From positions 43,802 to 107,801 of IMG/VR virus record IMGVR_UViG_3300046777_001606: a DNA stretch of 64,000 nucleotides. The stretch is one strand, 5' to 3'. Shown piece by piece: positions 1-64,000 of this stretch. Made by a program: the position numbers and the translations under genes. The notes under the pieces were generated by a model. It made no database searches, was not told the origin of the DNA, and saw only the letters and a program-made list of their open reading frames with translations. Numbering within the stretch: the stretch's first letter is position 1; each line of letters starts with the position of its first letter. The DNA is from a virus.

Positions 1-2
1 AA

Positions 3-1556
3 ATGGCTGCAATTATAACTGATCAACTTAGAATATTTAATGCATCGAACTTTGTTTCTGTTGCAAATTCTACCGACACTTCATTATATGCCTTTGTTGG
101 TTTACCAAACCCAATTGATTATAAATCTGATTGGGACTTTAGTCCGCCAGTTCCAAAAGATTCCTTCGAGCAAGAAGATGATTATTGGGACACTATAATT
201 GCATTGAAAAGAATTACTAGCGGTGATATTCGTCAGGTTATTAGAAAAATAACTTGGACCTCTGGAGATACTTATGATATGTATCGCCATGATGTTAGTA
301 GGACTAATACTTCTAAACCTTCTGGAAGTACAAGCTTGTATGGGGCAAATTATTATGTTCTTACTGAAGATTATAGGGTTTATATTTGTATACAAAATGG
401 AACTGATCCAGAAAATCCAGAAGGCAGACCATCTCTTGACGAGCCGACTTTTACGGACTTAGAACCAAAATCGGCAGGTACAAGTAATGATGGATATATT
501 TGGAAATATCTTTTTACTGTAAAACCTGCCGATATTATTAAATACGACTCTGTTGAATTTATTCCTGTTCCATTAAACTGGGAAACAAACACTGAAAATG
601 CAGAAGTAAGAGATAACGCTGCAACTAGTGGTCAAATCAAAATCGCAACTATTACAAATAGAGGTGTTGCCCTCGGAGCTCCAAACCAAACATATACCAA
701 TGTTCCAATTAAAGGAGATGGTACTGGAGCAGAATGCACTATCGTTGTAAATAATGATTCAAAAGTAGATTCAATTACCATTTCCAATGGTGGTTCTGGA
801 TATACTCATGGTAGAATTGATTTAGTTGCTGGAGGAGTTCCAACAGGATCTACAACTCCAACTTTTGATGTTATTATTCCACCAAGAGGTGGTCATGGAG
901 CTAACATTTATAGGGAACTTGGTGCTTATTATGTTTCGTTATATGCAAGAATTGAAAATGATAATCAAAATCCAGATTTTATAACAGGAAACCAGGTTGC
1001 TAGAATTGGTATCATTGAAAACCCATTAGCGTATTCTTCAGAAAGTGTGCTTTCTATTGAAAAGGCGAGTAATGTTTATGCTCTGAAATTGATCGGGGCA
1101 GGATATAGTTCCGCAATATTTCTTCCAGATGCAAGAATTACTCAAACAATTGGTGTTGGATCTACTGCTGTTGGAAGAGTTGTTTCTTATGACGAAAACA
1201 CTGGAGTATTGAAATACTGGCAAGATAAAAGTCTTGTTGGATTTAATTCTGATGGATCACAAAAACAATCGCCTCCATACGGATTAAATATAAATCGTTT
1301 TACTGCAGAGCCAGATGTTGGGGGATCCGTAAATGTTCTTGGTGGAAATATAACTTTGGGTATTGATACTTCTTATACTGGTATATCTACAGTAATAAAT
1401 AATAGAACATACTACCTTGGTCAGTCATTTACAAGAGGAGTTTCTAATCCAGAAGTTAAAAAATACTCTGGAAATATAATTTACGTGGATAATAGACCTG
1501 CCATTACTAGGTCTGCAAATCAAAAAGAAGATATTAAAGTTATTTTGCAGTTCTAA
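3..1556 (+). CDS. gp8: Baseplate wedge subunit gp8
   Basis: This is a structural protein of the baseplate wedge, 517 residues against 334 in T4 gp8. The N-terminal half keeps the gp8 pattern: a WDFSPPVPKDS stretch near residue 45, an R.ITW...D.YDMYR segment near residue 85, and DGYIWKYLFTVKP near residue 165. The C-terminus IIYVDNRPAITRSANQKED closely mirrors the T4 gp8 ending (MIYMENRPPI...). The extra length lies mainly in an insertion at about residues 210-300 containing NGGSGYTHG and VP-rich turns, a module also seen in gp14 and in the next gene. The ATG at position 3 gives the expected start MAAIITDQLRI, so the gene is complete. The next gene follows after 6 bases. Identification is firm from both ends; the role of the insertion is inferred to be surface decoration. 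Confidence 0.92.
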   Translation: MAAIITDQLRIFNASNFVSVANSTDTSLYAFVGLPNPIDYKSDWDFSPPVPKDSFEQEDDYWDTIIALKRITSGDIRQVIRKITWTSGDTYDMYRHDVSRTNTSKPSGSTSLYGANYYVLTEDYRVYICIQNGTDPENPEGRPSLDEPTFTDLEPKSAGTSNDGYIWKYLFTVKPADIIKYDSVEFIPVPLNWETNTENAEVRDNAATSGQIKIATITNRGVALGAPNQTYTNVPIKGDGTGAECTIVVNNDSKVDSITISNGGSGYTHGRIDLVAGGVPTGSTTPTFDVIIPPRGGHGANIYRELGAYYVSLYARIENDNQNPDFITGNQVARIGIIENPLAYSSESVLSIEKASNVYALKLIGAGYSSAIFLPDARITQTIGVGSTAVGRVVSYDENTGVLKYWQDKSLVGFNSDGSQKQSPPYGLNINRFTAEPDVGGSVNVLGGNITLGIDTSYTGISTVINNRTYYLGQSFTRGVSNPEVKKYSGNIIYVDNRPAITRSANQKEDIKVILQF

Positions 1557-1562
1557 AGAATC

Positions 1563-4500
1563 ATGCCCCAAAAAACAAACCTCAATGTTTCTCCATATTT
1601 TGATGATTTTGATCCGAGAGATAATTACTATAAAGTCCTTTTTAAGCCAGGATATCCTGTTCAGGCTAGAGAATTAACAACGTTACAATCAATTCTTCTC
1701 AACCAATCAGAATCCTTTGGTAAGCATATATTTAAGGAAGGATCTGTAGTAATTCCTGGACAAGTAAGATACGACAATCCAATATACGCAGTTGAAATTG
1801 AATCAGAATTTAATGGAATTCCTATTTCATTATATTTTGATGAGATGCTCAACAAAACTGTTATTGGGGCAGATAGTGGAGTTAAAGCAACTATTTTTTA
1901 TTTACTAAAGAATACCGAATCTGAAAGAGGAAATTATACAATTTATGTAAAATATATTTCTGCAGGTGGGACAGACTTTACTAATAAAAAGTTCTTTGAT
2001 AATGAAAATTTAATCTTAGATACTGATTTAACTTATAGTGGGATTACAATTCCAAGTGGACAAGAATTTGTAAAAACAATCCAAACAAATGCTACCTCCG
2101 AAGGATCTTCTGCAACTGTAGCAGATGGTGTATATTTTATCAGAGGTATTTTCGCAAACGTCAATACTCAAACTATTCTTTTAGATCAGTACGGAACTTC
2201 ACCTTCATATAGAGTTGGATTTACTGTTGTTGAGTCCATAGTTACTTCAGATGATGATCCAGATTTATATGATAATGCACAAGGATTTTCAAATTTCTCT
2301 GCTCCTGGAGCAGATAGATTTAAATTAGACTTAATTTTCTCTAAAAAAGAAATCACAGATACTGATACAGATTCTTTTGTTGAAATATTAAGAGTAACAA
2401 ACGGAGTACCTGAGTATTTAAATTTAAACCCACAATATAATATTCTCAGAGAAGAAATTGCAAGAAGAGTTTATGATCAATCTGGTGATTTCTTTGTAAA
2501 ACCATTTACTCTTTATTTAAGAGACAGTTTAAATAATAGAACAACAACAGATGGTCTTTATTATGATGATCAGATTACGATCAATGGTAATAAACCATCT
2601 GACAATTTAATGATTTATGAAATTGGTCCAGGAAAAGCATACGTTAATGGATTTGATATTGAAACCAGATCAAAAAGATTTTTAGACGTAGAAAAACCAA
2701 GAACAACAAATACAATACAAGCAAATAATGTAACATATAATGCAGGGTTACTTTTCCCTGTAAATAATGGATATGGAGCTCCTCCCATAGGATTGGGAAC
2801 AGATGTAACATTAAGTTTGATGAATTCTAGAAAGAATTCTGATCCATCTGTTGCGGCAGGAACTACTATCGGATTAGCTCGTATATATGATTTTGTTCCC
2901 GAATCAAATTATGAAAATGCATCTAGTAGATTATCATTGAGATTATTTGATGTTCAAACTTACACTGTGATTGGTCTAACAACATCTATAACTCAATCAA
3001 CTCCAGCTGTTATAAAAGGTTCCAGAAGTAAAGCAACTGGATATTTGAGATCCAGCGTTACTGGTTCAAGTTCTTTAACTCTATATGACGTATCTGGATC
3101 ATTTATAGAAAATGAAGCGATTTCTATAAATGGCATTTCAAATGGAAGATTAATTAAAACAGTAACTGATTATGATATCTCAGATGTAAGATCTGTATAC
3201 GGAAAAGTTGGAACAACTACTTTTACTGCAGATACTATCTTAGAAAATAAGCAACTAATAGCTCCTGCAGGATCGACATTTCAAATTACCGCAAGATTTA
3301 GTGGTATAAGCACGGTATCCTGTGGATTAAACACCACTTTTATTAATAGTGTAAAAGTAAATGATATTATCACATATTCAAGTCCAAATCCAACTTCAGT
3401 ACCAATTTATAATAGAGTAGCAAGTATTGGTGCTGGCGGTACATTTTTTACAATTGCTGGTCTCACCACCGTATCTGGTATTTGTGATGGAACTTTACCA
3501 GCATCTTCGGTTACAGTTTCAAATATTACAAAACTTTATGGTTCTGTTTATAATCAATCAGATGCCTCTTTATTAACTTTACTCCCACAATCAGTAATTT
3601 CTAATATTTCTTTAGAAAATAATATTTTACGCCAAAGAATTGACTTCAAAACGGTAACTATTACTGCATCTTCACTAACTATTCAAATTACTGAACCAGA
3701 TTTATATTTCGAGTCATTTGATGAAGATAGATTTGTTATTAGTTATAGTGATGGAACTATTGAACCATTAAGAAGAGATAAGTATAGTTTAGATGTCACA
3801 GGAAAAATACTAACCTTCAATGGGTTATCTAAAACAACAGGAACAGCAAACGTAATTGCAACGGTTAAGAATTTAAAACCTAACTCCAAAAATAAAAAGT
3901 TCAATAAAGTTTCAACATTAGTCATTGATAGATCAAGATTAACATCGTCCGGTATTGGATCAACAACATTAAACGATGGATTAACCTATAGTCAAGTCTA
4001 TGGTACTAGAGTACAAGATGAAGATATTTGTCTTAACGTTCCCGATGTTGTAAGAGTTTTAGCTGTATATGAATCGGATTCCACATCAGATCCATCAATT
4101 CCAAAATTAGAATTATCTTCATTTACAGGTCAAACAAACTCTACAGCAGATTTTAACTTAGGTGAAGAACTTTTAGGAAAAACTAGTGGATCTGTTGCTT
4201 TAGTTGTTAATAAAGTTAATGCAACTAATATAGAAGTTGTGTATTTAAATGCATTTGAATTTGTTGAGGGTGAAGAAATAGTTTCGAAAGAAACTGCTGT
4301 AACTGCAAAAATAACAACGAAATATACAGTAAGTAAAAATATAACACAAAATTATAATTTCGATAACGGGCAAAGAGCTACATTATATGATTATGGTAGA
4401 ATTATTAGAAAAACTAATGTTGCTGCACCAACTAAAAAGATAGAAATAATATTCCAATACTATAGTATTGATAGCAATGATACTGGCGAATTTATAACTG

Positions 4501-7500
4501 TAAACAGTTATCCAGAAAGTTCATATAATATGGATATTCCATATTATGAAAACAATAGAGTAACTGATTATATTGATATAAGACCAAGAGTAGATGTTTA
4601 TAATCCATCAACAGCAACATTGTCTCCATTTGAATTTTCAACAAGAAGATTTGACGGAGCAGGAACATATTCAAAATATATTCTTGCACCTGATGAGAAT
4701 TTAAGTCTCAGTTATTCTTATTACCTGGGAAGAATTGATAGGTTGCTTTTGAATCCAGATGGAACATTTGAAGTTGCACAGGGAATTCCTGCAGATGATC
4801 CAATTCCACCACTATTAAAGGCAAATACATTAGATATTGCGAAGATTAATATTCCACCATACTTGTTTAATATTAAAAACGCACAAGTAGACATGTCTGT
4901 ACATAAGAGATACAGAATGTCTGATATTTCAATTCTTGAAGATAGAATTAGAAGAGTAGAAGAATATACGACGCTTTCTATGTTAGAAAGCAAAACAGAG
5001 AATTTAAAAATTAAAGATGCAGCTACGGGATTAGATAGATTTAAGTCAGGATTTTTTGTTGATAATTTTAGCACTCACGATTATCTCGATTTGAAAAATA
5101 TCTTATTTAGATCTTCTATTGATAAGAGTACAAATACTTTAAGACCAACAAATTATACATCTTCTTTAGATTTACAACTTGGATCAGAAGCTATTCTTGG
5201 AGTAACGACTTCATTTTCGTCAACAGCTGATCATGGATTTGTTTCAGACTTGGGTTCAATTGGAGTCAAAAAAACAGGAGATCTTGTAACTCTAGCATAT
5301 ACTGAAAAATTATATTTCCAACAAATATATGCAACAAGAACCGAAAATGTTACGCCTTTCTTAGTCAAATATTGGACCGGAGCCATTACATTAAATCCAC
5401 CAATGGATAACTGGGTAGATGAAGCTGCAGTTAGATCGACTAGTTTTAGAGAAGTAACAGAAATTACTCCACTTCCAGACATTAATATAACAAATGTAAA
5501 CAACATCACAGAAAATAGAGATGTATTTATCGATAATACTAATTTAACAGTTAATCCATCAGCGTCTTTTGATTGGATTGGAAATGCTAACACCTTAATT
5601 CAACAAAGGGTAGGAAGCGGTAGAGTCTCAATTAATACGAGTGCAAGCAATATTCGCTTAGAAATTAGAGGGCGTATTAATGGAGCAGAAGCAGAATTTG
5701 TACGTAGAGTTCTTCCACCAGATGCCGCTAGAGATTTTATTAATAGATCTAGTAGCAATGGTATTGCATTTATCAATTTTAATCCAAGAAGAGGTCAATT
5801 TACAAATATTAGAGAAACAACAAATGTATCTACATCTGTAAATACAACCTCAAATACTGTTACTACGGTTATTCCACCGGTTGTAACAACAAATGATGTC
5901 ATTACGGAATCAGTATCGCATTATACTCAAATAATAAGATTTTTAAGAAGTAGAAATATTGAATTTGATGTTAAAGGATTAAAACAAAGAACGATTTTTT
6001 ATCCATTCTTTGATTCAATAGACATATCAAGATATATCACACCAAAACTTCTAGAGATAAGAATGGTATCTGGTAAATTTGTTGCTGGAGAAACAGTAGA
6101 AAGTGATCCATTATTCACAAGAAGAAAAGCCAGATTTAGATTGTGTAGTCCAAATCATGAATATGGTCCATCGACAAATCCAACAAGTACTTTTGCATTA
6201 AATCCTTATGATCAACAGGTTTTCCCATCAAATTATACTGAGTCTTCAACTGTACTTAATGTAGATACCCACTCATTACAACTTCCATCAGAAACCGAAT
6301 TCTATGGATGTGTTGATGTTAATATGCCTTTGATAGGACAATCATCTGGAGCAAGAGCTGTTGTAACAAGAGTAAGACTACTTTCATCAAATAATGGAAG
6401 ATTAGTCGGATCATTCTTTGTTCCTGATCCAAATTCTCCAGGTAATCCACAATTTATTAATGGGACAAATACATTTACATTAATTGACACTCCGACACTA
6501 AATCCTGCTGCTACTGCAGCTGGAACAGAAGTTGTTTCCTCTGAAAGTAGTGCTGAAGAAGACTTTACTTCTAGTGGACAACTTAATATAACTGAAACTA
6601 ATGTATTAACTACAAGAAATATTAGAATTACTCCAGCTAGAAATGTTAACACAACAACGATAACAAACACTACAACAAACACTACAACAAGAACTAGAGC
6701 TGGAACACAAATATCTCCAGTATGGGAGGTTTGGGACCCGCTCGCACAATCATTCTATGTTCCCGATGAAAGTGGAATATTCTTAACTTCTGTAGAGGTT
6801 TTCTTTGAAACTAAGGATAATAATGGAATCCCCGTAACATTACAAATTAGACCAATGGTTAATGGTCTTCCAAGTGATATGGTTGTTCCATTTTCTGAAG
6901 TAACCCTGACTCCAGATCAAATAAGACTTTCTGGAAATGGAACTGTAGCTACTAAATTTACTTTCCCAAGTCCGGTATACTTATCGGGACCTCAACAACA
7001 GGAGATAAGACAAGCTCCTATTGGTAGTCAACAATCTTCCCAATTCTGTGTAGTTTTATTATCTCTTAGTGCAGAATATAGAGTCTTTATTGCTAGACTT
7101 ACAGAAAATGATATTATTAGTGGTGTTAAGATAACTAAACAACCAACTCTTGGAAGTCTGTTTAAATCGCAAAATGGATCTACGTGGTCTCCAAGTCAAC
7201 TAGAAGATTTGAAATATAATTTATACAGAGCAGAATTTGTAAATGAAGGTCTCCTCAGATTCTATAATCCAAAATTATCTGCTAAAAATAAAAAAGTTAC
7301 TGTTTTACCAGCAAATGGTGTTGTTCCATTATCCAAAAAAATTATTGTTGGATTAGGATCCACTGGATATAGTGCAACAAATATAGTTCCAGGAGTAACT
7401 TTGATTCAGGGATCTGCAACGGGAACTTTAACTGCTATTGGCGGAAGTATTACCGCAGGAACAGGAGTAACAGTTACAAATCCAGGGACTGGATATACAA

Positions 7501-9206
7501 ATGGAACTTTTACAGGTGTTACTTTAACTACAGAAACTGGTTTTGGAAAAGATGCAACAGCAGATATTGTTGTATCTTCGAATCAAATTTCTAGTGTTAC
7601 TATCATTAATGGTGGTTCTGGATATGCAATTGGAGATTCATTACTTGTTCCAGATATAGGACAAAATGTTGGTTTTGGTGGAAGAGTTGTTGTTACAGCA
7701 ATTACATCCAACAATTCATTTGTAATATCAGACGTTCAAGGCAAATTTACTTCTGGAGTATCAACTACACTCAGCTACATTACTTCAACTGGAGTTACAA
7801 CATCGATTGGCGCTGGAGTTACTATTAGTAGTATAGTAGAAGATCAATATAATGATGGTCTTCATATGAAGGTTTATCAACCAAATCATGCAATGCATTC
7901 TACTCAAAATTATGTAACTATTAGTAAAGTTAGACCATCAAGTGATGCAACAAGAACAACATTAACATCTACATTAAGTGCTTCAGAGCTTACAACAATT
8001 AATGTTGCATCTTCTTCAGGATTTGGTACTTTTGAAGGCAAACCAATTAGTGGATCAAATATTGGTTATGCAATAATTGGTGAAGAAATTATATCATACG
8101 TTACAGTTTCTACTGGAGTAATTTCTATTCTTGCGCGAGGAATTGACGGAACCAAGTCAATTTCATATCCTTCAGGAACTCCAGTAAGAAAATATGAATT
8201 TAATGGCGTATCACTAAGAAGAATTAATAAAAATCATACTTTAGCATTAGTAGATAATCTTACAAAACATCCAATTGATGTTAATAGTTATTTTATTAAG
8301 ATTGATATGACTTCTTCTGGTGCAGATAGATCAAATGATTTATATTTCAAATCTACAGAATCTATGGGTAATCCGGGTATTAATTTATCCCAAAATCTTC
8401 AGTTCGAAGCACTGACTCCAAATATTAAGCATATTGTTGCTCCAGGAACGAATATAACCGCACGAGTTAGAACATTTTCTGGAACAAGTGTTAGTGGAGA
8501 TGAAGTTTCGTTTGTAGATCAAGGATTTGAAAATATTTCTCTAACGAATGCAAATTACTTTAAAACTCCAAGAATCGTTTGTTCTGCAATAAATGAGTCT
8601 ACATTTATCAATGAAGCTCCTGGAAATAGATCTTTAACTTTAGAAACACTATTAACATCAAATGATTCTAGAGTATCTCCAGTTATTGATCTTATGGGAG
8701 CTTCGGTAATTCTAACCACTAACATTTTAAATGCTCCTGTCTCAGATTGGGCTAATGACGAGCGAGTTAGAGATCCTCTGTCTGATCCACATGCTGCTAT
8801 TTACATTTCCAAAACAGTAAAACTGTCGATTCCAGCAAATTCCCTAAAAGTCATGTTGGCGGCAAAGCGAAGATCGCATAATGATGTAAGAGTTTATTAT
8901 CAGCTCGTTAGAGATGATAGTGCAGATACCGCATCTAATTGGGAACCATTCCCTGGATATTCAAACTTTAGGGTTGATGGAATTGGAATCAAGAGAGTTA
9001 TTGATGCATCCAAAAATGATGGATCTGCAGATGTGAGGGTTTCTATTGATGATAATTCAGCAACTCAAGATTTTGAATATACTGTCGATGATCTTCCACC
9101 ATTCACAGGATTTGCAATTAAAATTATTTTATCAGGTACTAATCAAGCTGAACCCCCTATTATTTCCGATTTAAGAGCAATCGCAACGGTAAAACCAAAT
9201 TCGTAA
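1563..9206 (+). CDS. Giant DUF4815-type baseplate/tail structural protein (2547 aa)
   Basis: This is the largest gene in the window. The N-terminus (NVSPYFDDFDPRDNYYKVLF, then GYPVQARELTTLQSILLNQ) is the hallmark of the DUF4815 family of large virion proteins found after gp8 in cyanomyoviruses. Visible parts include a helical segment EDRIRRVEEYTTLSMLES near residue 1125, a Thr/Asn-rich linker (TNTTTNTTTRTR) near residue 1700, and beta-rich repeats. Three small modules recur in other proteins of the window: a GE..G/FVEGEEIV module at about 862-920, an NGGSGY module at about 1960-2035, and a SSSGFG...IIGEEIISY module at about 2130-2210. By position it replaces the T4 gp7/gp10 region, and a wedge or fibre-attachment role is inferred from that. 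The family call is good; the exact function is not shown by sequence. Confidence 0.8.
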   Translation: MPQKTNLNVSPYFDDFDPRDNYYKVLFKPGYPVQARELTTLQSILLNQSESFGKHIFKEGSVVIPGQVRYDNPIYAVEIESEFNGIPISLYFDEMLNKTVIGADSGVKATIFYLLKNTESERGNYTIYVKYISAGGTDFTNKKFFDNENLILDTDLTYSGITIPSGQEFVKTIQTNATSEGSSATVADGVYFIRGIFANVNTQTILLDQYGTSPSYRVGFTVVESIVTSDDDPDLYDNAQGFSNFSAPGADRFKLDLIFSKKEITDTDTDSFVEILRVTNGVPEYLNLNPQYNILREEIARRVYDQSGDFFVKPFTLYLRDSLNNRTTTDGLYYDDQITINGNKPSDNLMIYEIGPGKAYVNGFDIETRSKRFLDVEKPRTTNTIQANNVTYNAGLLFPVNNGYGAPPIGLGTDVTLSLMNSRKNSDPSVAAGTTIGLARIYDFVPESNYENASSRLSLRLFDVQTYTVIGLTTSITQSTPAVIKGSRSKATGYLRSSVTGSSSLTLYDVSGSFIENEAISINGISNGRLIKTVTDYDISDVRSVYGKVGTTTFTADTILENKQLIAPAGSTFQITARFSGISTVSCGLNTTFINSVKVNDIITYSSPNPTSVPIYNRVASIGAGGTFFTIAGLTTVSGICDGTLPASSVTVSNITKLYGSVYNQSDASLLTLLPQSVISNISLENNILRQRIDFKTVTITASSLTIQITEPDLYFESFDEDRFVISYSDGTIEPLRRDKYSLDVTGKILTFNGLSKTTGTANVIATVKNLKPNSKNKKFNKVSTLVIDRSRLTSSGIGSTTLNDGLTYSQVYGTRVQDEDICLNVPDVVRVLAVYESDSTSDPSIPKLELSSFTGQTNSTADFNLGEELLGKTSGSVALVVNKVNATNIEVVYLNAFEFVEGEEIVSKETAVTAKITTKYTVSKNITQNYNFDNGQRATLYDYGRIIRKTNVAAPTKKIEIIFQYYSIDSNDTGEFITVNSYPESSYNMDIPYYENNRVTDYIDIRPRVDVYNPSTATLSPFEFSTRRFDGAGTYSKYILAPDENLSLSYSYYLGRIDRLLLNPDGTFEVAQGIPADDPIPPLLKANTLDIAKINIPPYLFNIKNAQVDMSVHKRYRMSDISILEDRIRRVEEYTTLSMLESKTENLKIKDAATGLDRFKSGFFVDNFSTHDYLDLKNILFRSSIDKSTNTLRPTNYTSSLDLQLGSEAILGVTTSFSSTADHGFVSDLGSIGVKKTGDLVTLAYTEKLYFQQIYATRTENVTPFLVKYWTGAITLNPPMDNWVDEAAVRSTSFREVTEITPLPDINITNVNNITENRDVFIDNTNLTVNPSASFDWIGNANTLIQQRVGSGRVSINTSASNIRLEIRGRINGAEAEFVRRVLPPDAARDFINRSSSNGIAFINFNPRRGQFTNIRETTNVSTSVNTTSNTVTTVIPPVVTTNDVITESVSHYTQIIRFLRSRNIEFDVKGLKQRTIFYPFFDSIDISRYITPKLLEIRMVSGKFVAGETVESDPLFTRRKARFRLCSPNHEYGPSTNPTSTFALNPYDQQVFPSNYTESSTVLNVDTHSLQLPSETEFYGCVDVNMPLIGQSSGARAVVTRVRLLSSNNGRLVGSFFVPDPNSPGNPQFINGTNTFTLIDTPTLNPAATAAGTEVVSSESSAEEDFTSSGQLNITETNVLTTRNIRITPARNVNTTTITNTTTNTTTRTRAGTQISPVWEVWDPLAQSFYVPDESGIFLTSVEVFFETKDNNGIPVTLQIRPMVNGLPSDMVVPFSEVTLTPDQIRLSGNGTVATKFTFPSPVYLSGPQQQEIRQAPIGSQQSSQFCVVLLSLSAEYRVFIARLTENDIISGVKITKQPTLGSLFKSQNGSTWSPSQLEDLKYNLYRAEFVNEGLLRFYNPKLSAKNKKVTVLPANGVVPLSKKIIVGLGSTGYSATNIVPGVTLIQGSATGTLTAIGGSITAGTGVTVTNPGTGYTNGTFTGVTLTTETGFGKDATADIVVSSNQISSVTIINGGSGYAIGDSLLVPDIGQNVGFGGRVVVTAITSNNSFVISDVQGKFTSGVSTTLSYITSTGVTTSIGAGVTISSIVEDQYNDGLHMKVYQPNHAMHSTQNYVTISKVRPSSDATRTTLTSTLSASELTTINVASSSGFGTFEGKPISGSNIGYAIIGEEIISYVTVSTGVISILARGIDGTKSISYPSGTPVRKYEFNGVSLRRINKNHTLALVDNLTKHPIDVNSYFIKIDMTSSGADRSNDLYFKSTESMGNPGINLSQNLQFEALTPNIKHIVAPGTNITARVRTFSGTSVSGDEVSFVDQGFENISLTNANYFKTPRIVCSAINESTFINEAPGNRSLTLETLLTSNDSRVSPVIDLMGASVILTTNILNAPVSDWANDERVRDPLSDPHAAIYISKTVKLSIPANSLKVMLAAKRRSHNDVRVYYQLVRDDSADTASNWEPFPGYSNFRVDGIGIKRVIDASKNDGSADVRVSIDDNSATQDFEYTVDDLPPFTGFAIKIILSGTNQAEPPIISDLRAIATVKPNS

Positions 9207-9207
9207 C

Positions 9208-9429
9208 ATGGACAATTATATAAAAGTAAAAGATAGAGAAAAACTAGCAAGAGATAGAGAATCAAATGCAATAGTTAATCTTGATTATGATGATTACGCT
9301 GCTTATGTTGAAAACTACAATAGAGTTCTTTCTGAGAAACAACGAATACAAAATTTAGAATCAAATGTTGCTAATATGCAAAATGATCTAAATGAAATAA
9401 AAGATCTTTTGAGGAGATTAACAAAATGA
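9208..9429 (+). CDS. Small charged coiled-coil protein, unknown function
   Basis: This 73-residue protein starts 2 bases after the stop of the giant baseplate gene. The first half is charged (KVKDREKLARDRES). The second half has heptad-like hydrophobic spacing (IQNLESNVANMQNDLNEIKD) typical of a short coiled coil. It overlaps the next small gene by 4 bases (ATGA), so the two are translationally coupled in the structural operon. It may be an assembly factor or a minor structural component. I do not recognise a T4 counterpart. Confidence 0.75.
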   Translation: MDNYIKVKDREKLARDRESNAIVNLDYDDYAAYVENYNRVLSEKQRIQNLESNVANMQNDLNEIKDLLRRLTK

Positions 9430-9590
9430 ACCCAGATGATATAACTTTGGATAATATGACTAAATTATTTGAATATGAAAAAATTTCTAGAGAGATAGAT
9501 AGTATAGATGATATTGAAAAATTAAAAATAGTGACCAAATCATATGTTAAATTATTTTTTAAGCATCAAGAAGTAGTTGCTAACCTGTAG
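9426..9590 (+). CDS. Small acidic protein upstream of gp13
   Basis: This 54-residue ORF begins with an ATGA overlap with the preceding gene and ends 5 bases before gp13. The protein reads MNPDDITLDNMTKLFEYEK near its start and is rich in Asp, Glu, Ile and Lys, consistent with a short helical protein. Tight packing on both sides and fully coding-like codon use support it as a real gene. No domain is recognised; it is probably a conserved small protein of the neck-gene cluster in cyanophages. Confidence 0.65.
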   Translation: MNPDDITLDNMTKLFEYEKISREIDSIDDIEKLKIVTKSYVKLFFKHQEVVANL

Positions 9591-9595
9591 AGAAA

Positions 9596-10450
9596 ATGGC
9601 TCAACCATCCACAAGACAAGAATTAATTGATTATTGCAAAAGAAAACTGGGTTATCCAGTTTTAGAAATCAACGTTGCAGATGAGCAAATTGATGATTTA
9701 GTGGATGATGCTATACAATTTTTTCAGGAAAGGCATTTTGATGGCGTTTATCAAACATATTTTAAATATAAAATAACTCAAAATGATATTGATAGGGGGA
9801 GATCACCAGGTCCAAAAGGAGCAGAATCTCAAGTAGGAATAGCAACTACATCAGCAACTGCAAATATTGTTGGCACTGCGACAACATTTACTTACTATGA
9901 ATCTAGTAATTATTTGCAAGTTCCTCCGAATGTTATTGGTGTAAATAAAATATTCCATTTTGATGGAACAAATTCCATTACACATAACATGTTTAGCGTT
10001 AAATATCAATTATTTTTAAATGATATTTATTATTGGGGAACGACTGAGTTATTAAGTTATGCGATGGTTAAAACATATCTTGAGGATATTGATTGGCTTC
10101 TAACCACCCAAAAACAAATACGTTTTAATAAAAGACAGGATAGATTGTACTTAGATATTGACTGGGGTAGTGTATCTAAGGATAATTATTTTGTAATTGA
10201 TTGCTATTCAACATTGGATCCAAACGATTATTCTAGAGTTTGGAATGATTCATTTTTAAAACCATATCTAACAGCATTGATTAAGCGCCAATGGGGGCAA
10301 AACTTGATTAAATTCCAGGGAGTAAAACTACCTGGTGGCGTAGAATTAAATGGAAGACAACTTTATGATGATGGGCAAAGAGAATTGGATATGATTTTAG
10401 AAAAGATGTCTTCGACATACGAATTACCACCATTAGATATGATCGGATAA
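9596..10450 (+). CDS. gp13: Neck protein gp13
   Basis: In T4, gp13 together with gp14 forms the head-to-tail connector (neck) after DNA packaging. This 284-residue protein (T4 gp13: 309) begins with RQELIDYCKRKLGYPVLEIN and continues with DEQIDDLVDDAIQFFQERHF, the conserved N-terminal signature of cyanophage gp13. A repeat-like Ala/Thr-rich turn lies at about residues 82-95 (GIATTSATANIVGTATTFTY). The C-terminal half is rich in Trp and Asp, as in the family. It is followed after 4 bases by gp14, the expected partner. Start choice is clear because the stop of the preceding gene is only 5 bases upstream. Confidence 0.9.
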   Translation: MAQPSTRQELIDYCKRKLGYPVLEINVADEQIDDLVDDAIQFFQERHFDGVYQTYFKYKITQNDIDRGRSPGPKGAESQVGIATTSATANIVGTATTFTYYESSNYLQVPPNVIGVNKIFHFDGTNSITHNMFSVKYQLFLNDIYYWGTTELLSYAMVKTYLEDIDWLLTTQKQIRFNKRQDRLYLDIDWGSVSKDNYFVIDCYSTLDPNDYSRVWNDSFLKPYLTALIKRQWGQNLIKFQGVKLPGGVELNGRQLYDDGQRELDMILEKMSSTYELPPLDMIG

Positions 10451-10454
10451 TAAA

Positions 10455-11864
10455 ATGCTTAATCCATTTTTTCTTCAAGGATCTCAATCGGAACAAGGTT
10501 TAATTCAGGACCTTGTAAATGAGCAATTGAGAATGTATGGAGTTGAAGTTTATTATATACCAAGAAAAATAGCAACAATATCTAAGGTAATTAGAGAGGT
10601 TATACGATCAAAATTTGATAGTGCATATCCAATCGAAGCTTATGTAGAAAATTATGATGGGTATGATGGATCAACAACAATATTATCAAAGTTTGGTATT
10701 CAGGCAACAAATGAATTAACATTGATTATATCAAGAGAAAGATTTGAGTATTACATTACACCATTAATTGAAGGTTTTGCTGATGTTTTGATATCAACAA
10801 GACCAAAAGAGGGAGATCTAATTTATTTTCCTTTGGGAGATAGAGTATTTGAAATTAAATTTGTTGAGCACGAAAAACCATTCTATCAATTACAAAAAAA
10901 CTATGTTTATGAGTTGAGGTGCGAGCTATTTCAATATGAAGATGAAGATATTTCTACTGGTATTTCTGAAATTGATGATACAACTAGTGCAATAGGATCT
11001 GAAGGGTATACTGAAATATTAAATTTAATTGGTGTAGGTATTGCATCCACTGCTACAGCGACATCACATATTGTAAGTGGTGGTGTTAGATTAATTCAAA
11101 TAACTAATCGTGGTGAAGGTTATTCTTCAACGCCAATTGTAGCAATTTCTTCCGCCCCAACTGGAGGACTAACAGCATCAGGAATTGCTACAATGATTGG
11201 TGGTATTATTGCATGTGATGGGTCAAAAGATGGGTTAAAAGTTCAAGGAGTTCAAATTACAAACGCTGGTTATGGATATACTGTTGCACCTGGAGTAGCT
11301 TTTATAGGTGGTGGTGGGTCTGGCGTTGCTGCAACAACATATATTGGTAATGGTGTTGTTGGCGTGATTACCGTTACTAATGGCGGTGGTGGGTACTTTA
11401 CTGCACCTACAGTAACATTTAGTGCTCCAACTGGAATTGGATCAACTGTTACAGCTCAAGGTGTAGCAGTTATTAGTGTTGATGGTGTAGTCACATCCAT
11501 TAAACTTACAAATGCTGGTGTTGGATATACACAAACACCAACAATAACAATTTCTGCACCAAATGCAAGTGGAGTTGGATTAGGAACTTACTTGGTTGGG
11601 GAGACTGTAACAGGAAGTGCAAGCAGTGTAACTGCTAGAGTTAAGTCTTGGGATCTAACAACAAATGAGCTCAGGGTTTCCAATTTAACAGGCAAATTTG
11701 TTGCAGGAGAAAATATTGTTGGAAGCGAATCTGGCGCATCTTATAAGTTAAGATTGCTTAACCAAAATGCGGATATTAATCCCTATGCACAAAACTTTGA
11801 AATAGAAACTGAAGGTGATGCTATATTTGATTTTACCGAGTCAAATCCTTTTGGAGACCCTTGA
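10455..11864 (+). CDS. gp14: Neck protein gp14 with inserted repeat modules
   Basis: This is the second neck protein, 469 residues against 256 in T4. The first 190 residues carry the gp14 core (EQGLIQDLVNEQLRMYGVEV near residue 13, then YYIPRK and an EGDLIYFP..DRVFEIKFVE strand-rich stretch). The extra length is a tandem array at about residues 213-375 of units resembling [IVL]TNxGxGYxxxPxVxIS, each about 40 residues, in four or five copies. A second module at about 377-435 follows (YLVGETVTGSASS ... GKFVAGENIVGSES). The gp14 C-terminus then resumes (NADINPYAQNFEIE, DFTESNPFGDP). The inserts look like beta-rich decoration on the neck. Core assignment is firm from sequence and its position after gp13. 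Confidence 0.9.
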   Translation: MLNPFFLQGSQSEQGLIQDLVNEQLRMYGVEVYYIPRKIATISKVIREVIRSKFDSAYPIEAYVENYDGYDGSTTILSKFGIQATNELTLIISRERFEYYITPLIEGFADVLISTRPKEGDLIYFPLGDRVFEIKFVEHEKPFYQLQKNYVYELRCELFQYEDEDISTGISEIDDTTSAIGSEGYTEILNLIGVGIASTATATSHIVSGGVRLIQITNRGEGYSSTPIVAISSAPTGGLTASGIATMIGGIIACDGSKDGLKVQGVQITNAGYGYTVAPGVAFIGGGGSGVAATTYIGNGVVGVITVTNGGGGYFTAPTVTFSAPTGIGSTVTAQGVAVISVDGVVTSIKLTNAGVGYTQTPTITISAPNASGVGLGTYLVGETVTGSASSVTARVKSWDLTTNELRVSNLTGKFVAGENIVGSESGASYKLRLLNQNADINPYAQNFEIETEGDAIFDFTESNPFGDP

Positions 11865-11876
11865 TTCTATTTTTTG

Positions 11877-11883
11877 TTAAATA
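11877..11883 (+). promoter_or_regulatory. Late promoter -10 (TTAAATA) before gp15
   Basis: TTAAATA sits in the 43-base gap after gp14 and 24 bases before the gp15 start. It is one base from the CTAAATA form seen at other late genes of this window. The match is short, so this is supported mainly by its intergenic position. Confidence 0.45.
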
Positions 11884-11907
11884 GATATACAATACAATTT
11901 TATTAAT

Positions 11908-12912
11908 ATGTTTGAATATTTTTATCACGAAATTTTAAGAAAAACAATCATTTCTTTTGGTAATCTGTTTAATAATATTACTATTAAGCACAAAGATGAG
12001 GATGATGATGTTTTCAGTACGCTAAAAGTTCCTCTAGCGTATGGTCCTACGCAGAAATTTTTAGCTCGCTTAGAGCAGTCTCGTGATTTAAATAAACCAG
12101 TTCAAATTACATTGCCCAGAATGTCTTTTGAATTTGTTGGATTAACATATGATGGGTCCAGGAAAGTTACAACAACTCAATCTTTTATTGCACCAACAAC
12201 AACAGATAAAACAGACATAAGAAGAACATACATGCCTGTTCCATACAATATGGAATTTGAACTTAGCATCATGGCAAAATTAAATGATGATATGCTTCAA
12301 ATAGTTGAGCAAATTTTACCGTACTTTCAACCAACTTACAATTTAACGGTTGATCTAGTATCAACAATTGGAGAAAAAAGAGATATTCCTGTGGTATTTG
12401 AAGGAATAACAATGCAAGATGATTATGAGGGGGACTTTAGTACTAGAAGAGTACTAATGTATACTTTACGATTTGTTGCTAAAACATATTTGTTTGGACC
12501 AATTTCTGGATCTTCTATTTCTTCGGATATTATCAAAAAAGTTTCTATTGGATATGTTTCGGGAGATCTTACAAAGACACCAACAAGAGAACTCACTTAT
12601 ACAGTAGAGCCAAGAGCAACAAAAAGTTACACGGGAAATACTGTTACTACTCTTTCTAACGATATTAGCGAAACTACCACTACAATTACAGTAGCCAGTT
12701 CTTCAGGAATTTCTGCAAACTCATATATTGTTATTGATGAAGAAGAAATGCAGGTCATTTCAGTAACTGGAAATAATTTAAAAGTATCCAGGGGTGCTGA
12801 TAATACATCAATATCATCTCATGTATCGGGATCTGGAGTAAAACTCATAACTACTGCAGATAACGATTTAATTGAAGCTGGAGATGATTTTGGATTTAGC
12901 GGATCACTATGA
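11908..12912 (+). CDS. gp15: Tail sheath stabiliser and completion protein gp15
   Basis: In T4, gp15 caps the finished tail and joins it to the neck. This protein has 334 residues (T4: 272). It starts MFEYFYHEILRKTIISFGN, followed by FNNITIKH and VPLAYGPTQKFLAR, then YMPVPYNMEFELSIM and VEQILPYFQPTYNLTV, all in the order expected for the gp15 family. The additional C-terminal part at about residues 245-318 (TTITVASSSG ... VIDEEEMQVISV ... VSRGADNTS) matches a module in the giant DUF4815 protein. The gene overlaps gp16 by 4 bases. Start is the first ATG after the gp14 gap; identification is firm. Confidence 0.9.
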   Translation: MFEYFYHEILRKTIISFGNLFNNITIKHKDEDDDVFSTLKVPLAYGPTQKFLARLEQSRDLNKPVQITLPRMSFEFVGLTYDGSRKVTTTQSFIAPTTTDKTDIRRTYMPVPYNMEFELSIMAKLNDDMLQIVEQILPYFQPTYNLTVDLVSTIGEKRDIPVVFEGITMQDDYEGDFSTRRVLMYTLRFVAKTYLFGPISGSSISSDIIKKVSIGYVSGDLTKTPTRELTYTVEPRATKSYTGNTVTTLSNDISETTTTITVASSSGISANSYIVIDEEEMQVISVTGNNLKVSRGADNTSISSHVSGSGVKLITTADNDLIEAGDDFGFSGSL

Positions 12913-13361
12913 AAATGACTAAAAAATATAAAAATTTAGATGATTCTTTCAACGTAGAAACTGAGATTGTATTGGAAGAAAAAAATGGGATTGATTTGAT
13001 TCAAAACCAAACACAAAATAATATAAATTTAAATACAAACTCAGATGATATTAAAAAAGATTATGAATATACCAGAGGAAATTTATATTCAATTATAGAA
13101 AAAGGTCAAGAAGCAATTAATGGGGTCTTAGAGTTAGCACAAGAAAGTGAAATGCCTAGAGCATATGAAGTGGTAGGTCAATTAATTAAAAATGTTGCAG
13201 ATGCTACAGACAAATTAATGGATCTACAAAAAAAATTAAAAGATATCGAAGAAACAAAAACGCAAAAAGGACCAACAAATGTTACAAATGCATTGTTTGT
13301 TGGATCAACTGCTGAGTTATCAAAATTATTGAAAGATGGATTAAACTCTCAAGATAAATAA
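12909..13361 (+). CDS. gp16: Small terminase subunit gp16
   Basis: gp16 recognises concatemeric DNA and regulates the packaging ATPase gp17. The 150-residue protein (T4: 164) has a poorly conserved acidic N-terminus, then the central helical hairpin typical of the family: DYEYTRGNLYSIIEKGQEAI, followed by LAQESEMPRAYEVVGQLIKN and a KLMDLQKKLKDIEE coiled-coil end. The AESEMPRAYEV region matches the T4 stretch around NADSPRHMEV. It overlaps gp15 by ATGA; a second in-frame ATG two codons later (12915) is also possible. Unusually, its partner gp17 is 19 kb downstream, separated by the accessory structural island. Confidence 0.88.
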   Translation: MKMTKKYKNLDDSFNVETEIVLEEKNGIDLIQNQTQNNINLNTNSDDIKKDYEYTRGNLYSIIEKGQEAINGVLELAQESEMPRAYEVVGQLIKNVADATDKLMDLQKKLKDIEETKTQKGPTNVTNALFVGSTAELSKLLKDGLNSQDK

Positions 13362-13373
13362 TTAAAAAAACCG

Positions 13374-13709
13374 ATGGCAGTTCCAACAGTAAATATAACA
13401 ATAGAAAAAGGTGCAGATTATGCATCAACTTTTACAATTTCGAATTCGGATGGAACACCATTTGATTTGACAAATCAAAGCGCAGTTGCAAAACTAAAGA
13501 AATTTCCATCCACAACAACATCATATTCTTTTACCCCAAATTTAATCATAGCAACTGGTAAAGTAACTATTTCTATGGGAAATACGGTAACAAATTCCAT
13601 TGAACCTGGTAGATATTATTACGATATAATTTTAACAAATAATATAACATCCAAAAAAGCAAGAGTTATTCAAGGCATGGCTATTGTTACACCATCAATT
13701 TCTACATAA
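13374..13709 (+). CDS. Small beta-rich virion protein, unknown function
   Basis: This 111-residue protein starts 12 bases after gp16. The sequence (NITIEKGADYASTFTISNSD, then GTPFDLTN, then IEPGRYYYDIILTN) is strand-rich and has the layout of immunoglobulin-like or BppU-type adhesin domains of phage tails: a 'KGADY' strand, a D-G-T-P-F-D-L turn, and a G-x-Y-Y-Y-D-I strand. No catalytic residues are visible. It opens the accessory structural island, and a minor structural or decoration role is inferred. The stop codon TAA is part of a late promoter element for the next gene. Confidence 0.7.
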   Translation: MAVPTVNITIEKGADYASTFTISNSDGTPFDLTNQSAVAKLKKFPSTTTSYSFTPNLIIATGKVTISMGNTVTNSIEPGRYYYDIILTNNITSKKARVIQGMAIVTPSIST

Positions 13710-13712
13710 ATA
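13706..13712 (+). promoter_or_regulatory. Late promoter -10 (ATAAATA) over a stop codon
   Basis: CATAAATA overlaps the TAA stop (13707-13709) of the preceding gene and lies 23 bases before the ATG at 13735. It matches the core of the T4-type late promoter TATAAATA. Confidence 0.6.
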
Positions 13713-13734
13713 ATTAATATGGTTTTTAGTCTTT

Positions 13735-14064
13735 ATGGCGGAATATAACGTAAGACTTGATGACCAAGGAGCATTGTTCACCCCAGAACAATATTCAATA
13801 TCTGTAGCACGAGGAGCTGTGGCAGAAAATCTTTCAAATCTCAATGATGTTTTAGTTTCTGATCTTGGAAATAAAGATCAGTATGTTTTAGTTTATGATG
13901 CTTCTTTACAAAAATATAAATTAGTAAATCCTGATGTTATTTTAAATTCCGCAGCTTCTACAGAAACGAATCAACCAGGATTAGTTGGTTACGCAACGGC
14001 ATTTATTAATAGACTTGATACAGATCTTGATGATAAAATTGATATTGATGCTGGAACTTTTTAA
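13735..14064 (+). CDS. Small virion protein with IDAGTF C-terminus
   Basis: This is a 109-residue protein of unknown function. It reads MAEYNVRLDDQGALFTPEQY at the start, has a central VAENLSNLNDVLVSDLGNKD segment, and ends DLDDKIDIDAGTF. The same terminal motif (IDAGSF) closes the next, larger fibre-like protein, which suggests a shared assembly or trimerisation tag. The central NLNDV...L...D.YVLVYDAS pattern resembles short linker domains of cyanophage tail fibres. It is flanked by a late promoter element on both sides, so late structural expression is inferred. Confidence 0.7.
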   Translation: MAEYNVRLDDQGALFTPEQYSISVARGAVAENLSNLNDVLVSDLGNKDQYVLVYDASLQKYKLVNPDVILNSAASTETNQPGLVGYATAFINRLDTDLDDKIDIDAGTF

Positions 14065-14066
14065 AA

Positions 14067-14073
14067 CTAAATA
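14067..14073 (+). promoter_or_regulatory. Late promoter -10 (CTAAATA)
   Basis: CTAAATA lies 3 bases after the preceding stop and 28 bases before the ATG at 14101, which is itself preceded by an AGAAAGGA ribosome-binding stretch. It matches the cyanophage late motif. Confidence 0.65.
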
Positions 14074-14100
14074 TTAATAACGGAATATAGAGAAAGGAAA

Positions 14101-15591
14101 ATGCCTTCACCAGTTATTCAGTTTAAAAGAGGATTATTTGCAAACTTACCTGGATTGCAAGCTGGTGAACCTGGATTTACAACAGATAAATATGATCTTT
14201 ATATTGGATTAACATCAGAGACTTCCACAAATAAATTTTTTGGATCCCATAGATATTGGAGCAAAGAAACAACTTCTACAGGTAGTGGTGTAAATCTTGT
14301 AGAAGGAAGCGTCAATGGTACAAGTTTTATTACACTTGCATCTCCAGCATCTCTTGTAGGAATTGTTACATATTATTTTCCAGGAACACAGGGAACTACA
14401 AGCACAGTTCTCACAAATGACGGAAATGGTAATTTAAGTTGGTCTAGTGGATCTTTAAATCCAGTATTTACTGGAATTTCAACATTTATGGGACTTGTTG
14501 ATGCTAATGGTGGTGCTACGATTGATAATATTCAAATTGGAATTGTAAATGATAACACAATTGATACATCTACAGGAAATCTAACAATTGATTCTGCAGG
14601 TGGAACAATTACTGTAAATGATCAATTAGTTGTAACTGGAATATCTACATTCAATGGTAATGTTGATGTTGATCAATCTCTAAATGTTGATGGAAATGTA
14701 AATGTAACTGGAATTTCTACATTTACCGGAATTACTACCGTTACTGGACCAACATTATTTACTACTCAATTTAGTTCTTCTGGAGTTTCATCATTTAAGA
14801 ATAGTACAGATAATACTTTAGGAAATGCAGATACTGGTGCAGTTCAAATTGATGGTGGAGTTGGCATCAATAAAAACGTAACCATTGGGCAAAATCTTTA
14901 TGTTGGTGGATATTCTGAGTTTGTTGGTGTTGTAACATTTAAAGGTGGAACCATTAGTCTTGGCGATGAAGATACTGATAGTATAACGATCGGTGCAGAA
15001 TTTGCTTCAGATTTAATTCCAAATGCTGATGCCGGTTACAATTTAGGTAACTTTAATAAGAGATGGAAAAACGCCATTTTTTCTGGAATTGTAACAAGTA
15101 ACACTTTTGTTGGTGAAGTTAATTCGCCAACATTCGATACCAATCAATCTGGTGTTGTTGTTACAGGTATTGTTACCGCAACTACTGGAAATATTACTGG
15201 AAATTTAACAGTTGGTGGTAATCTTTTTGTTAATGGATCAACAACTCAAGTCAATACACAAACATTAACTGTTGAAGATGCTTTGATTGAAGTTGGTCTT
15301 GTAAATGGATCAGCACCATCAACAGATCTTGATCTGGATCTCGGTTTACTTTTAAACTATTTTGACGGATCTGCTAAAAAAGCGGCTGTTTATTGGGATG
15401 ATAGCGCATCAAGAATTGTTCTTGCTTCACAAGTTTCTGAGTCTTCTGGAGTATTGGCTGCCTCTGGATATGCAGGATTGGAAATTGGATCACTCTATGT
15501 CAACGATTGTGCAGGTCAAACTCAGGTTATTTCTTGCACGGGATCAACAAGAAATCTAATTAATATAACAATAGATGCTGGTTCTTTCTGA
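14101..15591 (+). CDS. Tail-fibre-like virion protein (496 aa)
   Basis: The N-terminus PVIQFKRGLFANLPGLQAGE followed by PGFTTDKYDLYIG is the pattern of the N-terminal domain of phage tropism or tail-fibre proteins (major tropism determinant-like). The body consists of repeated strands of the type VTGISTFxG and VDGNVNVTG, as expected of an intertwined beta fibre. A domain at about residues 365-450 (GGNLFVNGSTTQVN, then TVEDALIEVG) is shared with the 1206-residue protein downstream (GDLYVDGTTTQIN...). It ends NITIDAGSF, like the protein before it. The gene has a good ribosome-binding site (AAAGGA) and overlaps the next small gene by one base. A distal tail or fibre role is inferred. Confidence 0.75.
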   Translation: MPSPVIQFKRGLFANLPGLQAGEPGFTTDKYDLYIGLTSETSTNKFFGSHRYWSKETTSTGSGVNLVEGSVNGTSFITLASPASLVGIVTYYFPGTQGTTSTVLTNDGNGNLSWSSGSLNPVFTGISTFMGLVDANGGATIDNIQIGIVNDNTIDTSTGNLTIDSAGGTITVNDQLVVTGISTFNGNVDVDQSLNVDGNVNVTGISTFTGITTVTGPTLFTTQFSSSGVSSFKNSTDNTLGNADTGAVQIDGGVGINKNVTIGQNLYVGGYSEFVGVVTFKGGTISLGDEDTDSITIGAEFASDLIPNADAGYNLGNFNKRWKNAIFSGIVTSNTFVGEVNSPTFDTNQSGVVVTGIVTATTGNITGNLTVGGNLFVNGSTTQVNTQTLTVEDALIEVGLVNGSAPSTDLDLDLGLLLNYFDGSAKKAAVYWDDSASRIVLASQVSESSGVLAASGYAGLEIGSLYVNDCAGQTQVISCTGSTRNLINITIDAGSF

Positions 15592-15758
15592 TGGCAACTG
15601 AAACTGATTTAAAATATTTGTTAAATTCATATCAAAAAAAATCTATTGACTTATTAACTCAACTTGTTGTAGTCGAAACAAAATTAGAACAGTCTCTTGT
15701 AAAAATTCAAGAATTAGAGCAAAAAATAAAAAAATATGAAGAAGATTCTTCATATTGA
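15591..15758 (+). CDS. Small coiled-coil protein, unknown
   Basis: This 55-residue ORF has its ATG overlapping the upstream TGA by one base (TGATG). The sequence has hydrophobic heptads (LLTQLVVVETKLEQSLVKIQ, then ELEQKIKKYEED) predicting a continuous coiled coil. It ends before an intergenic late promoter and a terminator-like palindrome. It could be a fibre chaperone or a trimerisation helper, but only the coiled coil is actually visible. Confidence 0.65.
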   Translation: MATETDLKYLLNSYQKKSIDLLTQLVVVETKLEQSLVKIQELEQKIKKYEEDSSY

Positions 15759-15764
15759 AATTAA

Positions 15765-15771
15765 CTAAATA
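15765..15771 (+). promoter_or_regulatory. Late promoter-like CTAAATA before a palindrome
   Basis: CTAAATA follows the small coiled-coil gene by 6 bases. Because a perfect palindrome lies about 18 bases downstream, its use as a promoter is less certain than at other sites. Confidence 0.4.
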
Positions 15772-15788
15772 TTTTTAATGCTAATGAG

Positions 15789-15812
15789 AGTTCAATATAT
15801 ATTGAACTTTTA
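15789..15812 (+). terminator. Perfect 20-bp palindrome with T-run (terminator-like)
   Basis: AGTTCAATATATATTGAACT is a perfect inverted repeat and is followed by TTT. It sits in the 85-base gap between the small coiled-coil gene and the 1206-residue fibre gene. The stem is AT-rich, so as a terminator it would be weak; a protein-binding or RNA-stabilising role is equally possible. Confidence 0.5.
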
Positions 15813-15843
15813 AGGTATATACCAAAAATTTTAATTCGATTCA

Positions 15844-18800
15844 ATGGCAGATCCAAACATTAAGATTAAACGATCATCCGTTCCGGGGAAAAGGCCAACG
15901 CTTGATCAAATATCTTTGGGTGAGTTAGGATTAAATACATATGATGGACAATTATTTACGCAGGTTGATACCTCTGGTGTTGGAATTGCAACTACAATTG
16001 CATCACTTACTCCTTGGAAAGAGAATTATGGTGGCGCATCAATTTTTTATGCAAATTCCGTTGGTGTAGGGACCACAAATCCATTAGGAACTTTTCAAGT
16101 TGGAACTGGCATCACAATGTATGGTGCCACAGGAATTATTAGTGCAACAAGATTTGATGGTGGATTGAATCCTTTAGGAAAATCATATTATGTTGCCACA
16201 AATGGAAGTGATAATAATACGGGAAATAATATTAATGAGCCATATTCAACACTTAAACATGCTTTGAGTGTTGCAACTTCTGGAGATACAATTTTTGTTC
16301 AGTCAGGTACATTTACAGAAGTTTTTCCCCTAACAGTTCCTGTGGGAGTAACTGTTAGAGGCGTTAGTCTTCGTGGAACTTTTATTCAACCAACGTCTGG
16401 CACACAACAAAATGATGGTTTCTTATTGAATGGTGAAACTACAGTTGAAGATCTAACGATTGGTAATATTTACGAACCTGGATATGCGTTTAAATTTGCA
16501 AATAATGCAAAAACTACAACTCGTTCTCCATACGTTCAGAGAGTTACTGTATTAAACAGAGGATCAGTAACTTCTGCAACAGATCCATATGGATTTGATA
16601 CTGCACACTCTCCACCGACCTCATATAAAGCAGGACGTGGTGTTCTGATTGATGGTAGTGTTCAAGACCCAACAACTCTTGAACCCGCAATGTTGTTTAA
16701 TGAGTGTACTTTCATCACTCCAAATAATACTGCGTTGGAGATGACTAATGGCGCAAGAACAGAGTGGGTCAATTGTTTTGCGTATCTTGCAGATAAAGGA
16801 GTCTATGCATATGACGGAAATGTTGGTCTTGCAAGTGCTGGATATGTAAGAATTAAAACTTCTGGATTTTCTGGAACAACTCCTGCAGCAAATGATGAAC
16901 TCTATTATCTTGAAGCAAATTCTCAATCGGGTACTTATGCTCAGGTTGGAACTGCTCTCACGATCACAAGAGTTGGTCATGGATTGACTGTTGGTGATAG
17001 AATTTTTGCAGATTTTACATCTGGAACAGCAACGGATGGATTTTATCGTGTTACTGGATATGTAGGAGTCAATACATTTTCAGTTACAATGGTTGGGTCA
17101 GCCACTACTAGTGGAAATGTATCTTATAAAGAAGCCTTAGGATTTGGTACAGTTAGAAGTTATACATCGGCAACTGGTTTATCTTCGATTACCGCAAAAG
17201 GTGAAGGTTTGTTTGAAATACCTTCATCAAGACTTGGTAAGACTGTCACTGGTTATGGTAATGCTTCATTATCATCCTCTCAAGAGAAGTTTGGAACTGC
17301 TTCGTTAGTTTTAGATGGAACTGGTGATTATATTAGATGTGAAGGTGGAACTGATTTTGCATTTGCTGGAAACTTTACAGCAGAAACCTGGATTTATCCA
17401 ACAAGTGTTGCTGGAAATAGATATCTTTTTTCACTTGGATCAGAAGCAGCAGGTAGATATAATCTTTTTCTAGTAAGTGGTGTTCTAACTGGTAATTTTT
17501 ATGGCGCTTCTTCCACGACTTTTGGTGGATCTATTTCCACTAATACTTGGACACATATTGCATTAGTTCGTTCTGGTTCAACCATTACTGTATATGTAGA
17601 TGGAACTGCACTTGGAACAACCGAAACAAACTCTTCTGCAATTGGTAACACCGGACAATTAACAATTGGTGCTGATACCAGTGGTGTTAACACCTTTGTT
17701 GGATATATTGATGAATTAAGAATTTCAAATACCGCAAGATATACTGGTAACTTTAGTACAGCAACATCTCAATTCAATTCTGATGGAAGTGATAAATTAC
17801 TTCTTCACTTTGATGGCGTAACAGGAAGCACATCATTTACTGATAGTTCAATTCCAACTCAGGATATACGTTGGGTTCGTTCTGGAGTAGGAATTGCAAC
17901 TGCAACCAAGATTACACTTGCCGATTATCAGCAGTTTGGTGCTGAAATGAGATCGATTGGATCTGCTGTAGTCTTCGGTAATACTGGCATCAGTGCAAGT
18001 GGACCTGGCGTTGGACTAAGAATGTTTGCCTTTAACTTTGGGCATATTGGATCTGGTAAAGATTTTAGTCAGGATGTATCTCTTGTTAATCAGGCAGCAG
18101 AAGTTGTTAAGACTAACAATGCTAATGTTTATTTTGTATCGATTGATCAATCTGGCGATTTTAGAGTTGGTGATGCTTTCTACGTTAACCAAGAAGCAGG
18201 AACTGTAAACTTTGGTGGACAGAATTTTACACTGAATAGTCTATCGGATCTTAATATTACTGATGGTGTAAACACAAATACAATTACACCAACAACGGCA
18301 ACGATTGGTAATATTCAAATTTCTGGAAATGAGATTACCTCAACTTCAGGTAACATTAATATTAATCCATCTGGAACCTCAGAAACTAATGTTGATGGTA
18401 ATTTAAATGTTAGTGGTATTTTAACTGCCTCTGTATTACAGACTGGTGCCTTGCAATTAGGAGATACTTCCATTGCTCTTGATGATACTGGTTCTAATGG
18501 GACCATCAGACTTAATACTGATAATGTAGAAGCATTAAGAGTTACAAATAATCAAAGAGTTGGTATTGCTAGCATTGCACCAACGTCAAGATTAGATGTT
18601 GGTGGCGATGTTAAAATTAGTGGTGTTATTACAGCTACAACATTTAGTGGTCAGGTTAATTCTGGTGTAGCTACTATTACAACACTTAATACTACAACCG
18701 GAAATATTGTTACTGGTGTCGTAACAACCTTAACAAGCACTAATGCTAGTTTAACCAATATTAACTCTACTGGAATCAGTACTCTTGGAATTACCAGTAC

Positions 18801-19464
18801 CACTAATCTAACAACACAACAATTAGTCGTTTCTGGAGTTTCTACTTTTGTTAGTAATGTTAATTTAAGTGGTGAATTGAGAGGTCCTGCAGAATTCATC
18901 ATTGATCCAGCAGCAGTCGGTGATAATACTGGTGCGGTTAGAATCAAAGGTGATCTTTATGTTGACGGTACAACCACACAAATTAATTCGGCATCTTTAG
19001 AAATTGCAGATTTTATAGTTGGAATAGCTTCTACTGCAACAACTGATTTACTTGCTGATGGGGCTGGTATCAGAATTGGACCTGACAATACATTACTTTA
19101 TGATCATTCTAATACTGCATTAAAGTCTAGTGAAAACTTTAATCTTGTTTCTGACAAAACTTATAAGATCAATGGAATTGATGTCCTCAGTTCAACTTCT
19201 CTTGGAACGGGAGTCACCAATTCATCACTGACTTCTGTCGGCACTTTACTAACATTAAATGTAACTGGTGACTTGGCAGTTGATACCAATGTTCTTAAAG
19301 TTGACACTACTAACAATAGAATTGGGGTAAATAAAACTTCTCCCACCTATCCTTTGGATGTTGTGGGCGATATAAATAGTTCAACCGCAGTTAAGGTTAA
19401 TGGAGTTAGTGTTGTTCAATCTGCAGTCGATGAAGCACTAGCATTAGCAATTGCATTAGGATAA
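15844..19464 (+). CDS. Large tail-fibre/adhesin with beta-helix and LamG domains (1206 aa)
   Basis: The N-terminus (KIKRSSVPGKRPTLDQISLG, then ELGLNTYDGQLF) is a common attachment domain of cyanophage fibre proteins. A pectate-lyase-like beta-helix region follows at about residues 114-310 (YYVATNGSDNNTG, then EPYSTLKHALSVA, then GDTIFVQSGTF). A short HGLTVGD...DGFYRVTGY module lies at about 375-430. A concanavalin/LamG-like domain lies at about 463-640 (TAETWIYPTS, NTWTHIALVRSGSTITVYVD, YIDELRISNTARYTG). The rest is GISTF-type fibre repeats and a GDLYVDGTTTQIN domain, ending VDEALALAIALG. Glycan binding at the host surface is inferred from the LamG fold. It begins after a terminator-like palindrome. 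Confidence 0.82.
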   Translation: MADPNIKIKRSSVPGKRPTLDQISLGELGLNTYDGQLFTQVDTSGVGIATTIASLTPWKENYGGASIFYANSVGVGTTNPLGTFQVGTGITMYGATGIISATRFDGGLNPLGKSYYVATNGSDNNTGNNINEPYSTLKHALSVATSGDTIFVQSGTFTEVFPLTVPVGVTVRGVSLRGTFIQPTSGTQQNDGFLLNGETTVEDLTIGNIYEPGYAFKFANNAKTTTRSPYVQRVTVLNRGSVTSATDPYGFDTAHSPPTSYKAGRGVLIDGSVQDPTTLEPAMLFNECTFITPNNTALEMTNGARTEWVNCFAYLADKGVYAYDGNVGLASAGYVRIKTSGFSGTTPAANDELYYLEANSQSGTYAQVGTALTITRVGHGLTVGDRIFADFTSGTATDGFYRVTGYVGVNTFSVTMVGSATTSGNVSYKEALGFGTVRSYTSATGLSSITAKGEGLFEIPSSRLGKTVTGYGNASLSSSQEKFGTASLVLDGTGDYIRCEGGTDFAFAGNFTAETWIYPTSVAGNRYLFSLGSEAAGRYNLFLVSGVLTGNFYGASSTTFGGSISTNTWTHIALVRSGSTITVYVDGTALGTTETNSSAIGNTGQLTIGADTSGVNTFVGYIDELRISNTARYTGNFSTATSQFNSDGSDKLLLHFDGVTGSTSFTDSSIPTQDIRWVRSGVGIATATKITLADYQQFGAEMRSIGSAVVFGNTGISASGPGVGLRMFAFNFGHIGSGKDFSQDVSLVNQAAEVVKTNNANVYFVSIDQSGDFRVGDAFYVNQEAGTVNFGGQNFTLNSLSDLNITDGVNTNTITPTTATIGNIQISGNEITSTSGNININPSGTSETNVDGNLNVSGILTASVLQTGALQLGDTSIALDDTGSNGTIRLNTDNVEALRVTNNQRVGIASIAPTSRLDVGGDVKISGVITATTFSGQVNSGVATITTLNTTTGNIVTGVVTTLTSTNASLTNINSTGISTLGITSTTNLTTQQLVVSGVSTFVSNVNLSGELRGPAEFIIDPAAVGDNTGAVRIKGDLYVDGTTTQINSASLEIADFIVGIASTATTDLLADGAGIRIGPDNTLLYDHSNTALKSSENFNLVSDKTYKINGIDVLSSTSLGTGVTNSSLTSVGTLLTLNVTGDLAVDTNVLKVDTTNNRIGVNKTSPTYPLDVVGDINSSTAVKVNGVSVVQSAVDEALALAIALG

Positions 19465-19468
19465 AGAA

Positions 19469-19798
19469 ATGGCAAATACTTTTAAAAGTTATACTAAAGC
19501 AAGTATTGGAACAGTTACTCAAGATGTGTATACTGTTCCTGCTGCAACCACTTCTGTAGTAATTGGTTTTTGTCTGACAAATAGAACTGCGAGTACTGTA
19601 ACTGCAGATGTCTATATTAATAAATCTGCGGCAGTCGATGATGTTTATATTGTAAAGGGAATTGAAATACCGACTGGTACGCTATATGATTTTAATGCAG
19701 GAAATAAAATAATTTTAGAAACTGGAGATAAAATACAAATTACTTCAAATACATCCACTTCTGTTGATGCGATAGTAAGTGTACTTGAGCAAACATAA
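19469..19798 (+). CDS. Small beta-rich structural protein
   Basis: This 109-residue protein starts 4 bases after the large adhesin gene. The sequence is strand-rich without charged clusters: QDVYTVPAATTSVVIGFCLT, then ASTVTADVYINKSA, then LETGDKIQITSNTST. This composition is typical of a compact beta-sandwich virion protein, and similar short proteins sit beside fibre genes in cyanophages. No enzyme motif is visible. An AGTAAGGAGTAAG ribosome-binding sequence for the next gene follows its stop. Confidence 0.72.
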   Translation: MANTFKSYTKASIGTVTQDVYTVPAATTSVVIGFCLTNRTASTVTADVYINKSAAVDDVYIVKGIEIPTGTLYDFNAGNKIILETGDKIQITSNTSTSVDAIVSVLEQT

Positions 19799-19817
19799 GT
19801 AAGGAGTAAGTAATAAA

Positions 19818-22800
19818 ATGGGATATTTAGGAAAACAGGTAACAAGATTAACTGGTCCACTTTATGACTCAACTAATAAAGTAGGAACTGCAACTTCTGT
19901 TCTTGTTGGATCGTCTAGTGGAAGTGTCGAATGGCAAGCAATATCTCAAGCTTCTTTACAAGGAATTCAGGGTACACAAGGTTTACAAGGAGTTCAAGGT
20001 TTACAAGGCACTCAAGGTACTCAAGGACTTCAAGGTGTACAAGGACTTAATGGTATTCAAGGTGTTCAAGGAACTTTAGGTCCTCAAGGACTTCAAGGTG
20101 TACAAGGACTTAATGGTATTCAAGGTGTTCAAGGACTTCAAGGTGTACAAGGACTTAATGGTATTCAAGGTGTTCAAGGAACTTTAGGTCCTCAAGGTTT
20201 ACAAGGCACTCAGGGTACTCAAGGACTTCAAGGTGTACAAGGACTTAATGGTATTCAAGGTGTACAAGGACTTAATGGTATTCAAGGTGTACAAGGAACT
20301 TTAGGTCCTCAAGGAAGTAGTAATGGTGGAGTTGGAATTGCGACTGCTGGTGGAACAGTAGGTTTTGCTGCAACAATTCTCGATTTCAGAGGATCTGGAA
20401 TTTCTACAGTGACTGTCGCTGGTGGAGTTGCAACTATCAATGTTATATCTGGTGGTGCAGGTGGTGGTAGTGGATCTCAAGGTGCTCAAGGCACTACAGG
20501 ATCGCAAGGAACTCAAGGAACTTTCGGTACTCAAGGAACCACAGGATCTCAAGGTTCTGTTGGATCTCAAGGAACTTTCGGCACTCAAGGAACCACAGGA
20601 TCTCAAGGAACTTTTGGTTCTCAAGGAACTTTCGGTACTCAAGGAACCACAGGATCTCAAGGTTCTGTTGGATCTCAAGGAACTTTTGGTTCTCAAGGAA
20701 CTTTTGGTTCTCAAGGAACTTTCGGTACTCAAGGAACTTTCGGTACTCAAGGAACCACTGGATCTGGTTCTCAAGGTTCTCAAGGAACTACAGGAACTGG
20801 TACTCAAGGTTCTCAAGGAACTACAGGAACTAGTATTCAAGGATCTTCTGGTGATAGTTTCTGGATTGCAACATCAGCAGGAATCCACACACTTTCTGCT
20901 ATTGGTATAGGAACCACAAATCCAACTGACGCAATTACAATTGGTGACCTTGGAGATAATCCAACTGGTAAGAGTGGTAGAATTTTATTCCATGGAGTAG
21001 ATGGTAATAACTCCAATATATCCATTGGTTATAGAAGTAATTATCGATTAGTTGATGATCCTAATTCAAATTCCCCTACTGGAATTAATAACATTGCAAT
21101 AGGTGCTAATGCTGGAAACTTTAATGAAACAAGCGACTTAAATGTTTCTATAGGTAATAGGGCTCACTACAGTTTAACTAGTAAGTATGGTACAGCTGTA
21201 GGTTCACATGCCGGAGAACTTCAGCTTTCTGGATCAAATAATCTACATCTGGGTAGTTTTACTGGTATCTCTCAATATGGAGATTATAGGGTTATTATTG
21301 GAAGTGGTTATGGTGATACATTCCAGTCTGGATATAGAGGATATAAATTTGATGCACCAGATGCAGATCATCCAATTAACAATAATCAAGGAAAGAGCTA
21401 CCAACTTGCTATTGGTATAAGGACTTCTACTGCTCCTTCTAAGTATTGGTTAGTCGGTGATGAGAACTTTAATGTCGGTATAGGAACCACAAATCCAAAC
21501 ACATACAAATTATACGTAGGTGGTGACATCAATTTTACGGGTTCTTTATATCAAAATGGTACTCTTTTCTCCGGCGGCGGTGGTGGTGAGTCTTATTGGG
21601 CATCAACATCAGTAGGAATTAATACACTTTCTAATGTTGGTATAGGGACCACAAATCCAACATCAAAACTTCAAGTTGGTGGTAATGCTTATATTAGTGG
21701 AGTCACAACTTCTGCAGGTGGATTTCGCGTTCCGAATAATATTAATTTTGGACTTGGAAATGCCGGTGAGTTTACTTTCACAAGATATGGAGATCCATAT
21801 TCTAGTTCTGCGAATATAACTGCTGTTGGACTTACATTAAACATTCAGTCTCCTGGTACGAAAATTTTAGATAATGGTGGTAGTACTGTAGCTGATTTTA
21901 ATGTTAGTTCAGGTTCAGCTCGTTTGTATTCCGGAGGTGTAGTCAAACTTCAAACTAATAGTAATGGCGTAACAGTCACAGGAACTACTGTTACTAATCA
22001 ACTTTCTGTTTCTGGTGTTGCTACTGCTACAGGTGGATTTCGCATTCCGAATAGTGGAATTCCACTTAATATAAATGGTGTAGAAATTTTTGAGAATTTT
22101 TCAAACTTCTTTGTTAGACCATCTGGTAATGGTGGAGTTTATTTAAAATCGGGTAATGGTGCCATTGATCTAGCAAAATTTGAATATGGTGGTGCATCAA
22201 TTCTTTATTATAACAACTCTAGTAAATTTGAAACTACTGGTGCTGGTGCTACGGTTACTGGAACACTGTTTACAAATCAACTGAATGTTTCTGGTATTTC
22301 TACTTTTTCTGGTGGTGCTAATGTTGTTGGAACAGTCACAGCAACAGCATTTGTTGGTGATGGATCTGGATTAACTAATTTGACCAGTGGAGCTCAAGGA
22401 TCTGCTGGATCTCAAGGATCTACTGGATCTCAAGGATCTACTGGATCTCAAGGAACTTTTGGTACTCAAGGATCTACTGGATCTCAAGGAACTTTTGGTA
22501 CTCAAGGATCTACTGGAACTGGTACTCAAGGTGCTGCTGGAAGTGCTCAAGGAACTGCAGGTGCTCAAGGTGCTCAAGGAACTTTTGGTACTCAAGGATC
22601 TTCAGGAACTGGTTCTCAAGGTGCTCAAGGAACTTTTGGTACTCAAGGAACTTTTGGTACTCAAGGAACTGCAGGAACTGGTACTCAAGGTGCTGCTGGA
22701 AGTGCTCAAGGATCTACTGGATCTCAAGGAACTGCAGGAACTGGATCTCAAGGATCTTCAGGAACTGGTTCTCAGGGATCAACTGGATCTCAAGGAACTT

Positions 22801-22967
22801 TTGGTGCTCAAGGAACTTTTGGTACTCAAGGATCTACAGGAACTGGTTCTCAAGGTGCTGCTGGAAGTGCTCAAGGAACTGCAGGTGCTCAAGGTGCTGC
22901 TGGCGGTGGCGGCGGCGGAGGAGTAAGTAACTCTCTAGCAATCGCTTATGCTATAGGTTTAAGTTAA
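19818..22967 (+). CDS. Collagen-like tail fibre protein (1049 aa)
   Basis: This is a fibre protein with three long Gly-X-Y tracts at about residues 49-166, 219-344 and 858-1035. The first is built from [16 protein letters not shown] units, the others from [13 protein letters not shown]-type units. Between tracts two and three lies a globular and repeat region with LGIGTTNPxxxLxVGG-like segments, as found in phage fibre head-binding and chaperone-linked domains. The end is [21 protein letters not shown]. Collagen-like tracts form trimeric rods in phage fibres. The near-identical DNA repeats make slippage and length variation likely. A GGAG ribosome-binding site precedes the start. Confidence 0.82.
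19962..20315 (+). repeat. Collagen-like tandem repeat tract 1
   Basis: In-frame Gly-X-Y codons (GGxxxxCAAGG-type DNA units) encode [16 protein letters not shown] blocks repeated several times with near-identical DNA, including exact repeats of the GACTTAATGGTATTCAAGG unit. Confidence 0.9.
20472..20849 (+). repeat. Collagen-like tandem repeat tract 2
   Basis: This tract consists of repeats of GGAACTTTCGGTACTCAA and GGATCTCAAGG units encoding GTFGTQ and GSQG. Individual units recur almost unchanged, unlike the more diverged flanking sequence. Confidence 0.9.
22389..22922 (+). repeat. Collagen-like tandem repeat tract 3
   Basis: This is the longest Gly-X-Y tract, built mainly from GSQGSTG, GTFGTQG and GAAGSAQG units, and it ends in a run of glycine codons just before the C-terminal cap. 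The repeats are nearly identical at DNA level. Confidence 0.9.
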
Positions 22968-22971
22968 ATGA

Positions 22972-22978
22972 ATAAATA
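22972..22978 (+). promoter_or_regulatory. Late promoter -10 (ATAAATA)
   Basis: AATAAATA lies in the 33-base gap before the ATG at 23001, and an AAGGAGA ribosome-binding site follows it at about 22985-22991. Spacing and motif both fit a late structural gene. Confidence 0.6.
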
Positions 22979-23000
22979 TACCATAAGGAGATAAAAAAAT

Positions 23001-26000
23001 ATGGCAAAGAAAGCACTAAGATCTTACACATTTACTCCAGGAATAGCAAATAATACTGTTATTGTAGTTGATGGATATTGGCCAGTAGAATCATTTCTTT
23101 TAATTACCAACACAACAATTGGGGCAATAATTTATAATTTTGCAGATCCTACTTTAGGTATAGTTAGTCACCAATACAATTCTACAACAAATAAAACACA
23201 AATAAATTTAGAAGCAGATACTTCATCGCAAGGATCTAGCCACAAACTTCAGATATTTGTCGATGATTGGCGTGGATCTGATATGCTTCCATCAGAATCA
23301 TATCAAGATCCAGTATCTAAACTAAGAGTATCAACCCCACAGGCAATCATCGATACAGACTTTGAATATTCTGTACAACCATCCAAATGGGAATCATTGT
23401 CATTAGTACGAAATAGACCATCAACTTACGCCACTGGATCTGGTGCTTCAGCATTCGATGTTATTTCTATGTCAGGAAATGGTTCATTTCCAAGATCATT
23501 TGTTTTTGTTACGACAACTACAGCACACAACTTAATTGCTGGAGATGTTGTTGTAGTTCAAGATGCATTGGAATCTAATGCTGATGGAACATATACAGTT
23601 CAATTCATATTCAGTAGCACCCAATTTGCATACCAAGCAAGGGGCTTTGTAAGTAGTGCTAGTGTATTTGATAGTGGTTTTACCACGGTTTATGCAGGTG
23701 GGGCATATAGAGGAGCAAATATTCAACTATTAAATTCAACTACAGCTGTACAGTATAGTGGTACTACTATAACAGTTTTTACTAGCCAACCACATAATTT
23801 AGTACCAGGAACATCTATTATATTGGGAAATATTGCTACGAATGGATCGAATGCACCAAATGGAACATGGGTTGTTGATAATGTTCCAAGTATAGATAGA
23901 TTTAGTTTTCAGGTTTCACAAGGTCCGTCTGGAGTTCTAAGTTCTGGAGTCAACTTCCAATCAGCTATTTTATATGCAATTTCTGATGGATATGTACAAC
24001 ATCGCGCAACTGATGGTGGCGTTTTGATTACACCCGGATCTATTGCTAATGGAGCTCAGCAAATTCGTCAAACAAGAAGATATTTTAGATATCAATCCGG
24101 TAAGGGAATTCAATTCTCAACTGGTGCAAAATTTACTCCAACTTTTGATGTTTCTACAATTAGTGCTTCCGGAACAACAATTACTGTAACGACTTTACAA
24201 GATCACAATTTACAAGTTGGTTCTGTTGTTAAAATTGAAGGTGTTGTATCTTCTGCTGGTGATGTGGATAGTGCTCGTTATAATTTGTCACTAACTTTTG
24301 TTACTGCTGTTACAGGACCTAAAACCTTTACTTACAGTGCGCTTTCAGCTCCAACAGATACCCTTCCGGGCGGAACAAATGTTTTTGCAACAGCTGTACT
24401 CTGGTCTGGTGCTTCTGTTCGTGTTGGGTTATATGATGATCAAAATGGATTTTTCTTTGAATATGATGGTAATCAACTTTATGCTTGTAGAAGACAATCA
24501 ATTAAAGAATTATTTGGAAGAATAGCAGTCAGTCCCCTAAGTTGTTATGTTTCTGGGACCAGTACAAGATTTAGAGAACAATTAGTTGTTGGTGATCATA
24601 TAATTATTAAGGGACAATCATATCAAATCAGTTCAATCATTGATGATACACAGTTAATGATAAGTCCAGCATATAGGGGAGAACTATTTGCATCAAACGT
24701 AAAATATTTAAAAACAGTTACTACTAGAATTCCACAATCTCAGTGGAATCTGGATAAAATGAATGGAACTGGACCATCTGGATATAATATTGATATATCA
24801 AAAATGCAGATGGCATATATTGATTATACTTGGTATGGTGCTGGATTTATTCGTTTTGGATTTCGTGCAATAAGTGGTGATATAATTTATTGTCATAAAA
24901 TATCTAATAACAATATCAACACTGCTGCTTATCAGCGTTCTGGTAATTTGCCGGCAAGATTTGAAGCGATAAACAGCGTTGCAGAACCAACTCGTGTGGT
25001 TGCTGGAGGAGTTGCTACTAGAGGATCTACTTTATTTTCTTCAGATACAACAATGTATGTTGAAAATGTTGATAATTGGCCAACTAGTAATGGATATATT
25101 TTAGTAGGTGATGCTACAAATCTAGAATTAATTGCATATTCGTTTATTGGTGCTTACAATTCAACCGTTCGTGGATATCCATTAAATGGTTTAACTAGAA
25201 GATTCGGATTTAATATTGCGGGTACTACAACTTTTGGTGGTTGGTCAACGGCTGCATACTTTATTCGCGCAACTCAAACAACAGTCAATTTTTCTCCAGA
25301 CACTACACTTGGAGGTAGTGGAACTTCTCAAGTTCATGCCAGACTTTTTTACTGCAATTGTGCGCCAGTGGTCAGTCATTGGGGAGTTTCCGTAATTATG
25401 GATGGTCGTTATGATGATGACAAAGCTTTGATCTTCACTGCTGGTATGAATAGATATCTTTCAGTTTCTGCCGGTACTCAAAGACCTCTTATTGCGATTC
25501 GTATTGCACCTTCAGTCGATTCTGGAATTGGAAGAAATTGGTCTATTCGTGAACTTGTTAATCGAATGCAATTAACATTAGAATCTGTTGAAGTTTTTTC
25601 TCAGGGGCAGTTTCTTATTGAAGGTATTCTAAATCCATTTTTTACATCTGGAGGTTTTGCAAACTTTCCGTCAAGTTGGACAGCAACTCCTGTTGGATCT
25701 GGATCTTTGGCTCAAGTTTATTATTTTGATTTAACTGGTAGTTATTCATCTTCAGCTGCTACTGGAACTGGTTCAATTTTTGGTGGGGATAGAATTTTTG
25801 GATTTTTCTCAGAAAACTCTGGTGGCACCAACTTTAGTACATCAAGAATTGACTTGAAAAATGTAAGAGATCTTGGAAATTCTATTATAAGTGGACCTGG
25901 TGGAGTTGGTGGTATTAATATTGGATTTCCAGCTGGACCAGATGTGCTTGTAATTACTGCTAGATTACTTGAACCTAGTGGAACTAAAAATATTGCAGCA

Positions 26001-26030
26001 AGAATTTCTTGGACTGAAGCGCAAGCATAA
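23001..26030 (+). CDS. Large virion structural protein (1009 aa), paralogue of the gene at 31209
   Basis: This is a structural protein of unknown position in the particle. Its N-terminal part contains three copies of a HNLxxGxxVxV ... GTYxVxxI ... F module (about residues 168-215, 253-305 and 390-445). A region at about 355-660 (QTRRYFRYQSGKG, VGLYDDQNGFFFEYD, YIDYTWYGAGFIRFGF, HKISNNNINTAAY) is clearly homologous to the 424-residue protein encoded at 31209. A further module at about 675-740 resembles the IGEEIIsY module of gp15 and the giant baseplate protein. It has a strong ribosome-binding site (AAGGAGA). A baseplate or fibre-associated role is inferred from context. Confidence 0.75.
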   Translation: MAKKALRSYTFTPGIANNTVIVVDGYWPVESFLLITNTTIGAIIYNFADPTLGIVSHQYNSTTNKTQINLEADTSSQGSSHKLQIFVDDWRGSDMLPSESYQDPVSKLRVSTPQAIIDTDFEYSVQPSKWESLSLVRNRPSTYATGSGASAFDVISMSGNGSFPRSFVFVTTTTAHNLIAGDVVVVQDALESNADGTYTVQFIFSSTQFAYQARGFVSSASVFDSGFTTVYAGGAYRGANIQLLNSTTAVQYSGTTITVFTSQPHNLVPGTSIILGNIATNGSNAPNGTWVVDNVPSIDRFSFQVSQGPSGVLSSGVNFQSAILYAISDGYVQHRATDGGVLITPGSIANGAQQIRQTRRYFRYQSGKGIQFSTGAKFTPTFDVSTISASGTTITVTTLQDHNLQVGSVVKIEGVVSSAGDVDSARYNLSLTFVTAVTGPKTFTYSALSAPTDTLPGGTNVFATAVLWSGASVRVGLYDDQNGFFFEYDGNQLYACRRQSIKELFGRIAVSPLSCYVSGTSTRFREQLVVGDHIIIKGQSYQISSIIDDTQLMISPAYRGELFASNVKYLKTVTTRIPQSQWNLDKMNGTGPSGYNIDISKMQMAYIDYTWYGAGFIRFGFRAISGDIIYCHKISNNNINTAAYQRSGNLPARFEAINSVAEPTRVVAGGVATRGSTLFSSDTTMYVENVDNWPTSNGYILVGDATNLELIAYSFIGAYNSTVRGYPLNGLTRRFGFNIAGTTTFGGWSTAAYFIRATQTTVNFSPDTTLGGSGTSQVHARLFYCNCAPVVSHWGVSVIMDGRYDDDKALIFTAGMNRYLSVSAGTQRPLIAIRIAPSVDSGIGRNWSIRELVNRMQLTLESVEVFSQGQFLIEGILNPFFTSGGFANFPSSWTATPVGSGSLAQVYYFDLTGSYSSSAATGTGSIFGGDRIFGFFSENSGGTNFSTSRIDLKNVRDLGNSIISGPGGVGGINIGFPAGPDVLVITARLLEPSGTKNIAARISWTEAQA

Positions 26031-26062
26031 GATTTTATTTAAAAAATTAATTTTGAAATGTT

Positions 26063-27031
26063 ATGAATAATTTTGTAAAAAAATGTTTGGATCATGGTGG
26101 TCAAATTAAACCATTAATAATTCCATCAGAATTAACAAATGGTACGGGATTATTTAATCCATCAGTTTTTGTTGATGGTGAAAAAATATTAGTTAATGTA
26201 CGTCACTGTCAATATACACTTTACCATGCGGAATTAAAAAAATATGAGCACCAATGGGGACCTTTAGTTTATTTGAATCCAGAAAATGATATTAGTTTAA
26301 CAACAACAAATTATGTTTGTGAGATTGATGAATACTTAAATATTACATCATATAAAAAAGTTAATACTTCAGTATTGGATAAAAAGCCACTTTGGGAATT
26401 TGTTGGATTGGAAGATGCAAGATTGATCAAATGGGACAATAAATTTTATCTTACTGGAGTAAGACGAGATCTTGATACCATAGGAACTGGAAGAATGGAA
26501 TTGAGTGAAATTGAAATCTTGAAAAATGATGTCAATGAAGTTTCAAGATTTCGTATTCCGGCACCGAAAAAAAATGATTCGTACTGTGAAAAAAATTGGA
26601 TGCCAATTATAGATCAACCATATCATTATGTAAAATGGACAAATGGAACTGAAGTTGTAAAAGTTGATCCAAATAGCAAAACATGCGAAACTGTTGTTCT
26701 AAAGAATTTTATTCCTCACAATAAAGACCTCAGAGGAGGTTCTCAAGTTATTCCATACAAAGATGGATATTTAGCTTTGAATCATGAAACAGATTTATAT
26801 AAATCTGAGGCAGGTCGAAAAGATGCTACCTATAGGCATAGATTTACATATTGGAACAAAAATTGGGATATTCAAAAATTTTCAGATGTATTTTCATTTT
26901 TAAATGCAAAAATTGAATTTGCTTGTGGGTTATCAAAATATAAAAATGATTATATAATAACTTTTGGATTTCAGGATAATGCTGCATATATTCTTAGAGT
27001 TCCAGGATCATTTATGGAAAGTTTTGTATGA
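26063..27031 (+). CDS. Five-bladed beta-propeller glycosidase/phosphorylase-like protein
   Basis: This 322-residue protein has the layout of the GH43/GH130-like five-bladed beta-propeller superfamily: TGLFNPSVFVDGEKILVNVR near residue 29, WEFVGLEDARLIKWDNKFYL near residue 112, followed by TGVRRD, and GGSQVIPYKDGYLALNHE near residue 225. The GLEDARL motif corresponds to the ED-R-L core of these propellers. It overlaps the following glycosyltransferase gene by 4 bases (ATGA), so the two form a glycan-processing pair. No signal peptide is visible, so it acts inside the host cell or as a virion component. The substrate is unknown. Confidence 0.6.
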   Translation: MNNFVKKCLDHGGQIKPLIIPSELTNGTGLFNPSVFVDGEKILVNVRHCQYTLYHAELKKYEHQWGPLVYLNPENDISLTTTNYVCEIDEYLNITSYKKVNTSVLDKKPLWEFVGLEDARLIKWDNKFYLTGVRRDLDTIGTGRMELSEIEILKNDVNEVSRFRIPAPKKNDSYCEKNWMPIIDQPYHYVKWTNGTEVVKVDPNSKTCETVVLKNFIPHNKDLRGGSQVIPYKDGYLALNHETDLYKSEAGRKDATYRHRFTYWNKNWDIQKFSDVFSFLNAKIEFACGLSKYKNDYIITFGFQDNAAYILRVPGSFMESFV

Positions 27032-28998
27032 ATAAATTAAAATCTTTACCGTCAGTTTATTATGTCACTTTAGAAGACAGTAAAGAAAGACAAGATATTT
27101 TAAAAGAACAATTTTTTCATTATGGAATAACTCCCAATGCAATTACTTCAAAAAGATATAACGAATCAAATGATATTATTACTGGAAAATATGTTTACCA
27201 ATTAACAGATCAAACAAAAGGAAATGCAACATCACACTTAAAAGCTTTATTACATTGGTATGAAAATACTGATGAAGAATATGGATTTTTTTGTGAGGAT
27301 GATTTGAGTTTGGAGACAGTAAAATATTGGAACTTTACTTGGGAAGAATTCATTTTGAGTTTGCCAAGTGATTGGCAAGCAGTTCAACTCACAGTTATTA
27401 GAGATAAATTTGATTGTGTTAGATTTAGAGAAAGATTATGGGATGATTGGGCAGTAACTGCATACATTTTAAAAAGAGATTATGTTCGTTCAGTTATCAA
27501 TAATTATTGTAGAGAAAATTCTTATCATTTAGAATTAAAAAATTGTGATGTTATGCCAATATGCGAGAATTTGCTTTTAAGTAATATATCAAAAGTTTAT
27601 AGTATACCCCTCTTTATAGAAAATACAAATATAAGTTCCACAAATTTGCAAGATATAGAATTGAAAAATGGACAAAAACCTAATCATTATTATTCTGCGG
27701 ATTATGTTTTAAATTGGTGGGAAAAAAATGGAAAAATTTACAGTTTAAATATGATTATGGACAATAAGTATCCAGAACTTATCGATTATTGTTTAGATAG
27801 TGAAGATGCAGAAAAAAACTTTAATCTTGCATTGTGGTATGAAAATCAAGGACAAACAGCTTCTGCCATATCTTTTTTTATAAGATCTGCAGAAAGAACC
27901 GACGATATATTAATGTCATATGAGTGTTTAATAAGAGCATCACTTTGTTTTGATAGACAAGGAAATAGAAATAGTACTGTTCGAGGTTTACTTCAACATG
28001 CAATTTCTATTTGTCCGGAAAGACCAGAAGCATATTACTTATTGAGTAGATTTGATGAAAGACATCAAATGTATGCTGATTGCTATACGATGTGTAATAT
28101 CGCTCTTTCAACATGCAATTTCAATTGCAGTCCTTTGCTAACAGATGTTGAATATCCAGGAAAATACGGTTTAATCTTTGAAAAGGCTGTGTCCTCGTAT
28201 TGGTGGGGTAAAGGTGAAGAAAGTAGGCAACTATTTCAGATACTAAAAAATGAGTATAAAGAAGAACTTGATGATATTCATTATAATTCTGTACAAACAA
28301 ATTTAATGAATCTTGGATGTTGGATTTCAAAAAGTATTAAATATGAAAGATCAAGGTATGACCAATTTAAATTTAAATTTAATGGTCTAGAAAAAATTGA
28401 AAAGAGTAATGGACAAGCTCTTCAAGATATGTTCATTTTAAGTATTTTAAATGGAAAAGAAAATGGATTGTATCTTGAGATAGGAGCTCAAGAACCCTTT
28501 TTCCAAAATAATACTGCAATTTTAGAAACAGATTTTGGTTGGAAAGGAATTTCTATTGAAATTAAAGAAGATCTTTGTAACATGTTTTCTCAACAAAGAA
28601 AAAACAAAATTTTGTGTGCAGATGCAACAACTGTAGATTATTCAAAGTTACTAAAAGAATTTAATAGTGGTACAGTATTTGATTTTCTACAACTAGATTG
28701 CGAACCATCAAAAACAACATTTGAAGTCCTTTTAAATATTCCATTTGATGAATACAAATTTGCAATTATTGCCTATGAACATGATCATTATGTGGACATG
28801 ACAGGAACTTATAGAAATAAATCTAGAAATTATTTGAAGGCAATGGGGTATGAATTAGTTGTTGCAAATGTATCTCAAAACGAAAATACACCTTTTGAAG
28901 ATTGGTGGGTTCATCCAGACTTGATAGATAAAGAAACTATTGAAAAATTTAAGTCAATTCAAGAAGTGACTGATGTAAGAAAATATTTCTATTCATAA
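27028..28998 (+). CDS. GT25 glycosyltransferase - TPR - FkbM methyltransferase fusion
   Basis: This is a 656-residue, three-part protein. Residues 1-200 look like a GT25-family glycosyltransferase: SVYYVTLEDSKERQDILKEQ at the start and the FFCEDDLSLE metal-binding acidic motif near residue 92. Residues about 265-430 are TPR-like helical repeats (ALWYENQGQTASAISFFIRS, CPERPEAYYLLSR). Residues about 455-625 are FkbM-type methyltransferase: GLYLEIGAQEP (SAM-binding motif I) near residue 479 and FLQLDCEPSKTTFEV near residue 552. It is coupled to the beta-propeller gene by an ATGA overlap. Sugar transfer and methylation of a surface glycan or virion protein is inferred. The domain order is clear; the substrate is not. 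Confidence 0.75.
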   Translation: MNKLKSLPSVYYVTLEDSKERQDILKEQFFHYGITPNAITSKRYNESNDIITGKYVYQLTDQTKGNATSHLKALLHWYENTDEEYGFFCEDDLSLETVKYWNFTWEEFILSLPSDWQAVQLTVIRDKFDCVRFRERLWDDWAVTAYILKRDYVRSVINNYCRENSYHLELKNCDVMPICENLLLSNISKVYSIPLFIENTNISSTNLQDIELKNGQKPNHYYSADYVLNWWEKNGKIYSLNMIMDNKYPELIDYCLDSEDAEKNFNLALWYENQGQTASAISFFIRSAERTDDILMSYECLIRASLCFDRQGNRNSTVRGLLQHAISICPERPEAYYLLSRFDERHQMYADCYTMCNIALSTCNFNCSPLLTDVEYPGKYGLIFEKAVSSYWWGKGEESRQLFQILKNEYKEELDDIHYNSVQTNLMNLGCWISKSIKYERSRYDQFKFKFNGLEKIEKSNGQALQDMFILSILNGKENGLYLEIGAQEPFFQNNTAILETDFGWKGISIEIKEDLCNMFSQQRKNKILCADATTVDYSKLLKEFNSGTVFDFLQLDCEPSKTTFEVLLNIPFDEYKFAIIAYEHDHYVDMTGTYRNKSRNYLKAMGYELVVANVSQNENTPFEDWWVHPDLIDKETIEKFKSIQEVTDVRKYFYS

Positions 28999-29001
28999 AT
29001 A
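28995..29001 (+). promoter_or_regulatory. Late promoter -10 (ATAAATA) over a stop codon
   Basis: TCATAAATA includes the TAA stop (28996-28998) of the glycosyltransferase fusion and lies 20 bases before the ATG at 29021, leaving room for only a short leader. Confidence 0.55.
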
Positions 29002-29020
29002 TAAAAAAGTGCGCTTTATA

Positions 29021-30889
29021 ATGCATAAGATTAAATCCCATAAAACAGTTGAACAGATTGCAAAGAAGCATCGTCTTGATGTTTCTTTCATTCAAAAGCA
29101 ACTCGATATGGGAGAACCAATTGAACATGAGCACACTCAAGATCATGATTTAGCTAAGGACATTGCTCTGCAGCATTTAGATGAAATTCCCGATTACTAC
29201 ACTCGTTTGAAAAAAATGGAAGCGGATGCTAAAAAGCATCATAAGCAATTTAAAGATGTAAAAGAAGAAACAACTTCAGGAGATGATGGTCTTCATGATT
29301 GGTTTAATAAATCAAAATCATCTGATGGGAAAAAAGGTTGGGTTCAATTGGGTGGCAAATATGCAGGAAAACCATGCGCTCGCCAACCAGGTCAAACTTC
29401 TACTCCCAAATGCGGAAGTTCTAAAATGAAAAAAGCACTTTCGAAAGATGAAGAAGAAGCAGCAAGACGTAGAAAAAATCGCTTAGATCCAAATCAACCA
29501 GAAAAATCTGGTGGCGCTAAACCAACAAATGTAAGAACTGAAGAGATGGACCTACAAGAAGTAAAGGATAAACCAGGAAAGGGTAGCGGCAAAAAAGATG
29601 CATGTTACCAAAAGGTAAAATCAAGATATGATGTTTGGCCAAGTGCATATGCATCTGGCGCATTAGTTAAGTGCCGTAAAGTTGGTGCGGCAAATTGGGG
29701 AACTAAATCAGAAGCAGTTGAAAATGAAGAGCAAAGATATTGCCCACTATGCGATAAAAGAGAAACAAGATCAGAGTGTTCTTACGGAGAAAAAACTTGG
29801 GATAAAGTTTCGATTAAAGATCATGAATACTCAATGGCTAGGTCCGAATTAAAAAATATTATTGATGCAGCTAAAAGGCTTGAAAAGAAGGTAGGAAAAG
29901 GAGAAGGATCATTGGAAGCTTGGGTACAATCGAAAATTACCAAAGCAGCAGATTATATTGATACTGCAGCAGATTATGTTGCAAGTGGAGAAATGCAGGA
30001 AGCAAAAACACTTGGGTTTGAAATTAGAAAGTCTTCTGGAGCTGGAGCACTTACTCCAGATGCAGCAAAACAATTGGGTCCAAAAGCAGTTGAACTCCAA
30101 AAGAAAAAAGCTGCCGCAGTTGATTTGCCAAAAGTAAGAAAAGAACATACTGGTATTGTTGCAGATATCTTAAAAGAGATTGAAGAAGAAGGACCTTGCT
30201 GGAGAGGTTATAAACAAGTAGGAATGAAGAAAAAGGGTAAAAAGATTGTTCCGAATTGCGTTCCTATGAGAGAAGAAAATAAAAATATCTGTTCATATTG
30301 TGGATGCGATCCATGCGAATGCGAAAAAATTAATGAATCTGTTCGTTTACCTGCTATGAATGGAAATATTATTGAAATAATTCTTTCTTGGAGAGGAAAA
30401 ACTTATATTTCAAAAATGTTTTTCCCCCAAACAAAAGTTCCGAATAGAAGAGAAATTACTGACGAGATCGTAAAAGTTTATCCAGATGCTAAAGTTCTGG
30501 CATTTAAAGTTTCAGATTTGCAGCCAGGTCAACCATTGATTCAAGCAGGATTGCAAGGAGGAAGTGCTGCTACTCCCGGTCCATCTAAAAAATATGTAAA
30601 ACCCTATGGAGAACAACTAGAATTCAATGAAGACTGGCAAAAAGTTAATCGCCAAGATAAAACTGATGGATTAAGTCCTGCTGCAGTAAAAGCATATCGT
30701 CAAGAAAATCCAGGATCTAAGTTACAAACTGCAGTAACAGAAAAGAAACCAACTGGAAAAAGAGCAAAACGTCGTGCCTCATTTTGTCGCCGTATGAAAG
30801 GCATGAAATCCAAATTAACTTCAGCAGAAACTGCTAGAGATCCCGATTCAAGAATCAACAAAGCACTTCGTCGTTGGAACTGTAACTAA
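29021..30889 (+). CDS. Multidomain virion-associated protein (DUF5661-like N-terminus, zinc motifs)
   Basis: The N-terminus (HKTVEQIAKKHRLDVSFIQK, then EHEHTQDHDLAKDIALQHLD, then DYYTRLKKME) matches the DUF5661-type helical domain. A basic Gly/Lys region with KGWVQLGGKYAGKPCARQPG follows. Two Cys clusters suggest zinc sites: YCPLCDK...C near residue 242 and CSYCGCDPCEC near residue 425. A domain at about 445-505 (LSWRGKTYISKM ... VYPDAKVLAFKV) resembles the next gene's product. The C-terminus is strongly basic (KRAKRRASFCRRMKGMKSK). I chose ATG 29021; an upstream GTG at 29009 would add four residues. A DNA-associated or head-internal role is an inference from the basic, zinc-rich character. 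Confidence 0.65.
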   Translation: MHKIKSHKTVEQIAKKHRLDVSFIQKQLDMGEPIEHEHTQDHDLAKDIALQHLDEIPDYYTRLKKMEADAKKHHKQFKDVKEETTSGDDGLHDWFNKSKSSDGKKGWVQLGGKYAGKPCARQPGQTSTPKCGSSKMKKALSKDEEEAARRRKNRLDPNQPEKSGGAKPTNVRTEEMDLQEVKDKPGKGSGKKDACYQKVKSRYDVWPSAYASGALVKCRKVGAANWGTKSEAVENEEQRYCPLCDKRETRSECSYGEKTWDKVSIKDHEYSMARSELKNIIDAAKRLEKKVGKGEGSLEAWVQSKITKAADYIDTAADYVASGEMQEAKTLGFEIRKSSGAGALTPDAAKQLGPKAVELQKKKAAAVDLPKVRKEHTGIVADILKEIEEEGPCWRGYKQVGMKKKGKKIVPNCVPMREENKNICSYCGCDPCECEKINESVRLPAMNGNIIEIILSWRGKTYISKMFFPQTKVPNRREITDEIVKVYPDAKVLAFKVSDLQPGQPLIQAGLQGGSAATPGPSKKYVKPYGEQLEFNEDWQKVNRQDKTDGLSPAAVKAYRQENPGSKLQTAVTEKKPTGKRAKRRASFCRRMKGMKSKLTSAETARDPDSRINKALRRWNCN

Positions 30890-30890
30890 A

Positions 30891-31205
30891 ATGAAATCCT
30901 TTCAACAATTCATGTCCGAGTCAGTTAATATTTCTGGCGACTTTAATGGAAATCTTTATATAAATTCTCCTCAAGAACCACAGCAAGTTGGCGAAGAATA
31001 TGTTGCTGATGTAATGTGGAATGGGAGTCTTTATAGACTAGAATTAGTAACAAAGTCTGGAATTCCTACAAAAAAAGATTTGGGAGAACAATTGCAATCA
31101 GATTATCCTGGTGCAGTAGTACACCAGATTTATCCAGTTACAGAAAAAAATTTTAATATCAAAAACGCACAAAGATATCACCCATCAAAATTAGATTGGA
31201 TTTAA
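30891..31205 (+). CDS. Candidate internal head protein with capsid-targeting N-terminus
   Basis: This 104-residue protein starts one base after the preceding stop. Its first ten residues, MKSFQQFMSE, closely resemble the T4 internal-protein capsid-targeting sequence MKTYQEFIAE, which the gp21 protease removes after the Glu. The remainder (ADVMWNGSLYRLELV ... IPTKKDLGEQLQSDYPGAVV) shares a W-x-G-x-x-Y ... P ... Y-P-x-A-x-V pattern with the C-terminal part of the upstream gene. Packaging in the head and ejection with DNA is inferred from the N-terminus, not proven. The predicted cleavage site has Met at P3 instead of the usual Leu/Ile. Confidence 0.65.
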   Translation: MKSFQQFMSESVNISGDFNGNLYINSPQEPQQVGEEYVADVMWNGSLYRLELVTKSGIPTKKDLGEQLQSDYPGAVVHQIYPVTEKNFNIKNAQRYHPSKLDWI

Positions 31206-31208
31206 TAT

Positions 31209-32483
31209 ATGGCTATTTGGAATAAGAATACACAAGACTTTCTAGATCAAGAAAGATCTTTATTTGAGGTTTATAATATTGCAGATCACTGGGGAAACCA
31301 GACAGATTGGAGACCTCAATTTTCTAATAACAACAGATTAAAAGTTGCTCCGTTCCAAACAGTTTTCTTTAATACCTTTCAGTATGGTAAAGAAACTGAT
31401 GTTTGGGATGAGAGAATCGTTGGAGTTGGAACTGCAACTCATAATGTTTCTGCTAGTAATGTAATCATGCAAGTTGGTTCTACTATGGGTAGTAAAGTCA
31501 TCAGGCAAACCAAGAATGTGATGAGATACATTCCTGGTAGACCAGCAACTCTTGCATTCGCAATTCGTCTTGATACTCCACAGGTAGGTATTCGTAGAAG
31601 ATTTGGATTGTTTGATGATTATAATGGCGCATACTTTGAGGATAATGGTGGAACATATTCATATGTAATTCGCACTACTACATCTGGTATCACTACAGAA
31701 ATAGCAGTAGGTAGAGATAATTGGAATGGTGAAAAGTTTGATGGTAATGGTTGGACTGGTATAACCGCAGACCCAACAAAACAACAGATGATTTCTATTG
31801 CTTATGAGTGGTATGGTGCAGGAACTGTAGATTTTGCTTGGTTAATGGCAGGCGAAACTGTTAAGAGTCATACCTTTTATAACTCAAACATTAATGATAA
31901 GGTTTGGTGTTCTACTCCATTCCTTCCTATTCGTCTTGAAATTGAGAACATAGTTGGTGTTGCAGGAACTCATTATCTTTATCAGGGTTCCAATTCTCTT
32001 ATTCAGGAAGGAGAACCAGAAAAACTTGGAACTCTTTTGAGTATTGCAAATCCCATCACGGGAACAACGATGTCATTGGCAAATACATTCTATCCAATTG
32101 TAAGTATTCGTTTGAAGAGTACTAATTTAACTGGTGTGATGCTTTTGAGATCATTGCAGGCAGCAACGAATGATAATACTAATGTTTATTGGAAACTTAT
32201 TCAGAATGCAACAAATACAGGCGGAACTTGGGTAGATCATCCAGATCCAAACTCTTTTATGCAATATAATATTACTGAAACTGCAACGACTGGTGGAACT
32301 ACTTTGTTAAATGGATTTATTGTTGGTGGTGGTGCAGCATTGATTAATATTGATGATAAAGCAGCCCTTCAGTTAGGTAGAAGTGGTATTGGAACAATTA
32401 GTGATACTTATACTCTCGCTTGTGCATCTCCTAATGTTAATAAAGCAGCACTTGCAGTATTGAACTGGATTGAACAAAGGTAA
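31209..32483 (+). CDS. Virion structural protein (424 aa), paralogue of the gene at 23001
   Basis: This protein begins MAIWNKNTQDFLDQERSLFE and shares a long region with the 1009-residue protein at 23001: QTKNVMRYIPGRPATLAFAI, FGLFDDYNGAYFEDNGG, AYEWYGAGTVDFAW and HTFYNSNINDKVW align in order with QTRRYFRYQSGKG, VGLYDDQNGFFFEYD, YTWYGAGFIRFGF and HKISNNNINTAAY. Both are strand-rich without enzyme motifs. It is the last gene of the accessory structural island, directly before gp17 (6-base gap). A baseplate or tail-fibre-associated role is inferred. Confidence 0.72.
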   Translation: MAIWNKNTQDFLDQERSLFEVYNIADHWGNQTDWRPQFSNNNRLKVAPFQTVFFNTFQYGKETDVWDERIVGVGTATHNVSASNVIMQVGSTMGSKVIRQTKNVMRYIPGRPATLAFAIRLDTPQVGIRRRFGLFDDYNGAYFEDNGGTYSYVIRTTTSGITTEIAVGRDNWNGEKFDGNGWTGITADPTKQQMISIAYEWYGAGTVDFAWLMAGETVKSHTFYNSNINDKVWCSTPFLPIRLEIENIVGVAGTHYLYQGSNSLIQEGEPEKLGTLLSIANPITGTTMSLANTFYPIVSIRLKSTNLTGVMLLRSLQAATNDNTNVYWKLIQNATNTGGTWVDHPDPNSFMQYNITETATTGGTTLLNGFIVGGGAALINIDDKAALQLGRSGIGTISDTYTLACASPNVNKAALAVLNWIEQR

Positions 32484-32489
32484 TTTTTT

Positions 32490-34133
32490 ATGAGTGATGT
32501 ATATCTTGGTAATCCCCTATTAAAAAAAGCAAATACACCAATTGAATTTACACAAGAGCAAATTATTGAATTTGTAAAATGTAAAGACGATCCTGTTTAT
32601 TTCGCAAACAATTACGTAAAGATTGTTACTCTTGATCATGGACTGCAGACGTTCAAACCATATCATTTCCAAGAAAAATTAATTAATAATTTTCATAAAC
32701 ATAGATTTAATATTTGTAAAATGCCTCGGCAGACTGGTAAGTCTACTACTGTGGTTTCTTTTCTATTACACTATGCCGTTTTTAATGATAATGTAAATAT
32801 TGGTATTCTTGCAAACAAGGCAGCTACCGCAAGAGAACTTTTAGATAGATTGCAAACTGCTTATGAAAATTTACCAAAATGGATGCAACAAGGTATCATA
32901 TCATGGAATAAAGGTTCTTTAGAGTTAGAAAATGGATCAAAGATTCTGGCTGCTTCTACATCTGCAAGTGCTGTCCGAGGCATGTCGTTCAATATCCTCT
33001 TCTTGGACGAATTCGCTTTCGTTCCAAACCATATCGCAGATTCCTTCTTTGCATCTGTTTATCCTACTATTACTTCTGGTAAACAAACAAAAGTAATTAT
33101 AGTTTCTACCCCACACGGTATGAATCATTTTTACCGCATGTGGCATGATGCGGAAAAGGGTAAAAATGAGTACATTTACACTGATGTTCATTGGTCTGAA
33201 GTTCCAGGTAGAGATGAAGAATGGAAAAAACAAACCATTGCAAACACATCAGATCAACAATTTAAAGTTGAATTTGAATGCGAATTTTTAGGATCCGTTG
33301 ATACTCTTATTGCTCCAAGTAAACTTAGAAACCTTGTATATGACCACCCTAAGACACGTAGCGGCGGTTTAGATGTTTATTTGGATGTTGAGGAAGAACA
33401 TGACTATATCATCACTGTAGACGTTGCTAGAGGTGTTGGGAATGACTATTCTGCATTTGTAGTCACTGATATTACACAGTTTCCCCATAAAGTAGTAGCA
33501 AAATATAGGAACAATGAAATTAAACCTATGCTGTTTCCAAGCATAATTCACGAAGTTGCAAAAAATTATAATAATGCGTATGTTCTTTGTGAAGTCAATG
33601 ATGTTGGAGATCAGGTAGCAAGTATTCTTCAGTATGACTTAGAATATCAAAATTTACTCATGTGTTCTATGAGGGGTAGAGCTGGACAAATTGTTGGACA
33701 GGGTTTTTCTGGTAAGAAAACTCAATTGGGAGTTAAGATGTCCAAAACGGTTAAAAAAGTTGGATGCCTTAATTTAAAAACTATGATTGAAGAGGATAAA
33801 CTACTCTTCAGTGATTATGAAATAATGAGTGAACTTACTACATTTATTCAAAAACACAATTCATTTGAAGCTGAAGAGGGATGTAACGATGACTTAGCAA
33901 TGTGTTTGGTAATTTATGCTTGGTTAGTTGCTCAAGATTATTTTAAAGAACTAACAGATCAAGACGTAAGAAAAAAATTATATGAGGAGCAAAAAAATCA
34001 AATTGAACAAGATATGTCTCCCTTTGGATTTATTGTAGATGGAACAGAATCTGGAAGTTTTGTGGATATTGATGGAGACAGATGGTTTACTGATGAATAT
34101 GGGGATATGTCATATATGTGGGAATATAATTAA
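32490..34133 (+). CDS. gp17: Large terminase subunit gp17
   Basis: This is the packaging motor ATPase and headful nuclease, 547 residues (T4: 610). The N-terminal ATPase has Walker A PRQTGKSTT at about residues 79-87 and Walker B ILFLDEFAF at about 168-176, with a coupling motif IIVSTPHG near 207. The C-terminal RNase H-like nuclease carries DVARGVGNDYSAF near 310, CEVNDVGD near 365 and NDDLAM near 465, which supply the metal-binding acidic residues. It is followed by a zinc-finger gene overlapping by one base (TAATG) and then gp18. Assignment is firm. Confidence 0.95.
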   Translation: MSDVYLGNPLLKKANTPIEFTQEQIIEFVKCKDDPVYFANNYVKIVTLDHGLQTFKPYHFQEKLINNFHKHRFNICKMPRQTGKSTTVVSFLLHYAVFNDNVNIGILANKAATARELLDRLQTAYENLPKWMQQGIISWNKGSLELENGSKILAASTSASAVRGMSFNILFLDEFAFVPNHIADSFFASVYPTITSGKQTKVIIVSTPHGMNHFYRMWHDAEKGKNEYIYTDVHWSEVPGRDEEWKKQTIANTSDQQFKVEFECEFLGSVDTLIAPSKLRNLVYDHPKTRSGGLDVYLDVEEEHDYIITVDVARGVGNDYSAFVVTDITQFPHKVVAKYRNNEIKPMLFPSIIHEVAKNYNNAYVLCEVNDVGDQVASILQYDLEYQNLLMCSMRGRAGQIVGQGFSGKKTQLGVKMSKTVKKVGCLNLKTMIEEDKLLFSDYEIMSELTTFIQKHNSFEAEEGCNDDLAMCLVIYAWLVAQDYFKELTDQDVRKKLYEEQKNQIEQDMSPFGFIVDGTESGSFVDIDGDRWFTDEYGDMSYMWEYN

Positions 34134-34363
34134 TGGAATTAGATAAGCAATTAAAATTAGGACACTTATTACTTACCGATAGAAAATGTAGGACATGTGG
34201 TAAAACAAAAAATTTGATAGATGGTTTCTATAGAACAAGAAAAGATAAAGGACCAGTTGCTTCTTCATATTCATATGAATGTAAAGATTGCACTATAAAA
34301 CGTATAGTTATTAGTAAAATACAAAGTAATATTTTTGATAGATGGGAATATCCCGACTGGTAA
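34133..34363 (+). CDS. Small zinc-finger protein between gp17 and gp18
   Basis: This 76-residue basic protein starts at the overlapping TAATG of gp17. It has two CxxC pairs (CRTCGKTK near residue 19 and CKDC near residue 50) spaced like the zinc-binding treble clef of endonuclease VII and HNH-type proteins. The downstream His/Asn catalytic residues of an HNH nuclease are not evident, so catalytic activity is doubtful. Similar small zinc proteins occur in this position in cyanophages. A nucleic-acid-binding accessory to packaging is inferred from its translational coupling to gp17. Confidence 0.7.
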   Translation: MELDKQLKLGHLLLTDRKCRTCGKTKNLIDGFYRTRKDKGPVASSYSYECKDCTIKRIVISKIQSNIFDRWEYPDW

Positions 34364-34404
34364 ATAATTCACGTCACATTTCCCCCTTGTAAAGTAACTT
34401 TTTA

Positions 34405-34411
34405 ATAAATA
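34405..34411 (+). promoter_or_regulatory. Late promoter -10 (ATAAATA) for gp18
   Basis: TTAATAAATA lies in the 82-base gap between the zinc-finger gene and gp18, 35 bases before the ATG. A TCAGGAGA ribosome-binding site lies between. Position before the highly expressed sheath gene supports it. Confidence 0.7.
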
Positions 34412-34445
34412 TTTTTTAGATAAACTGAGACTTCAGGAGAAAAAC

Positions 34446-36674
34446 ATGGCGACTCCTCAATTATCTCCAGGTGTAATTACCAGAGAGGTTGATTTAACTG
34501 TTGGGAGAGCTGATAATGTTTTAGAAAACATTGGTGCTATTGCTGGTCCCTTTGCAATTGGACCTGTTGATGAACCCACAACAATTACAACCGAACAAGA
34601 GTTAATCAATACATTCGGAAAACCAATATCTACTGATAGTCAGTATGAATATTGGATGACAGCATCATCATATCTTTCATATGGTGGAGTTCTTAAGGTC
34701 GTAAGAACAAGTGGATCAACATTGAAGAATTCAAATGCTGGTGTTGGAGCTGCTAATACAACTTCATTAAAAATTGATAACTTTGATGATTATAGCACAA
34801 ACCACTCAGGTCCATCTGCAGATTATACATATGCGTCAAAAAACCCAGGATCTTGGGCAAATGATTTGAAAGTATGTTTTATCGATGACCTAGGAGATCA
34901 AATTCTTGGAGTTACAACTACAGATCTGGCAAATTTTGGAGCAGTAATTGGTGCTGGAGCTACTACACCAATTACTGCGAATATTCCACAATCTGATGGA
35001 ACTGTATTAACTTTTCAAGGATACTTAAAAGGTATCGTTACTGGAGTATCTACAGACACCTCTGCTGGAGCAAGTAAAGTAACTGTTAAAATTGTATCTA
35101 GAGTTTCTAGTACTGGTGCAGAAACAAAAATTTCTTATGGGAAGGATACATCTTATGCAGGATTTTTTGTCGGATGCGACTTAAAATTTGTTAATTCATC
35201 AGGTGTTGTAGGTAATGGCAATACTACTTGTGCATGTACAACGGTTGATGATTGGTATGATCAACAAACTCTCGGATTAACTAATAGCACAATCTATTGG
35301 AAATCTATTGCGCCAAAACCAGTAACTACTAATTCTGCATTAGAATCAAACTCTAGAAATGATGCCCTCCATGTTGTTTTAGTTGATGATACTGGAAGAG
35401 TTACTGGTGTAAAAGGAAATTTAGTAGAAAAGCATTTAAATCTGTCGAAGGCTGTAGATGCAGTTTCTAGCGAAAATTCTCCTACAAAAATTTGGTATAA
35501 AGATTACCTAAGTCTGTATTCAAATTACATTTATGCGGGATACAATCCATCAAATGGTTCGGATGGATATTGGGGAACACACCCAACAGCAACTGGATTT
35601 ACAACATATTCGGGAATACCTTCAGCATCATTTACAGCAATTTCTACCGCCAGTGGTCTCTGGGGACAAAAATCTCAAGGTGTAGAATTTAGCGCAATAG
35701 GCAACAAAACTTATACATTAAGGGGTGGAGTTGACTATCAATCAAATGGCGGAATGCTTGCTCAACTTTCGGATCTTGTTGCTTCATATGATTTATTCTC
35801 AAATAAAGATCGTTATTCCGTAGATTTTATTTTAGGAGGTCCAGGACTTACTGTTGAATCAGATTCTCAAGCAAAAGCTGCTAAATTAATATCAATCGCA
35901 GAATCGAGAAAAGATTGTATAGCAGTTATTTCCCCAAATTCAGCTAGTGTATTGAACATAACAAATTCAAACACTCAAACTAAAAATGTATGTGAATTTT
36001 TCTCAGGAATTAATGCATCAATAACATCATCATCTTATGCAGTGTTTGATTCTGGTTACAAATACATGTATGATAGATTTAACAATGCATTTGAATATGT
36101 TCCATGTAATGGTGATGTTGCTGGATTAATGGTTAGATCATCTCTCAATTCATACCCATGGGTTTCTCCAGCAGGGCAACAAAGAGGAGTTCTTAACAAT
36201 GCAATTAAATTAGCATACAATCCATCCAAAGATGAGAGAGACACTTTATACACCTCAAGAGTAAATCCAATTATTAACCAGCCTGGTGTTGGTATTATTT
36301 TATATGGCGATAAAACAGCAGTGTCTTATGCTACAGCATTTGATAGAATTAATGTGAGAAGATTATTTATTGTTGTTGAAAAAGCACTTGAAAGAGCAGC
36401 TCAATCGCAACTTTTTGAGCTCAACGATGAAATAACCAGATCTAATTTTGTTAATACCGTTGAACCATATCTCAGAGATATTCAAGCAAAGAGAGGACTT
36501 TATGATTTCCGTGTTATCTGCGATCAAACAAATAACACTCCTGATGTAATTGATAATAATGAATTTAGAGCTGATATCTTCTTGAAGCCAACTAAGTCAA
36601 TTAATTATGTAACTTTAACTTTTGTAGCTACTCGCACAGGAGTTAGCTTTGAAGAAGTTACTGGTAGAGTTTAA
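34446..36674 (+). CDS. gp18: Tail sheath protein gp18
   Basis: gp18 forms the contractile sheath around the tail tube. The 742-residue protein (T4: 659) starts LSPGVITREVDLTVGRADNV, the standard sheath N-terminus, followed by IGAIAGPFAIGPVDEP and ELINTFGKP. The C-terminal domain has NAFEYVPCNGDVAGLMVRSS, then INPIINQPGVGIILYGDKTA, then FDRINVRRLFIVVEKALERA, conserved across myovirus sheaths. The middle holds a variable beta-rich insertion (residues about 95-290). It is preceded by a late promoter element and a good ribosome-binding site and followed by the tube gene. Confidence 0.95.
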   Translation: MATPQLSPGVITREVDLTVGRADNVLENIGAIAGPFAIGPVDEPTTITTEQELINTFGKPISTDSQYEYWMTASSYLSYGGVLKVVRTSGSTLKNSNAGVGAANTTSLKIDNFDDYSTNHSGPSADYTYASKNPGSWANDLKVCFIDDLGDQILGVTTTDLANFGAVIGAGATTPITANIPQSDGTVLTFQGYLKGIVTGVSTDTSAGASKVTVKIVSRVSSTGAETKISYGKDTSYAGFFVGCDLKFVNSSGVVGNGNTTCACTTVDDWYDQQTLGLTNSTIYWKSIAPKPVTTNSALESNSRNDALHVVLVDDTGRVTGVKGNLVEKHLNLSKAVDAVSSENSPTKIWYKDYLSLYSNYIYAGYNPSNGSDGYWGTHPTATGFTTYSGIPSASFTAISTASGLWGQKSQGVEFSAIGNKTYTLRGGVDYQSNGGMLAQLSDLVASYDLFSNKDRYSVDFILGGPGLTVESDSQAKAAKLISIAESRKDCIAVISPNSASVLNITNSNTQTKNVCEFFSGINASITSSSYAVFDSGYKYMYDRFNNAFEYVPCNGDVAGLMVRSSLNSYPWVSPAGQQRGVLNNAIKLAYNPSKDERDTLYTSRVNPIINQPGVGIILYGDKTAVSYATAFDRINVRRLFIVVEKALERAAQSQLFELNDEITRSNFVNTVEPYLRDIQAKRGLYDFRVICDQTNNTPDVIDNNEFRADIFLKPTKSINYVTLTFVATRTGVSFEEVTGRV

Positions 36675-36711
36675 TTATTATCTAAATTAATTACAGAAGG
36701 AGGAATCCAAA

Positions 36712-37347
36712 ATGTCCACCCTAAGAACAATCACAAACTTTAAATCTAGATTAGCTGGTGGTGGTGCAAGACCCAACCTATTTGAAGTGACTATTCCATC
36801 ATTTCCAAGTGCAGCATTGGGCGCACAATGGGATAATGAAACATTTCAATTTTTATGCAAAGCAGCTGCTTTACCAGCATCAAATGTAGCACCAATCGAC
36901 ATTCCATTTAGAGGTCGTATTTTAAAAGTTGCTGGAGACAGAACTTTTGATACTTGGACTGTTACCGTTATTAATGATGAAAATTTTAAATTAAGAACCG
37001 CATTTGAACTTTGGATGAACGGCATCAATAAACTTGATAATGCGACTGGAGCAACAAATCCAGCATCGTATATGACTAATGCAATTGTTCATCAACTTGG
37101 AAGAGGAGCAGGAACAAGAGAATCGACAACAAATAGTCAAGCATCTGGTGGATCATCAATTGCTCCTTTGAGAACTTATAAATTCTATGATATTTTCCCA
37201 ACCAATATCTCCCAAATTGATCTTTCATATGATACTTCTGACACCATTGAAGAGTACACTGTAGAATTCCAAGTTCAGTACTGGACTGCAGGTAGCACTT
37301 CTGATAATGGTGGAGCAACTGACGCAACTAACGTTGTAATAAGATAA
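36712..37347 (+). CDS. gp19: Tail tube protein gp19
   Basis: gp19 builds the inner tail tube through which DNA passes. This 211-residue protein (T4: 163) begins with FKSRLAGGGARPNLFEVTIP, followed by FLCKAAALPASNVAPIDIPF and GRILKVAGDRTFDTWTVTVI, the family's conserved N-terminal core, and later YKFYDIFPTNISQIDLSYDT. An AGAAGGAGGAATCC ribosome-binding sequence, the strongest in the window, precedes the start, in keeping with high expression. It lies directly after the sheath gene as in T4. Confidence 0.94.
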   Translation: MSTLRTITNFKSRLAGGGARPNLFEVTIPSFPSAALGAQWDNETFQFLCKAAALPASNVAPIDIPFRGRILKVAGDRTFDTWTVTVINDENFKLRTAFELWMNGINKLDNATGATNPASYMTNAIVHQLGRGAGTRESTTNSQASGGSSIAPLRTYKFYDIFPTNISQIDLSYDTSDTIEEYTVEFQVQYWTAGSTSDNGGATDATNVVIR

Positions 37348-37353
37348 TAAATA
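37347..37353 (+). promoter_or_regulatory. Late promoter -10 (ATAAATA) for gp20
   Basis: TAATAAATA starts at the last base of the gp19 stop codon and lies 25 bases before the gp20 ATG. It is an exact match to the late core motif. Confidence 0.65.
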
Positions 37354-37377
37354 GTAGAAAGAAACTTTTAATTAATA

Positions 37378-39075
37378 ATGGCAAAATTATTTGGATTTTC
37401 TATTGAGGACACAGATCCAGTATCTCAGACTACAGTATCACCCGTCCCCCCTAATAGTGAGGACGGGTCTGATTTTTATCTGAGTAGTGGATTTTTTGGT
37501 TCTTATGTAGATATTGAGGGTGTTTACAGAACAGAATTTGACTTAATTAAAAGATATCGTGAAATGGCTCTTCACCCAGAGTGTGATAGTGCTATTGAAG
37601 ATATCGTCAATGAAGCAATCGTTTCAGATTCTGATGATAGTCCCGTTACTATAGAGTTATCTAATTTGAATGCCAGTGATGGAATAAAGAAAAAAATTAG
37701 AGAGGAATTTAAATATTTACTTGAACTTTTAGATTTTGATAGAAAATCTCACGAGATCTATAGAAATTGGTATGTTGATGGTAGACTCTATTATCATAAG
37801 GTAATTGATCTTAAGAAACCTGAGGAGGGTATTCAGGAATTAAGATATATTGATGCGATGAAAATTCGTTATGTTAGGCAGCAAAAAAGGACAAAAAACC
37901 AGGGACAAATGAGGTTGGCTAACATGAACCAACCAAACCCAATGGAATATGAATTTCCAGAAATTGAAGAGTATTTTGTATACAATCCAAAAATGTCTTA
38001 TCCAACTTCAAACCCAGCTGCAATGGGTGGTGAAGCGGGAATCAAAATGTCTAGAGATTCGGTCACATATTGTACTTCTGGATTAGTAGATAGAAATAAA
38101 GGATCAACATTATCTTACCTACACAAAGCAATCAAATCTCTCAATCAATTAAGAATGATTGAAGATAGTCTTGTAATTTACAGACTATCAAGAGCACCAG
38201 AACGTCGTATTTTTTATATTGATGTTGGCAATCTTCCAAAGGTAAAGGCAGAGCAATACCTTCGTGATGTTATGATGAGATATAGAAACAAATTAGTTTA
38301 TGATGCAAGTACCGGAGAAGTTAGAGACGATAAAAAATTCATGAGTATGCTTGAAGATTTTTGGTTACCTCGCCGTGAAGGTGGTAGAGGAACTGAGATC
38401 ACAACACTTCCCGGTGGACAAAATCTTGGAGAAATAACTGATATTGAATATTTTAAAAAGAAATTATATCGCTCGCTTAATGTACCCCCATCAAGAATGG
38501 ATGGTGAAGGTGGATTTAATCTTGGACGTTCTTCTGAAATTTTAAGAGATGAGCTTAAGTTCACAAAATTTGTTTCTCGCCTGAGAAAAAGATTCTCAGC
38601 AATGTTCAATGATATGCTAAGAACTCAACTTTTACTCAAAAATATTATTACTCCAGAAGACTGGCAGATAATGGAAGAACATATTCAATATGATTTTCTA
38701 TATGATAATCATTTTTCAGAATTAAAAGATGCAGAACTTTTATCTGAAAGATTAAATATGGTTGCAACTGCCGAACCTTATGTCGGCAAATATTATTCAC
38801 AAGATTATGTCCGCAGAAAAATACTGAGACAAACTGATGCTGAAATTTTGGAGCAAGATGCACTCATTGAAAAAGAAATTAAAGATGGTATTATCCCAGA
38901 TCCAAATGCTCCCATAGATCCAATGACTGGACAACCATTAGATCCTAGCACTGCAAATATGGACCTTGGTCAACCAGTAATGGAACCAAATACAGATGGA
39001 GTAAAAGATGGAGGATCAACTGAGGTAAATGGATCCTCAGCTGAAATGCCCAAACCTAGAGGTGGTAAGATATAA
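37378..39075 (+). CDS. gp20: Portal vertex protein gp20
   Basis: gp20 is the dodecameric portal through which DNA enters and leaves the head and on which head assembly starts. This 565-residue protein (T4: 524) has SGFFGSYVDIEGVYRTEFDL near residue 38, MALHPECDSAIEDIVNEAIV near residue 63, RNWYVDGRLYYHKVID near residue 133, and IYRLSRAPERRIFYIDVGNL near residue 265. These are the conserved blocks used as cyanophage diversity markers. The DGEGGFNLGRSSEILRDE region near residue 377 is also typical. The acidic, Pro-rich tail (about 500-565) is variable. Its TAA stop lies within a late promoter for the next gene. Confidence 0.95.
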   Translation: MAKLFGFSIEDTDPVSQTTVSPVPPNSEDGSDFYLSSGFFGSYVDIEGVYRTEFDLIKRYREMALHPECDSAIEDIVNEAIVSDSDDSPVTIELSNLNASDGIKKKIREEFKYLLELLDFDRKSHEIYRNWYVDGRLYYHKVIDLKKPEEGIQELRYIDAMKIRYVRQQKRTKNQGQMRLANMNQPNPMEYEFPEIEEYFVYNPKMSYPTSNPAAMGGEAGIKMSRDSVTYCTSGLVDRNKGSTLSYLHKAIKSLNQLRMIEDSLVIYRLSRAPERRIFYIDVGNLPKVKAEQYLRDVMMRYRNKLVYDASTGEVRDDKKFMSMLEDFWLPRREGGRGTEITTLPGGQNLGEITDIEYFKKKLYRSLNVPPSRMDGEGGFNLGRSSEILRDELKFTKFVSRLRKRFSAMFNDMLRTQLLLKNIITPEDWQIMEEHIQYDFLYDNHFSELKDAELLSERLNMVATAEPYVGKYYSQDYVRRKILRQTDAEILEQDALIEKEIKDGIIPDPNAPIDPMTGQPLDPSTANMDLGQPVMEPNTDGVKDGGSTEVNGSSAEMPKPRGGKI

Positions 39076-39078
39076 ATA
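39071..39078 (+). promoter_or_regulatory. Late promoter TATAAATA over the gp20 stop codon
   Basis: TATAAATA is an exact match to the canonical T4 late promoter and contains the gp20 TAA stop (39073-39075). It is 30 bases before the ATG of the gp67-like gene. Confidence 0.75.
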
Positions 39079-39107
39079 ATAAAGATTTAAATTAATGGTA
39101 TAGATCT

Positions 39108-39278
39108 ATGGATGAATTGTTAGATATGATTATTGCTGATGAAAAACCTTCACATATCAGCGATAAAATTAAAGATTTACTCTTTACAAAAGCGGCAGAA
39201 AAAATAGATTCATATAAACCAACCGTTGCAACATCTCTTTTTGGAGAAGTTGAGGAAGAAACATCCGAAGAAGAGTGA
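39108..39278 (+). CDS. gp67: Prohead core protein gp67-like
   Basis: This 56-residue protein (MDELLDMIIADEKPSHISDK at the start, EVEEETSEEE at the end) lies between the portal and the prohead protease, the position of T4 gp67 (80 residues, also with an acidic C-terminus). In T4 this protein is part of the head scaffold core and is cleaved by gp21. The short N-terminal helix and acidic tail fit. It is bracketed by two late promoter elements. The call relies on position, size and acidity more than on sequence identity. Confidence 0.7.
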   Translation: MDELLDMIIADEKPSHISDKIKDLLFTKAAEKIDSYKPTVATSLFGEVEEETSEEE

Positions 39279-39281
39279 TTG

Positions 39282-39288
39282 ATAAATA
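39282..39288 (+). promoter_or_regulatory. Late promoter -10 (ATAAATA)
   Basis: TGATAAATAATT begins 4 bases after the gp67-like stop and 26 bases before the ATG at 39314. It is an exact core match. Confidence 0.65.
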
Positions 39289-39313
39289 ATTAGTAAATGA
39301 ATTTCTAAGAATA

Positions 39314-39880
39314 ATGGCTCATAGACCAGTTGGAGCAGGGATTTCTCTATCAACCACAGCAACTGCAGCAGCAACTACTTCTTTTACTGTCCAATCGGAT
39401 GTTTTAAGAGTTGCTGCTGTTACGGCAGGTGCATTTGTAGCTATTGGAACTAATCCAACAGCCACTACTACAGATTATTATGTTCCAGCAGGAACAACAG
39501 CAACTTTAGCATTATCTAAAGGATCAAACAGGGTTGTTGGTATTACTACTGGTACAACTACTATTGTTGATTTTCCAGAAGGAACTCAATGTCCTTTTGG
39601 TGTTGGTGAATTTGTTACTTTATCTACTGGCTCTGCAACACAGTCATATCATAATATTACACATGCTGCAGTTCAATCAGTTGATACAACATCAGGTGTA
39701 AATGGATATCATCAAACTCGTTGCACTCTAAACCATAATAGTAGTGGTGTTGTTACTGCATTTAATGCGGGATTATCTCCAGATGCTGTTTTGAGAACGT
39801 CTCTAAGATTATCAGCCAGAACAGAAGGTGGATCTGGCGTTGTTTATGTTCAACAAGTTCAAATTAGCGGTCAAGCGTAA
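39314..39880 (+). CDS. Small virion structural protein between gp67 and gp21
   Basis: This is a 188-residue protein rich in Thr, Ala, Val and Ser, with predicted strands throughout (TTSFTVQSDVLRVAAVTAGA, NRVVGITTGTTTIVDFP, TSLRLSARTEGGSGVVYVQQ). The composition resembles head-decoration or fibre-type beta proteins. It occupies the place of T4 gp68 but does not look like that core protein. Its own late promoter and location within the head operon suggest an abundant head-associated protein; this is inference. One base separates its stop from the gp21 ATG. Confidence 0.7.
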   Translation: MAHRPVGAGISLSTTATAAATTSFTVQSDVLRVAAVTAGAFVAIGTNPTATTTDYYVPAGTTATLALSKGSNRVVGITTGTTTIVDFPEGTQCPFGVGEFVTLSTGSATQSYHNITHAAVQSVDTTSGVNGYHQTRCTLNHNSSGVVTAFNAGLSPDAVLRTSLRLSARTEGGSGVVYVQQVQISGQA

Positions 39881-39881
39881 A

Positions 39882-40532
39882 ATGAAACTAATCACAGAAG
39901 AAATCGAATCAGTAGAATTTATTGTCGAAGAAAACGACGGTAAAAAATCTTTGTATATTGAGGGAATTTTTCTTCAAGGCGATATTAAAAATCGCAATGG
40001 TAGAATGTATCCTATGGAAACTCTCCGCCGCGAGGTTGCCAGATATACTGAGAATCACATTTCTGCAGGCAGAGCACTTGGAGAACTTGGACACCCTGAT
40101 GGTCCAACTGTAAATTTAGATAGAGTATCTCACAAAATTGTTTCCTTAAAAGAAAGTGGATCAAACTTTGTAGGCAAAGCAAAAATTTTGAATACTCCAA
40201 TGGGAAAAATTGCGTCTTCTTTAATTGAAGAAGGTGTAAAGCTTGGTGTTTCTTCTCGTGGTATTGGATCCCTTACAATAAGTCGTGAAGGAGTCAATGT
40301 TGTTGGTAACGACTTTATGCTAGCAACTGCTGCTGATATTGTAGCAGATCCTTCAGCCCCTGATGCTTTTGTTGAAGGAATTATGGAAGGTAAAGAGTGG
40401 GTTTGGGACGGTGGAATACTTAGAGAAAAGTTTGCACAAAAAACATATAAGAGAATTAATACTTTAGTTGATCAAAAAAGACTTGAAGAGCAGAAATTAA
40501 ATCTATTTAATGATTTTCTTTCAAATTTATAA
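39882..40532 (+). CDS. gp21: Prohead core scaffold and protease gp21
   Basis: gp21 is the maturation protease that cleaves the scaffold, the capsid protein and internal proteins after a [LI]xE motif. I chose ATG 39882 (MKLITEEIESVEFIVEE), giving 216 residues (T4: 212); an upstream in-frame ATG would run back into the preceding gene. The family motifs are present: IEGIFLQGDIKNRNGRMYPM near residue 28, RALGELGHPDGPTVNLDRVS with the catalytic His near residue 71, and KLGVSSRGIGSL with the nucleophile Ser near residue 123. It sits between portal and scaffold genes as in T4. Confidence 0.94.
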   Translation: MKLITEEIESVEFIVEENDGKKSLYIEGIFLQGDIKNRNGRMYPMETLRREVARYTENHISAGRALGELGHPDGPTVNLDRVSHKIVSLKESGSNFVGKAKILNTPMGKIASSLIEEGVKLGVSSRGIGSLTISREGVNVVGNDFMLATAADIVADPSAPDAFVEGIMEGKEWVWDGGILREKFAQKTYKRINTLVDQKRLEEQKLNLFNDFLSNL

Positions 40533-40536
40533 ATTG

Positions 40537-40547
40537 ATAAATAAATA
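40537..40547 (+). promoter_or_regulatory. Double overlapping late promoter (ATAAATAAATA) for gp22
   Basis: GATAAATAAATA contains two overlapping ATAAATA cores offset by 4 bases, 5 bases after the gp21 stop and about 34 bases before the gp22 ATG. A GGAG ribosome-binding site follows. Confidence 0.65.
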
Positions 40548-40580
40548 TAGATTAAATTAGAGGTTAATCGGAGAGTTCAA

Positions 40581-41723
40581 ATGTCTCGTGGAGATTTACA
40601 AGAAATGGAAGTAGGCACTAAGCAATCCAAAACTGCCGTAAACGCAAATGCTAAGGCTGCAGAATCTGCACCTTCTTTAAGTGGTGCAACCCCAGGACAA
40701 ACTGGTAGTTGGGAAGATCTTGGTGGACCTGATCCTTCAAACTACAAGTCAACCGACGATTCAGCAAAGCTGAAGACTCCTGGCGCAACACTTAAGCAAG
40801 TTAAAGATATTGTGAATAAGGGTGCAAAACCTGCAATGGCTGCTGCGGGAGTTAAGGAAGAGAATGAAGAAGATGATGAACTCTTAGAGGAAACTGAAGA
40901 GAAAGAAGAAGAAATCTTAGAAGCTAAGAAAGAGGAAGAGAAAGAAGAAAAAGAAAAAGACGAAGACGAAGAAGAGGACGAAGAAGAGGAAGTGAAGGAA
41001 GAGTATAGCATCGATGAAGATGTTAACGCTCTTATTGGTAATGAAGATCTTTCAGAAGAGTTTAAAGAAAAGGCAAAGACCATTTTTGAAGCTGCTCTGA
41101 AGTCAAAGGTTAATGAAGTAAAAGAAGCTCTAGAGGCTCAATACGAGCAACAACTTCTTGAAGAAGTTGAATCAATTAAAGAAGAAATTAAGGATCGTTT
41201 AGATTCTTATCTTGAGTATGTTGCAGAAGAGTGGTTTACAGAAAACGCTCTTGCAATTGAGCACGGTCTTAAGACTGAAATGACCGAATCATTCCTCCAA
41301 GGAATGAAAGGTCTTTTTGAAGAACATTATGTATCAATCCCTGAAGATAAATATGATGTACTTGATAGCATGGTACAAAAACTTGATGAAATGGAAGAAA
41401 AACTCAACGAGCAGATTGAGAAAAACATTTCACTCAACAAGCGTCTCGCAGAGTCGGTTGCTGATGGAATTCTAGATCAAGTTTCTGAGGGTCTTGCGGC
41501 TACTCAGAAAGAAAAGCTCGCTTCACTTGCCGAAAGTGTTGAGTTTGAAAGTGAAGAAGAATATCGTGAAAAACTGGAGATGCTGAAGGAATCATATTTC
41601 CCAGCAGGTAAGTCTCCATCCGCTAAAACCGAAAGTCTTTCGGAGCAAGTAGACAGTTCACCAGAATCTATGACTGGTACAATGGCTGCCTACCTGAAGA
41701 CTCTTTCAGCATTTAGCAAATAA
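40581..41723 (+). CDS. gp22: Prohead scaffold protein gp22
   Basis: gp22 is the major scaffold protein of the prohead core and is degraded by gp21. The 380-residue protein (T4: 269) is very acidic and helical. A Glu/Asp/Lys-rich stretch lies at about residues 92-145 (EEEKEEKEKDEDEEEDEEEE), followed by long heptad-like helices (KAKTIFEAALKSKVNEVKEA, ESIKEEIKDRLDSYLEYVAE). The C-terminal ESMTGTMAAYLKTLSAFSK resembles the conserved end of cyanophage gp22, where the scaffold contacts the shell. It lies between gp21 and gp23. Codon use shifts toward more C/G-ending codons than in the tail genes. Confidence 0.92.
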   Translation: MSRGDLQEMEVGTKQSKTAVNANAKAAESAPSLSGATPGQTGSWEDLGGPDPSNYKSTDDSAKLKTPGATLKQVKDIVNKGAKPAMAAAGVKEENEEDDELLEETEEKEEEILEAKKEEEKEEKEKDEDEEEDEEEEVKEEYSIDEDVNALIGNEDLSEEFKEKAKTIFEAALKSKVNEVKEALEAQYEQQLLEEVESIKEEIKDRLDSYLEYVAEEWFTENALAIEHGLKTEMTESFLQGMKGLFEEHYVSIPEDKYDVLDSMVQKLDEMEEKLNEQIEKNISLNKRLAESVADGILDQVSEGLAATQKEKLASLAESVEFESEEEYREKLEMLKESYFPAGKSPSAKTESLSEQVDSSPESMTGTMAAYLKTLSAFSK

Positions 41724-41777
41724 TTGAATTTAATATAATTCAAACCCAAACAGTCACACTAAAAAAGGTAAACGCAA

Positions 41778-43208
41778 ATGTTCCATTCAGAGCATCTGCA
41801 GGAAAAGTGGGCACCTCTCCTCAACTATGAGGGTCTTGATCCAATCAAAGATTCCCATCGTAGAGCGGTAACCGCCGTCCTGTTAGAAAACCAAGAAAGA
41901 TTTTTAAGAGAGCAATCTGCTTTCGAAAGCACCGGTTCATTCCTGACCGAAGCTCCAACCAACGCAACTAACTCTGGAACCAATCCTGGTTTCTCGGGAA
42001 CAGCTGCTGCTGGTGGTCCTACTGCAGGTTTTGACCCTGTTCTGATCTCACTGATCAGACGTTCAATGCCTAACCTGATCGCCTATGATATTGCAGGCGT
42101 TCAGCCAATGAGCGGTCCTACTGGACTCATCTTCGCAATGCGTTCACGCTACACCAACCAGAGCGGAACCGAGACCTTCTACAACGAAGTTGATTCGGCA
42201 TTCTCCGGTCAAGATTTCGGATTCGACGAAACCGATGGAATGACCGCTGTTAACTCTGGTATGGGTACTACTGCCCAGTCAGGCACCAATCCATCAGTTC
42301 TCAACCCAGTCGGTACTGCTGCATCCAACGGTTATAACGTTGGTCAAGGTATGCGTACTGATGCCGCTGAAGATCTTGACGGCACTACCACCAATGCATT
42401 CAACCAGATGGCTTTCTCGATTGAGAAAGTCACCGTTACTGCAAAGTCAAGAGCTCTGAAAGCTGAGTACTCATTAGAACTCGCTCAAGACCTCAAGGCA
42501 ATCCATGGTCTGAATGCTGAGGCTGAATTAGCAAACATTCTCTCGACCGAGATTCTTGCTGAAATCAACCGCGAAGTTATCAGAACCATCTATAAGGTTG
42601 CTGAGCAAGGTGCTGTCCAAAACACCGCTACCGCTGGTGTATTCGACCTCGACGTTGACTCCAATGGTCGTTGGTCAGTTGAGAAGTTCAAGGGTCTCCT
42701 GTTCCAAATCGAGCGTGATGCTAACGCAATCGCACAAAGAACTCGTCGCGGAAAGGGCAACATCATCCTGTGCTCTGCTGACGTTGCTTCAGCACTGACC
42801 ATGGCTGGTGTTCTCGATTACACCCCTGCACTCAACGCTAACCTCACCGTTGACGACACTGGTAACACCTTCGCTGGTGTTCTGCAAGGTAAGTATCGTG
42901 TTTATATCGATCCTTATGCTGCTAACCTGACCTCTGCTAATGCAGGACCTACAGGTGGTAACCAGTACTACGTTGTTGGTTATAAGGGTTCTTCACCTTA
43001 TGACGCAGGTCTCTTCTACTGCCCATATGTTCCTCTCCAAATGGTACGTGCCGTTGGTGAGAACTCCTTCCAGCCCAAGATTGGCTTCAAGACTCGTTAT
43101 GGTCTTGTTGCTAACCCATTCGCTGAAGGAACCAACCAAGGTCTTGGTGCTCTCACAGTTAACCAAAACCGTTACTACAGAAGAGTTGCTGTTAAGAACC
43201 TCATGTGA
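41778..43208 (+). CDS. gp23: Major capsid protein gp23
   Basis: gp23 is the hexameric head shell protein, 476 residues (T4: 521). Conserved blocks include SLIRRSMPNLIAYDIAGVQP near residue 91, MSGPTGLIFAMRSRY, KSRALKAEYSLELAQDLKAI near residue 222, HGLNAEAELANILSTEILAE, and the C-terminal NRYYRRVAVKNLM. A likely gp21 cleavage site lies at SFLTE|AP, after residue 58, which would remove the N-terminal propeptide. Codon use is strikingly C/G-ending compared with neighbouring genes, as expected for the most abundant phage protein. A strong terminator follows. The upstream gap has a TAATATAATT stretch but no clear CTAAATA. Confidence 0.97.
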   Translation: MFHSEHLQEKWAPLLNYEGLDPIKDSHRRAVTAVLLENQERFLREQSAFESTGSFLTEAPTNATNSGTNPGFSGTAAAGGPTAGFDPVLISLIRRSMPNLIAYDIAGVQPMSGPTGLIFAMRSRYTNQSGTETFYNEVDSAFSGQDFGFDETDGMTAVNSGMGTTAQSGTNPSVLNPVGTAASNGYNVGQGMRTDAAEDLDGTTTNAFNQMAFSIEKVTVTAKSRALKAEYSLELAQDLKAIHGLNAEAELANILSTEILAEINREVIRTIYKVAEQGAVQNTATAGVFDLDVDSNGRWSVEKFKGLLFQIERDANAIAQRTRRGKGNIILCSADVASALTMAGVLDYTPALNANLTVDDTGNTFAGVLQGKYRVYIDPYAANLTSANAGPTGGNQYYVVGYKGSSPYDAGLFYCPYVPLQMVRAVGENSFQPKIGFKTRYGLVANPFAEGTNQGLGALTVNQNRYYRRVAVKNLM

Positions 43209-43230
43209 GTCATTCTTTACAGAAATCTTG

Positions 43231-43257
43231 GAGGGTCCCAAAGGACCCTCTTTTTTT
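43231..43257 (+). terminator. Rho-independent terminator after gp23
   Basis: GAGGGTCC-CAAA-GGACCCTC is a perfect 8-bp stem with a 4-base loop followed by seven T residues. It ends the head operon 23 bases after the gp23 stop. Confidence 0.95.
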
Positions 43258-43259
43258 AT

Positions 43260-43266
43260 CTAAATA
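43260..43266 (+). promoter_or_regulatory. Late promoter CTAAATA immediately after the gp23 terminator
   Basis: ATCTAAATAATT begins 3 bases after the terminator T-run. It is only 9 bases upstream of the ATG at 43276, so a transcript from it would be leaderless or nearly so. Confidence 0.5.
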
Positions 43267-43275
43267 ATTAGAAAA

Positions 43276-43839
43276 ATGTCTAGAAATGCATTTAGTAAGC
43301 AAATAGAGAATCGTAATTTTCTATCTCCTCTTGGTTTCAAATTTACTTTGAATAGGGCACCTAAGGTTGCATTCTTTTCAAATTCTGCAAACATACCAGG
43401 ATTAACTCTTGGAGTAACAAGACAACCAAACTATTTGAAAGACATTGAAATTCCTGGGGATAAAATTGAATTTGAAGATTTTAGTCTCAGATTTTTGGTT
43501 GATGAAAATTTAGAAAATTATACGGAGATACAAAACTGGATTCGTGGTCTTGGATATCCAGAAAGTTTACAAGAAATTTATGATTTTCAAAGTCAAGGAG
43601 ATTTGCCGGTAGATTCAAGTTCGCAACCACAACTTAATTTATTCTCAGATGGATCTTTGCAGATTCTCACAAGCAGAGAAAATCCACAGTTTAGAGTGAA
43701 TTTCAAAGATATGTTTCCATATAATCTTTCTTCACTTCAATTTGATGCAACGAGCAATGATATCGAATACTTTACTGCAGAGGTAACTTTCAAGTATACT
43801 ATTTACACTATTACTGATTTGGCTGGAAATAAAATATGA
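43276..43839 (+). CDS. gp3: Tail completion protein gp3 (tail-tube-like family)
   Basis: This 187-residue protein (T4 gp3: 176) lies between gp23 and uvsY, the usual position of the gene annotated gp3 in cyanomyoviruses. The sequence NFLSPLGFKFTLNRAPKVAF, then FSNSANIPGLTLGV, then DFSLRFLVDENLENYTEIQN and WIRGLGYPES has the tail-tube/terminator fold pattern also shared by gp19 and gp54. It most probably caps the tail tube. The alternative is a gp54-like tube initiator. The gene overlaps uvsY by 4 bases, so structural and recombination genes are co-translated here. Confidence 0.75.
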   Translation: MSRNAFSKQIENRNFLSPLGFKFTLNRAPKVAFFSNSANIPGLTLGVTRQPNYLKDIEIPGDKIEFEDFSLRFLVDENLENYTEIQNWIRGLGYPESLQEIYDFQSQGDLPVDSSSQPQLNLFSDGSLQILTSRENPQFRVNFKDMFPYNLSSLQFDATSNDIEYFTAEVTFKYTIYTITDLAGNKI

Positions 43840-44273
43840 CGTTTGATCTTGATTTGATTCAATCATTATGGGAAAAAGATTCTCAGATCGATCCAGATAA
43901 TTTACATACAGAATCTTTAAATATACCAACACTACATGCAAAATATTATCAAATATACAACAATATTCTTTTGTTAAAGAAAAAAGCAGAACAGCAAAAG
44001 AGAAATATTAGACATGAACGTTATGAGTATTATACGGGGAAAGCAGATCCAGATGTTTATGTAGAAGATCCTTTTCCAAAGAAAATCAGAGATAAAGAAA
44101 CTCTTCAAAAATATCTTGATGCTGATGAAAAACTTTCTCAAGTCTGTCTCAAAATTGAGTACTATGAAACTATGCTAAATTACTTAGAGAGTATTCTTAA
44201 AGTAATCCAAAATAGGACTTATCAAATTAAGAATGCAATCGAATTTATTAAGTTTCAGGCAGGGTATGGTTGA
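43836..44273 (+). CDS. uvsY: Recombination mediator UvsY
   Basis: UvsY loads the UvsX recombinase onto single-stranded DNA coated with gp32. The 145-residue protein (T4: 137) has the family layout: an N-terminal acidic segment, ESLNIPTLHAKYYQIYNNIL near residue 27, then KKKAEQQKRNIRHERYEYYT with the basic DNA-binding patch, GKADPDVY, and a C-terminal coiled coil with KIEYYETMLNYLESILKVIQ. It overlaps gp3 by ATGA and uvsW by 8 bases. Size, motifs and synteny make the call firm. Confidence 0.92.
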   Translation: MTFDLDLIQSLWEKDSQIDPDNLHTESLNIPTLHAKYYQIYNNILLLKKKAEQQKRNIRHERYEYYTGKADPDVYVEDPFPKKIRDKETLQKYLDADEKLSQVCLKIEYYETMLNYLESILKVIQNRTYQIKNAIEFIKFQAGYG

Positions 44274-45738
44274 TACAACAAATTTAGTAATAACCAAGTC
44301 TAATGAGGTTTTTCTTAAAATAAAAACAGAACCTCACATTGAATATGAACTTAGAGATCACTTTAAGTTTGAAGTTCCGAATGCAAAGTTTATGCCTCAA
44401 TATAGGGGAAGAAACTGGAATGGAGAAATTCATTTATTTGATATGAGATCAAAACAAATTTATGTTGGTCTCTTAGATAAGATTGTAAATTTTTGCGAGC
44501 AATATGGTTATTCCTATAAGTTTGAAGATAATAAATTTTATGGGCAACCTTTTGAAATTAATCAAGAAATATCTTTTGAAGGCGTAAAGGACTATATGCA
44601 GTCTATTTGCTCACACACTCCCCGTTCGTATCAAGTAGAGGGAGTATACGATGCATTAAGACATAATCGAAAGCTATTGATATCTCCCACTGCATCAGGC
44701 AAATCTCTGATGATTTATTCGTTAGTAAGATACTATGCAGATAAGAACGAAAAAATACTTTTAGTCGTTCCAACGACAAGTCTTGTAGAACAAATGTATA
44801 AGGATTTTCAGGATTATGGTTGGGATGCGGAGTCATACTGCCACAGAATTTATTCTGGAAGAGAAAAAACAAATGAACATCCCGTAACGATTACTACTTG
44901 GCAATCAGTATACAAATTAGAACGTTCTTTCTTTGAAGATTACAATGTAATTATAGGTGACGAAGCTCATTTATTCAAGAGCAAGTCACTTATAGAAATA
45001 ATGACTAAACTTCATCATGCAAAATATCGTTTTGGTTTTACTGGAACATTAGATGGAACACAAACTCACAAATGGGTTTTGGAAGGACTATTTGGACCAT
45101 CATATAAAGTCACCAGAACTGATGAGTTAATGCGACAAGGACACCTTTCTCAATTGGATATTCAATGCCTTGTTCTTAAACATGCGCCACAAAAATTTGA
45201 AACTTATGAAGATGAGATACAATATTTAATTTCGCACGAACAGAGAAATAATTTTATTAAAAATCTTACTCTAGATTTAAAAGGTAATACTCTTGTTCTT
45301 TTTTCAAGAGTAGAAGCACATGGAGCAATACTCTATGAAAAGATAAATAGTCATAAGCGAAATGATAGAAAAGTATTTTTCGTTCATGGTGGAGTTGATG
45401 CTGAAGAAAGAGAATTAGTTAGAGAGATTACCGAAAGAGAAAACAACGCAATAATTGTTGCGTCCTATGGAACCTTTTCTACTGGTATCAATATTAAAAA
45501 TCTCCATAATGTTATCTTCGCCTCACCTAGCAAATCCAGAATCAGAAATCTTCAAAGCATTGGACGAGTTCTTAGAAAGGGAAAAGACAAAATAAAAGCA
45601 ACACTTTATGATATTGCTGATGATTGTACTTATAATTCTAGAAAAAATTATACTTTAAATCATTTAATAGAAAGAATTAAAATTTATAATGAAGAAAATT
45701 TTAATTATGAAATAACTACAATTCAATTAAAAAAATGA
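44266..45738 (+). CDS. uvsW: UvsW RNA-DNA and DNA-DNA helicase
   Basis: UvsW is an SF2 helicase that unwinds R-loops and branched DNA, shutting off origin-dependent replication and promoting recombination-dependent replication. From ATG 44266 the protein has 490 residues (T4: 503); an ATG at 44233 would add 11 residues inside uvsY and is less likely. The N-terminal domain has YRGRNWNGEIHLFDMRSKQI. Helicase motifs are Walker A SPTASGKS near residue 140, DEAH (IIGDEAHLF) near 231, and motif VI QSIGRVLRKG near 430. It overlaps uvsY by 8 bases and the following small gene by 4. Confidence 0.94.
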   Translation: MVDTTNLVITKSNEVFLKIKTEPHIEYELRDHFKFEVPNAKFMPQYRGRNWNGEIHLFDMRSKQIYVGLLDKIVNFCEQYGYSYKFEDNKFYGQPFEINQEISFEGVKDYMQSICSHTPRSYQVEGVYDALRHNRKLLISPTASGKSLMIYSLVRYYADKNEKILLVVPTTSLVEQMYKDFQDYGWDAESYCHRIYSGREKTNEHPVTITTWQSVYKLERSFFEDYNVIIGDEAHLFKSKSLIEIMTKLHHAKYRFGFTGTLDGTQTHKWVLEGLFGPSYKVTRTDELMRQGHLSQLDIQCLVLKHAPQKFETYEDEIQYLISHEQRNNFIKNLTLDLKGNTLVLFSRVEAHGAILYEKINSHKRNDRKVFFVHGGVDAEERELVREITERENNAIIVASYGTFSTGINIKNLHNVIFASPSKSRIRNLQSIGRVLRKGKDKIKATLYDIADDCTYNSRKNYTLNHLIERIKIYNEENFNYEITTIQLKK

Positions 45739-46127
45739 TAGAAGAAGATTTTTATGCAACAATTAAATTGAGGACAGGAGAAGAAATCTTCTGCAAAGTT
45801 GCTGCTATGGAAGAAGATGAAAGAACTTTACTATTAATTTCAAATCCAATCATTGTTAATGAAATTAAAAGTAAATATCAAATTGTTGGATATCGAGTTG
45901 AACCTTGGTTAAAAACAACAACAGAGGATCTTCTGGTAATTGATATTAAAGATGTAGTAACAATGAGCGAATCTTCGGATATCGAAATGATCGTAATGTA
46001 TCAAAATTTTGTAAGAAGCTCTCAAAGAAATAGCAAAAGAGAACTTAAGTTGAATAAAGAAATGGGATACATATCAAATGTTAATGATGCTAAAGAGATA
46101 TTAGAGAAGTTATTTAAGAATAGCTAA
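45735..46127 (+). CDS. Small PW-motif protein, paralogue of the two genes before gp43
   Basis: This is a 130-residue protein of unknown function, coupled to uvsW by an ATGA overlap. It reads ATIKLRTGEEIFCKV, then LLLISNPIIVNEI, then GYRVEPWLKTTTED and IDIKDVVTM. The order of a [KR]xGE strand, an ENP/SNP turn, a conserved PW, and an I-x-V-T strand is shared with the genes at 60775 and 61082. A small beta-barrel (Sm-like) fold is a reasonable guess from the strand pattern and size; no RNA-binding signature can be asserted. It is the last gene before the promoter of gp55. Confidence 0.7.
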   Translation: MIEEDFYATIKLRTGEEIFCKVAAMEEDERTLLLISNPIIVNEIKSKYQIVGYRVEPWLKTTTEDLLVIDIKDVVTMSESSDIEMIVMYQNFVRSSQRNSKRELKLNKEMGYISNVNDAKEILEKLFKNS

Positions 46128-46176
46128 AGTATTATCTTTAAACCCAACAAAGGTAGTCTACTCATAATTTCAAAAC

Positions 46177-46206
46177 TTGTCAACTGTTTTGTTCATGTGG
46201 TAAAAT
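46177..46206 (+). promoter_or_regulatory. Sigma-70-like promoter upstream of gp55
   Basis: TTGTCA (46177-46182) is separated by 18 bases from TAAAAT (46201-46206), which has a TGG extension just before it (extended -10). It sits in the 104-base gap before gp55 and fits transcription by host RNA polymerase before late sigma is made. Confidence 0.7.
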
Positions 46207-46231
46207 TCATATATATTAATTAGAAAATTTA

Positions 46232-46729
46232 ATGATAACCACAGCAGTTATGACCAAAAGAAAAAGGTCAGAGCATTACGTCAATAATAAGGAATTTCTA
46301 GCAGCTCTAATTAAGTATCGTGAAGATATTGAAATTGCACAAATTCAAGGAAAACCGAAACCACGCATTACAAATTACTTGGGAGAGTGTTTTTTAAAGA
46401 TTGCTACTCATTTATCCTTTAAACCAAATTTTGTAAATTATATGTTTAAGGATGATATGATTTGTGATGGAATTGAAAACTGCGTTCAGTATATTCATAA
46501 CTTTGATCCACAAAAATCCCAAAATCCCTTTGCTTACTTTACTCAAATTATTCACTACGCTTTTCTGAGAAGAATACAAAAGGAAAAGAAACAGTTGGAG
46601 ATCAAAAATAAAATTCTTGAAAAATCTGGATACGATCAAGTGTTTGATGATAACAATACTGTTGACGGATCAAATTATAGCGATTATAATAGCATCAAGG
46701 ATGCTGTACACTCTAAACTTCGCTATTGA
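46232..46729 (+). CDS. gp55: Late sigma factor gp55
   Basis: gp55 is a minimal sigma factor that directs host RNA polymerase to TATAAATA-type late promoters, with gp33 and the gp45 clamp as activators in T4. The 165-residue protein (T4: 185) has RITNYLGECFLKIATHLSFK near residue 51, CVQYIHNFDPQKSQNPFAYF near residue 85 and TQIIHYAFLRRIQKEKKQLE near residue 107, corresponding to the sigma region 2-like segment that binds the -10. A second ATG at 46250 (MTKRKRSEHY) is an alternative start. The stop overlaps the gp47 start by one base. Its targets appear many times in this window. Confidence 0.93.
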   Translation: MITTAVMTKRKRSEHYVNNKEFLAALIKYREDIEIAQIQGKPKPRITNYLGECFLKIATHLSFKPNFVNYMFKDDMICDGIENCVQYIHNFDPQKSQNPFAYFTQIIHYAFLRRIQKEKKQLEIKNKILEKSGYDQVFDDNNTVDGSNYSDYNSIKDAVHSKLRY

Positions 46730-47770
46730 ATGAAAGTTGCAATTATTACTGATCAGCACTTTGGGTGTCGTAAAAATTCAAAACTTTTTCATGAGTATTT
46801 TTTGAAATTTTACAATGATGTGTTTTTTCCAACTCTAGAAAGAGAAGGAATAACCACGGTTATCGATATGGGAGATACTTTCGATAGTCGTAAAGGAATT
46901 GATTTTTCTGCCCTCTCTTGGGCAAAGAATAATTACTATGATCGTCTCCAAGAAATGGGAGTCACAGTTCACACGATTGTTGGTAATCACACTGCTTATT
47001 ATAAAAATACCAATGCGGTCAATTCTGTAAGTTTACTTTTGAAAGAGTATAATAATATTAAAGTTTATTCTGACCCAACAGAGGTTGAGTTAGAAAAATT
47101 AAAAGTGCTGTTTATTCCTTGGATCAACCAAGAAAATCAAGAAAAGACTTTAAATTTGATTAAAAAAACTAAATCTCCAATTGTTATGGGACATTTGGAA
47201 TTAAATGGGTTTTCTGCTTACAGGGGACATGTTATGGACCATGGGATGGAAACTAATATTTTTGATAAATTTAAAAAAGTTTTTTCTGGTCACTATCATA
47301 CTCGTTCTAGTGATGGAAAGATTTTTTACCTAGGGAATCCTTATGAAATTTATTGGAACGATGTGAATGATACTCGTGGATTTCATGTTTTTGATACGGA
47401 GACTCTAGATACAAGTTCTATTAATAATCCATATAAAATTTTTTATAATGTGTATTATGAAGATACAAACTATCAAACTTTTGATTCCCGAGAGTATGAA
47501 GATAAAATTGTTAGAGTAATTGTCCGCAAAAAATCAGATATTAAAAAATTTGAAAAATTTATCGATAAATTATACGCCTCAAATGTAGCAGAATTAAAAG
47601 TTGTTGAAAATTTTGCAATTCAAGAGTCTGAAGAATTTGAAGCATTTGAATCTGAAGATACACTAACTATTTTGAAGAGATACATAGAAGAAGCAGAAGT
47701 AGATTTGGATAAATCAGTTATTCAAAAAATGCTTCAAGAAATCTATCAAGAAGCTTGTGAGTTAGTATAA
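46730..47770 (+). CDS. gp47: Recombination nuclease subunit gp47 (Mre11-like)
   Basis: This is the nuclease partner of gp46, resecting DNA ends and, in T4, supporting host DNA breakdown and recombination. The 346-residue protein (T4: 339) has the metallophosphoesterase motifs in order: TDQHFGCR near residue 7, DMGDTFDSRK near residue 46, VGNHTAYY near residue 84, GHLELNGF near residue 154, and FSGHYHTRSSD near residue 184. These provide the two-metal site. It is followed after one base by the DUF3110 gene and then gp46, a gene order typical of cyanophages. Confidence 0.94.
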   Translation: MKVAIITDQHFGCRKNSKLFHEYFLKFYNDVFFPTLEREGITTVIDMGDTFDSRKGIDFSALSWAKNNYYDRLQEMGVTVHTIVGNHTAYYKNTNAVNSVSLLLKEYNNIKVYSDPTEVELEKLKVLFIPWINQENQEKTLNLIKKTKSPIVMGHLELNGFSAYRGHVMDHGMETNIFDKFKKVFSGHYHTRSSDGKIFYLGNPYEIYWNDVNDTRGFHVFDTETLDTSSINNPYKIFYNVYYEDTNYQTFDSREYEDKIVRVIVRKKSDIKKFEKFIDKLYASNVAELKVVENFAIQESEEFEAFESEDTLTILKRYIEEAEVDLDKSVIQKMLQEIYQEACELV

Positions 47771-47771
47771 A

Positions 47772-48041
47772 ATGTTTATTCTTACGGTTGCGGGGAAAGA
47801 AGATGATGGAGCTTATGCTGTAGTTAATTCTGAGGGAGAAAAAATTTTATATCTCTTTCAAGAAGAAGATGACGCAACTAGGTTTGCAATGATGTTAGAA
47901 GATGATGGATATCCTGAAATGCATGTTATTGAAGTAGATAATGATTTAATTCTAAAAACTTGCGAAATGTATAATTGTTGCTATACTGTAATTACTAAGG
48001 ATGATATTGTAGTGCCCCCAAAAGAGTATGACTATATTTGA
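47772..48041 (+). CDS. DUF3110 protein between gp47 and gp46
   Basis: This 89-residue acidic protein has the DUF3110 pattern: VAGKEDDGAYAVVNSEGEKI near residue 6, LYLFQEEDDATRFAMMLEDD near residue 27, and MHVIEVDNDLILKTCEMYN near residue 50. DUF3110 proteins occur in cyanobacteria and in their T4-like phages at this exact site, so it is a host-lineage marker. It overlaps gp46 by 14 bases. A small-subunit or modulator role for the gp46/47 complex is inferred only from position; the biochemical function is unknown. Confidence 0.82.
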   Translation: MFILTVAGKEDDGAYAVVNSEGEKILYLFQEEDDATRFAMMLEDDGYPEMHVIEVDNDLILKTCEMYNCCYTVITKDDIVVPPKEYDYI

Positions 48042-49737
48042 ATGTGTTCGTTGGAAAAATTTTCTTTCTACCGGAAATCAATTTACTGAAGTTAATTTTC
48101 AAAAAAATAGCACAACTCTCATTATTGGGTCTAATGGTGCTGGAAAAAGTACAATATTAGATGCTCTAACTTTTGCTCTTTTTGGAAAACCATTTAGAAA
48201 AATTAATAAACCGCAACTTATTAATACTACAAATGAAAAAGATTGTGTGGTTGAAGTAGAATTTTCTATTGGAAGTACTTCGTGGAAAGTTGTAAGAGGA
48301 ATTAAGCCAAATATTTTTGAGATTTATAGAAATGGATCCTCACTAGACCAGTCTGCATCTGCAGTTGATCAGCAAAAATGGCTTGAGCAGACTGTTTTAA
48401 AAATGAATTACAAGTCATTTACGCAGATTGTAATACTTGGATCGAGCACGTTTGTGCCTTTTATGCAACTTCCTGCAGCTCACCGTCGTGAAGTTATTGA
48501 AGATCTTCTTGATATTAAAATCTTTTCGTCCATGAATCTTGTTATCAAAGAAAAGATTCGCTCAATAAAGGAAGAAATCAAAACTCTGGAGTTTAAAAAA
48601 GAATCTCTCTCAGAAAAACTCAAGATGCAGCAGAGTTTTATTGAACAATTGGAAAGTCAGGGAAATGCCAAGATAAACGCCAATAAAGAAAAGATTACTA
48701 ATTTAGATAACGAAATTGGCATTTATATGACTGATAATGCATCAATCGAGGAGGGAATTTTTAAATATACCTCAGAGCAGGAAAATGTTATTGGTGCTGG
48801 AGATAAGTTAGTAAAGCTTAACAATCTGAAGGGTAAAATCTCGCAGAAAGTATCTGCTATTACCAAAGAACATAAGTTTTTTACAGAAAATACGGTATGC
48901 CCTACTTGTACTCAAACTATTGAAGAAGAGTTTCGGTTAAATAGAATTGTAGACGCTCAAAATAAGGCAAAGGAACTCCAGAAAGGTTTTAGCGACCTAG
49001 AAGAGACTATAAAATTTGAGCAAGAGAGAGAGCGCCAATTTGTTGCCCTATCTAAGGAGATTACCAGACTCAACAATGAGATTTCTCAAAACAATACTCG
49101 GATATCCCATAACCAGAGACAAATCCGAGATCTTGAATCTGAAATTCAAACTATTACCGAGAACCTTGCAAACAGAAATACTGAACATGAGAAGTTAGAG
49201 TCTTTCAAAGAAAATTTAAAAACAACTTATTCTGAAGTATCAGAAAAGAAAAAGTTAGTAAATTACTACGATTTTACATACGGATTATTAAAGGACGGTG
49301 GAGTTAAAACTAAAATTATCAAGAAGTATCTACCGCTGATAAATCAGCAAGTAAACCGTTATCTTCAGATGATGGATTTTTATATCAATTTTACTCTTGA
49401 TGAGGAGTTTAACGAAACTGTCCAATCACCTATTCATGAAGATTTTTCTTATAGCTCTTTTAGTGAAGGTGAAAAAATGAGAATAGATTTAGCTCTTCTT
49501 TTTACTTGGAGAGAAGTTGCTAGATATAAAAATTCAATTAGCACTAATCTGCTGATCATGGATGAAGTATTTGATTCTTCGCTTGATGGGTTTGGAACTG
49601 ATGAGTTTCTTAAGATTATTCGTTATGTGATTAAGGATGCTAATATCTTTGTGATTTCTCATAAAGATGGTATGCAAGATAAATTTGAGAGTGTTATAAG
49701 ATTTGAAAAGGTTAAAGGATTTAGTCGAATGGTTTAA
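48028..49737 (+). CDS. gp46: Recombination endonuclease subunit gp46 (Rad50/SbcC-like)
   Basis: gp46 is the SMC-family ATPase of the gp46/47 complex. In the 569-residue protein (T4: 560) Walker A is GSNGAGKST near residue 34, the Q-loop region lies near 130, two coiled coils flank a zinc hook CPTC near residue 291, the ABC signature is SFSEGEKMRIDL near 477, and Walker B is LLIMDEVFDS near 508. The length of the coiled coils is short, as in T4. The epimerase gene begins one base after its stop. Firm identification. Confidence 0.95.
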   Translation: MTIFECVRWKNFLSTGNQFTEVNFQKNSTTLIIGSNGAGKSTILDALTFALFGKPFRKINKPQLINTTNEKDCVVEVEFSIGSTSWKVVRGIKPNIFEIYRNGSSLDQSASAVDQQKWLEQTVLKMNYKSFTQIVILGSSTFVPFMQLPAAHRREVIEDLLDIKIFSSMNLVIKEKIRSIKEEIKTLEFKKESLSEKLKMQQSFIEQLESQGNAKINANKEKITNLDNEIGIYMTDNASIEEGIFKYTSEQENVIGAGDKLVKLNNLKGKISQKVSAITKEHKFFTENTVCPTCTQTIEEEFRLNRIVDAQNKAKELQKGFSDLEETIKFEQERERQFVALSKEITRLNNEISQNNTRISHNQRQIRDLESEIQTITENLANRNTEHEKLESFKENLKTTYSEVSEKKKLVNYYDFTYGLLKDGGVKTKIIKKYLPLINQQVNRYLQMMDFYINFTLDEEFNETVQSPIHEDFSYSSFSEGEKMRIDLALLFTWREVARYKNSISTNLLIMDEVFDSSLDGFGTDEFLKIIRYVIKDANIFVISHKDGMQDKFESVIRFEKVKGFSRMV

Positions 49738-49738
49738 A

Positions 49739-50485
49739 ATGCAGAAAGTTTTAATTACTGGACATAAAGGATTTATCGGTAAACATGTATTTGCAGATTG
49801 GAAGGAGACTCATAGTGAATGGGTAACCGGATTGGATCGTCCAGATGATGTTAAAGATTTTTCTGGAGGAGATTACGATCTTGTAATTCACTTAGCTGCA
49901 TATGCAGATATTCGTGATAGTCAGGAGAACCCAGAAAAGTATTATGAAAATAATGTAGTCTCAACAAAACCATTATTTGATTGGTGTAGAAAAACTAATA
50001 CCCGTCTTCTTTATGCATCTTCAAGTACAGTAGAAGAAGACTATTGGACAAATCCATATGCAATGACTAAATGGATTAATGAGCAAATGGCTCCTCAGAA
50101 TTCTGTCGGAATGAGATTTACAACCGTATATGGTCCCGGTGGTAGAGGAAATATGATGTATGACTTGCTCAAGGACAGAAAAGCAACATATGTAACTAAT
50201 CATAAAAGAGATTGGATACATGTGAAAGATGTATGTAGAGCTATTCGTTATCTTGCGACAAGTGATGTAACTGGACCTATTCCTGTTGGTACTGGGAAAT
50301 CTATATCGGTAAAAGATCTTGCAGCAGCGTTTGGGCAGGGCAATCTGCCAGTTCAAGAACTGACCCCAGGTGAGAGACAAGACAATGCTGCTGATGTTAA
50401 AATACTAACTAGTATAGGATGGTTTCCAACCACAAACATTCTGGATACAGTCAATGAATACTCCAAATTGGCAACACCACTCTAA
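49739..50485 (+). CDS. NAD-dependent epimerase/dehydratase (SDR family)
   Basis: This is a nucleotide-sugar-type extended short-chain dehydrogenase, 248 residues from ATG 49739. The NAD-binding motif TGHKGFIG lies near residue 7, LVIHLAAYADIRDS near residue 47, a Ser/Thr active-site stretch LYASSSTV near residue 89, and the catalytic YxxxK (YAMTK) near residue 105. RFTTVYGPGGRGN and RDWIHVKDVCRAI are typical of sugar epimerases. It could act on nucleotide sugars to remodel host or phage glycans, and it may supply the GT25-type enzyme at 27028. It is shorter than most family members (about 310). Upstream in-frame starts lie inside gp46 and are rejected. Confidence 0.85.
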   Translation: MQKVLITGHKGFIGKHVFADWKETHSEWVTGLDRPDDVKDFSGGDYDLVIHLAAYADIRDSQENPEKYYENNVVSTKPLFDWCRKTNTRLLYASSSTVEEDYWTNPYAMTKWINEQMAPQNSVGMRFTTVYGPGGRGNMMYDLLKDRKATYVTNHKRDWIHVKDVCRAIRYLATSDVTGPIPVGTGKSISVKDLAAAFGQGNLPVQELTPGERQDNAADVKILTSIGWFPTTNILDTVNEYSKLATPL

Positions 50486-50627
50486 GAAGGAACAGAAGCG
50501 GAAACTGAAACCGCAAGCACTCCGACAAGCAAAAGCACGACTGAGCCACTTCAAAAAGCGGCACATGACCTCCCCCAAAAAGGGAGGTTCTTTTGTATTA
50601 TATACACATACGATTCAAATCAAATGA
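50454..50627 (+). CDS. Possible small basic protein overlapping the epimerase and a terminator
   Basis: This 57-residue ORF starts within the last 32 bases of the epimerase in another frame and ends with an ATGA overlap with the next gene. The protein is very basic (HHSKKEQKRKLKPQALRQ, then ARLSHFKKRH). Reading frame continuity through the otherwise non-coding 138-base gap favours it. Against it, the last 20 codons run through a rho-independent terminator hairpin and a promoter -10. The real protein may be this one or may not exist. Confidence 0.4.
   Translation: MNTPNWQHHSKKEQKRKLKPQALRQAKARLSHFKKRHMTSPKKGGSFVLYTHTIQIK
50568..50594 (+). terminator. Rho-independent terminator after the epimerase
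   Basis: ACCTCCC (50568-50574) pairs with GGGAGGT (50582-50588) around a CCAAAAA loop, followed by TCTTTT. It directly precedes a -10 element. Confidence 0.85.
50596..50601 (+). promoter_or_regulatory. Promoter -10 (TATTAT) for the VWA gene
   Basis: TTTTGTATTATATA lies right after the terminator T-run and 22 bases before the ATG at 50624. No good -35 hexamer is visible at 16-18 bases upstream, so an activator or an extended -10 is needed. Confidence 0.5.
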
Positions 50628-52771
50628 CTGTCCGCCACGAAATCAAGTCCCAACTCGCAAAGCTTCTTGCTACCGAAGACCTTGTGGTTGAGCACAAGAA
50701 GGTGGAGACTGCCTGCTTTAACGTCCATACCCGTGTGCTGACTCTGCCGATGTGGGAGAAGGCAAGCAACACCGTTTATGACCTTCTGGTGGGGCACGAG
50801 GTTGGTCACGCTCTCTATACGCCTGATGAAGATTGGATTAAGGAGCATAAGATTCCGCCACAGTTTGTAAATGTGGTTGAGGATGCTCGTATTGAGAAGT
50901 TGATGAAGCGTCGTTATGCTGGTCTCGCCAAGACCTTCTATAATGGATATAAAGATTTGTCTGATGAAGATTTCTTTCAACTGGGTGATAGCGATATTAC
51001 TACTTACAACCTTGCTGATAAAGTTAATCTCTATTACAAGATTGGGAATTTTGTAGAAATTCCTTTTGATGATTTTGATGAGATGCCTATCGTTCGTATG
51101 ATCGGTGAGTGTGAAACTTTTTCTGACGTTTTAATTGCTGCAGAATTTCTTTATAAGTTCTGCAAGAAAAAGCAGCAGGAAGAAACCAAAATTTCTCTGG
51201 ATAATCTTGAGTCTCAGCAGAGTGGTGCTGATAATCAACCTGCCTCCGATTTTAGTGACCAGCAGGAAGGTGAGAACGACCAACCTGAGTCTAATGATTC
51301 TGAAGGTGCTCCCTCTTCTGATGAAAATTCTCAGCAGCAGCAACCCACTAATCGGGGTGGTGAGAAGAATGAAGAACCTGAAGTCAAGACGATGGAGTCT
51401 CTGGAAGAGGCACTAAAAGAACTCGTCAATAATAGTGGTCCTGAAAATGTTTATCTGGAACTGCCTAAGCTTGACTTGAAAAAAGTGATTGTTCCGAATG
51501 CTCAGATTCATTCTAATTGTAAAGAATCTTGGGACTCTTTTTCAGAAAATACTGGATATAAGTATGAAGACCTCTTTGGCGAAGTTGATCGGCAGTTTGT
51601 AGAGTTCAAGCGTTCTGTACAGAAGGAAGTCAACTATCTGGTCAAAGAGTTTGAGTGTCGTAAGGCAGCAGACTCCTATGCTCGTGCTACGACTGCCCGC
51701 ACTGGTGTTCTGGACTGCTCCAAACTTCATACCTACAAATACAACGAAGACCTATTCAAGAAGGTCACTACACTCGCTAACGGTAAGAATCACGGTCTGG
51801 TGTTCGTTCTGGACTGGTCTGGTTCGATGTGTGATGTGATGCTGGATACGGTCAAGCAACTCTTCAACCTTGTTTGGTTCTGTAAAAAAGTTGCGATTCC
51901 GTTCGAGGTTTATGCTTTCACAACTGATTATCCTCTGGTTTCTTATGATGAGAATGGTAAGGCAAATCTCCGTGAACTTGCTTATGAAAAGAAAGATGGT
52001 CTGATTCAAGTTGGTGAATGGTTCTCGATGATGAATCTTTTGACCAGTCAAGTGAACGGTAAGACTTTGGAAGAACAGATGAAGAATATTTTCCGCCTTG
52101 CGTATTCTTTTGGGCGTAATTGCTATGCTCATTATTCCATTCCTCTGGGGCTTTCTCTTTCAGGAACTCCTCTGAATGAGGCACTGATTTCTCTTCACCA
52201 GATTCTGCCTAAGTTCCAGAAGGATAATAAACTTCAGAAAGTTCAGTGTGTGATTTTGACTGATGGTGAAGCGTGTGGTATTAAGTATCACCGTGAAGTG
52301 AAGCGTCAATGGGAAGATGGACCTTTTTTGGGAACCTCTCATATTGGTATTAATTCTCTTTTGCGCGATCGTAAGACAGGAAGTACCTATTCTTTGGATT
52401 GCGAATGGTATCAAATGACCGATGTTTTTCTTCGCAATCTGCGGGACAAGTTTGCTGATATCAACTTTATTGGTATTCGTGTTCTGGAAGGTCGTGATGC
52501 TGGTAATTTTATTCGTCGTTATTGTGGATACTATGGTCCAGAGTATGATAAGGTAATGGGTGCTTGGAGAAAAGAAAAAGCATTTACTCTCAAAAAGTCT
52601 GGTTATCATTCTTATTTTGGTCTTTCTGCAACTGCCCTTTCTCAAGACACAGAGTTTGAAGTTGCTGAATATGCAACCAAGACTCAAATCAAATCTGCTT
52701 TTGTGAAGAGTCTCAAGTCCAAAAAAATGAACAAAAAGATCCTTGGAGAGTTTATCGAACTCGTTGCGTGA
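50624..52771 (+). CDS. VWA-domain protein with HExxH motif (CobT-like, partner of the cobS-like AAA+)
   Basis: This is a 715-residue protein. The N-terminal region has a zinc-protease-like HEVGHALYTP near residue 58 followed by VEDARIEKLM with a possible third ligand Glu near residue 87, as in gluzincin-type metallopeptidases. A disordered acidic/Gln-rich linker lies at about 195-255. The C-terminal VWA domain has the MIDAS motif FVLDWSGSM near residue 394 and LTDGEAC near 546. The layout matches CobT, the VWA partner of the CobS AAA+ ATPase. The cobS-like gene is 310 bases downstream, supporting an AAA+/VWA machine. Cyanophage versions are often called 'peptidase'. Codons are more GC-ending than in flanking genes. 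Confidence 0.8.
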   Translation: MTVRHEIKSQLAKLLATEDLVVEHKKVETACFNVHTRVLTLPMWEKASNTVYDLLVGHEVGHALYTPDEDWIKEHKIPPQFVNVVEDARIEKLMKRRYAGLAKTFYNGYKDLSDEDFFQLGDSDITTYNLADKVNLYYKIGNFVEIPFDDFDEMPIVRMIGECETFSDVLIAAEFLYKFCKKKQQEETKISLDNLESQQSGADNQPASDFSDQQEGENDQPESNDSEGAPSSDENSQQQQPTNRGGEKNEEPEVKTMESLEEALKELVNNSGPENVYLELPKLDLKKVIVPNAQIHSNCKESWDSFSENTGYKYEDLFGEVDRQFVEFKRSVQKEVNYLVKEFECRKAADSYARATTARTGVLDCSKLHTYKYNEDLFKKVTTLANGKNHGLVFVLDWSGSMCDVMLDTVKQLFNLVWFCKKVAIPFEVYAFTTDYPLVSYDENGKANLRELAYEKKDGLIQVGEWFSMMNLLTSQVNGKTLEEQMKNIFRLAYSFGRNCYAHYSIPLGLSLSGTPLNEALISLHQILPKFQKDNKLQKVQCVILTDGEACGIKYHREVKRQWEDGPFLGTSHIGINSLLRDRKTGSTYSLDCEWYQMTDVFLRNLRDKFADINFIGIRVLEGRDAGNFIRRYCGYYGPEYDKVMGAWRKEKAFTLKKSGYHSYFGLSATALSQDTEFEVAEYATKTQIKSAFVKSLKSKKMNKKILGEFIELVA

Positions 52772-52778
52772 ATAAATA
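52772..52778 (+). promoter_or_regulatory. Late promoter-like ATAAATA
   Basis: TGAATAAATATTC starts right at the stop of the VWA gene and is 38 bases before the ATG at 52816. The core match is exact but the region is otherwise early, so use is uncertain. Confidence 0.4.
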
Positions 52779-52815
52779 TTCAAAAAATAAAAACAGAACA
52801 TTTATAATTAAGAAA

Positions 52816-53004
52816 ATGAAATCCAAATTCCCATTTGAACATGCTATTAAATATGATACTAAACAAGTTTGGGTGACTGGTATTGGTGCTATTACTGCTA
52901 TGGGACTCTCTAAATTGGTGGAGAAGTATTATCCTGGATACAAAGCACAAATTGCATCAAAAGAATATTTTGAAAAACTGAAGAACCAACAGGTCCAGTC
53001 CTGA
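52816..53004 (+). CDS. Small predicted membrane protein
   Basis: This 62-residue protein reads MKSKFPFEHAIKYDTKQ, then a hydrophobic stretch VWVTGIGAITAMGLSKLV at about residues 18-35 that could form one membrane segment, and then a charged tail. A GTG at 52768 would extend it by 16 residues but overlaps the VWA stop and gives a very basic leader; the ATG is preferred. It lies between the VWA and cobS-like genes and could belong to the same functional unit. The function is unknown. Confidence 0.6.
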   Translation: MKSKFPFEHAIKYDTKQVWVTGIGAITAMGLSKLVEKYYPGYKAQIASKEYFEKLKNQQVQS

Positions 53005-53015
53005 AACTGTCACAG

Positions 53016-53039
53016 GGGGCACTCAACCGCCCCTTTTTT
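53016..53039 (+). terminator. Rho-independent terminator before cobS
   Basis: GGGGC (53016-53020) pairs with GCCCC (53029-53033) around ACTCAACC, followed by six T residues. It is 12 bases after the small membrane protein gene. Confidence 0.85.
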
Positions 53040-53043
53040 CTTG

Positions 53044-53049
53044 TATAAT
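53044..53049 (+). promoter_or_regulatory. Promoter -10 (TATAAT) for cobS
   Basis: CTTGTATAATAAC follows the terminator by four bases and lies 34 bases before the cobS ATG. The -10 is a consensus match; the -35 region falls in the terminator stem and is not a good match. Confidence 0.65.
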
Positions 53050-53082
53050 AACTTCAGTTAAACAAAACCACCTAACTAAATC

Positions 53083-54240
53083 ATGCCTCGCAAATCTTCC
53101 GTGAACGATCAATCCCTTTTTGATAGCATCAAAGAACTTTATGGTTCCGAAATCACTTCTGGTGATCTGAAGGGTTTTTGTGCTTCTCGTGGTCTGAACT
53201 ATCAGACTGTGACTCGTCGCCTTGAAAATTTTAAGACAGGTCGTGGTCGTTGGAATCTTGAAGTGACTCAAGAACGTGTGGAAGAAATTGAGCGTTCTTT
53301 CAGTGCTCCTGCTGTGCTTCCTGCCGCTGAACAAAACCTTATCCCTGATAAAGATGATACCTTCGTCAAGTTTGGTAACTTTAACGATATTAAGAAAATT
53401 ATTCAGTCCCGTATTTTTTACCCTACGTTCATTACGGGTCTTTCGGGTAACGGTAAAACGTTCTCTGTGGAGCAAGCGTGTGCTCAACTTAAGCGTGAAC
53501 TGATTCGTGTTAACATTACTATCGAGACTGATGAAGATGATTTGATTGGTGGTTTCCGTCTTGTGAACGGTGAAACGGCTTGGCACAATGGTCCTGTGAT
53601 TGAGGCACTGGAGCGTGGTGCAATTCTTCTTCTGGATGAGATTGACCTTGCTTCCAATAAGATTCTGTGTCTCCAATCTGTTCTTGAAGGTAAGGGTGTG
53701 TTCCTGAAAAAGATTGGTCGCTTCGTGAAACCTGCTGCTGGTTTCAACGTGATTGCTACTGCTAATACCAAAGGTAAGGGTAGTGATGATGGTCGCTTCA
53801 TCGGCACCAACGTTCTGAATGAAGCTTTCCTTGAGCGTTTCCCTGTGACCTTTGAGCAAGCATATCCTGCTCCTGCTACCGAACAAAAGATCCTTGAGGG
53901 TATCGCTCTGGATCTTGGTGTGGAAGACCGTGACTTCTGTAAGCGCCTGGTGGACTGGGCAGACATTATCCGCAAGACCTTCTACGATGGTGGTATTGAG
54001 GAAATTATCAGCACCCGCCGTCTGGTCCATATCATCCGTGCTTATAGCATCTTCCAAGACAAGGCAAAGGCAATCCAAGTGTGTGTGAATCGCTTTGATG
54101 ATGAGACCAAGCAATCCTTCCTGGAACTCTACGATAAAGTCGATGCTGACTTCAAGATGCCTGTCGATGAAGTCGATGAAGAAATTCTGGCAGAACGGCA
54201 AGCTCTTCGTGATTATGTTGCCAAACTCCAAACAAACTGA
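53083..54240 (+). CDS. cobS: CobS-like AAA+ ATPase
   Basis: This 385-residue protein belongs to the MoxR/CobS branch of AAA+ ATPases and is a marker gene of T4-like cyanophages. Residues 1-70 form a helical N-terminal domain (DLKGFCASRGLNYQTVTRRL). Walker A is GLSGNGKT near residue 120, Walker B ILLLDEIDLA near 182, sensor-type NVIATANTKGKG near 223, and an arginine-finger region NEAFLERFPVTFE near 246. CobS drives cobalt insertion in aerobic cobalamin synthesis with CobT; whether the phage enzyme does so is unproven. The VWA/HExxH gene just upstream is its likely partner. Codon use is C/G-ending, unlike gp45-gp44. Confidence 0.88.
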   Translation: MPRKSSVNDQSLFDSIKELYGSEITSGDLKGFCASRGLNYQTVTRRLENFKTGRGRWNLEVTQERVEEIERSFSAPAVLPAAEQNLIPDKDDTFVKFGNFNDIKKIIQSRIFYPTFITGLSGNGKTFSVEQACAQLKRELIRVNITIETDEDDLIGGFRLVNGETAWHNGPVIEALERGAILLLDEIDLASNKILCLQSVLEGKGVFLKKIGRFVKPAAGFNVIATANTKGKGSDDGRFIGTNVLNEAFLERFPVTFEQAYPAPATEQKILEGIALDLGVEDRDFCKRLVDWADIIRKTFYDGGIEEIISTRRLVHIIRAYSIFQDKAKAIQVCVNRFDDETKQSFLELYDKVDADFKMPVDEVDEEILAERQALRDYVAKLQTN

Positions 54241-54246
54241 TATAAT
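54218..54246 (+). promoter_or_regulatory. Sigma-70 promoter at the end of cobS
   Basis: TTGCCA (54218-54223), a 17-base spacer and TATAAT (54241-54246) form a near-consensus promoter. The -35 lies within the cobS coding end. The predicted start site (about 54252) falls inside the following terminator stem. Confidence 0.75.
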
Positions 54247-54248
54247 TC

Positions 54249-54276
54249 GGGAAGGTAAAAATGCGCCTTCCCTTTT
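54249..54276 (+). terminator. Rho-independent terminator after cobS
   Basis: GGGAAGG (54249-54255) pairs with CCTTCCC (54266-54272) around a 10-base loop, followed by TTTT. A transcript started from the overlapping promoter would lack most of the left arm. Confidence 0.82.
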
Positions 54277-54279
54277 ATT

Positions 54280-54690
54280 ATGGACGAGTACCCTTATTCA
54301 ATGAATGAATTCACAATGACTGTGAATGATGATGGAACCCTTAATTTGACTAAAACCCCCGTTATGAACGAACCTAAAAATCATCTCTGGAAATATAATG
54401 AAGATAAAATTCTCAAAGATGTTGAGGATTATGTAACCAGCACCTATCACGGCCACTACTGTGGCGATGAAGAAGATTATGCTGATATTCAAACAATTGA
54501 TCTGATGGCAGCGAAGAAACTTGCCGCTGGATTTTGTCAGGCGAATATCCTTAAGTATGGTAGTCGCTATGGTGATAAAGATGGACGCAATAAGCGAGAC
54601 TTGATGAAAGTTATTCACTATGCTATGCTTCTTCTCCATTTTGATAAGCACTATTCTCGTAAAGATAATGGTCTTACTGAATTCCGTTGA
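54280..54690 (+). CDS. DUF3310-like small protein
   Basis: This 136-residue protein has a variable N-terminus, then the DUF3310-type C-terminal helical region: QTIDLMAAKKLAAGFCQANI near residue 71, LKYGSRYGDKDGRNKRDLMK near 91, and a final helix with VIHYAMLLLHFDKHY. DUF3310 proteins are common in phages and are often described as nucleotide-kinase-like without proven activity. The start is the first ATG after the terminator; an internal ATG at 54301 is possible. It leads the replisome cluster; the gp45 gene follows. Confidence 0.7.
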   Translation: MDEYPYSMNEFTMTVNDDGTLNLTKTPVMNEPKNHLWKYNEDKILKDVEDYVTSTYHGHYCGDEEDYADIQTIDLMAAKKLAAGFCQANILKYGSRYGDKDGRNKRDLMKVIHYAMLLLHFDKHYSRKDNGLTEFR

Positions 54691-54692
54691 TT

Positions 54693-54734
54693 ATGAAACT
54701 TAAAGATAAAACTATGAAACTTTCTGATAAAACC
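54693..54734 (+). repeat. 21-bp imperfect tandem duplication at the gp45 start
   Basis: Two adjacent 21-base units (54693-54713 and 54714-54734) read ATGAAACTTAAAGATAAAAC and ATGAAACTTTCTGATAAAAC, each with one more base, and encode MKLKDKT and MKLSDKT. Seventeen of 21 positions agree. Confidence 0.8.
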
Positions 54735-55379
54735 ATTACTCTCCTAAAGAATTTTTCTGGAATTAACCAGTCTATTCTTTTTAGGCAGGGAAATTCTCTT
54801 CGCACTATTTCAGTTATGAAAAATATTTTAGCTGAAGCAACTGTAGAAGAAGAATTTCCGAAAGATTTTGGTATTTATGATTTGAATCAATTTCTTAACG
54901 GACTTAATTTGCATCAAAATGCCGAACTAGATTTTCAAAACGATAGTCACGTTGTAATTAGGGAGGGTAAATCTCGCTCCAAGTACTTTTTTGCAGACCC
55001 AAATGTAATTATTACTCCACCAGACAAATCTATTGTCTTGCCCAGTGAGGACGTTTGTTTTATTCTAGATACTAAAGAGCTTGATAAATTGCTTAAGGCT
55101 GCTGCTGTTTATCAATTACCCGATTTGTCTGTAGTTGGTGAAGCGGGAGTTGTAAAACTCGTTGTACGTGATAAAAAGAACGATACCTCTAATGACTTTT
55201 CGGTTGTTGTTGGAGAAACTAATGAAGTGTTCACTTTTAACTTTAAAGTGGAAAATATTAAGATTATCCCTGGATCTTATGAAGTGGTAATTTCTTCCAA
55301 GCTTCTATCACGATTCAAAAATACTGGATATGATGTAACCTATTATATTGCTCTGGAACCTGATTCTACCTTTGGATGA
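54714..55379 (+). CDS. gp45: Sliding clamp gp45
   Basis: gp45 is the trimeric processivity clamp of gp43 and also the activator of late transcription through gp55/gp33. From ATG 54714 it has 221 residues (T4: 228) and begins MKLSDKTITLLKNFSGINQS, matching T4 MKLSKDTTALLKNFATINSG. FGIYDLNQFLNGL near residue 57 and the end YIALEPDSTFG match T4 YDLNGFLGIL and VALEADSTHDF. An alternative ATG at 54693 adds a duplicated MKLKDKT heptad. The ATGA overlap with the next gene gives translational coupling. Firm identification; the start is ambiguous by 7 residues. Confidence 0.93.
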   Translation: MKLSDKTITLLKNFSGINQSILFRQGNSLRTISVMKNILAEATVEEEFPKDFGIYDLNQFLNGLNLHQNAELDFQNDSHVVIREGKSRSKYFFADPNVIITPPDKSIVLPSEDVCFILDTKELDKLLKAAAVYQLPDLSVVGEAGVVKLVVRDKKNDTSNDFSVVVGETNEVFTFNFKVENIKIIPGSYEVVISSKLLSRFKNTGYDVTYYIALEPDSTFG

Positions 55380-55888
55380 ACATCTTTGTAACTTCGCCCT
55401 GGCCTGCGGAAAGTGCTGTCTGTCTCCCCGATAAACACATCGTCAAGATGCCGTTGGAATGCTGTCAAATGCTTTCCATTGTGGCATCTGAAAAATGGGG
55501 TCATAACTACGGCACTCTCCCTAAGGCTGATGGTACTCCCTACCGAACTGAAAAGGGTGCGTTTCGTAATCATCCCTGTACCAAATGGGCAATGGATAGT
55601 ATCCACAATGCCTATTGGTTAATCAAGTGGGGAATGAACCTTGCAGATGAATATGCTCTACGTTATAATAAAATCCACTCTTGTTACAAAACTCTTGTAG
55701 ATGCTTACTACCTTTTTCCCAAAGGAAAGATTACAGAAGTAACTCCATTTGCTCGTGCAATGCCAGAAGAGTGGAAATTTGATGATAGTATTGATACCTT
55801 TACTGCTTATAAAAGGTACATTGCTTCTAAACCTTGGGTTGCTAGTAATTATTTACGTATGCCTGAACGTAAACCTGATTGGGTCTGA
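55376..55888 (+). CDS. Conserved phage protein of unknown function
   Basis: This is a 170-residue protein with FVTSPWPAESAVCLPDKHIV near the start, VKMPLECCQMLSIVASEKWG, GAFRNHPCTKWAMDS near residue 62, and YWLIKWGMNLADEYALRYNK. Conserved Cys, His and Trp residues (DKH, NHPC, W) suggest an enzyme or metal-binding protein. The layout resembles phage proteins sometimes annotated as pyrimidine-dimer glycosylase-like, but I cannot support catalysis from the sequence alone. It starts within the gp45 stop (ATGA) and is followed by an oxygenase gene. Codon use is more GC-rich in its first half. Confidence 0.6.
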   Translation: MNIFVTSPWPAESAVCLPDKHIVKMPLECCQMLSIVASEKWGHNYGTLPKADGTPYRTEKGAFRNHPCTKWAMDSIHNAYWLIKWGMNLADEYALRYNKIHSCYKTLVDAYYLFPKGKITEVTPFARAMPEEWKFDDSIDTFTAYKRYIASKPWVASNYLRMPERKPDWV

Positions 55889-55894
55889 TTAATT

Positions 55895-56461
55895 ATGTTA
55901 AAGGTTATTGATAATTTTTTAACAAAATCATATTCAGATTATCTGTCTTCAATGGTAGATTCTCCGCATCAAGAATGGTATTTTCAAAAAAATATTGCAT
56001 CAGATATAACCGGAGATGTTAGTGATTATGGTTTTAATTTTTGGGTATGGGATAATTCTCGTGGAGGATTAACAAATACTAGATTGTCCCAAGATCTATT
56101 TCCATTATTATGTCAGATAAAAGATCTTGCGAATTGTGAAAATATCTTAAGATCTAGACTTGATATGACAACATATCTATTACAAAATAAAAGGCATCTT
56201 ATACATGTAGATCTTCCTCATCCACATATTACAGCTATCTATTATTTTATTGATTCTGATGGGGATACAATAATATACAATCAAAAATCTGATTATAAAA
56301 ATACAATAGTCACTGGAGAAGATATAAAAAAACTTACCATTAAAGAGAAAGTTTCTCCAAGAAAAAATAGATTGGTTATTTTTGATGGTGATTATTTCCA
56401 TACTGGAAATTCTCCAACACAACATTCAAATAGAATACTGCTGAATTCTAATTTTAATTGA
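55895..56461 (+). CDS. 2OG-Fe(II) oxygenase (first copy)
   Basis: This is a 188-residue non-haem iron oxygenase of the double-stranded beta-helix type. The metal-binding HxD is HVD (near residue 107, in LIHVDLPHPH) and the distal His is in DGDYFHTGNSP near residue 168, with an Arg for 2-oxoglutarate in SNRILLNSN near residue 180. The N-terminus MLKVIDNFLTKSYSDYLSSM is similar to that of the oxygenase at 59389, so the two are paralogues. The substrate is unknown; protein, nucleic acid or small-molecule hydroxylation are all possible. It lies between gp45 and gp44. Confidence 0.78.
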   Translation: MLKVIDNFLTKSYSDYLSSMVDSPHQEWYFQKNIASDITGDVSDYGFNFWVWDNSRGGLTNTRLSQDLFPLLCQIKDLANCENILRSRLDMTTYLLQNKRHLIHVDLPHPHITAIYYFIDSDGDTIIYNQKSDYKNTIVTGEDIKKLTIKEKVSPRKNRLVIFDGDYFHTGNSPTQHSNRILLNSNFN

Positions 56462-56473
56462 AATTTTTTTATT

Positions 56474-57418
56474 ATGAATAGTGATTTTATCTGGGTAGAA
56501 AAATATCGCCCAAAAACAATTGAAGATTGTATTCTTCCTGAAAGTACCAAGAAGACTTTTCAGGAGTTTCTAAATAAGGGTGAAATTCCAAATATGCTTC
56601 TTGCTGGTCCTCCTGGTATTGGTAAGACCACAGTTGCAAAAGCACTCTGCAATGAATTAGGAGTAGATTTTTATGTCATCAATGGATCCGACGAGGGTAG
56701 ATTCCTCGATACTGTCCGAAACAATGCGAAGAACTTCGCTTCGACCGTATCGCTTTCGTCAACTGCTAAACACAAAGTCGTCATCATTGACGAAGCAGAT
56801 AACACAGGAAACGATGTACAACTCCTCCTACGGGCGTTTATTGAGGAGTTTGCTGGTAACTGCAGGTTCATTCTGACATGCAATTATAAAAATAAAATTA
56901 TTGAACCACTTCATTCTCGTTGTGCGGTTATTGATTTTGGGATTAGAGGAAAAGAAAAAGCCCAGTTAGCAGTATCTTTTCTTAATCGTCTGCAAAATAT
57001 CTTGGATATAGAAGGCATTAAGTATGATCTTAAAGTCATTGCAGAATTGATTAACAAACATTTCCCAGATTGGCGCCGAGTCCTCAATGAATGTCAAAAA
57101 TATTCAGTAGGGGGATCAATCGATTCGGCTATTCTTGCATCGTTCTCTGACGTTTCTGTAAATGAACTTATTAAATCTCTCAAAGATAAAAACTTTACTG
57201 AGGTCCGAAAGTGGGTGGTCGGGAACCTGGATAACGACGCTTCTAGTTTACTTCGCAGGGTTTATGACGCCGCTTATGATTGTCTTTCACCCGCAACTAT
57301 CCCTGCTGCCGTTCTTATTATTGCTAAGTACCAATACCAATGTGCGTTCGTGGCTGATCAGGAAATAAATATGCTTGCCTGCTTGACCGAAATTATGGTG
57401 GAGTGTGAATTCAAATGA
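56474..57418 (+). CDS. gp44: Clamp loader large subunit gp44
   Basis: gp44 is the AAA+ ATPase subunit that, with gp62, opens gp45 and loads it at primer ends. The 314-residue protein (T4: 319) has FIWVEKYRPKTIEDCILP near residue 5, Walker A GPPGIGKT at 45-52, Walker B VVIIDEADN near residue 102, and the arginine-finger SRC in LHSRCAVIDFG near residue 147. Its stop overlaps the start of a small membrane protein gene by ATGA. Unlike in T4, gp62 does not follow directly: three genes, including a Dam methylase, intervene. A stretch of the gene near 56690-56870 has unusually GC-rich codons. Confidence 0.95.
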   Translation: MNSDFIWVEKYRPKTIEDCILPESTKKTFQEFLNKGEIPNMLLAGPPGIGKTTVAKALCNELGVDFYVINGSDEGRFLDTVRNNAKNFASTVSLSSTAKHKVVIIDEADNTGNDVQLLLRAFIEEFAGNCRFILTCNYKNKIIEPLHSRCAVIDFGIRGKEKAQLAVSFLNRLQNILDIEGIKYDLKVIAELINKHFPDWRRVLNECQKYSVGGSIDSAILASFSDVSVNELIKSLKDKNFTEVRKWVVGNLDNDASSLLRRVYDAAYDCLSPATIPAAVLIIAKYQYQCAFVADQEINMLACLTEIMVECEFK

Positions 57419-57585
57419 TTAGGCATCAACTCAAATCTAAGTGGTATTATATTTTCTGGGGTGTTTGTGCTGTTGCTGTTGTCTCTGGGCAACTTTATGT
57501 TGGGACTGGATATCGTGAGATGGCACAAGCATTTAAAAATATTTCAATTTCTGTGAGGTGTATAAATGGGTCTGCTGAAAATTGA
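57415..57585 (+). CDS. Small single-pass membrane protein
   Basis: This 56-residue ORF begins in the gp44 stop (ATGA). After a basic start (MIRHQLKSK) it has a hydrophobic segment WYYIFWGVCAVAVVSGQLYV at about residues 10-29, predicting one membrane helix with the N-terminus inside, and then an amphipathic tail. It overlaps the next gene by 20 bases. Similar tiny membrane proteins occur at this site in cyanophages. The function is unknown. Confidence 0.65.
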   Translation: MIRHQLKSKWYYIFWGVCAVAVVSGQLYVGTGYREMAQAFKNISISVRCINGSAEN

Positions 57586-57775
57586 TTTTAAATCTCTTAA
57601 AGAAGTTGCTGTTAAAACAACTCCCGAAAACGTGAGGGAGGCGAACGAAAGTCTTTTTCGTGCTAAAATGACTCTTCCTGCAGCCGCAAAACATTGCGGT
57701 ATGACTCAGAAAGAAATGAAACTCACTTTTAGAGAGTATTTGAAGTATCATCCTAAAGATTATGAAGTCTCTTAA
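57566..57775 (+). CDS. Small helix-turn-helix-like protein
   Basis: This 69-residue protein has a helical core LPAAAKHCGMTQKEMKLTFR near residue 37, in which AAKHCGMTQKEM has the spacing of a helix-turn-helix (small residue, glycine turn, recognition helix). It overlaps the upstream membrane protein gene by 20 bases and the Dam gene by 14. DNA binding is inferred from the HTH-like pattern; no target is visible. Confidence 0.62.
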   Translation: MGLLKIDFKSLKEVAVKTTPENVREANESLFRAKMTLPAAAKHCGMTQKEMKLTFREYLKYHPKDYEVS

Positions 57776-58634
57776 AACCCCATTACGTTACCCTGGCGGT
57801 AAGTCCCGTGCCTGCGAAAAGATGGGATCTTATTTCCCAGATCTTCGTAACTATGATGAGTTTAGAGAACCATTTCTTGGTGGGGGGAGTGTTGCAATTT
57901 ATATCACCAAAAAGTATCCTAGCCTAGATATTTGGGTGAATGACTTGTATGAACCTCTTGTAAATTTCTGGCAACAACTTCAAATGTTTGGTCCAGATAT
58001 GAAAGACAAACTTGTTGATCTTAAATCAAGGTATAACAATCCAGAATCCGCAAGAGAATTGTTTCTAACGAGTAAGGAGAAGATCAATGACCAAAGTTTG
58101 TCCAGTCTTGATCGTTCTGTGGCTTTCTATATTGTCAATAAGTGCTCTTTCAGTGGTCTCACAGAGAGCTCATCATTTTCAGAACAAGCTTCCCAAAACA
58201 ACTTCAGTTTGCGAGGGATCGAAAAATTGCCTGCGTATTCTACGTTAATCGAACATTGGCGTATAACTAATTACTCCTATGATTATCTGATGGATGGAAA
58301 CATGGGTGCTTTTATGTATCTCGATCCTCCTTATGATATTAAGGATAATCTCTATGGGAATAAGGGATCAATGCACAAAGGATTCGATCACGATAAGTTT
58401 GCTGCTGATTGCGACGCTAACAATATGGATCAGTTGATTAGTTATAACTCTGATCAACTTGTAAAAGACCGTTTTAAGAATTGGAATGCTGCGGAGTTTG
58501 ATCTGACTTATACGATGCGTTCTGCTGGTGAATATATGCGAGAGCAAAAGAAACGTAAAGAACTACTACTTTTTAATTATGGAATTGAAGGACTGGTTAA
58601 CCTCGATCAATTTTTCGAAACAGAATCTAATTGA
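57762..58634 (+). CDS. dam: DNA adenine methyltransferase (Dam, D12 class)
   Basis: This is an N6-adenine methyltransferase of the D12/Dam family, 290 residues (T4 Dam: 259). Family motifs are present in order: TPLRYPGGKSRACEKM near residue 6, SAM-binding REPFLGGGSVA near residue 35, a WVNDLYEPLVNFWQ segment near 58, the FYIVNKCSFSGL region near 126, and catalytic YLDPPYD near 186. Dam proteins of this family usually target GATC. Unusually it is embedded between gp44 and gp62 and overlaps gp62 by 56 bases. Methylation of phage DNA for protection or timing is inferred. Confidence 0.9.
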   Translation: MKSLKTPLRYPGGKSRACEKMGSYFPDLRNYDEFREPFLGGGSVAIYITKKYPSLDIWVNDLYEPLVNFWQQLQMFGPDMKDKLVDLKSRYNNPESARELFLTSKEKINDQSLSSLDRSVAFYIVNKCSFSGLTESSSFSEQASQNNFSLRGIEKLPAYSTLIEHWRITNYSYDYLMDGNMGAFMYLDPPYDIKDNLYGNKGSMHKGFDHDKFAADCDANNMDQLISYNSDQLVKDRFKNWNAAEFDLTYTMRSAGEYMREQKKRKELLLFNYGIEGLVNLDQFFETESN

Positions 58635-58959
58635 TGAAGACCCTTCGCTTGAGAAGGAATATGCTCCTTATATTATCAATCGTTGCCTTTCTGGGCACAT
58701 TGATTGTATTATGTTTGCTAATGAAATGAATCAATATCATTTCCTCCCAAAGAAGATGCAATATGACTTTTTTATAAATAGTCTGAGGAAAAAGAAGAGA
58801 TTTTCTCCCTGGCTCCGAAAAGATAAAGTCAAAGACTTAGAATGTATTAAACAATACTATGGTTATAGTAATGAAAAGGCATACCAAGCTTTGAAAATTT
58901 TATCAAAAGAACAAATTAATTTTATTAAATTGAAACTTGAAGTTGGAGGAACAAAATGA
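58579..58959 (+). CDS. gp62: Clamp loader small subunit gp62
   Basis: gp62 completes the gp44/gp62 clamp loader. The 126-residue product from ATG 58579 (T4: 187) has the pattern MELKDWLTSINFSKQNLIDE, then YAPYIINRCLSGHIDCIMFA, EMNQYHFLPKKMQYDFFINS and KKRFSPWLRK, with alignment to T4 gp62 IIGAINNKT..., NALSQFPECMPAVYAMN... and KRYGKWAK. It starts inside dam (56-base overlap) and overlaps regA by 4 bases. An ATG at 58528 would add 17 residues of dam-frame overlap and is less likely. The protein is short relative to T4, as in other cyanophages. Confidence 0.86.
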   Translation: MELKDWLTSINFSKQNLIDEDPSLEKEYAPYIINRCLSGHIDCIMFANEMNQYHFLPKKMQYDFFINSLRKKKRFSPWLRKDKVKDLECIKQYYGYSNEKAYQALKILSKEQINFIKLKLEVGGTK

Positions 58960-59396
58960 CTACTGCTACGGTAGAACCTGAAGTTACTTGGTCTCAAGAC
59001 CAAATGATCGAGGTAATTCTTAATGAACCAGACGATTTTCTTAAAGTTCGTGAGACTTTAACTCGTATTGGAGTTGCATCGCGTAAGGAGAAAAAACTCT
59101 ATCAGTCCTGTCATATTTTGCATAAGCAGGGTAAGTATTATATTGTTCACTTTAAGGAACTATTTGCCCTTGACGGTAAACATGCAAATCTTACCGTAAA
59201 TGATGTTCAGCGTCGTAATAGAATTATTAGATTACTTCTTGATTGGGGACTTGTTACTATAGTGAAAGAAAGTGCTGTAACGGATATTGCACCACTTAAT
59301 CAAATCAAAGTTCTTGCTTATAAAGAAAAAAATGATTGGGTTTTAGAGCAAAAATACAATATTGGTAAAAAAGGAAAAGCAAAGGATAGTGAGTGA
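58956..59396 (+). CDS. regA: Translational repressor RegA
   Basis: RegA represses translation of early mRNAs by binding near their start codons. The 146-residue protein (T4: 122) contains MIEVILNEPDDFLKVRETLT near residue 17, followed by RIGVASRKEKKLYQSCHILH, KQGKYYIVHFKELFALDG, and LLLDWGLVTIV, which align almost residue by residue with T4 RegA (KPEDFLKVKETLTRMGIA..., LYQSCHILQKKGLYYIVHFKE). It has an extra N-terminal segment of about 16 residues. It overlaps gp62 by ATGA and the oxygenase by 8 bases. Firm. Confidence 0.95.
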   Translation: MTTATVEPEVTWSQDQMIEVILNEPDDFLKVRETLTRIGVASRKEKKLYQSCHILHKQGKYYIVHFKELFALDGKHANLTVNDVQRRNRIIRLLLDWGLVTIVKESAVTDIAPLNQIKVLAYKEKNDWVLEQKYNIGKKGKAKDSE

Positions 59397-59895
59397 TTCT
59401 GTTAAAATCATTGATAATTTTTTAACAATAGAATATTTTAATTATATAAAGCAAGAAATATTTAACAATAATTTTCCTTGGTATTGTGATACGGTTTTAG
59501 AACCACCTCTTCAATTATGTGAAGATAAAGATAATACATTTTTCTGCCATCTTCTCTATATTAATAGAAGATCTAAAAGCAATTATTTTCATGTCTTTGA
59601 GCAGTTGTTTGATACTTTGGATATTAAATCTTTAATTAGAGCAAAATTAAATTTATACCCAAGAACAAATTTAATAGTTGAGCATGGATACCACCAAGAT
59701 AATGATTTTTGTGGTAGTAAGAGCGCAATTTTATATTTGAATAGTTCTGATGGTTATACTAAATTTAGAGATTTAAATAAAATTATTGAATCAAAGGAAA
59801 ATAGAATTATAATTTTTGATTCACAACTCTGGCATACATCAAGTACATGTACTGATACTAGTACAAGAGTGAATCTTAATATTAATTATTTTTAA
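59389..59895 (+). CDS. 2OG-Fe(II) oxygenase (second copy)
   Basis: This is a paralogue of the oxygenase at 55895. I chose GTG 59389, giving MSDSVKIIDNFLTIEYFNYI (168 residues); the only upstream start is a TTG inside regA. The metal-binding HxD is HQD in HGYHQDNDF near residue 103, the distal His is in SQLWHTSST near residue 148, and the C-terminal Arg is in STRVNLNINYF. The N-terminal IDNFLT..Y..Y and WY pattern matches the first copy. It lies between regA and hsp20. The substrate is unknown. Confidence 0.76.
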   Translation: MSDSVKIIDNFLTIEYFNYIKQEIFNNNFPWYCDTVLEPPLQLCEDKDNTFFCHLLYINRRSKSNYFHVFEQLFDTLDIKSLIRAKLNLYPRTNLIVEHGYHQDNDFCGSKSAILYLNSSDGYTKFRDLNKIIESKENRIIIFDSQLWHTSSTCTDTSTRVNLNINYF

Positions 59896-59899
59896 GACA

Positions 59900-59906
59900 A
59901 TAAATA
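59900..59906 (+). promoter_or_regulatory. Late promoter-like ATAAATA after the oxygenase
   Basis: ACAATAAATATA lies 4 bases after the oxygenase stop. It directly precedes two hairpins, so its role is unclear. Confidence 0.35.
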
Positions 59907-59911
59907 TATTT

Positions 59912-59931
59912 GAGACCTTTCGTGCGGTCTC
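59912..59931 (+). other. RNA hairpin (GAGACC/GGTCTC)
   Basis: GAGACC (59912-59917) pairs perfectly with GGTCTC (59926-59931) around TTTCGTGC. It has no T-run, so it is not a standard terminator; it may stabilise RNA or act with the next hairpin. Confidence 0.55.
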
Positions 59932-59955
59932 TACAAAAGTCGGAACACCCTAAAA

Positions 59956-59987
59956 AGAGGTTCGGTTTTTACCGTTCCTCTCTTTTT
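59956..59987 (+). terminator. Rho-independent terminator before hsp20
   Basis: AGAGG-TT-CGGT pairs with ACCG-TT-CCTCT around a TTTT loop (two U-U mismatches), followed by a C and TTTTT. A TTAAATA late-like motif follows at 59998-60004, upstream of hsp20. Confidence 0.75.
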
Positions 59988-60062
59988 CGTTTTATGGTTA
60001 AATAATAATGGATGCCGAAAGGGTCCACAAAACACAAACTCGCTTTAAAAGGAGCTACTAAA

Positions 60063-60497
60063 ATGACTAATCTTACACGTTATACTGCTGCGGATCTTCC
60101 TACTCTAATGGATAAGATCACACGCAATAGCATTGGACTTGATGAATATTTTGATCGTTTATTCACGATTCACGAAACAACTTCTAATTATCCACCATAC
60201 AACTTGGTTCAAGTTAGTAATGTAGAGTCAAGACTGGAACTAGCACTTGCTGGATTTAAGAAAAAAGAAGTTTTTGTTTATACTCAAGATGGTAAACTCT
60301 TTATCGAAGGTCAAAAAGAAGATAAGGAGACAGACACTAGGTATGTTCACAAAGGTCTGGCTCAACGGTCATTTACACGTTCCTGGACGCTCTCTGATGA
60401 TACGGAAGTTCGATCAGTTGATTTTGAGGATGGGCTTTTGACAGTTACTCTTGGTAGAATTGTTCCTGATCATCATAAGAGGAAAGATTATCTCTAA
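60063..60497 (+). CDS. hsp20: Small heat-shock protein Hsp20
   Basis: This is a chaperone of the alpha-crystallin type, common in T4-like cyanophages and absent from T4. From ATG 60063 it has 144 residues; a strong AAAAGGAG ribosome-binding site lies just upstream and supports this start over ATG 60012. The alpha-crystallin domain spans about residues 40-135 (NYPPYNLVQVSNVESRLELA, GFKKKEVFVYTQDGKLFIEG, VHKGLAQRSFTRSWTLSDDT, VDFEDGLLTVTLG), including the family's conserved GLLTVTL strand. A C-terminal I-x-I motif is not evident. A TTAAATA motif and terminator lie upstream. Its stop codon lies in a late promoter for the next gene. Confidence 0.92.
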   Translation: MTNLTRYTAADLPTLMDKITRNSIGLDEYFDRLFTIHETTSNYPPYNLVQVSNVESRLELALAGFKKKEVFVYTQDGKLFIEGQKEDKETDTRYVHKGLAQRSFTRSWTLSDDTEVRSVDFEDGLLTVTLGRIVPDHHKRKDYL

Positions 60498-60500
60498 ATA
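60494..60500 (+). promoter_or_regulatory. Late promoter CTAAATA over the hsp20 stop codon
   Basis: TCTCTAAATAAAAATAAAA contains the hsp20 TAA stop (60495-60497) and lies 10 bases before the ATG at 60510. It is an exact CTAAATA match next to a gene with a structural-type N-terminus. Confidence 0.6.
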
Positions 60501-60509
60501 AAAATAAAA

Positions 60510-60677
60510 ATGAAATCTTTCCGCCAGTTTTTTAATGAAGTAAAAACGATTGCATATCCTGCAGCAAAACCACATAAAGTTTATCGTAAGGGAAAAGTGA
60601 CTAATGTTGGTTCTGGTAGGGCAGTCCCAATTAATCCTGGAAGTGGTGCTGGTGATGGGGGAGGTGACGGAGAATAA
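60510..60677 (+). CDS. Candidate internal head peptide with capsid-targeting N-terminus
   Basis: This 55-residue protein begins MKSFRQFFNEVKTIA, almost the same as the N-terminus of the protein at 30891 (MKSFQQFMSES) and close to the T4 internal-protein capsid-targeting sequence MKTYQEFIAE. A basic middle (AKPHKVYRKGKVTNVGSGRA) follows and then a Gly/Asp-rich tail (GSGAGDGGGDGE). If gp21 cuts after the Glu, a basic 45-residue peptide would remain in the head. It is driven by a late promoter although its neighbours are early genes. It has no recognised homologue in T4 beyond the targeting segment. Confidence 0.6.
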   Translation: MKSFRQFFNEVKTIAYPAAKPHKVYRKGKVTNVGSGRAVPINPGSGAGDGGGDGE

Positions 60678-60700
60678 ATACTTGCGAATATCGTCGGCGC

Positions 60701-60743
60701 GAGGAGTACCTGGCAAAATCCAGGTTGACTCCTCCATTTTTTT
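60701..60743 (+). terminator. Rho-independent terminator before the PW-motif genes
   Basis: GAGGAGT-A-CCTGG (60701-60713) pairs with CCAGG-TTG-ACTCCTC (60720-60734) around CAAAAT, followed by CA and seven T residues. It has 12 paired bases with one asymmetric bulge. Confidence 0.9.
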
Positions 60744-60753
60744 GTAGTATATT
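60725..60753 (+). promoter_or_regulatory. Sigma-70 promoter overlapping the terminator
   Basis: TTGACT (60725-60730), a 17-base spacer and TATATT (60748-60753) match a consensus promoter. The -35 is part of the right arm of the terminator stem. It serves the two PW-motif genes and gp43. Confidence 0.72.
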
Positions 60754-60774
60754 TGGTAGAGGTATGTAAAATTT

Positions 60775-61146
60775 ATGACTATAAAATTGTCTGTTCTAAA
60801 ATCTGGGGAGAGACTAATTGCTGATATAAAAGAAGCAATTGTCGATGATAAACCAGTGACTTATATTTTTGAAAATCCTTGTTTAGTTTCCATTGAAAAT
60901 AGACAATATAAAATTTCAGATTCTGACGAAGAAAATGTAGAAACTAAAATTGGAATTTCTCTTTATCCTTGGCCAACTTTTTCTAAAGATAAAGTCATAC
61001 CAGTTCCTCTTGATTGGGTTGTTACCGTAGTCGAACCCACAGATGATCTTAAGCAAATGTACGAAAGGGATGTTTTAACTCATGGAAGAAAAGAAATTGA
61101 AGATCTTAGTTCTACAGAACAAGACGATTCTTCTGACGCAAATTGA
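60775..61146 (+). CDS. Small PW-motif protein (copy 2)
   Basis: This 123-residue protein reads MTIKLSVLKSGERLIADIKE, then VTYIFENPCLVSIENRQYKI, then IGISLYPWPTFSKDKVIPVP and WVVTVVEPTDDLKQMY. The order of the KSGE strand, the ENP turn, the PW motif and the VVTVVEP strand matches the genes at 45735 and 61082. It is the first gene after a strong terminator/promoter junction, upstream of gp43, and overlaps the next gene by 65 bases in another frame. A small beta-barrel fold is guessed; the function is unknown. Confidence 0.7.
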   Translation: MTIKLSVLKSGERLIADIKEAIVDDKPVTYIFENPCLVSIENRQYKISDSDEENVETKIGISLYPWPTFSKDKVIPVPLDWVVTVVEPTDDLKQMYERDVLTHGRKEIEDLSSTEQDDSSDAN

Positions 61147-61360
61147 AGAGATTGGTGCTGATATTGGCGAACCAGATTGTAAACTTATAGAACCATTCTT
61201 AATTAAAGAATCTGAAATATCGGATACAACTTTAACTATGGAACCTTGGTTAGTATCTTATACAGATCAGAATACTTTCATGCTCCATTCTGATAAAATT
61301 TTAACCATTGCTGATCCTAATTCCAGACTTCTAAACCTTTATAAAGACTTGACTAAGTAA
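61082..61360 (+). CDS. Small PW-motif protein (copy 3), next to gp43
   Basis: This 92-residue protein starts within the preceding gene (65-base overlap), and its stop overlaps the gp43 ATG by one base. LKILVLQNKTILLTQIEEIG, then KLIEPFLIKESEI, TTLTMEPWLVSYTDQNTFML and DKILTIADPNSRLLNLY follow the same strand-ENP/IEP-PW-I-x-T order as its two paralogues, but the KxGE motif is lost. Its location directly before the DNA polymerase suggests co-expression with it. The function is unknown. Confidence 0.68.
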   Translation: MEEKKLKILVLQNKTILLTQIEEIGADIGEPDCKLIEPFLIKESEISDTTLTMEPWLVSYTDQNTFMLHSDKILTIADPNSRLLNLYKDLTK

Positions 61361-63855
61361 TGAGATTTTATACCAATGTGCAAATGATCGGGAACAAGTT
61401 TCTCGTTCGTGGTTATGAAAATGGTCAACATGTAATGTTTAAAGAAGAATATCATCCAACATTGTTTGTAAAGTCTTCTAAAAATACAAAATATAAAACC
61501 TTAGATGGGGAGTATGTAGATCCAATTAATCCTGGATATGTATCTGACTGTAGAGAATTTTATAAAAGATATGATGGGGTAGAAGGATTTAAAATTTATG
61601 GTAACGACAGATATATTTGCCAGTATATCTCGGACAAATATCCTGAGGAAGAAATTAAATTTGATATTAATAAAATTAAGTTAATTACAGTAGATATTGA
61701 GGTTTCTGCCGAACAAGGATTTCCCGATGCAAATTCATGTTCAGAAGAAATTCTGACTATTACTATTCAGGATTATTCTACTAAAAATATTGTTACTTGG
61801 GGAGTTAAGCCATTTAATAATACTCAGGCAAACGTAAAGTACATTTGTTGCGATAGTGAAAGAAATCTTCTTTTGAGTTTTCTTAATTTTTGGATAGAAA
61901 ACACTCCAGAAGTAATCACTGGATGGAATATTCAACTTTATGATATCCCATATATTTGTGGGAGACTTTATAGAGTTTTGGGTGAGAAGACAATGAAGAA
62001 ATTTTCTCCTTGGGGATTAGTTACAGAAGGGGAAATTTACATCAATGGTAGAAGGCATACAACATATGATGTTGGTGGTATTACTCAATTAGATTATCTT
62101 GATTTATATAAAAAGTTTACATATAAAGCTCAAGAATCTTATCGCCTTGATTATATTGCCGAAGTCGAACTCGGACAGAAAAAATTAGATCACTCTGAGT
62201 TTGATACGTTTAAAGATTTTTACACTAATGGGTGGCAAAAATTTGTTGAATATAACATTCGAGACGTAGAACTTGTAGACCGTTTAGAAGATAAAATGAA
62301 GCTCATCGAACTAGCCATTACCATGGCTTTTGATGCTAAGTTGAATTTTAGTGATGTGTTCTATCAAGTTAGAATGTGGGATAATATTATCTACAACTAT
62401 TTGAAAAAAAGGAACATTGTTATTCCTCCTAAGGTTAGATCTGCAAAAGATGAAAAATACGCTGGAGCATATGTAAAAGAACCAAAACCTGGTGTTTATG
62501 ATTGGGTTGTTAATTTTGACCTCAATTCTCTGTATCCACATCTCATTATGATGTACAATGTTTCTCCAGAAACCTTAATTGACGATAAACACCCAACAAT
62601 TAGTGTAGATAAAATTCTCAATCAAGAATTGACTTTTGAGATGTATAAAGATTATGCAGTGTGTGCAAATGGGGCAATGTTCCGCAAGGACGTTCGTGGA
62701 TTTCTTCCAGAACTAATGGAAAAAATGTACAATGAACGAGTCATCTTCAAGAAAAAGATGATCGAGGCAAAAAAACAATACGAAAAAACCCCAACAAAAA
62801 ATCTTGAAAAGGAAATTGCTCGATGCAATAACATTCAAATGGCAAAAAAGATTTCTTTGAATTCTGCTTATGGTGCTATTGGAAATCAATATTTTCGGTA
62901 TTATAAACTTGAAAACGCAGAAGCAATCACTCTTTCGGGTCAGGTAGCGATTCGGTGGATTGAAAATAAGATGAATGCCTATCTCAATAAAATTCTCAAA
63001 ACTGACGGAGTAGATTATGTTATTGCTTCAGATACTGACTCTATCTATCTTAATATGGGTCCTCTGGTTGAAAGTGTATACAAGGGAAGAGAGAAAACTA
63101 CTCAAAGCGTTGTTTCGTTCCTTGATAAGGTCGCTAAAGTGGAACTTGAAAAGTATATTGAAGGTTGCTACCAAGAACTGGCGGACTATGTGAATGCTTA
63201 TGACCAGAAGATGCAGATGAAGCGTGAGAACATTGCCGAGCGTGGAATCTGGACTGCTAAGAAGCGTTATATTCTCAATGTTTGGGATAGTGAAGGTGTT
63301 CGTTATGAAGAACCTAAGCTCAAGATGATGGGTATTGAGGCAGTTAAATCTTCTACACCAGCACCTTGTCGCAAAATGATTAAGGATGGGCTCAAGTTGA
63401 TGATGAATGGTACTGAAGATGATGTAATTAATTTCATAGATAAGTGTCGTGGGGAATTTAAAAATCTTCGCCCAGAGGAAGTAGCTTTTCCCAGGACTGC
63501 ATCAGACGTTCAAAAATATTCCTCTACTTCGAACATTTATGCACCCAAAACTCCTATCCAAGTTCGTGGAGCACTTCTTTTTAATCATTACATTAAACAA
63601 AATAAACTTACGAACAAATATTCTTTAATTCAAAATGGGGAGAAGGTTAAATTTATTTTTTTAAAAAAACCAAATCCAATTCATGAAAATGTAATTTCTT
63701 TTATTCAAGATTTTCCTAAAGAACTTAATCTTGACAAATATATAGATTATGACTTACAATTTGAGAAAAGTTTTGTAGAACCTCTAAAAGCAATCTTAGA
63801 TGCAATTGGATGGAAAGTTGAAAAAATGACTAATTTAGATTCTTTCTTTGTATGA
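61360..63855 (+). CDS. gp43: DNA polymerase gp43
   Basis: This is the replicative family B DNA polymerase, 831 residues (T4: 898). The 3'-5' exonuclease DxE is in LITVDIEVSAE near residue 110. Polymerase motif A is NFDLNSLYPHLIMMYN near residue 385, motif B KKISLNSAYGAIGN near 496, and motif C IASDTDSIYLN near 555, with the catalytic DTD. The C-terminal WKVEKMTNLDSFFV corresponds to the gp45-binding tail (T4 ends ...SLDFLF). It overlaps the next gene by 4 bases. Firm. Confidence 0.97.
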   Translation: MRFYTNVQMIGNKFLVRGYENGQHVMFKEEYHPTLFVKSSKNTKYKTLDGEYVDPINPGYVSDCREFYKRYDGVEGFKIYGNDRYICQYISDKYPEEEIKFDINKIKLITVDIEVSAEQGFPDANSCSEEILTITIQDYSTKNIVTWGVKPFNNTQANVKYICCDSERNLLLSFLNFWIENTPEVITGWNIQLYDIPYICGRLYRVLGEKTMKKFSPWGLVTEGEIYINGRRHTTYDVGGITQLDYLDLYKKFTYKAQESYRLDYIAEVELGQKKLDHSEFDTFKDFYTNGWQKFVEYNIRDVELVDRLEDKMKLIELAITMAFDAKLNFSDVFYQVRMWDNIIYNYLKKRNIVIPPKVRSAKDEKYAGAYVKEPKPGVYDWVVNFDLNSLYPHLIMMYNVSPETLIDDKHPTISVDKILNQELTFEMYKDYAVCANGAMFRKDVRGFLPELMEKMYNERVIFKKKMIEAKKQYEKTPTKNLEKEIARCNNIQMAKKISLNSAYGAIGNQYFRYYKLENAEAITLSGQVAIRWIENKMNAYLNKILKTDGVDYVIASDTDSIYLNMGPLVESVYKGREKTTQSVVSFLDKVAKVELEKYIEGCYQELADYVNAYDQKMQMKRENIAERGIWTAKKRYILNVWDSEGVRYEEPKLKMMGIEAVKSSTPAPCRKMIKDGLKLMMNGTEDDVINFIDKCRGEFKNLRPEEVAFPRTASDVQKYSSTSNIYAPKTPIQVRGALLFNHYIKQNKLTNKYSLIQNGEKVKFIFLKKPNPIHENVISFIQDFPKELNLDKYIDYDLQFEKSFVEPLKAILDAIGWKVEKMTNLDSFFV

Positions 63856-64000
63856 TTCTTAATTTATTTTCTAATCAAATATGGAAAGTCAATCTAGATA
63901 TAGAAAAAGAATTTAGAGATAATCTATTAAATCAAATAAATCTAGATTACAAAAAAAATCAGGAAATTAAAAAACCAGATTGGAACTGTAATGTTTATAC
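63852..64000 (+). CDS. Partial gene downstream of gp43, possible 2OG-Fe(II) oxygenase
   Basis: This ORF starts with an ATGA overlap with gp43 and runs off the window edge. The first residues, MILNLFSNQIWKVNLDIEKE, followed by KKPDWNCNVYT, resemble the N-termini of a phage 2OG-Fe(II) oxygenase type (F..PIWK..L start and a DWNCNVYTS-like segment). The catalytic part is outside the window, so the family call is tentative. Confidence 0.45.
   Translation, partial: MILNLFSNQIWKVNLDIEKEFRDNLLNQINLDYKKNQEIKKPDWNCNVY

Follow-up and report, generated by a model that had tools for sequence, protein, structure and literature searches.

The internal proteins that cyanophages eject into their hosts are hardly known, and one small gene in the DNA analysed here (the window: 64,000 nucleotides of a 107,801-base IMG/VR virus record, itself a fragment) raises the question of whether its product might be one of them. 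The gene (30891..31205, plus strand) is an ATG-start ORF for a 104-aa protein whose translation begins MKSFQQFMSESVNISG... (MKSFQQFMSESVNISGDFNG...). It lies in a T4-like late gene order, with a single base between it and the stop of an upstream 626-aa ORF (29009..30889, +; DUF5661 and DUF6321 by Pfam), and 3 bases ahead of a 424-aa ORF for a virion structural protein (31209..32483, +; phrog_1645, E=1.6e-174), which is followed, by synteny with S-SCSM1, by the large terminase. Among the relatives listed, the next gene is no more than 60 bases away in 72/80, and begins MA[QI]WN in at least 67 of those 72. The protein belongs to phrog_1742, a family annotated "unknown function" whose profile covers residues 1-99 (E=5.8e-43); a Pfam scan returned no match at E up to 1. 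Relatives were found in 139 phage records (E up to 0.01), each of which has Synechococcus, Prochlorococcus or cyanophage in its name, and for many cyanophage isolates the match reaches residue 95 only. Further upstream (26063-28998), the structural gene cluster also takes in genes of two other kinds, glycosyl-hydrolase-130-like (below cut-off) and glucosyltransferase-like (phrog_2835).

The initial annotation likened the first ten residues, MKSFQQFMSE (30891..30920, +), to the start of T4 internal proteins, and this likeness holds. Two proteins read in the T4 genome (NC_000866), which we take to be IPI and IPIII, start MKTYQEFIAE; five of the ten residues are identical (M1, K2, Q5, F7, E10), and the window copy has S for T at position 3, F for Y at 4 and M for I at 8. 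The pattern MK[ST][FY]QxFxxE was likewise confirmed at the start of the 104-aa protein, the span 30891-30923 of the initial annotation comprising codons 1-11 and thus one codon more than the tag proper. In T4, truncation and suppressor work showed that ten residues are sufficient, residues 4 and 7 being the most important for targeting and residues 8 and 10 for processing, and gp21 cleaves after L/I-x-E (PMC9026906); tags of this type are described in several accounts (PMC3012670, PMC9026906, PMC5694885). Following the T4 rule and the gp23 site described below, the putative gp21 cut in the window protein would fall between Glu10 and Ser11 (30918..30923, +); Met8 in this copy is not the L or I that the T4 rule, taken strictly, calls for. 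The protein resembles T4 internal proteins in its ten-residue N-terminal tag, aromatic residue at 4, Phe7, Glu10 and small cargo body, and differs from them in the Met at position 8 and in that its packaging is predicted. A profile of the 104-aa family met no T4 six-frame segment (>=50 aa) at domain E<0.05, so that the protein does not descend from a T4 internal protein; rather, it bears an address that looks to be of the same type.

Conservation among relatives falls on the positions that matter in T4. We compared the best 80 of 459 IMG/VR loci with a second, more divergent set (the best 80 of 95 loci, the lowest identity with its query being 45%), which overlap slightly and hold 115 distinct proteins in total; both lean slightly towards the tag, because one in six seed peptides per search was the N-terminus itself. 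In all 115 distinct relatives listed, position 4 is F or Y, position 7 is F and position 10 is Glu, while position 8 is I or L in 108 and Met, as in the window protein, in 7; positions 3, 5, 6 and 9 vary in both sets of 80. The aligned start Met is common to all 115, and by this sequence comparison the start codon of the ORF is sound. Codons vary synonymously in the first set, which points to selection on the protein; a conserved DNA leader or translation signal is ruled out by the same synonymous variation across codons 2-10.

Nor does the motif arise by chance. In 11 cyanophage sequences (that of S-PM2 is partial, and the record containing the window is itself a fragment), MK[ST][FY]xxFxxE opens 11 of 7,171 six-frame ORFs (>=40 aa, first Met) and is seen at none of 11,130 Mets further along, and four control motifs with shifted Phe open 0, 3, 0 and 0 ORFs. 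A broader motif occurs at 36 of 3,130 called gene starts, a few of them evidently false starts, compared with 6 of 6,840 internal ATGs (12 sequences including T4); these gene calls missed S-CREM2 gp175, S-SZBM1_192 and the window ORF at 60510. Across IMG/VR, a DNA pattern for MK[ST]FxxF[ILMF]xEA was found in at least 120 stretches, and 121 of the 124 matches listed have a stop no more than 25 codons upstream. A shifted control returned 17 stretches and is imperfect, because MKSFFQFLxEA fits both patterns: 14 fit both, with starts resembling that of the tagged NMNAT gene, and 3 remain. Start versus later-Met counts, proximity to upstream stops and shifted controls together exclude a chance match. 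In the partial S-PM2 record, the narrower MKx[FY]xxFxxE does not occur.

The window phage also resembles T4 in possessing the apparatus on which such a tag would act, namely prohead protease gp21 (39882..40532, +; 39.8% identical to T4 gp21 where the two align, E=8.9e-28), prohead core scaffold gp22 (40581..41723, +; tblastn against T4 gp22, E=4.9e-13) and major capsid protein gp23 (41778..43208, +). The last bears TGSFLTE/AP at residues 52-58 (41931-41951), corresponding in T4 gp23 to GSFLTE/A, where the cut falls after the Glu at residue 65. The end of the tag, F-[LIM]-x-E, follows the same pattern as the F-L-T-E of the gp23 site, and other cyanophage gp23s have FLAE, FLSE, FLGE, MIAE, ILTE, LLTE, MLNE or MLSE at this place.

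Published virion proteomes speak to whether tagged proteins reach the particle. In S-SCSM1, S-CREM2 and S-SZBM1 (S-CREM1, with 14 virion proteins according to PMC9964418, was left out), the virion lists include 7 of the 11 annotated genes that bear the tag and 123 of the 708 that do not (P=0.0009, one-sided Fisher test), under a broad motif that was widened after some sequences had been seen; the narrower MKx[FY]xxFxxE, in use before the S-CREM2 search, gave 3/5 (P=0.04), and both P values are only a guide because the three proteomes share orthologues, NMNAT counting once in each. By phage, detection was 1/2 in S-SCSM1, 5/6 in S-CREM2 and 1/3 in S-SZBM1. Annotation was covered in full for S-SCSM1 and in parts for S-SZBM1, and S-CREM2 starts were taken from the record for 105-150 kb and otherwise from the paper's table; matches that are not annotated starts were dropped (S-SCSM1 72883, 137535 and 194172; S-SZBM1 4347, 87820 and 141149). 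CDS totals are the papers' ORF counts (282 and 218) or record features minus two tRNAs (219), and S-SCSM1 detection follows the record label 'virion protein', carried by 48 CDS as counted here, while the paper gives 45 (PMC9602691).

Enzymes are among the detected proteins. The S-SCSM1 NMNAT ORF91 (MKSFLQFLKE) is labelled a virion protein, and the tagged cytidylyltransferase S-SZBM1_140 (MRFRQFIIE) was detected in S-SZBM1 virions (as given in PMC9146016). Five tagged proteins are listed for S-CREM2 virions in Table 3 of PMC10665884: SAM hydrolase ORF6 (MKDFDSFLEE), ORF13 (MKDLHSFLTE), kinase ORF14 (a GTG start, then KRFDAFLTE), ORF136 (MQTFSMFFSE) and cytidylyltransferase ORF154 (MKNFSSFLTE); tagged gp136 (8 peptides) sits in the same terS-terL island as gp137, a virion protein taken up below. 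The Cas9-annotated S-CREM2 ORF12, with LRFASFMAEA within its first 26 residues, was left out of the 7/11. The initial annotation held that the same N-terminus being common in cytoplasmic phage enzymes would refute a packaging signal; the tag does occur on enzymes, but those in the three proteomes (NMNAT/cytidylyltransferase in each, a kinase and a SAM lyase) were found in virions. Carry-over of abundant proteins is allowed by the S-SCSM1 and S-CREM2 authors (PMC9602691, PMC10665884), and detection in CsCl virions does not establish position inside the head. The tag moreover does not account for every non-structural virion protein, since the lytic enzymes listed in S-SCSM1 and S-CREM2 virions, and the virion-labelled translational repressor ORF70 of S-SCSM1, are without it. 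NMNAT is also reported, in PMC10665884, from virions of S-CBWM1, which is not T4-like; the S-CBWM1 NMNAT has no tag.

The proteomes are less kind to the 104-aa protein itself. Its S-SCSM1 orthologue, ORF30 (79% identity), lacks the virion label that both its neighbours carry, and its S-SZBM1 orthologue, S-SZBM1_191, is not among the detected virion proteins in Table 1 of PMC9146016; the same table lacks tagged S-SZBM1_192, and tagged S-CREM2 gp175 is absent from the virion table of PMC10665884. Length does not fully explain the missed ORF30, since it would yield two usable tryptic peptides of 7-30 residues (9 and 16 residues; the window copy would yield one). Across the predicted cut, the tryptic peptide is 47 aa long in the window copy and 45 aa in S-SCSM1. 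Low copy number would also explain a missed orthologue, and loss after assembly is the main rival explanation.

The body of the protein bears on the same question. An AlphaFold2 model built on 48 aligned sequences (mean pLDDT 66.7) places a low-confidence helix at residues 4-9 (block mean pLDDT 50), followed by a low-confidence arm at about residues 8-32 (block pLDDT 40-42 for residues 11-30); residues 11-32 (30921..30986, +) comprise a stretch, SVNIxGDFNG, conserved in the alignment, and a mostly low-confidence linker in the model. A core beta-beta-alpha-beta domain spans about residues 33-86 (30987..31148, +), as indicated by the model (beta-beta-alpha-beta at 36-82, block pLDDT 70-88 for residues 31-80) and a core HMM, and the protein ends in the conserved tail RYHPSKLDWI (residues 95-104; 31173..31202, +), in which R95, Y96, H97, P98, K100, L101 and W103 are invariant in the 48 sequences. 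The core HMM finds the same domain within S-SCSM1 ORF29 (E=1.4e-7), which shares its place in the gene order with the window 626-aa protein, and weakly matches that 626-aa neighbour at about 30374-30514 (E=0.0017 in the first pass; the second-pass 1.7e-14 is not independent, as the profile then includes the neighbour). On S-CREM2 gp137 it gives E=0.073, and 2e-8 after one iteration excluding gp137, and BFVD also returns the S-SCSM1 virion protein (E=1.9e-4). Both ORF29 and gp137 appear among the virion proteins of their phages, so the core domain is virion-borne elsewhere.

Fold assignment was attempted and set aside as too weak. A PDB search with the core gave no match under E=0.001, the best being T7 Gp2 (Z 5.3, 49 residues superposed at rmsd 2.0 A, E=0.49 in Foldseek), with a crAss001 vertex protein (Z 4.9), YkzG (4.7) and ribosomal proteins at similar Z. 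The likeness to T7 Gp2, an inhibitor of host RNA polymerase, is one of fold only (12% identity), with a Z in the range of a common arrangement. By sequence, the only solved structure returned was CurL (E=1.5), which is not meaningful.

Taken together, that the N-terminus is a T4-type capsid-targeting tag is very likely, being well supported by the conserved functional residues, the virion-detected tagged proteins and the conservation of gp21 and the gp23 site. Packaging of the 104-aa protein appears probable on this analysis, and we rate the tag reading in general above the packaging of this protein alone. The packaging role put forward in the initial annotation is supported in part, well as regards the tag and not yet as regards a place for this protein in the virion, its orthologues in S-SCSM1 and S-SZBM1 being undetected. 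For the explanation as a whole, in which the protein bears a T4-type capsid-targeting tag and is packaged, cleaved and ejected, we estimate a probability of about 0.72. The short N-terminal helix would bind the gp22 scaffold core during head assembly, and the protein would be enclosed as the gp23 shell forms; gp21 would then cut after Glu10, leaving a mature protein of 94 residues (flexible arm, small beta-beta-alpha-beta domain and conserved tail) that may stay with the DNA and be ejected into the host.

A less probable alternative, which we regard as unlikely, accepts that the tag leads to the prohead core, and holds that the protein acts only as an assembly or core factor that is degraded or lost rather than ejected. 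The absence of orthologues from two virion proteomes is as this would predict, and the gene lies among late head and tail genes, ahead of a virion structural protein; T4 itself offers a precedent in gp68, a core protein with no copies in the mature head (Table 1 of PMC9026906). A further L/I-x-E triplet in the mature part of the protein, LGE at residues 64-66, suggests that gp21 might degrade it, but the triplet falls within the predicted core helix, and the core domain, which is itself conserved aside from the tag, occurs in two proteins that remain part of the virion. That the motif is instead a virion-association signal for neck, tail or baseplate seems to us quite improbable: whole-virion mass spectrometry cannot separate compartments and the island neighbours are virion proteins, but the same residues form the T4 head signal (PMC9026906), the end of the tag matches the F-L-T-E of gp23, and the lytic enzymes of S-SCSM1 and S-CREM2 virions are without the tag.

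Very improbable, finally, is a reading in which the N-terminus is a helix that docks onto some partner in the cytoplasm, or a leader that arose by convergence, and its likeness to T4 has no bearing on packaging. The tag-like start of T4 gp61.1 (54 aa; NC_000866 18966-19130), which begins MKTFKEFIKE, is compatible with this, but the tag is found on at least 34 protein clusters, nearly always at gene starts among the matches listed, tagged genes are enriched among virion proteins, and a tagged NMNAT/cytidylyltransferase appears in all three proteomes. Of these readings, we favour the capsid-targeting tag on a packaged and ejected protein.

The spread of the tag over unrelated proteins carries the argument beyond this locus. 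The search for tagged starts proposed in the initial annotation did recover unrelated proteins: the 120 tagged proteins among the IMG/VR matches listed form 34 clusters (BLASTP, E 1e-5), and tagged genes are enriched in virions as described. The representative of the largest cluster listed (59 proteins) resembles the tagged cytidylyltransferase/NMNAT of S-SM2, and tagged enzymes of P-SSM2 and S-CREM2 match cytidyltransferase families. On 20 cluster representatives, Pfam gave most no match above cut-off, with support for a GNAT acetyltransferase, DUF6267, DUF5661 and a DPBB domain; S-CREM2 adds a tagged SAM lyase (ORF6) and a kinase (ORF14, with a sub-threshold Pkinase match). The window holds a second tagged ORF, of 55 aa (60510..60677, +; MKSFRQFFNE), for which MK[ST][FL]xQF[LIF]xE is kept in 53/53 IMG/VR relatives, and for which a search of the phage collection with an E limit of 1 gave no hit.

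Some tagged proteins share a further module of the type LGLxSDGHGxWYD after the tag, among them NMNAT (S-SCSM1 ORF91), a kinase (S-CREM2 ORF14) and the Cas9-annotated protein (S-CREM2 ORF12). A profile built from the post-tag stretch of six tagged proteins found ten carriers among the sequences analysed, six of them the seeds themselves. The four independent carriers are an S-RIM8 NMNAT-like protein, S-CREM2 ORF12 and a pair from S-CRM01, of which one bears the annotation serine/threonine kinase and has MISFDQFLSE at its annotated start. In 9 of the 10 carriers a tag of the form [FL]xxF[ILM]xE lies upstream of the module, and PMC10665884 mentions, second-hand, a protein kinase in S-CRM01 virions.

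We lean, with rather less assurance than for the explanation given for the 104-aa protein, towards a general cargo code, in which one ten-residue tag would see unrelated proteins loaded into the head, relieved of the tag by gp21 and ejected with the DNA, in T4-like cyanophages and other aquatic phages. If so, its cargo would include an NAD-synthesis enzyme, kinases, a SAM lyase, a Cas9-annotated protein, acetyltransferases, cell-wall-type domains and the small domain of the 104-aa protein, some of it with LGLxSDGHGxWYD as a second shared module. The virion NMNAT/cytidylyltransferase of cyanophages (S-SCSM1 ORF91, S-CREM2 gp154, S-SZBM1_140) has the same tag as the 104-aa protein on an unrelated enzyme body, followed in some phages by the DGHGxW module. 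Because the tag occurs on unrelated enzymes found in particles, it is probable that cyanophages deliver a packed complement of proteins to the host cell along with their DNA.

The propeptide of T4 Alt differs in sequence from the internal-protein tag. The tagged cyanophage enzymes, which bear the internal-protein type, are nonetheless paralleled by Alt as a head-borne enzyme processed by gp21 (PMC9026906). In the giant phage SPN3US, the prohead protease also removes N-terminal propeptides from inner head proteins, though most of these are far longer than ten residues (PMC5694885). In the open-licence literature we found no report of capsid-targeting tags in cyanophages, which is not proof of absence. 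The groups that reported NMNAT, kinases and a nuclease in cyanophage virions left open whether these were packaged or carried over (PMC9602691, PMC10665884); under a cargo code, virion enzymes suspected as contaminants would be deliberate first-minute effectors. A readable tag yields a testable prediction of packaging, and candidate effectors of those first minutes, from sequence alone, and suggests how cyanophages could be made to carry foreign cargo. If a SAM lyase and kinases enter the cell together with the DNA, this would matter for restriction and for the way hosts are taken over in the ocean.

Several smaller observations concern tagged genes and their untagged kin. The DUF5661/DUF6321 protein of 626 aa in the window is without the tag, and a DUF5661 protein on an IMG/VR stretch (L229), from a cluster of ten tagged proteins, begins MKTFQEFILEA. 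On another (L243), two tagged genes adjoin, one (3736-4149) encoding a 138-aa protein with a YYHGTPESS stretch and no Pfam match, which may be ADP-ribosyltransferase-like, and the other (4149-4529) a GNAT acetyltransferase.

Follow-up and report, generated by a model that had tools for sequence, protein, structure and literature searches.

What is encoded in the short interval between hsp20 and the genes leading up to gp43 in a T4-like cyanophage? The stretch of DNA analysed here, called the window, comprises 64 kb out of an IMG/VR record 107.8 kb long, and a sequence-only reading of it had noted a 55-residue ORF, basic in its core and ending in a Gly/Asp tail, that separates hsp20 from the gp43 leader genes. 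Coordinates and PHROGs assignments of the neighbours confirmed this location, with two short genes (phrog_431 and phrog_483) following on the 3' side of the ORF, and then a gp43-type DNA polymerase. Judging from its sequence, the product of the ORF that occupies this slot is probably a T4-type internal head protein, small and basic, which would be made late, packaged, and leave with the DNA. The ORF, its parts and its upstream neighbour are the following:

60060-60497, + strand: hsp20, a small heat-shock protein gene (phrog_432, E 2.7e-57), the upstream neighbour, with its stop TAA at 60495-60497
60510-60677, + strand: slot ORF, ATG start, 55 aa (MKSFRQFFNEVKTIAYPAAKPHKVYRKGKVTNVGSGRAVPINPGSGAGDGGGDGE), basic, with a capsid-targeting-like N-terminus and a Gly/Asp tail
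60510-60539, + strand: leader MKSFRQFFNE (codons 1-10), in register with MKTYQEFIAE of T4; cleavage may follow E10
60540-60629, + strand: basic core (codons 11-40), net charge approximately +7; residues 22-33 modelled, with low confidence, as a beta hairpin
60630-60674, + strand: acidic, Gly/Asp-rich tail (codons 41-55), lowest model confidence, probably disordered

The computed charges, approximately +7 for the core (pI 10.0) and approximately -3 for the tail, agree with the composition that had been described. Structure prediction from the subfamily alignment was of low confidence (pLDDT 59, pTM 0.22) and yielded a mostly unstructured model. The peptide had no match in PHROGs or Pfam, and a tblastn search of the named phage collection returned nothing, probably because the sequence is short and of low complexity. 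We note that an antisense ORF of 107 aa (window 60414-60737, - strand) overlaps the peptide gene.

The slot ORF is a real gene under purifying selection. We compared 89 hsp20 loci (80 from IMG/VR, eight from named phages, and the window itself); in 30 of them the hsp20 stop is followed after 12-45 nt by an ORF that begins with MK[ST]F (MKTL in one case). dN/dS was 0.13 in the subfamily of the window and 0.19, 0.10, 0.17 and 0.09 in four others; the value of 0.36 in a sixth subfamily comes from a single diverged pair. A recognised ORF was present in 124 of the 127 loci returned by two further searches, for which family members served as queries. The sequence-only reading had proposed looking for the ORF between hsp20 and gp43 in other cyanophages, and there it proved to be conserved, in 30 of the 89 loci and, directly behind hsp20, in 112 of the 124 independently found family members; a missing conservation of the ORF, which that reading had named as a refuting outcome, was not what we observed. 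All 112 hsp20-adjacent members carry [AC]TAAATA no more than 45 nt from their start.

The first ten residues are the part of the peptide that can be compared to T4. Packaging of T4 IPIII needs only its first 10 residues, of which residues 4 and 7 serve targeting and residues 8 and 10 processing, and gp21 cleaves after L/I-x-E (PMC9026906). IPII and IPIII both begin with MKTYQEFIAE, as translated from the T4 genome (NC_000866). In 73 of 75 distinct family members, F or Y occupies both position 4 and position 7, F4 and F7 being the pair in the window copy. The [LI]xE signal stands at residues 8-10 in 44/75 members; the window copy carries FNE at this place, a weaker match than L/I-x-E, and the MKSFDEFKTIAY subfamily has no cleavage site. 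Since the family was gathered by searches that in part favoured MK[ST]F..F-type starts, the stronger point is that residues 4 and 7 stay fixed while the cores vary. The capsid-targeting-like start suggested by the earlier reading thus finds its support in the sequences, and capsid targeting of the slot peptide is, on these grounds, a well-supported prediction. Our searches of an open-access library found no description of capsid targeting sequences in cyanophages.

The start pattern was also counted across the genome of S-SRM01, where it occurs 10 times in the forward and 0 times in the reverse direction, compared to a single occurrence in each direction for the reversed pattern; one of the ten carriers resembles a membrane protein. 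The link between such starts and a late motif of their own is modest in this genome (6/11, Fisher p 0.017). In cyanophage S-SM1, the protein SSM1_190 (T4-GC190) begins with MKKFSAFLNEA, similar to the start of the slot peptide, and T4-GC190 was detected in purified S-SM1 virions (PMC3037559). The experimental evidence is limited to this detection, which was made on a protein other than the slot peptide. Most relatives of T4-GC190 carry TAAATA 25-30 nt upstream; it differs from the slot peptide in being cytidylyltransferase-like, approximately 390-440 aa long and a cyanophage core gene located outside the slot. The proteins gp20, gp21, gp22 and gp23 are all encoded in the window, as is gp55, and the features that bear on targeting are:

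39828-40532, + strand: gp21-type head maturation protease (phrog_207, E 4.5e-84), the expected leader-cutting enzyme
40581-41723, + strand: gp22-type head scaffold (phrog_237, E 5e-106), the expected docking partner
30891-31205, + strand: protein of 104 aa with the start MKSFQQFMSES, in the head gene cluster, phrog_1742 (unknown function)

The last of these adjoins a phrog_1645 virion protein, is conserved in relatives, and is another capsid-targeting candidate.

When would the slot ORF be expressed? The sequence-only reading had assigned it a late promoter of its own, CTAAATA over the hsp20 stop, and the motif is indeed placed as described:

60494-60500, + strand: CTAAATA, T4-type late-promoter-like, overlapping the hsp20 stop; predicted transcript start at about 60506
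60674-60680, + strand: second motif, ATAAATA, overlapping the stop of the slot ORF itself (60675-60677)
46232-46729, + strand: gp55-type late sigma factor (phrog_234, E 1.3e-70)

Abundance of CTAAATA was rejected as promoter evidence, since the window has only 8 sites of the bare motif where chance would give 18, so that only conservation can support it. We derived the consensus [AC]TAAATA from S-SRM01, where TAAATA is most frequent at 25-29 nt ahead of annotated genes. In the zone of 15-45 nt, A or C precedes it in 71/77 cases, compared to 14/80 on the minus strand. Among the genes of this genome that we checked, the motif lies within 60 nt of 9 of 14 head, baseplate and fibre genes, and of 1 of 16 replication-type genes.

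At the slot, CTCTAA of the motif region is supplied by the last codon and the stop of hsp20, and the motif stands 15 nt ahead of the slot ATG, as counted from the T of TAAATA. The wobble base of the last hsp20 codon is C or A in 83/83 loci in which ATA comes next and in 0/6 in which it does not (counts that are uncorrected for relatedness). This codon is CTC, CTA, TTC or ATC if ATA follows, and CTT or TTG otherwise; CTC and CTA together make up 17% of the Leu codons of the window. Two loci whose stop context lacks the motif (L075, L076) nevertheless have CTAAATA 6 nt downstream, and in a third (L074) the motif is found 20 nt downstream of the hsp20 stop, still ahead of the ORF. The wobble pattern and the relocated motifs argue for selection on the motif as DNA.

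The motif is however not restricted to loci with the ORF. [AC]TAAATA is present in all 30 ORF-bearing loci of the 89-locus set, and also in 56 of the 59 loci without the ORF (31 with CTAAATA, 25 with ATAAATA), where it mostly precedes a conserved GAATATCGTCGGCGC box and a terminator. The late-type motif stood, by its conservation and the wobble covariation; the notion that it is private to the ORF was rejected. The CTAAATA form is found in all ORF-bearing loci but one, compared to 31/59 ORF-less loci, and there is a suggestive tendency for this form to track ORF presence on the hsp20 tree (sign test median p 0.06). In 29/29 ORF-bearing loci examined, TAAATA also occurs a second time, at the stop of the ORF or immediately after it, so that the ORF is flanked by two copies of the motif. 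The distance from motif to ATG in slot ORFs is mostly 15-26 nt, shorter than the genome mode of 25-29, and the predicted leader of the slot ORF is approximately 4 nt long, with no Shine-Dalgarno sequence; both speak against the late reading. An equally tight spacing is seen in a late gene, the tail-tube-like gene right after the major head protein, whose ATG (43276) is preceded by CTAAATA at 43260-43266, 9 nt upstream. Between hsp20 and the slot ORF we found no terminator, which makes early read-through and co-transcription possible. Taken as a prediction from conserved motifs, late expression of the slot ORF is well supported.

The slot motif shares with the T4-type late promoter (TATAAATA) the TAAATA core and the preference for A or C before it, and the phage encodes gp55; it differs in overlapping a stop codon and in its very short predicted leader. 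The late motif of S-PM2 is NATAAATA (PMC2984593).

Conservation of the motif and T4 genetics suggest the following course. gp55 would start late transcription at CTAAATA, leading to synthesis of the peptide, whose MKSFRQFFNE leader, mainly through F4 and F7, would dock on the gp22 scaffold core in the forming prohead. gp21 would probably cut after E10 to leave approximately 45 residues, basic core and Gly/Asp tail, beside the DNA, and when the next cell is infected, the peptide would be released together with the DNA; as FNE is not L/I-x-E, processing of the window copy may be weak. Related phages exchange alternative peptides in the slot, which is the turnover expected of a host-facing factor.

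Indeed, presence of the ORF requires 20 changes on the hsp20 tree, 8 of them forced by well-supported branches, and the middle segments of slot peptides are exchanged among relatives, with variable cores. We tentatively consider, as a possibility rather than an expectation, that the hsp20-gp43 stretch is an exchange slot of Synechococcus-type cyanophages for injected, capsid-targeted peptides that act against host defences or bring the cell under phage control, flanked by stop-overlapping late promoters. For comparison, T4 IPI acts against GmrSD. Other contents of the slot were also observed: an HNH-type endonuclease-like ORF in four loci (L052, L054, L065, L070), a small hydrophobic peptide in three (L005, L081, L084), and, in L003 (DSL-LC03), a gene annotated as nucleotidyltransferase with its own CTAAATAAAAATAAAAATG start.

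If our reading is correct, it provides a rule (MK[ST]F..F, often with [LI]xE at residues 8-10, in a late unit) that predicts which genes of unknown function are carried in the virion. The rule would apply to cyanophages, which are very abundant viruses in oceans and freshwater, and would likewise single out candidates for first-strike factors directed at the defences of cyanobacteria.

The 3' side of the slot holds a composite control element:

60688-60743, + strand: ATATCGTCGGCGC box and intrinsic terminator hairpin, the box being conserved across cyanophages

The hairpin is stable (z -2.9), and its 3' arm holds TTGACT, the -35 element of a sigma70-like promoter for the gp43 leader genes, located 17 nt before TATATT (-10); terminator and promoter are thus merged (window 60688-60760). 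TAAATA ahead of the ATATCGTCGGCGC box could give a late RNA of approximately 60 nt. A merged terminator and sigma70-like -10 design also precedes hsp20 (59910-60059) and is conserved in approximately 60 relatives. TAAATA before hsp20 was considered as a second late promoter and rejected, its position being that of the sigma70 -10 box in most relatives.

Three other explanations of the locus were weighed against that of an internal head protein that leaves with the DNA. The peptide could be targeted to the capsid and serve solely to build the head or pack the DNA, filling the core or acting as a counter-ion to the DNA, and have no function once the next host is infected. The basic core, the acidic Gly tail and the mostly unstructured, low-confidence model would suit such a function, the cleavage site is missing in some subfamilies, whose peptides may then remain with the core, and relatives of the peptide adjoin Dps, a DNA-protection protein. 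The patchy presence on the hsp20 tree (20 changes) and the exchanged middle segments nevertheless fit dispensable, host-facing cargo better, and we regard an assembly-only role as rather unlikely. More doubtful still is a reading in which early transcription runs on from hsp20 into the ORF, whose product would have an intracellular task such as one in replication or together with hsp20, the late-like motif and the MKxFxxF start being incidental. The sigma70-like promoter of hsp20 within the preceding terminator, the lack of a terminator after hsp20, and occurrence of the motif without the ORF all speak for it. Against it stand the conservation of the motif as DNA and its shift in L074, along with the ORF, to a place beyond the hsp20 stop, the Dps operon with a late motif that is the second genomic home of the family, and the aromatic residues at positions 4 and 7, which hardly ever change although the cores vary.

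It is also conceivable, if very improbable, that [AC]TAAATA and the GAATATCGTCGGCGC hairpin form a late small RNA or regulatory unit in which the ORF is an inserted passenger. Motif and hairpin are kept with or without the ORF, the ORF sits between two TAAATA copies, and the hairpin has the stability given above; purifying selection on the protein, however, makes the ORF more than a passenger, and a search of the window against Rfam found no matching family.

Returning to the internal head protein, the slot peptide matches the T4 IPII/IPIII leader at M1, K2, S/T3, aromatic 4, Q/E6, aromatic 7 and E10, and resembles these proteins in being small and basic, with varied cargo behind a common leader. 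The leader is all that is shared, since the mature part has no recognisable similarity; the slot peptide differs further in its 55 aa, its Gly/Asp tail, FNE instead of IAE and its cyanophage origin, and it is known here from sequence alone.

A named relative was found by DNA search in the slot of S-SRM01 (MW015081), which holds MKTFQQFMEKVGDFGNPPLPTKENCYGRTVKYAMAPKKKVCALDTDSGSGGSSGDCGGD (QPX48211.1). This protein is annotated from an internal Met, which hid its targeting-like start; a likely start at 157606, 7 codons upstream, restores MKTFQQFMEK:

MW015081 157606-157785 (L001:2532-2711): QPX48211.1, re-started

QPX48211.1 is like the window ORF in its slot, its CTAAATAAAAATAAAA leader and its Gly/Ser/Asp tail, and differs from it in the core. 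In four further loci (L324, L326, L327, L328; approximately 2070-2680), a relative (MKTFKQFKQIAYSMAKPHKVYNKGKVTNIGAGRAMAKRSSSSAGG...) is coupled by an ATGA overlap to a Dps/ferritin-like gene, and ATAAATA lies approximately 26 nt upstream of that Dps gene. These Dps-coupled relatives with a late motif are evidence, separate from that of the hsp20 site, that the family is expressed late.

A protein of 154 aa on IMG/VR contig G001 (L193:188-649) begins with MKTFQEFIAEA, nearly the T4 sequence. It continues with FYTLHHGT...GPGVY, which is ADP-ribosyltransferase-like, a reading that is weak given the Pfam PARP match (E 0.13). From its sequence, this protein may correspond, in cyanophages, to Alt of T4.
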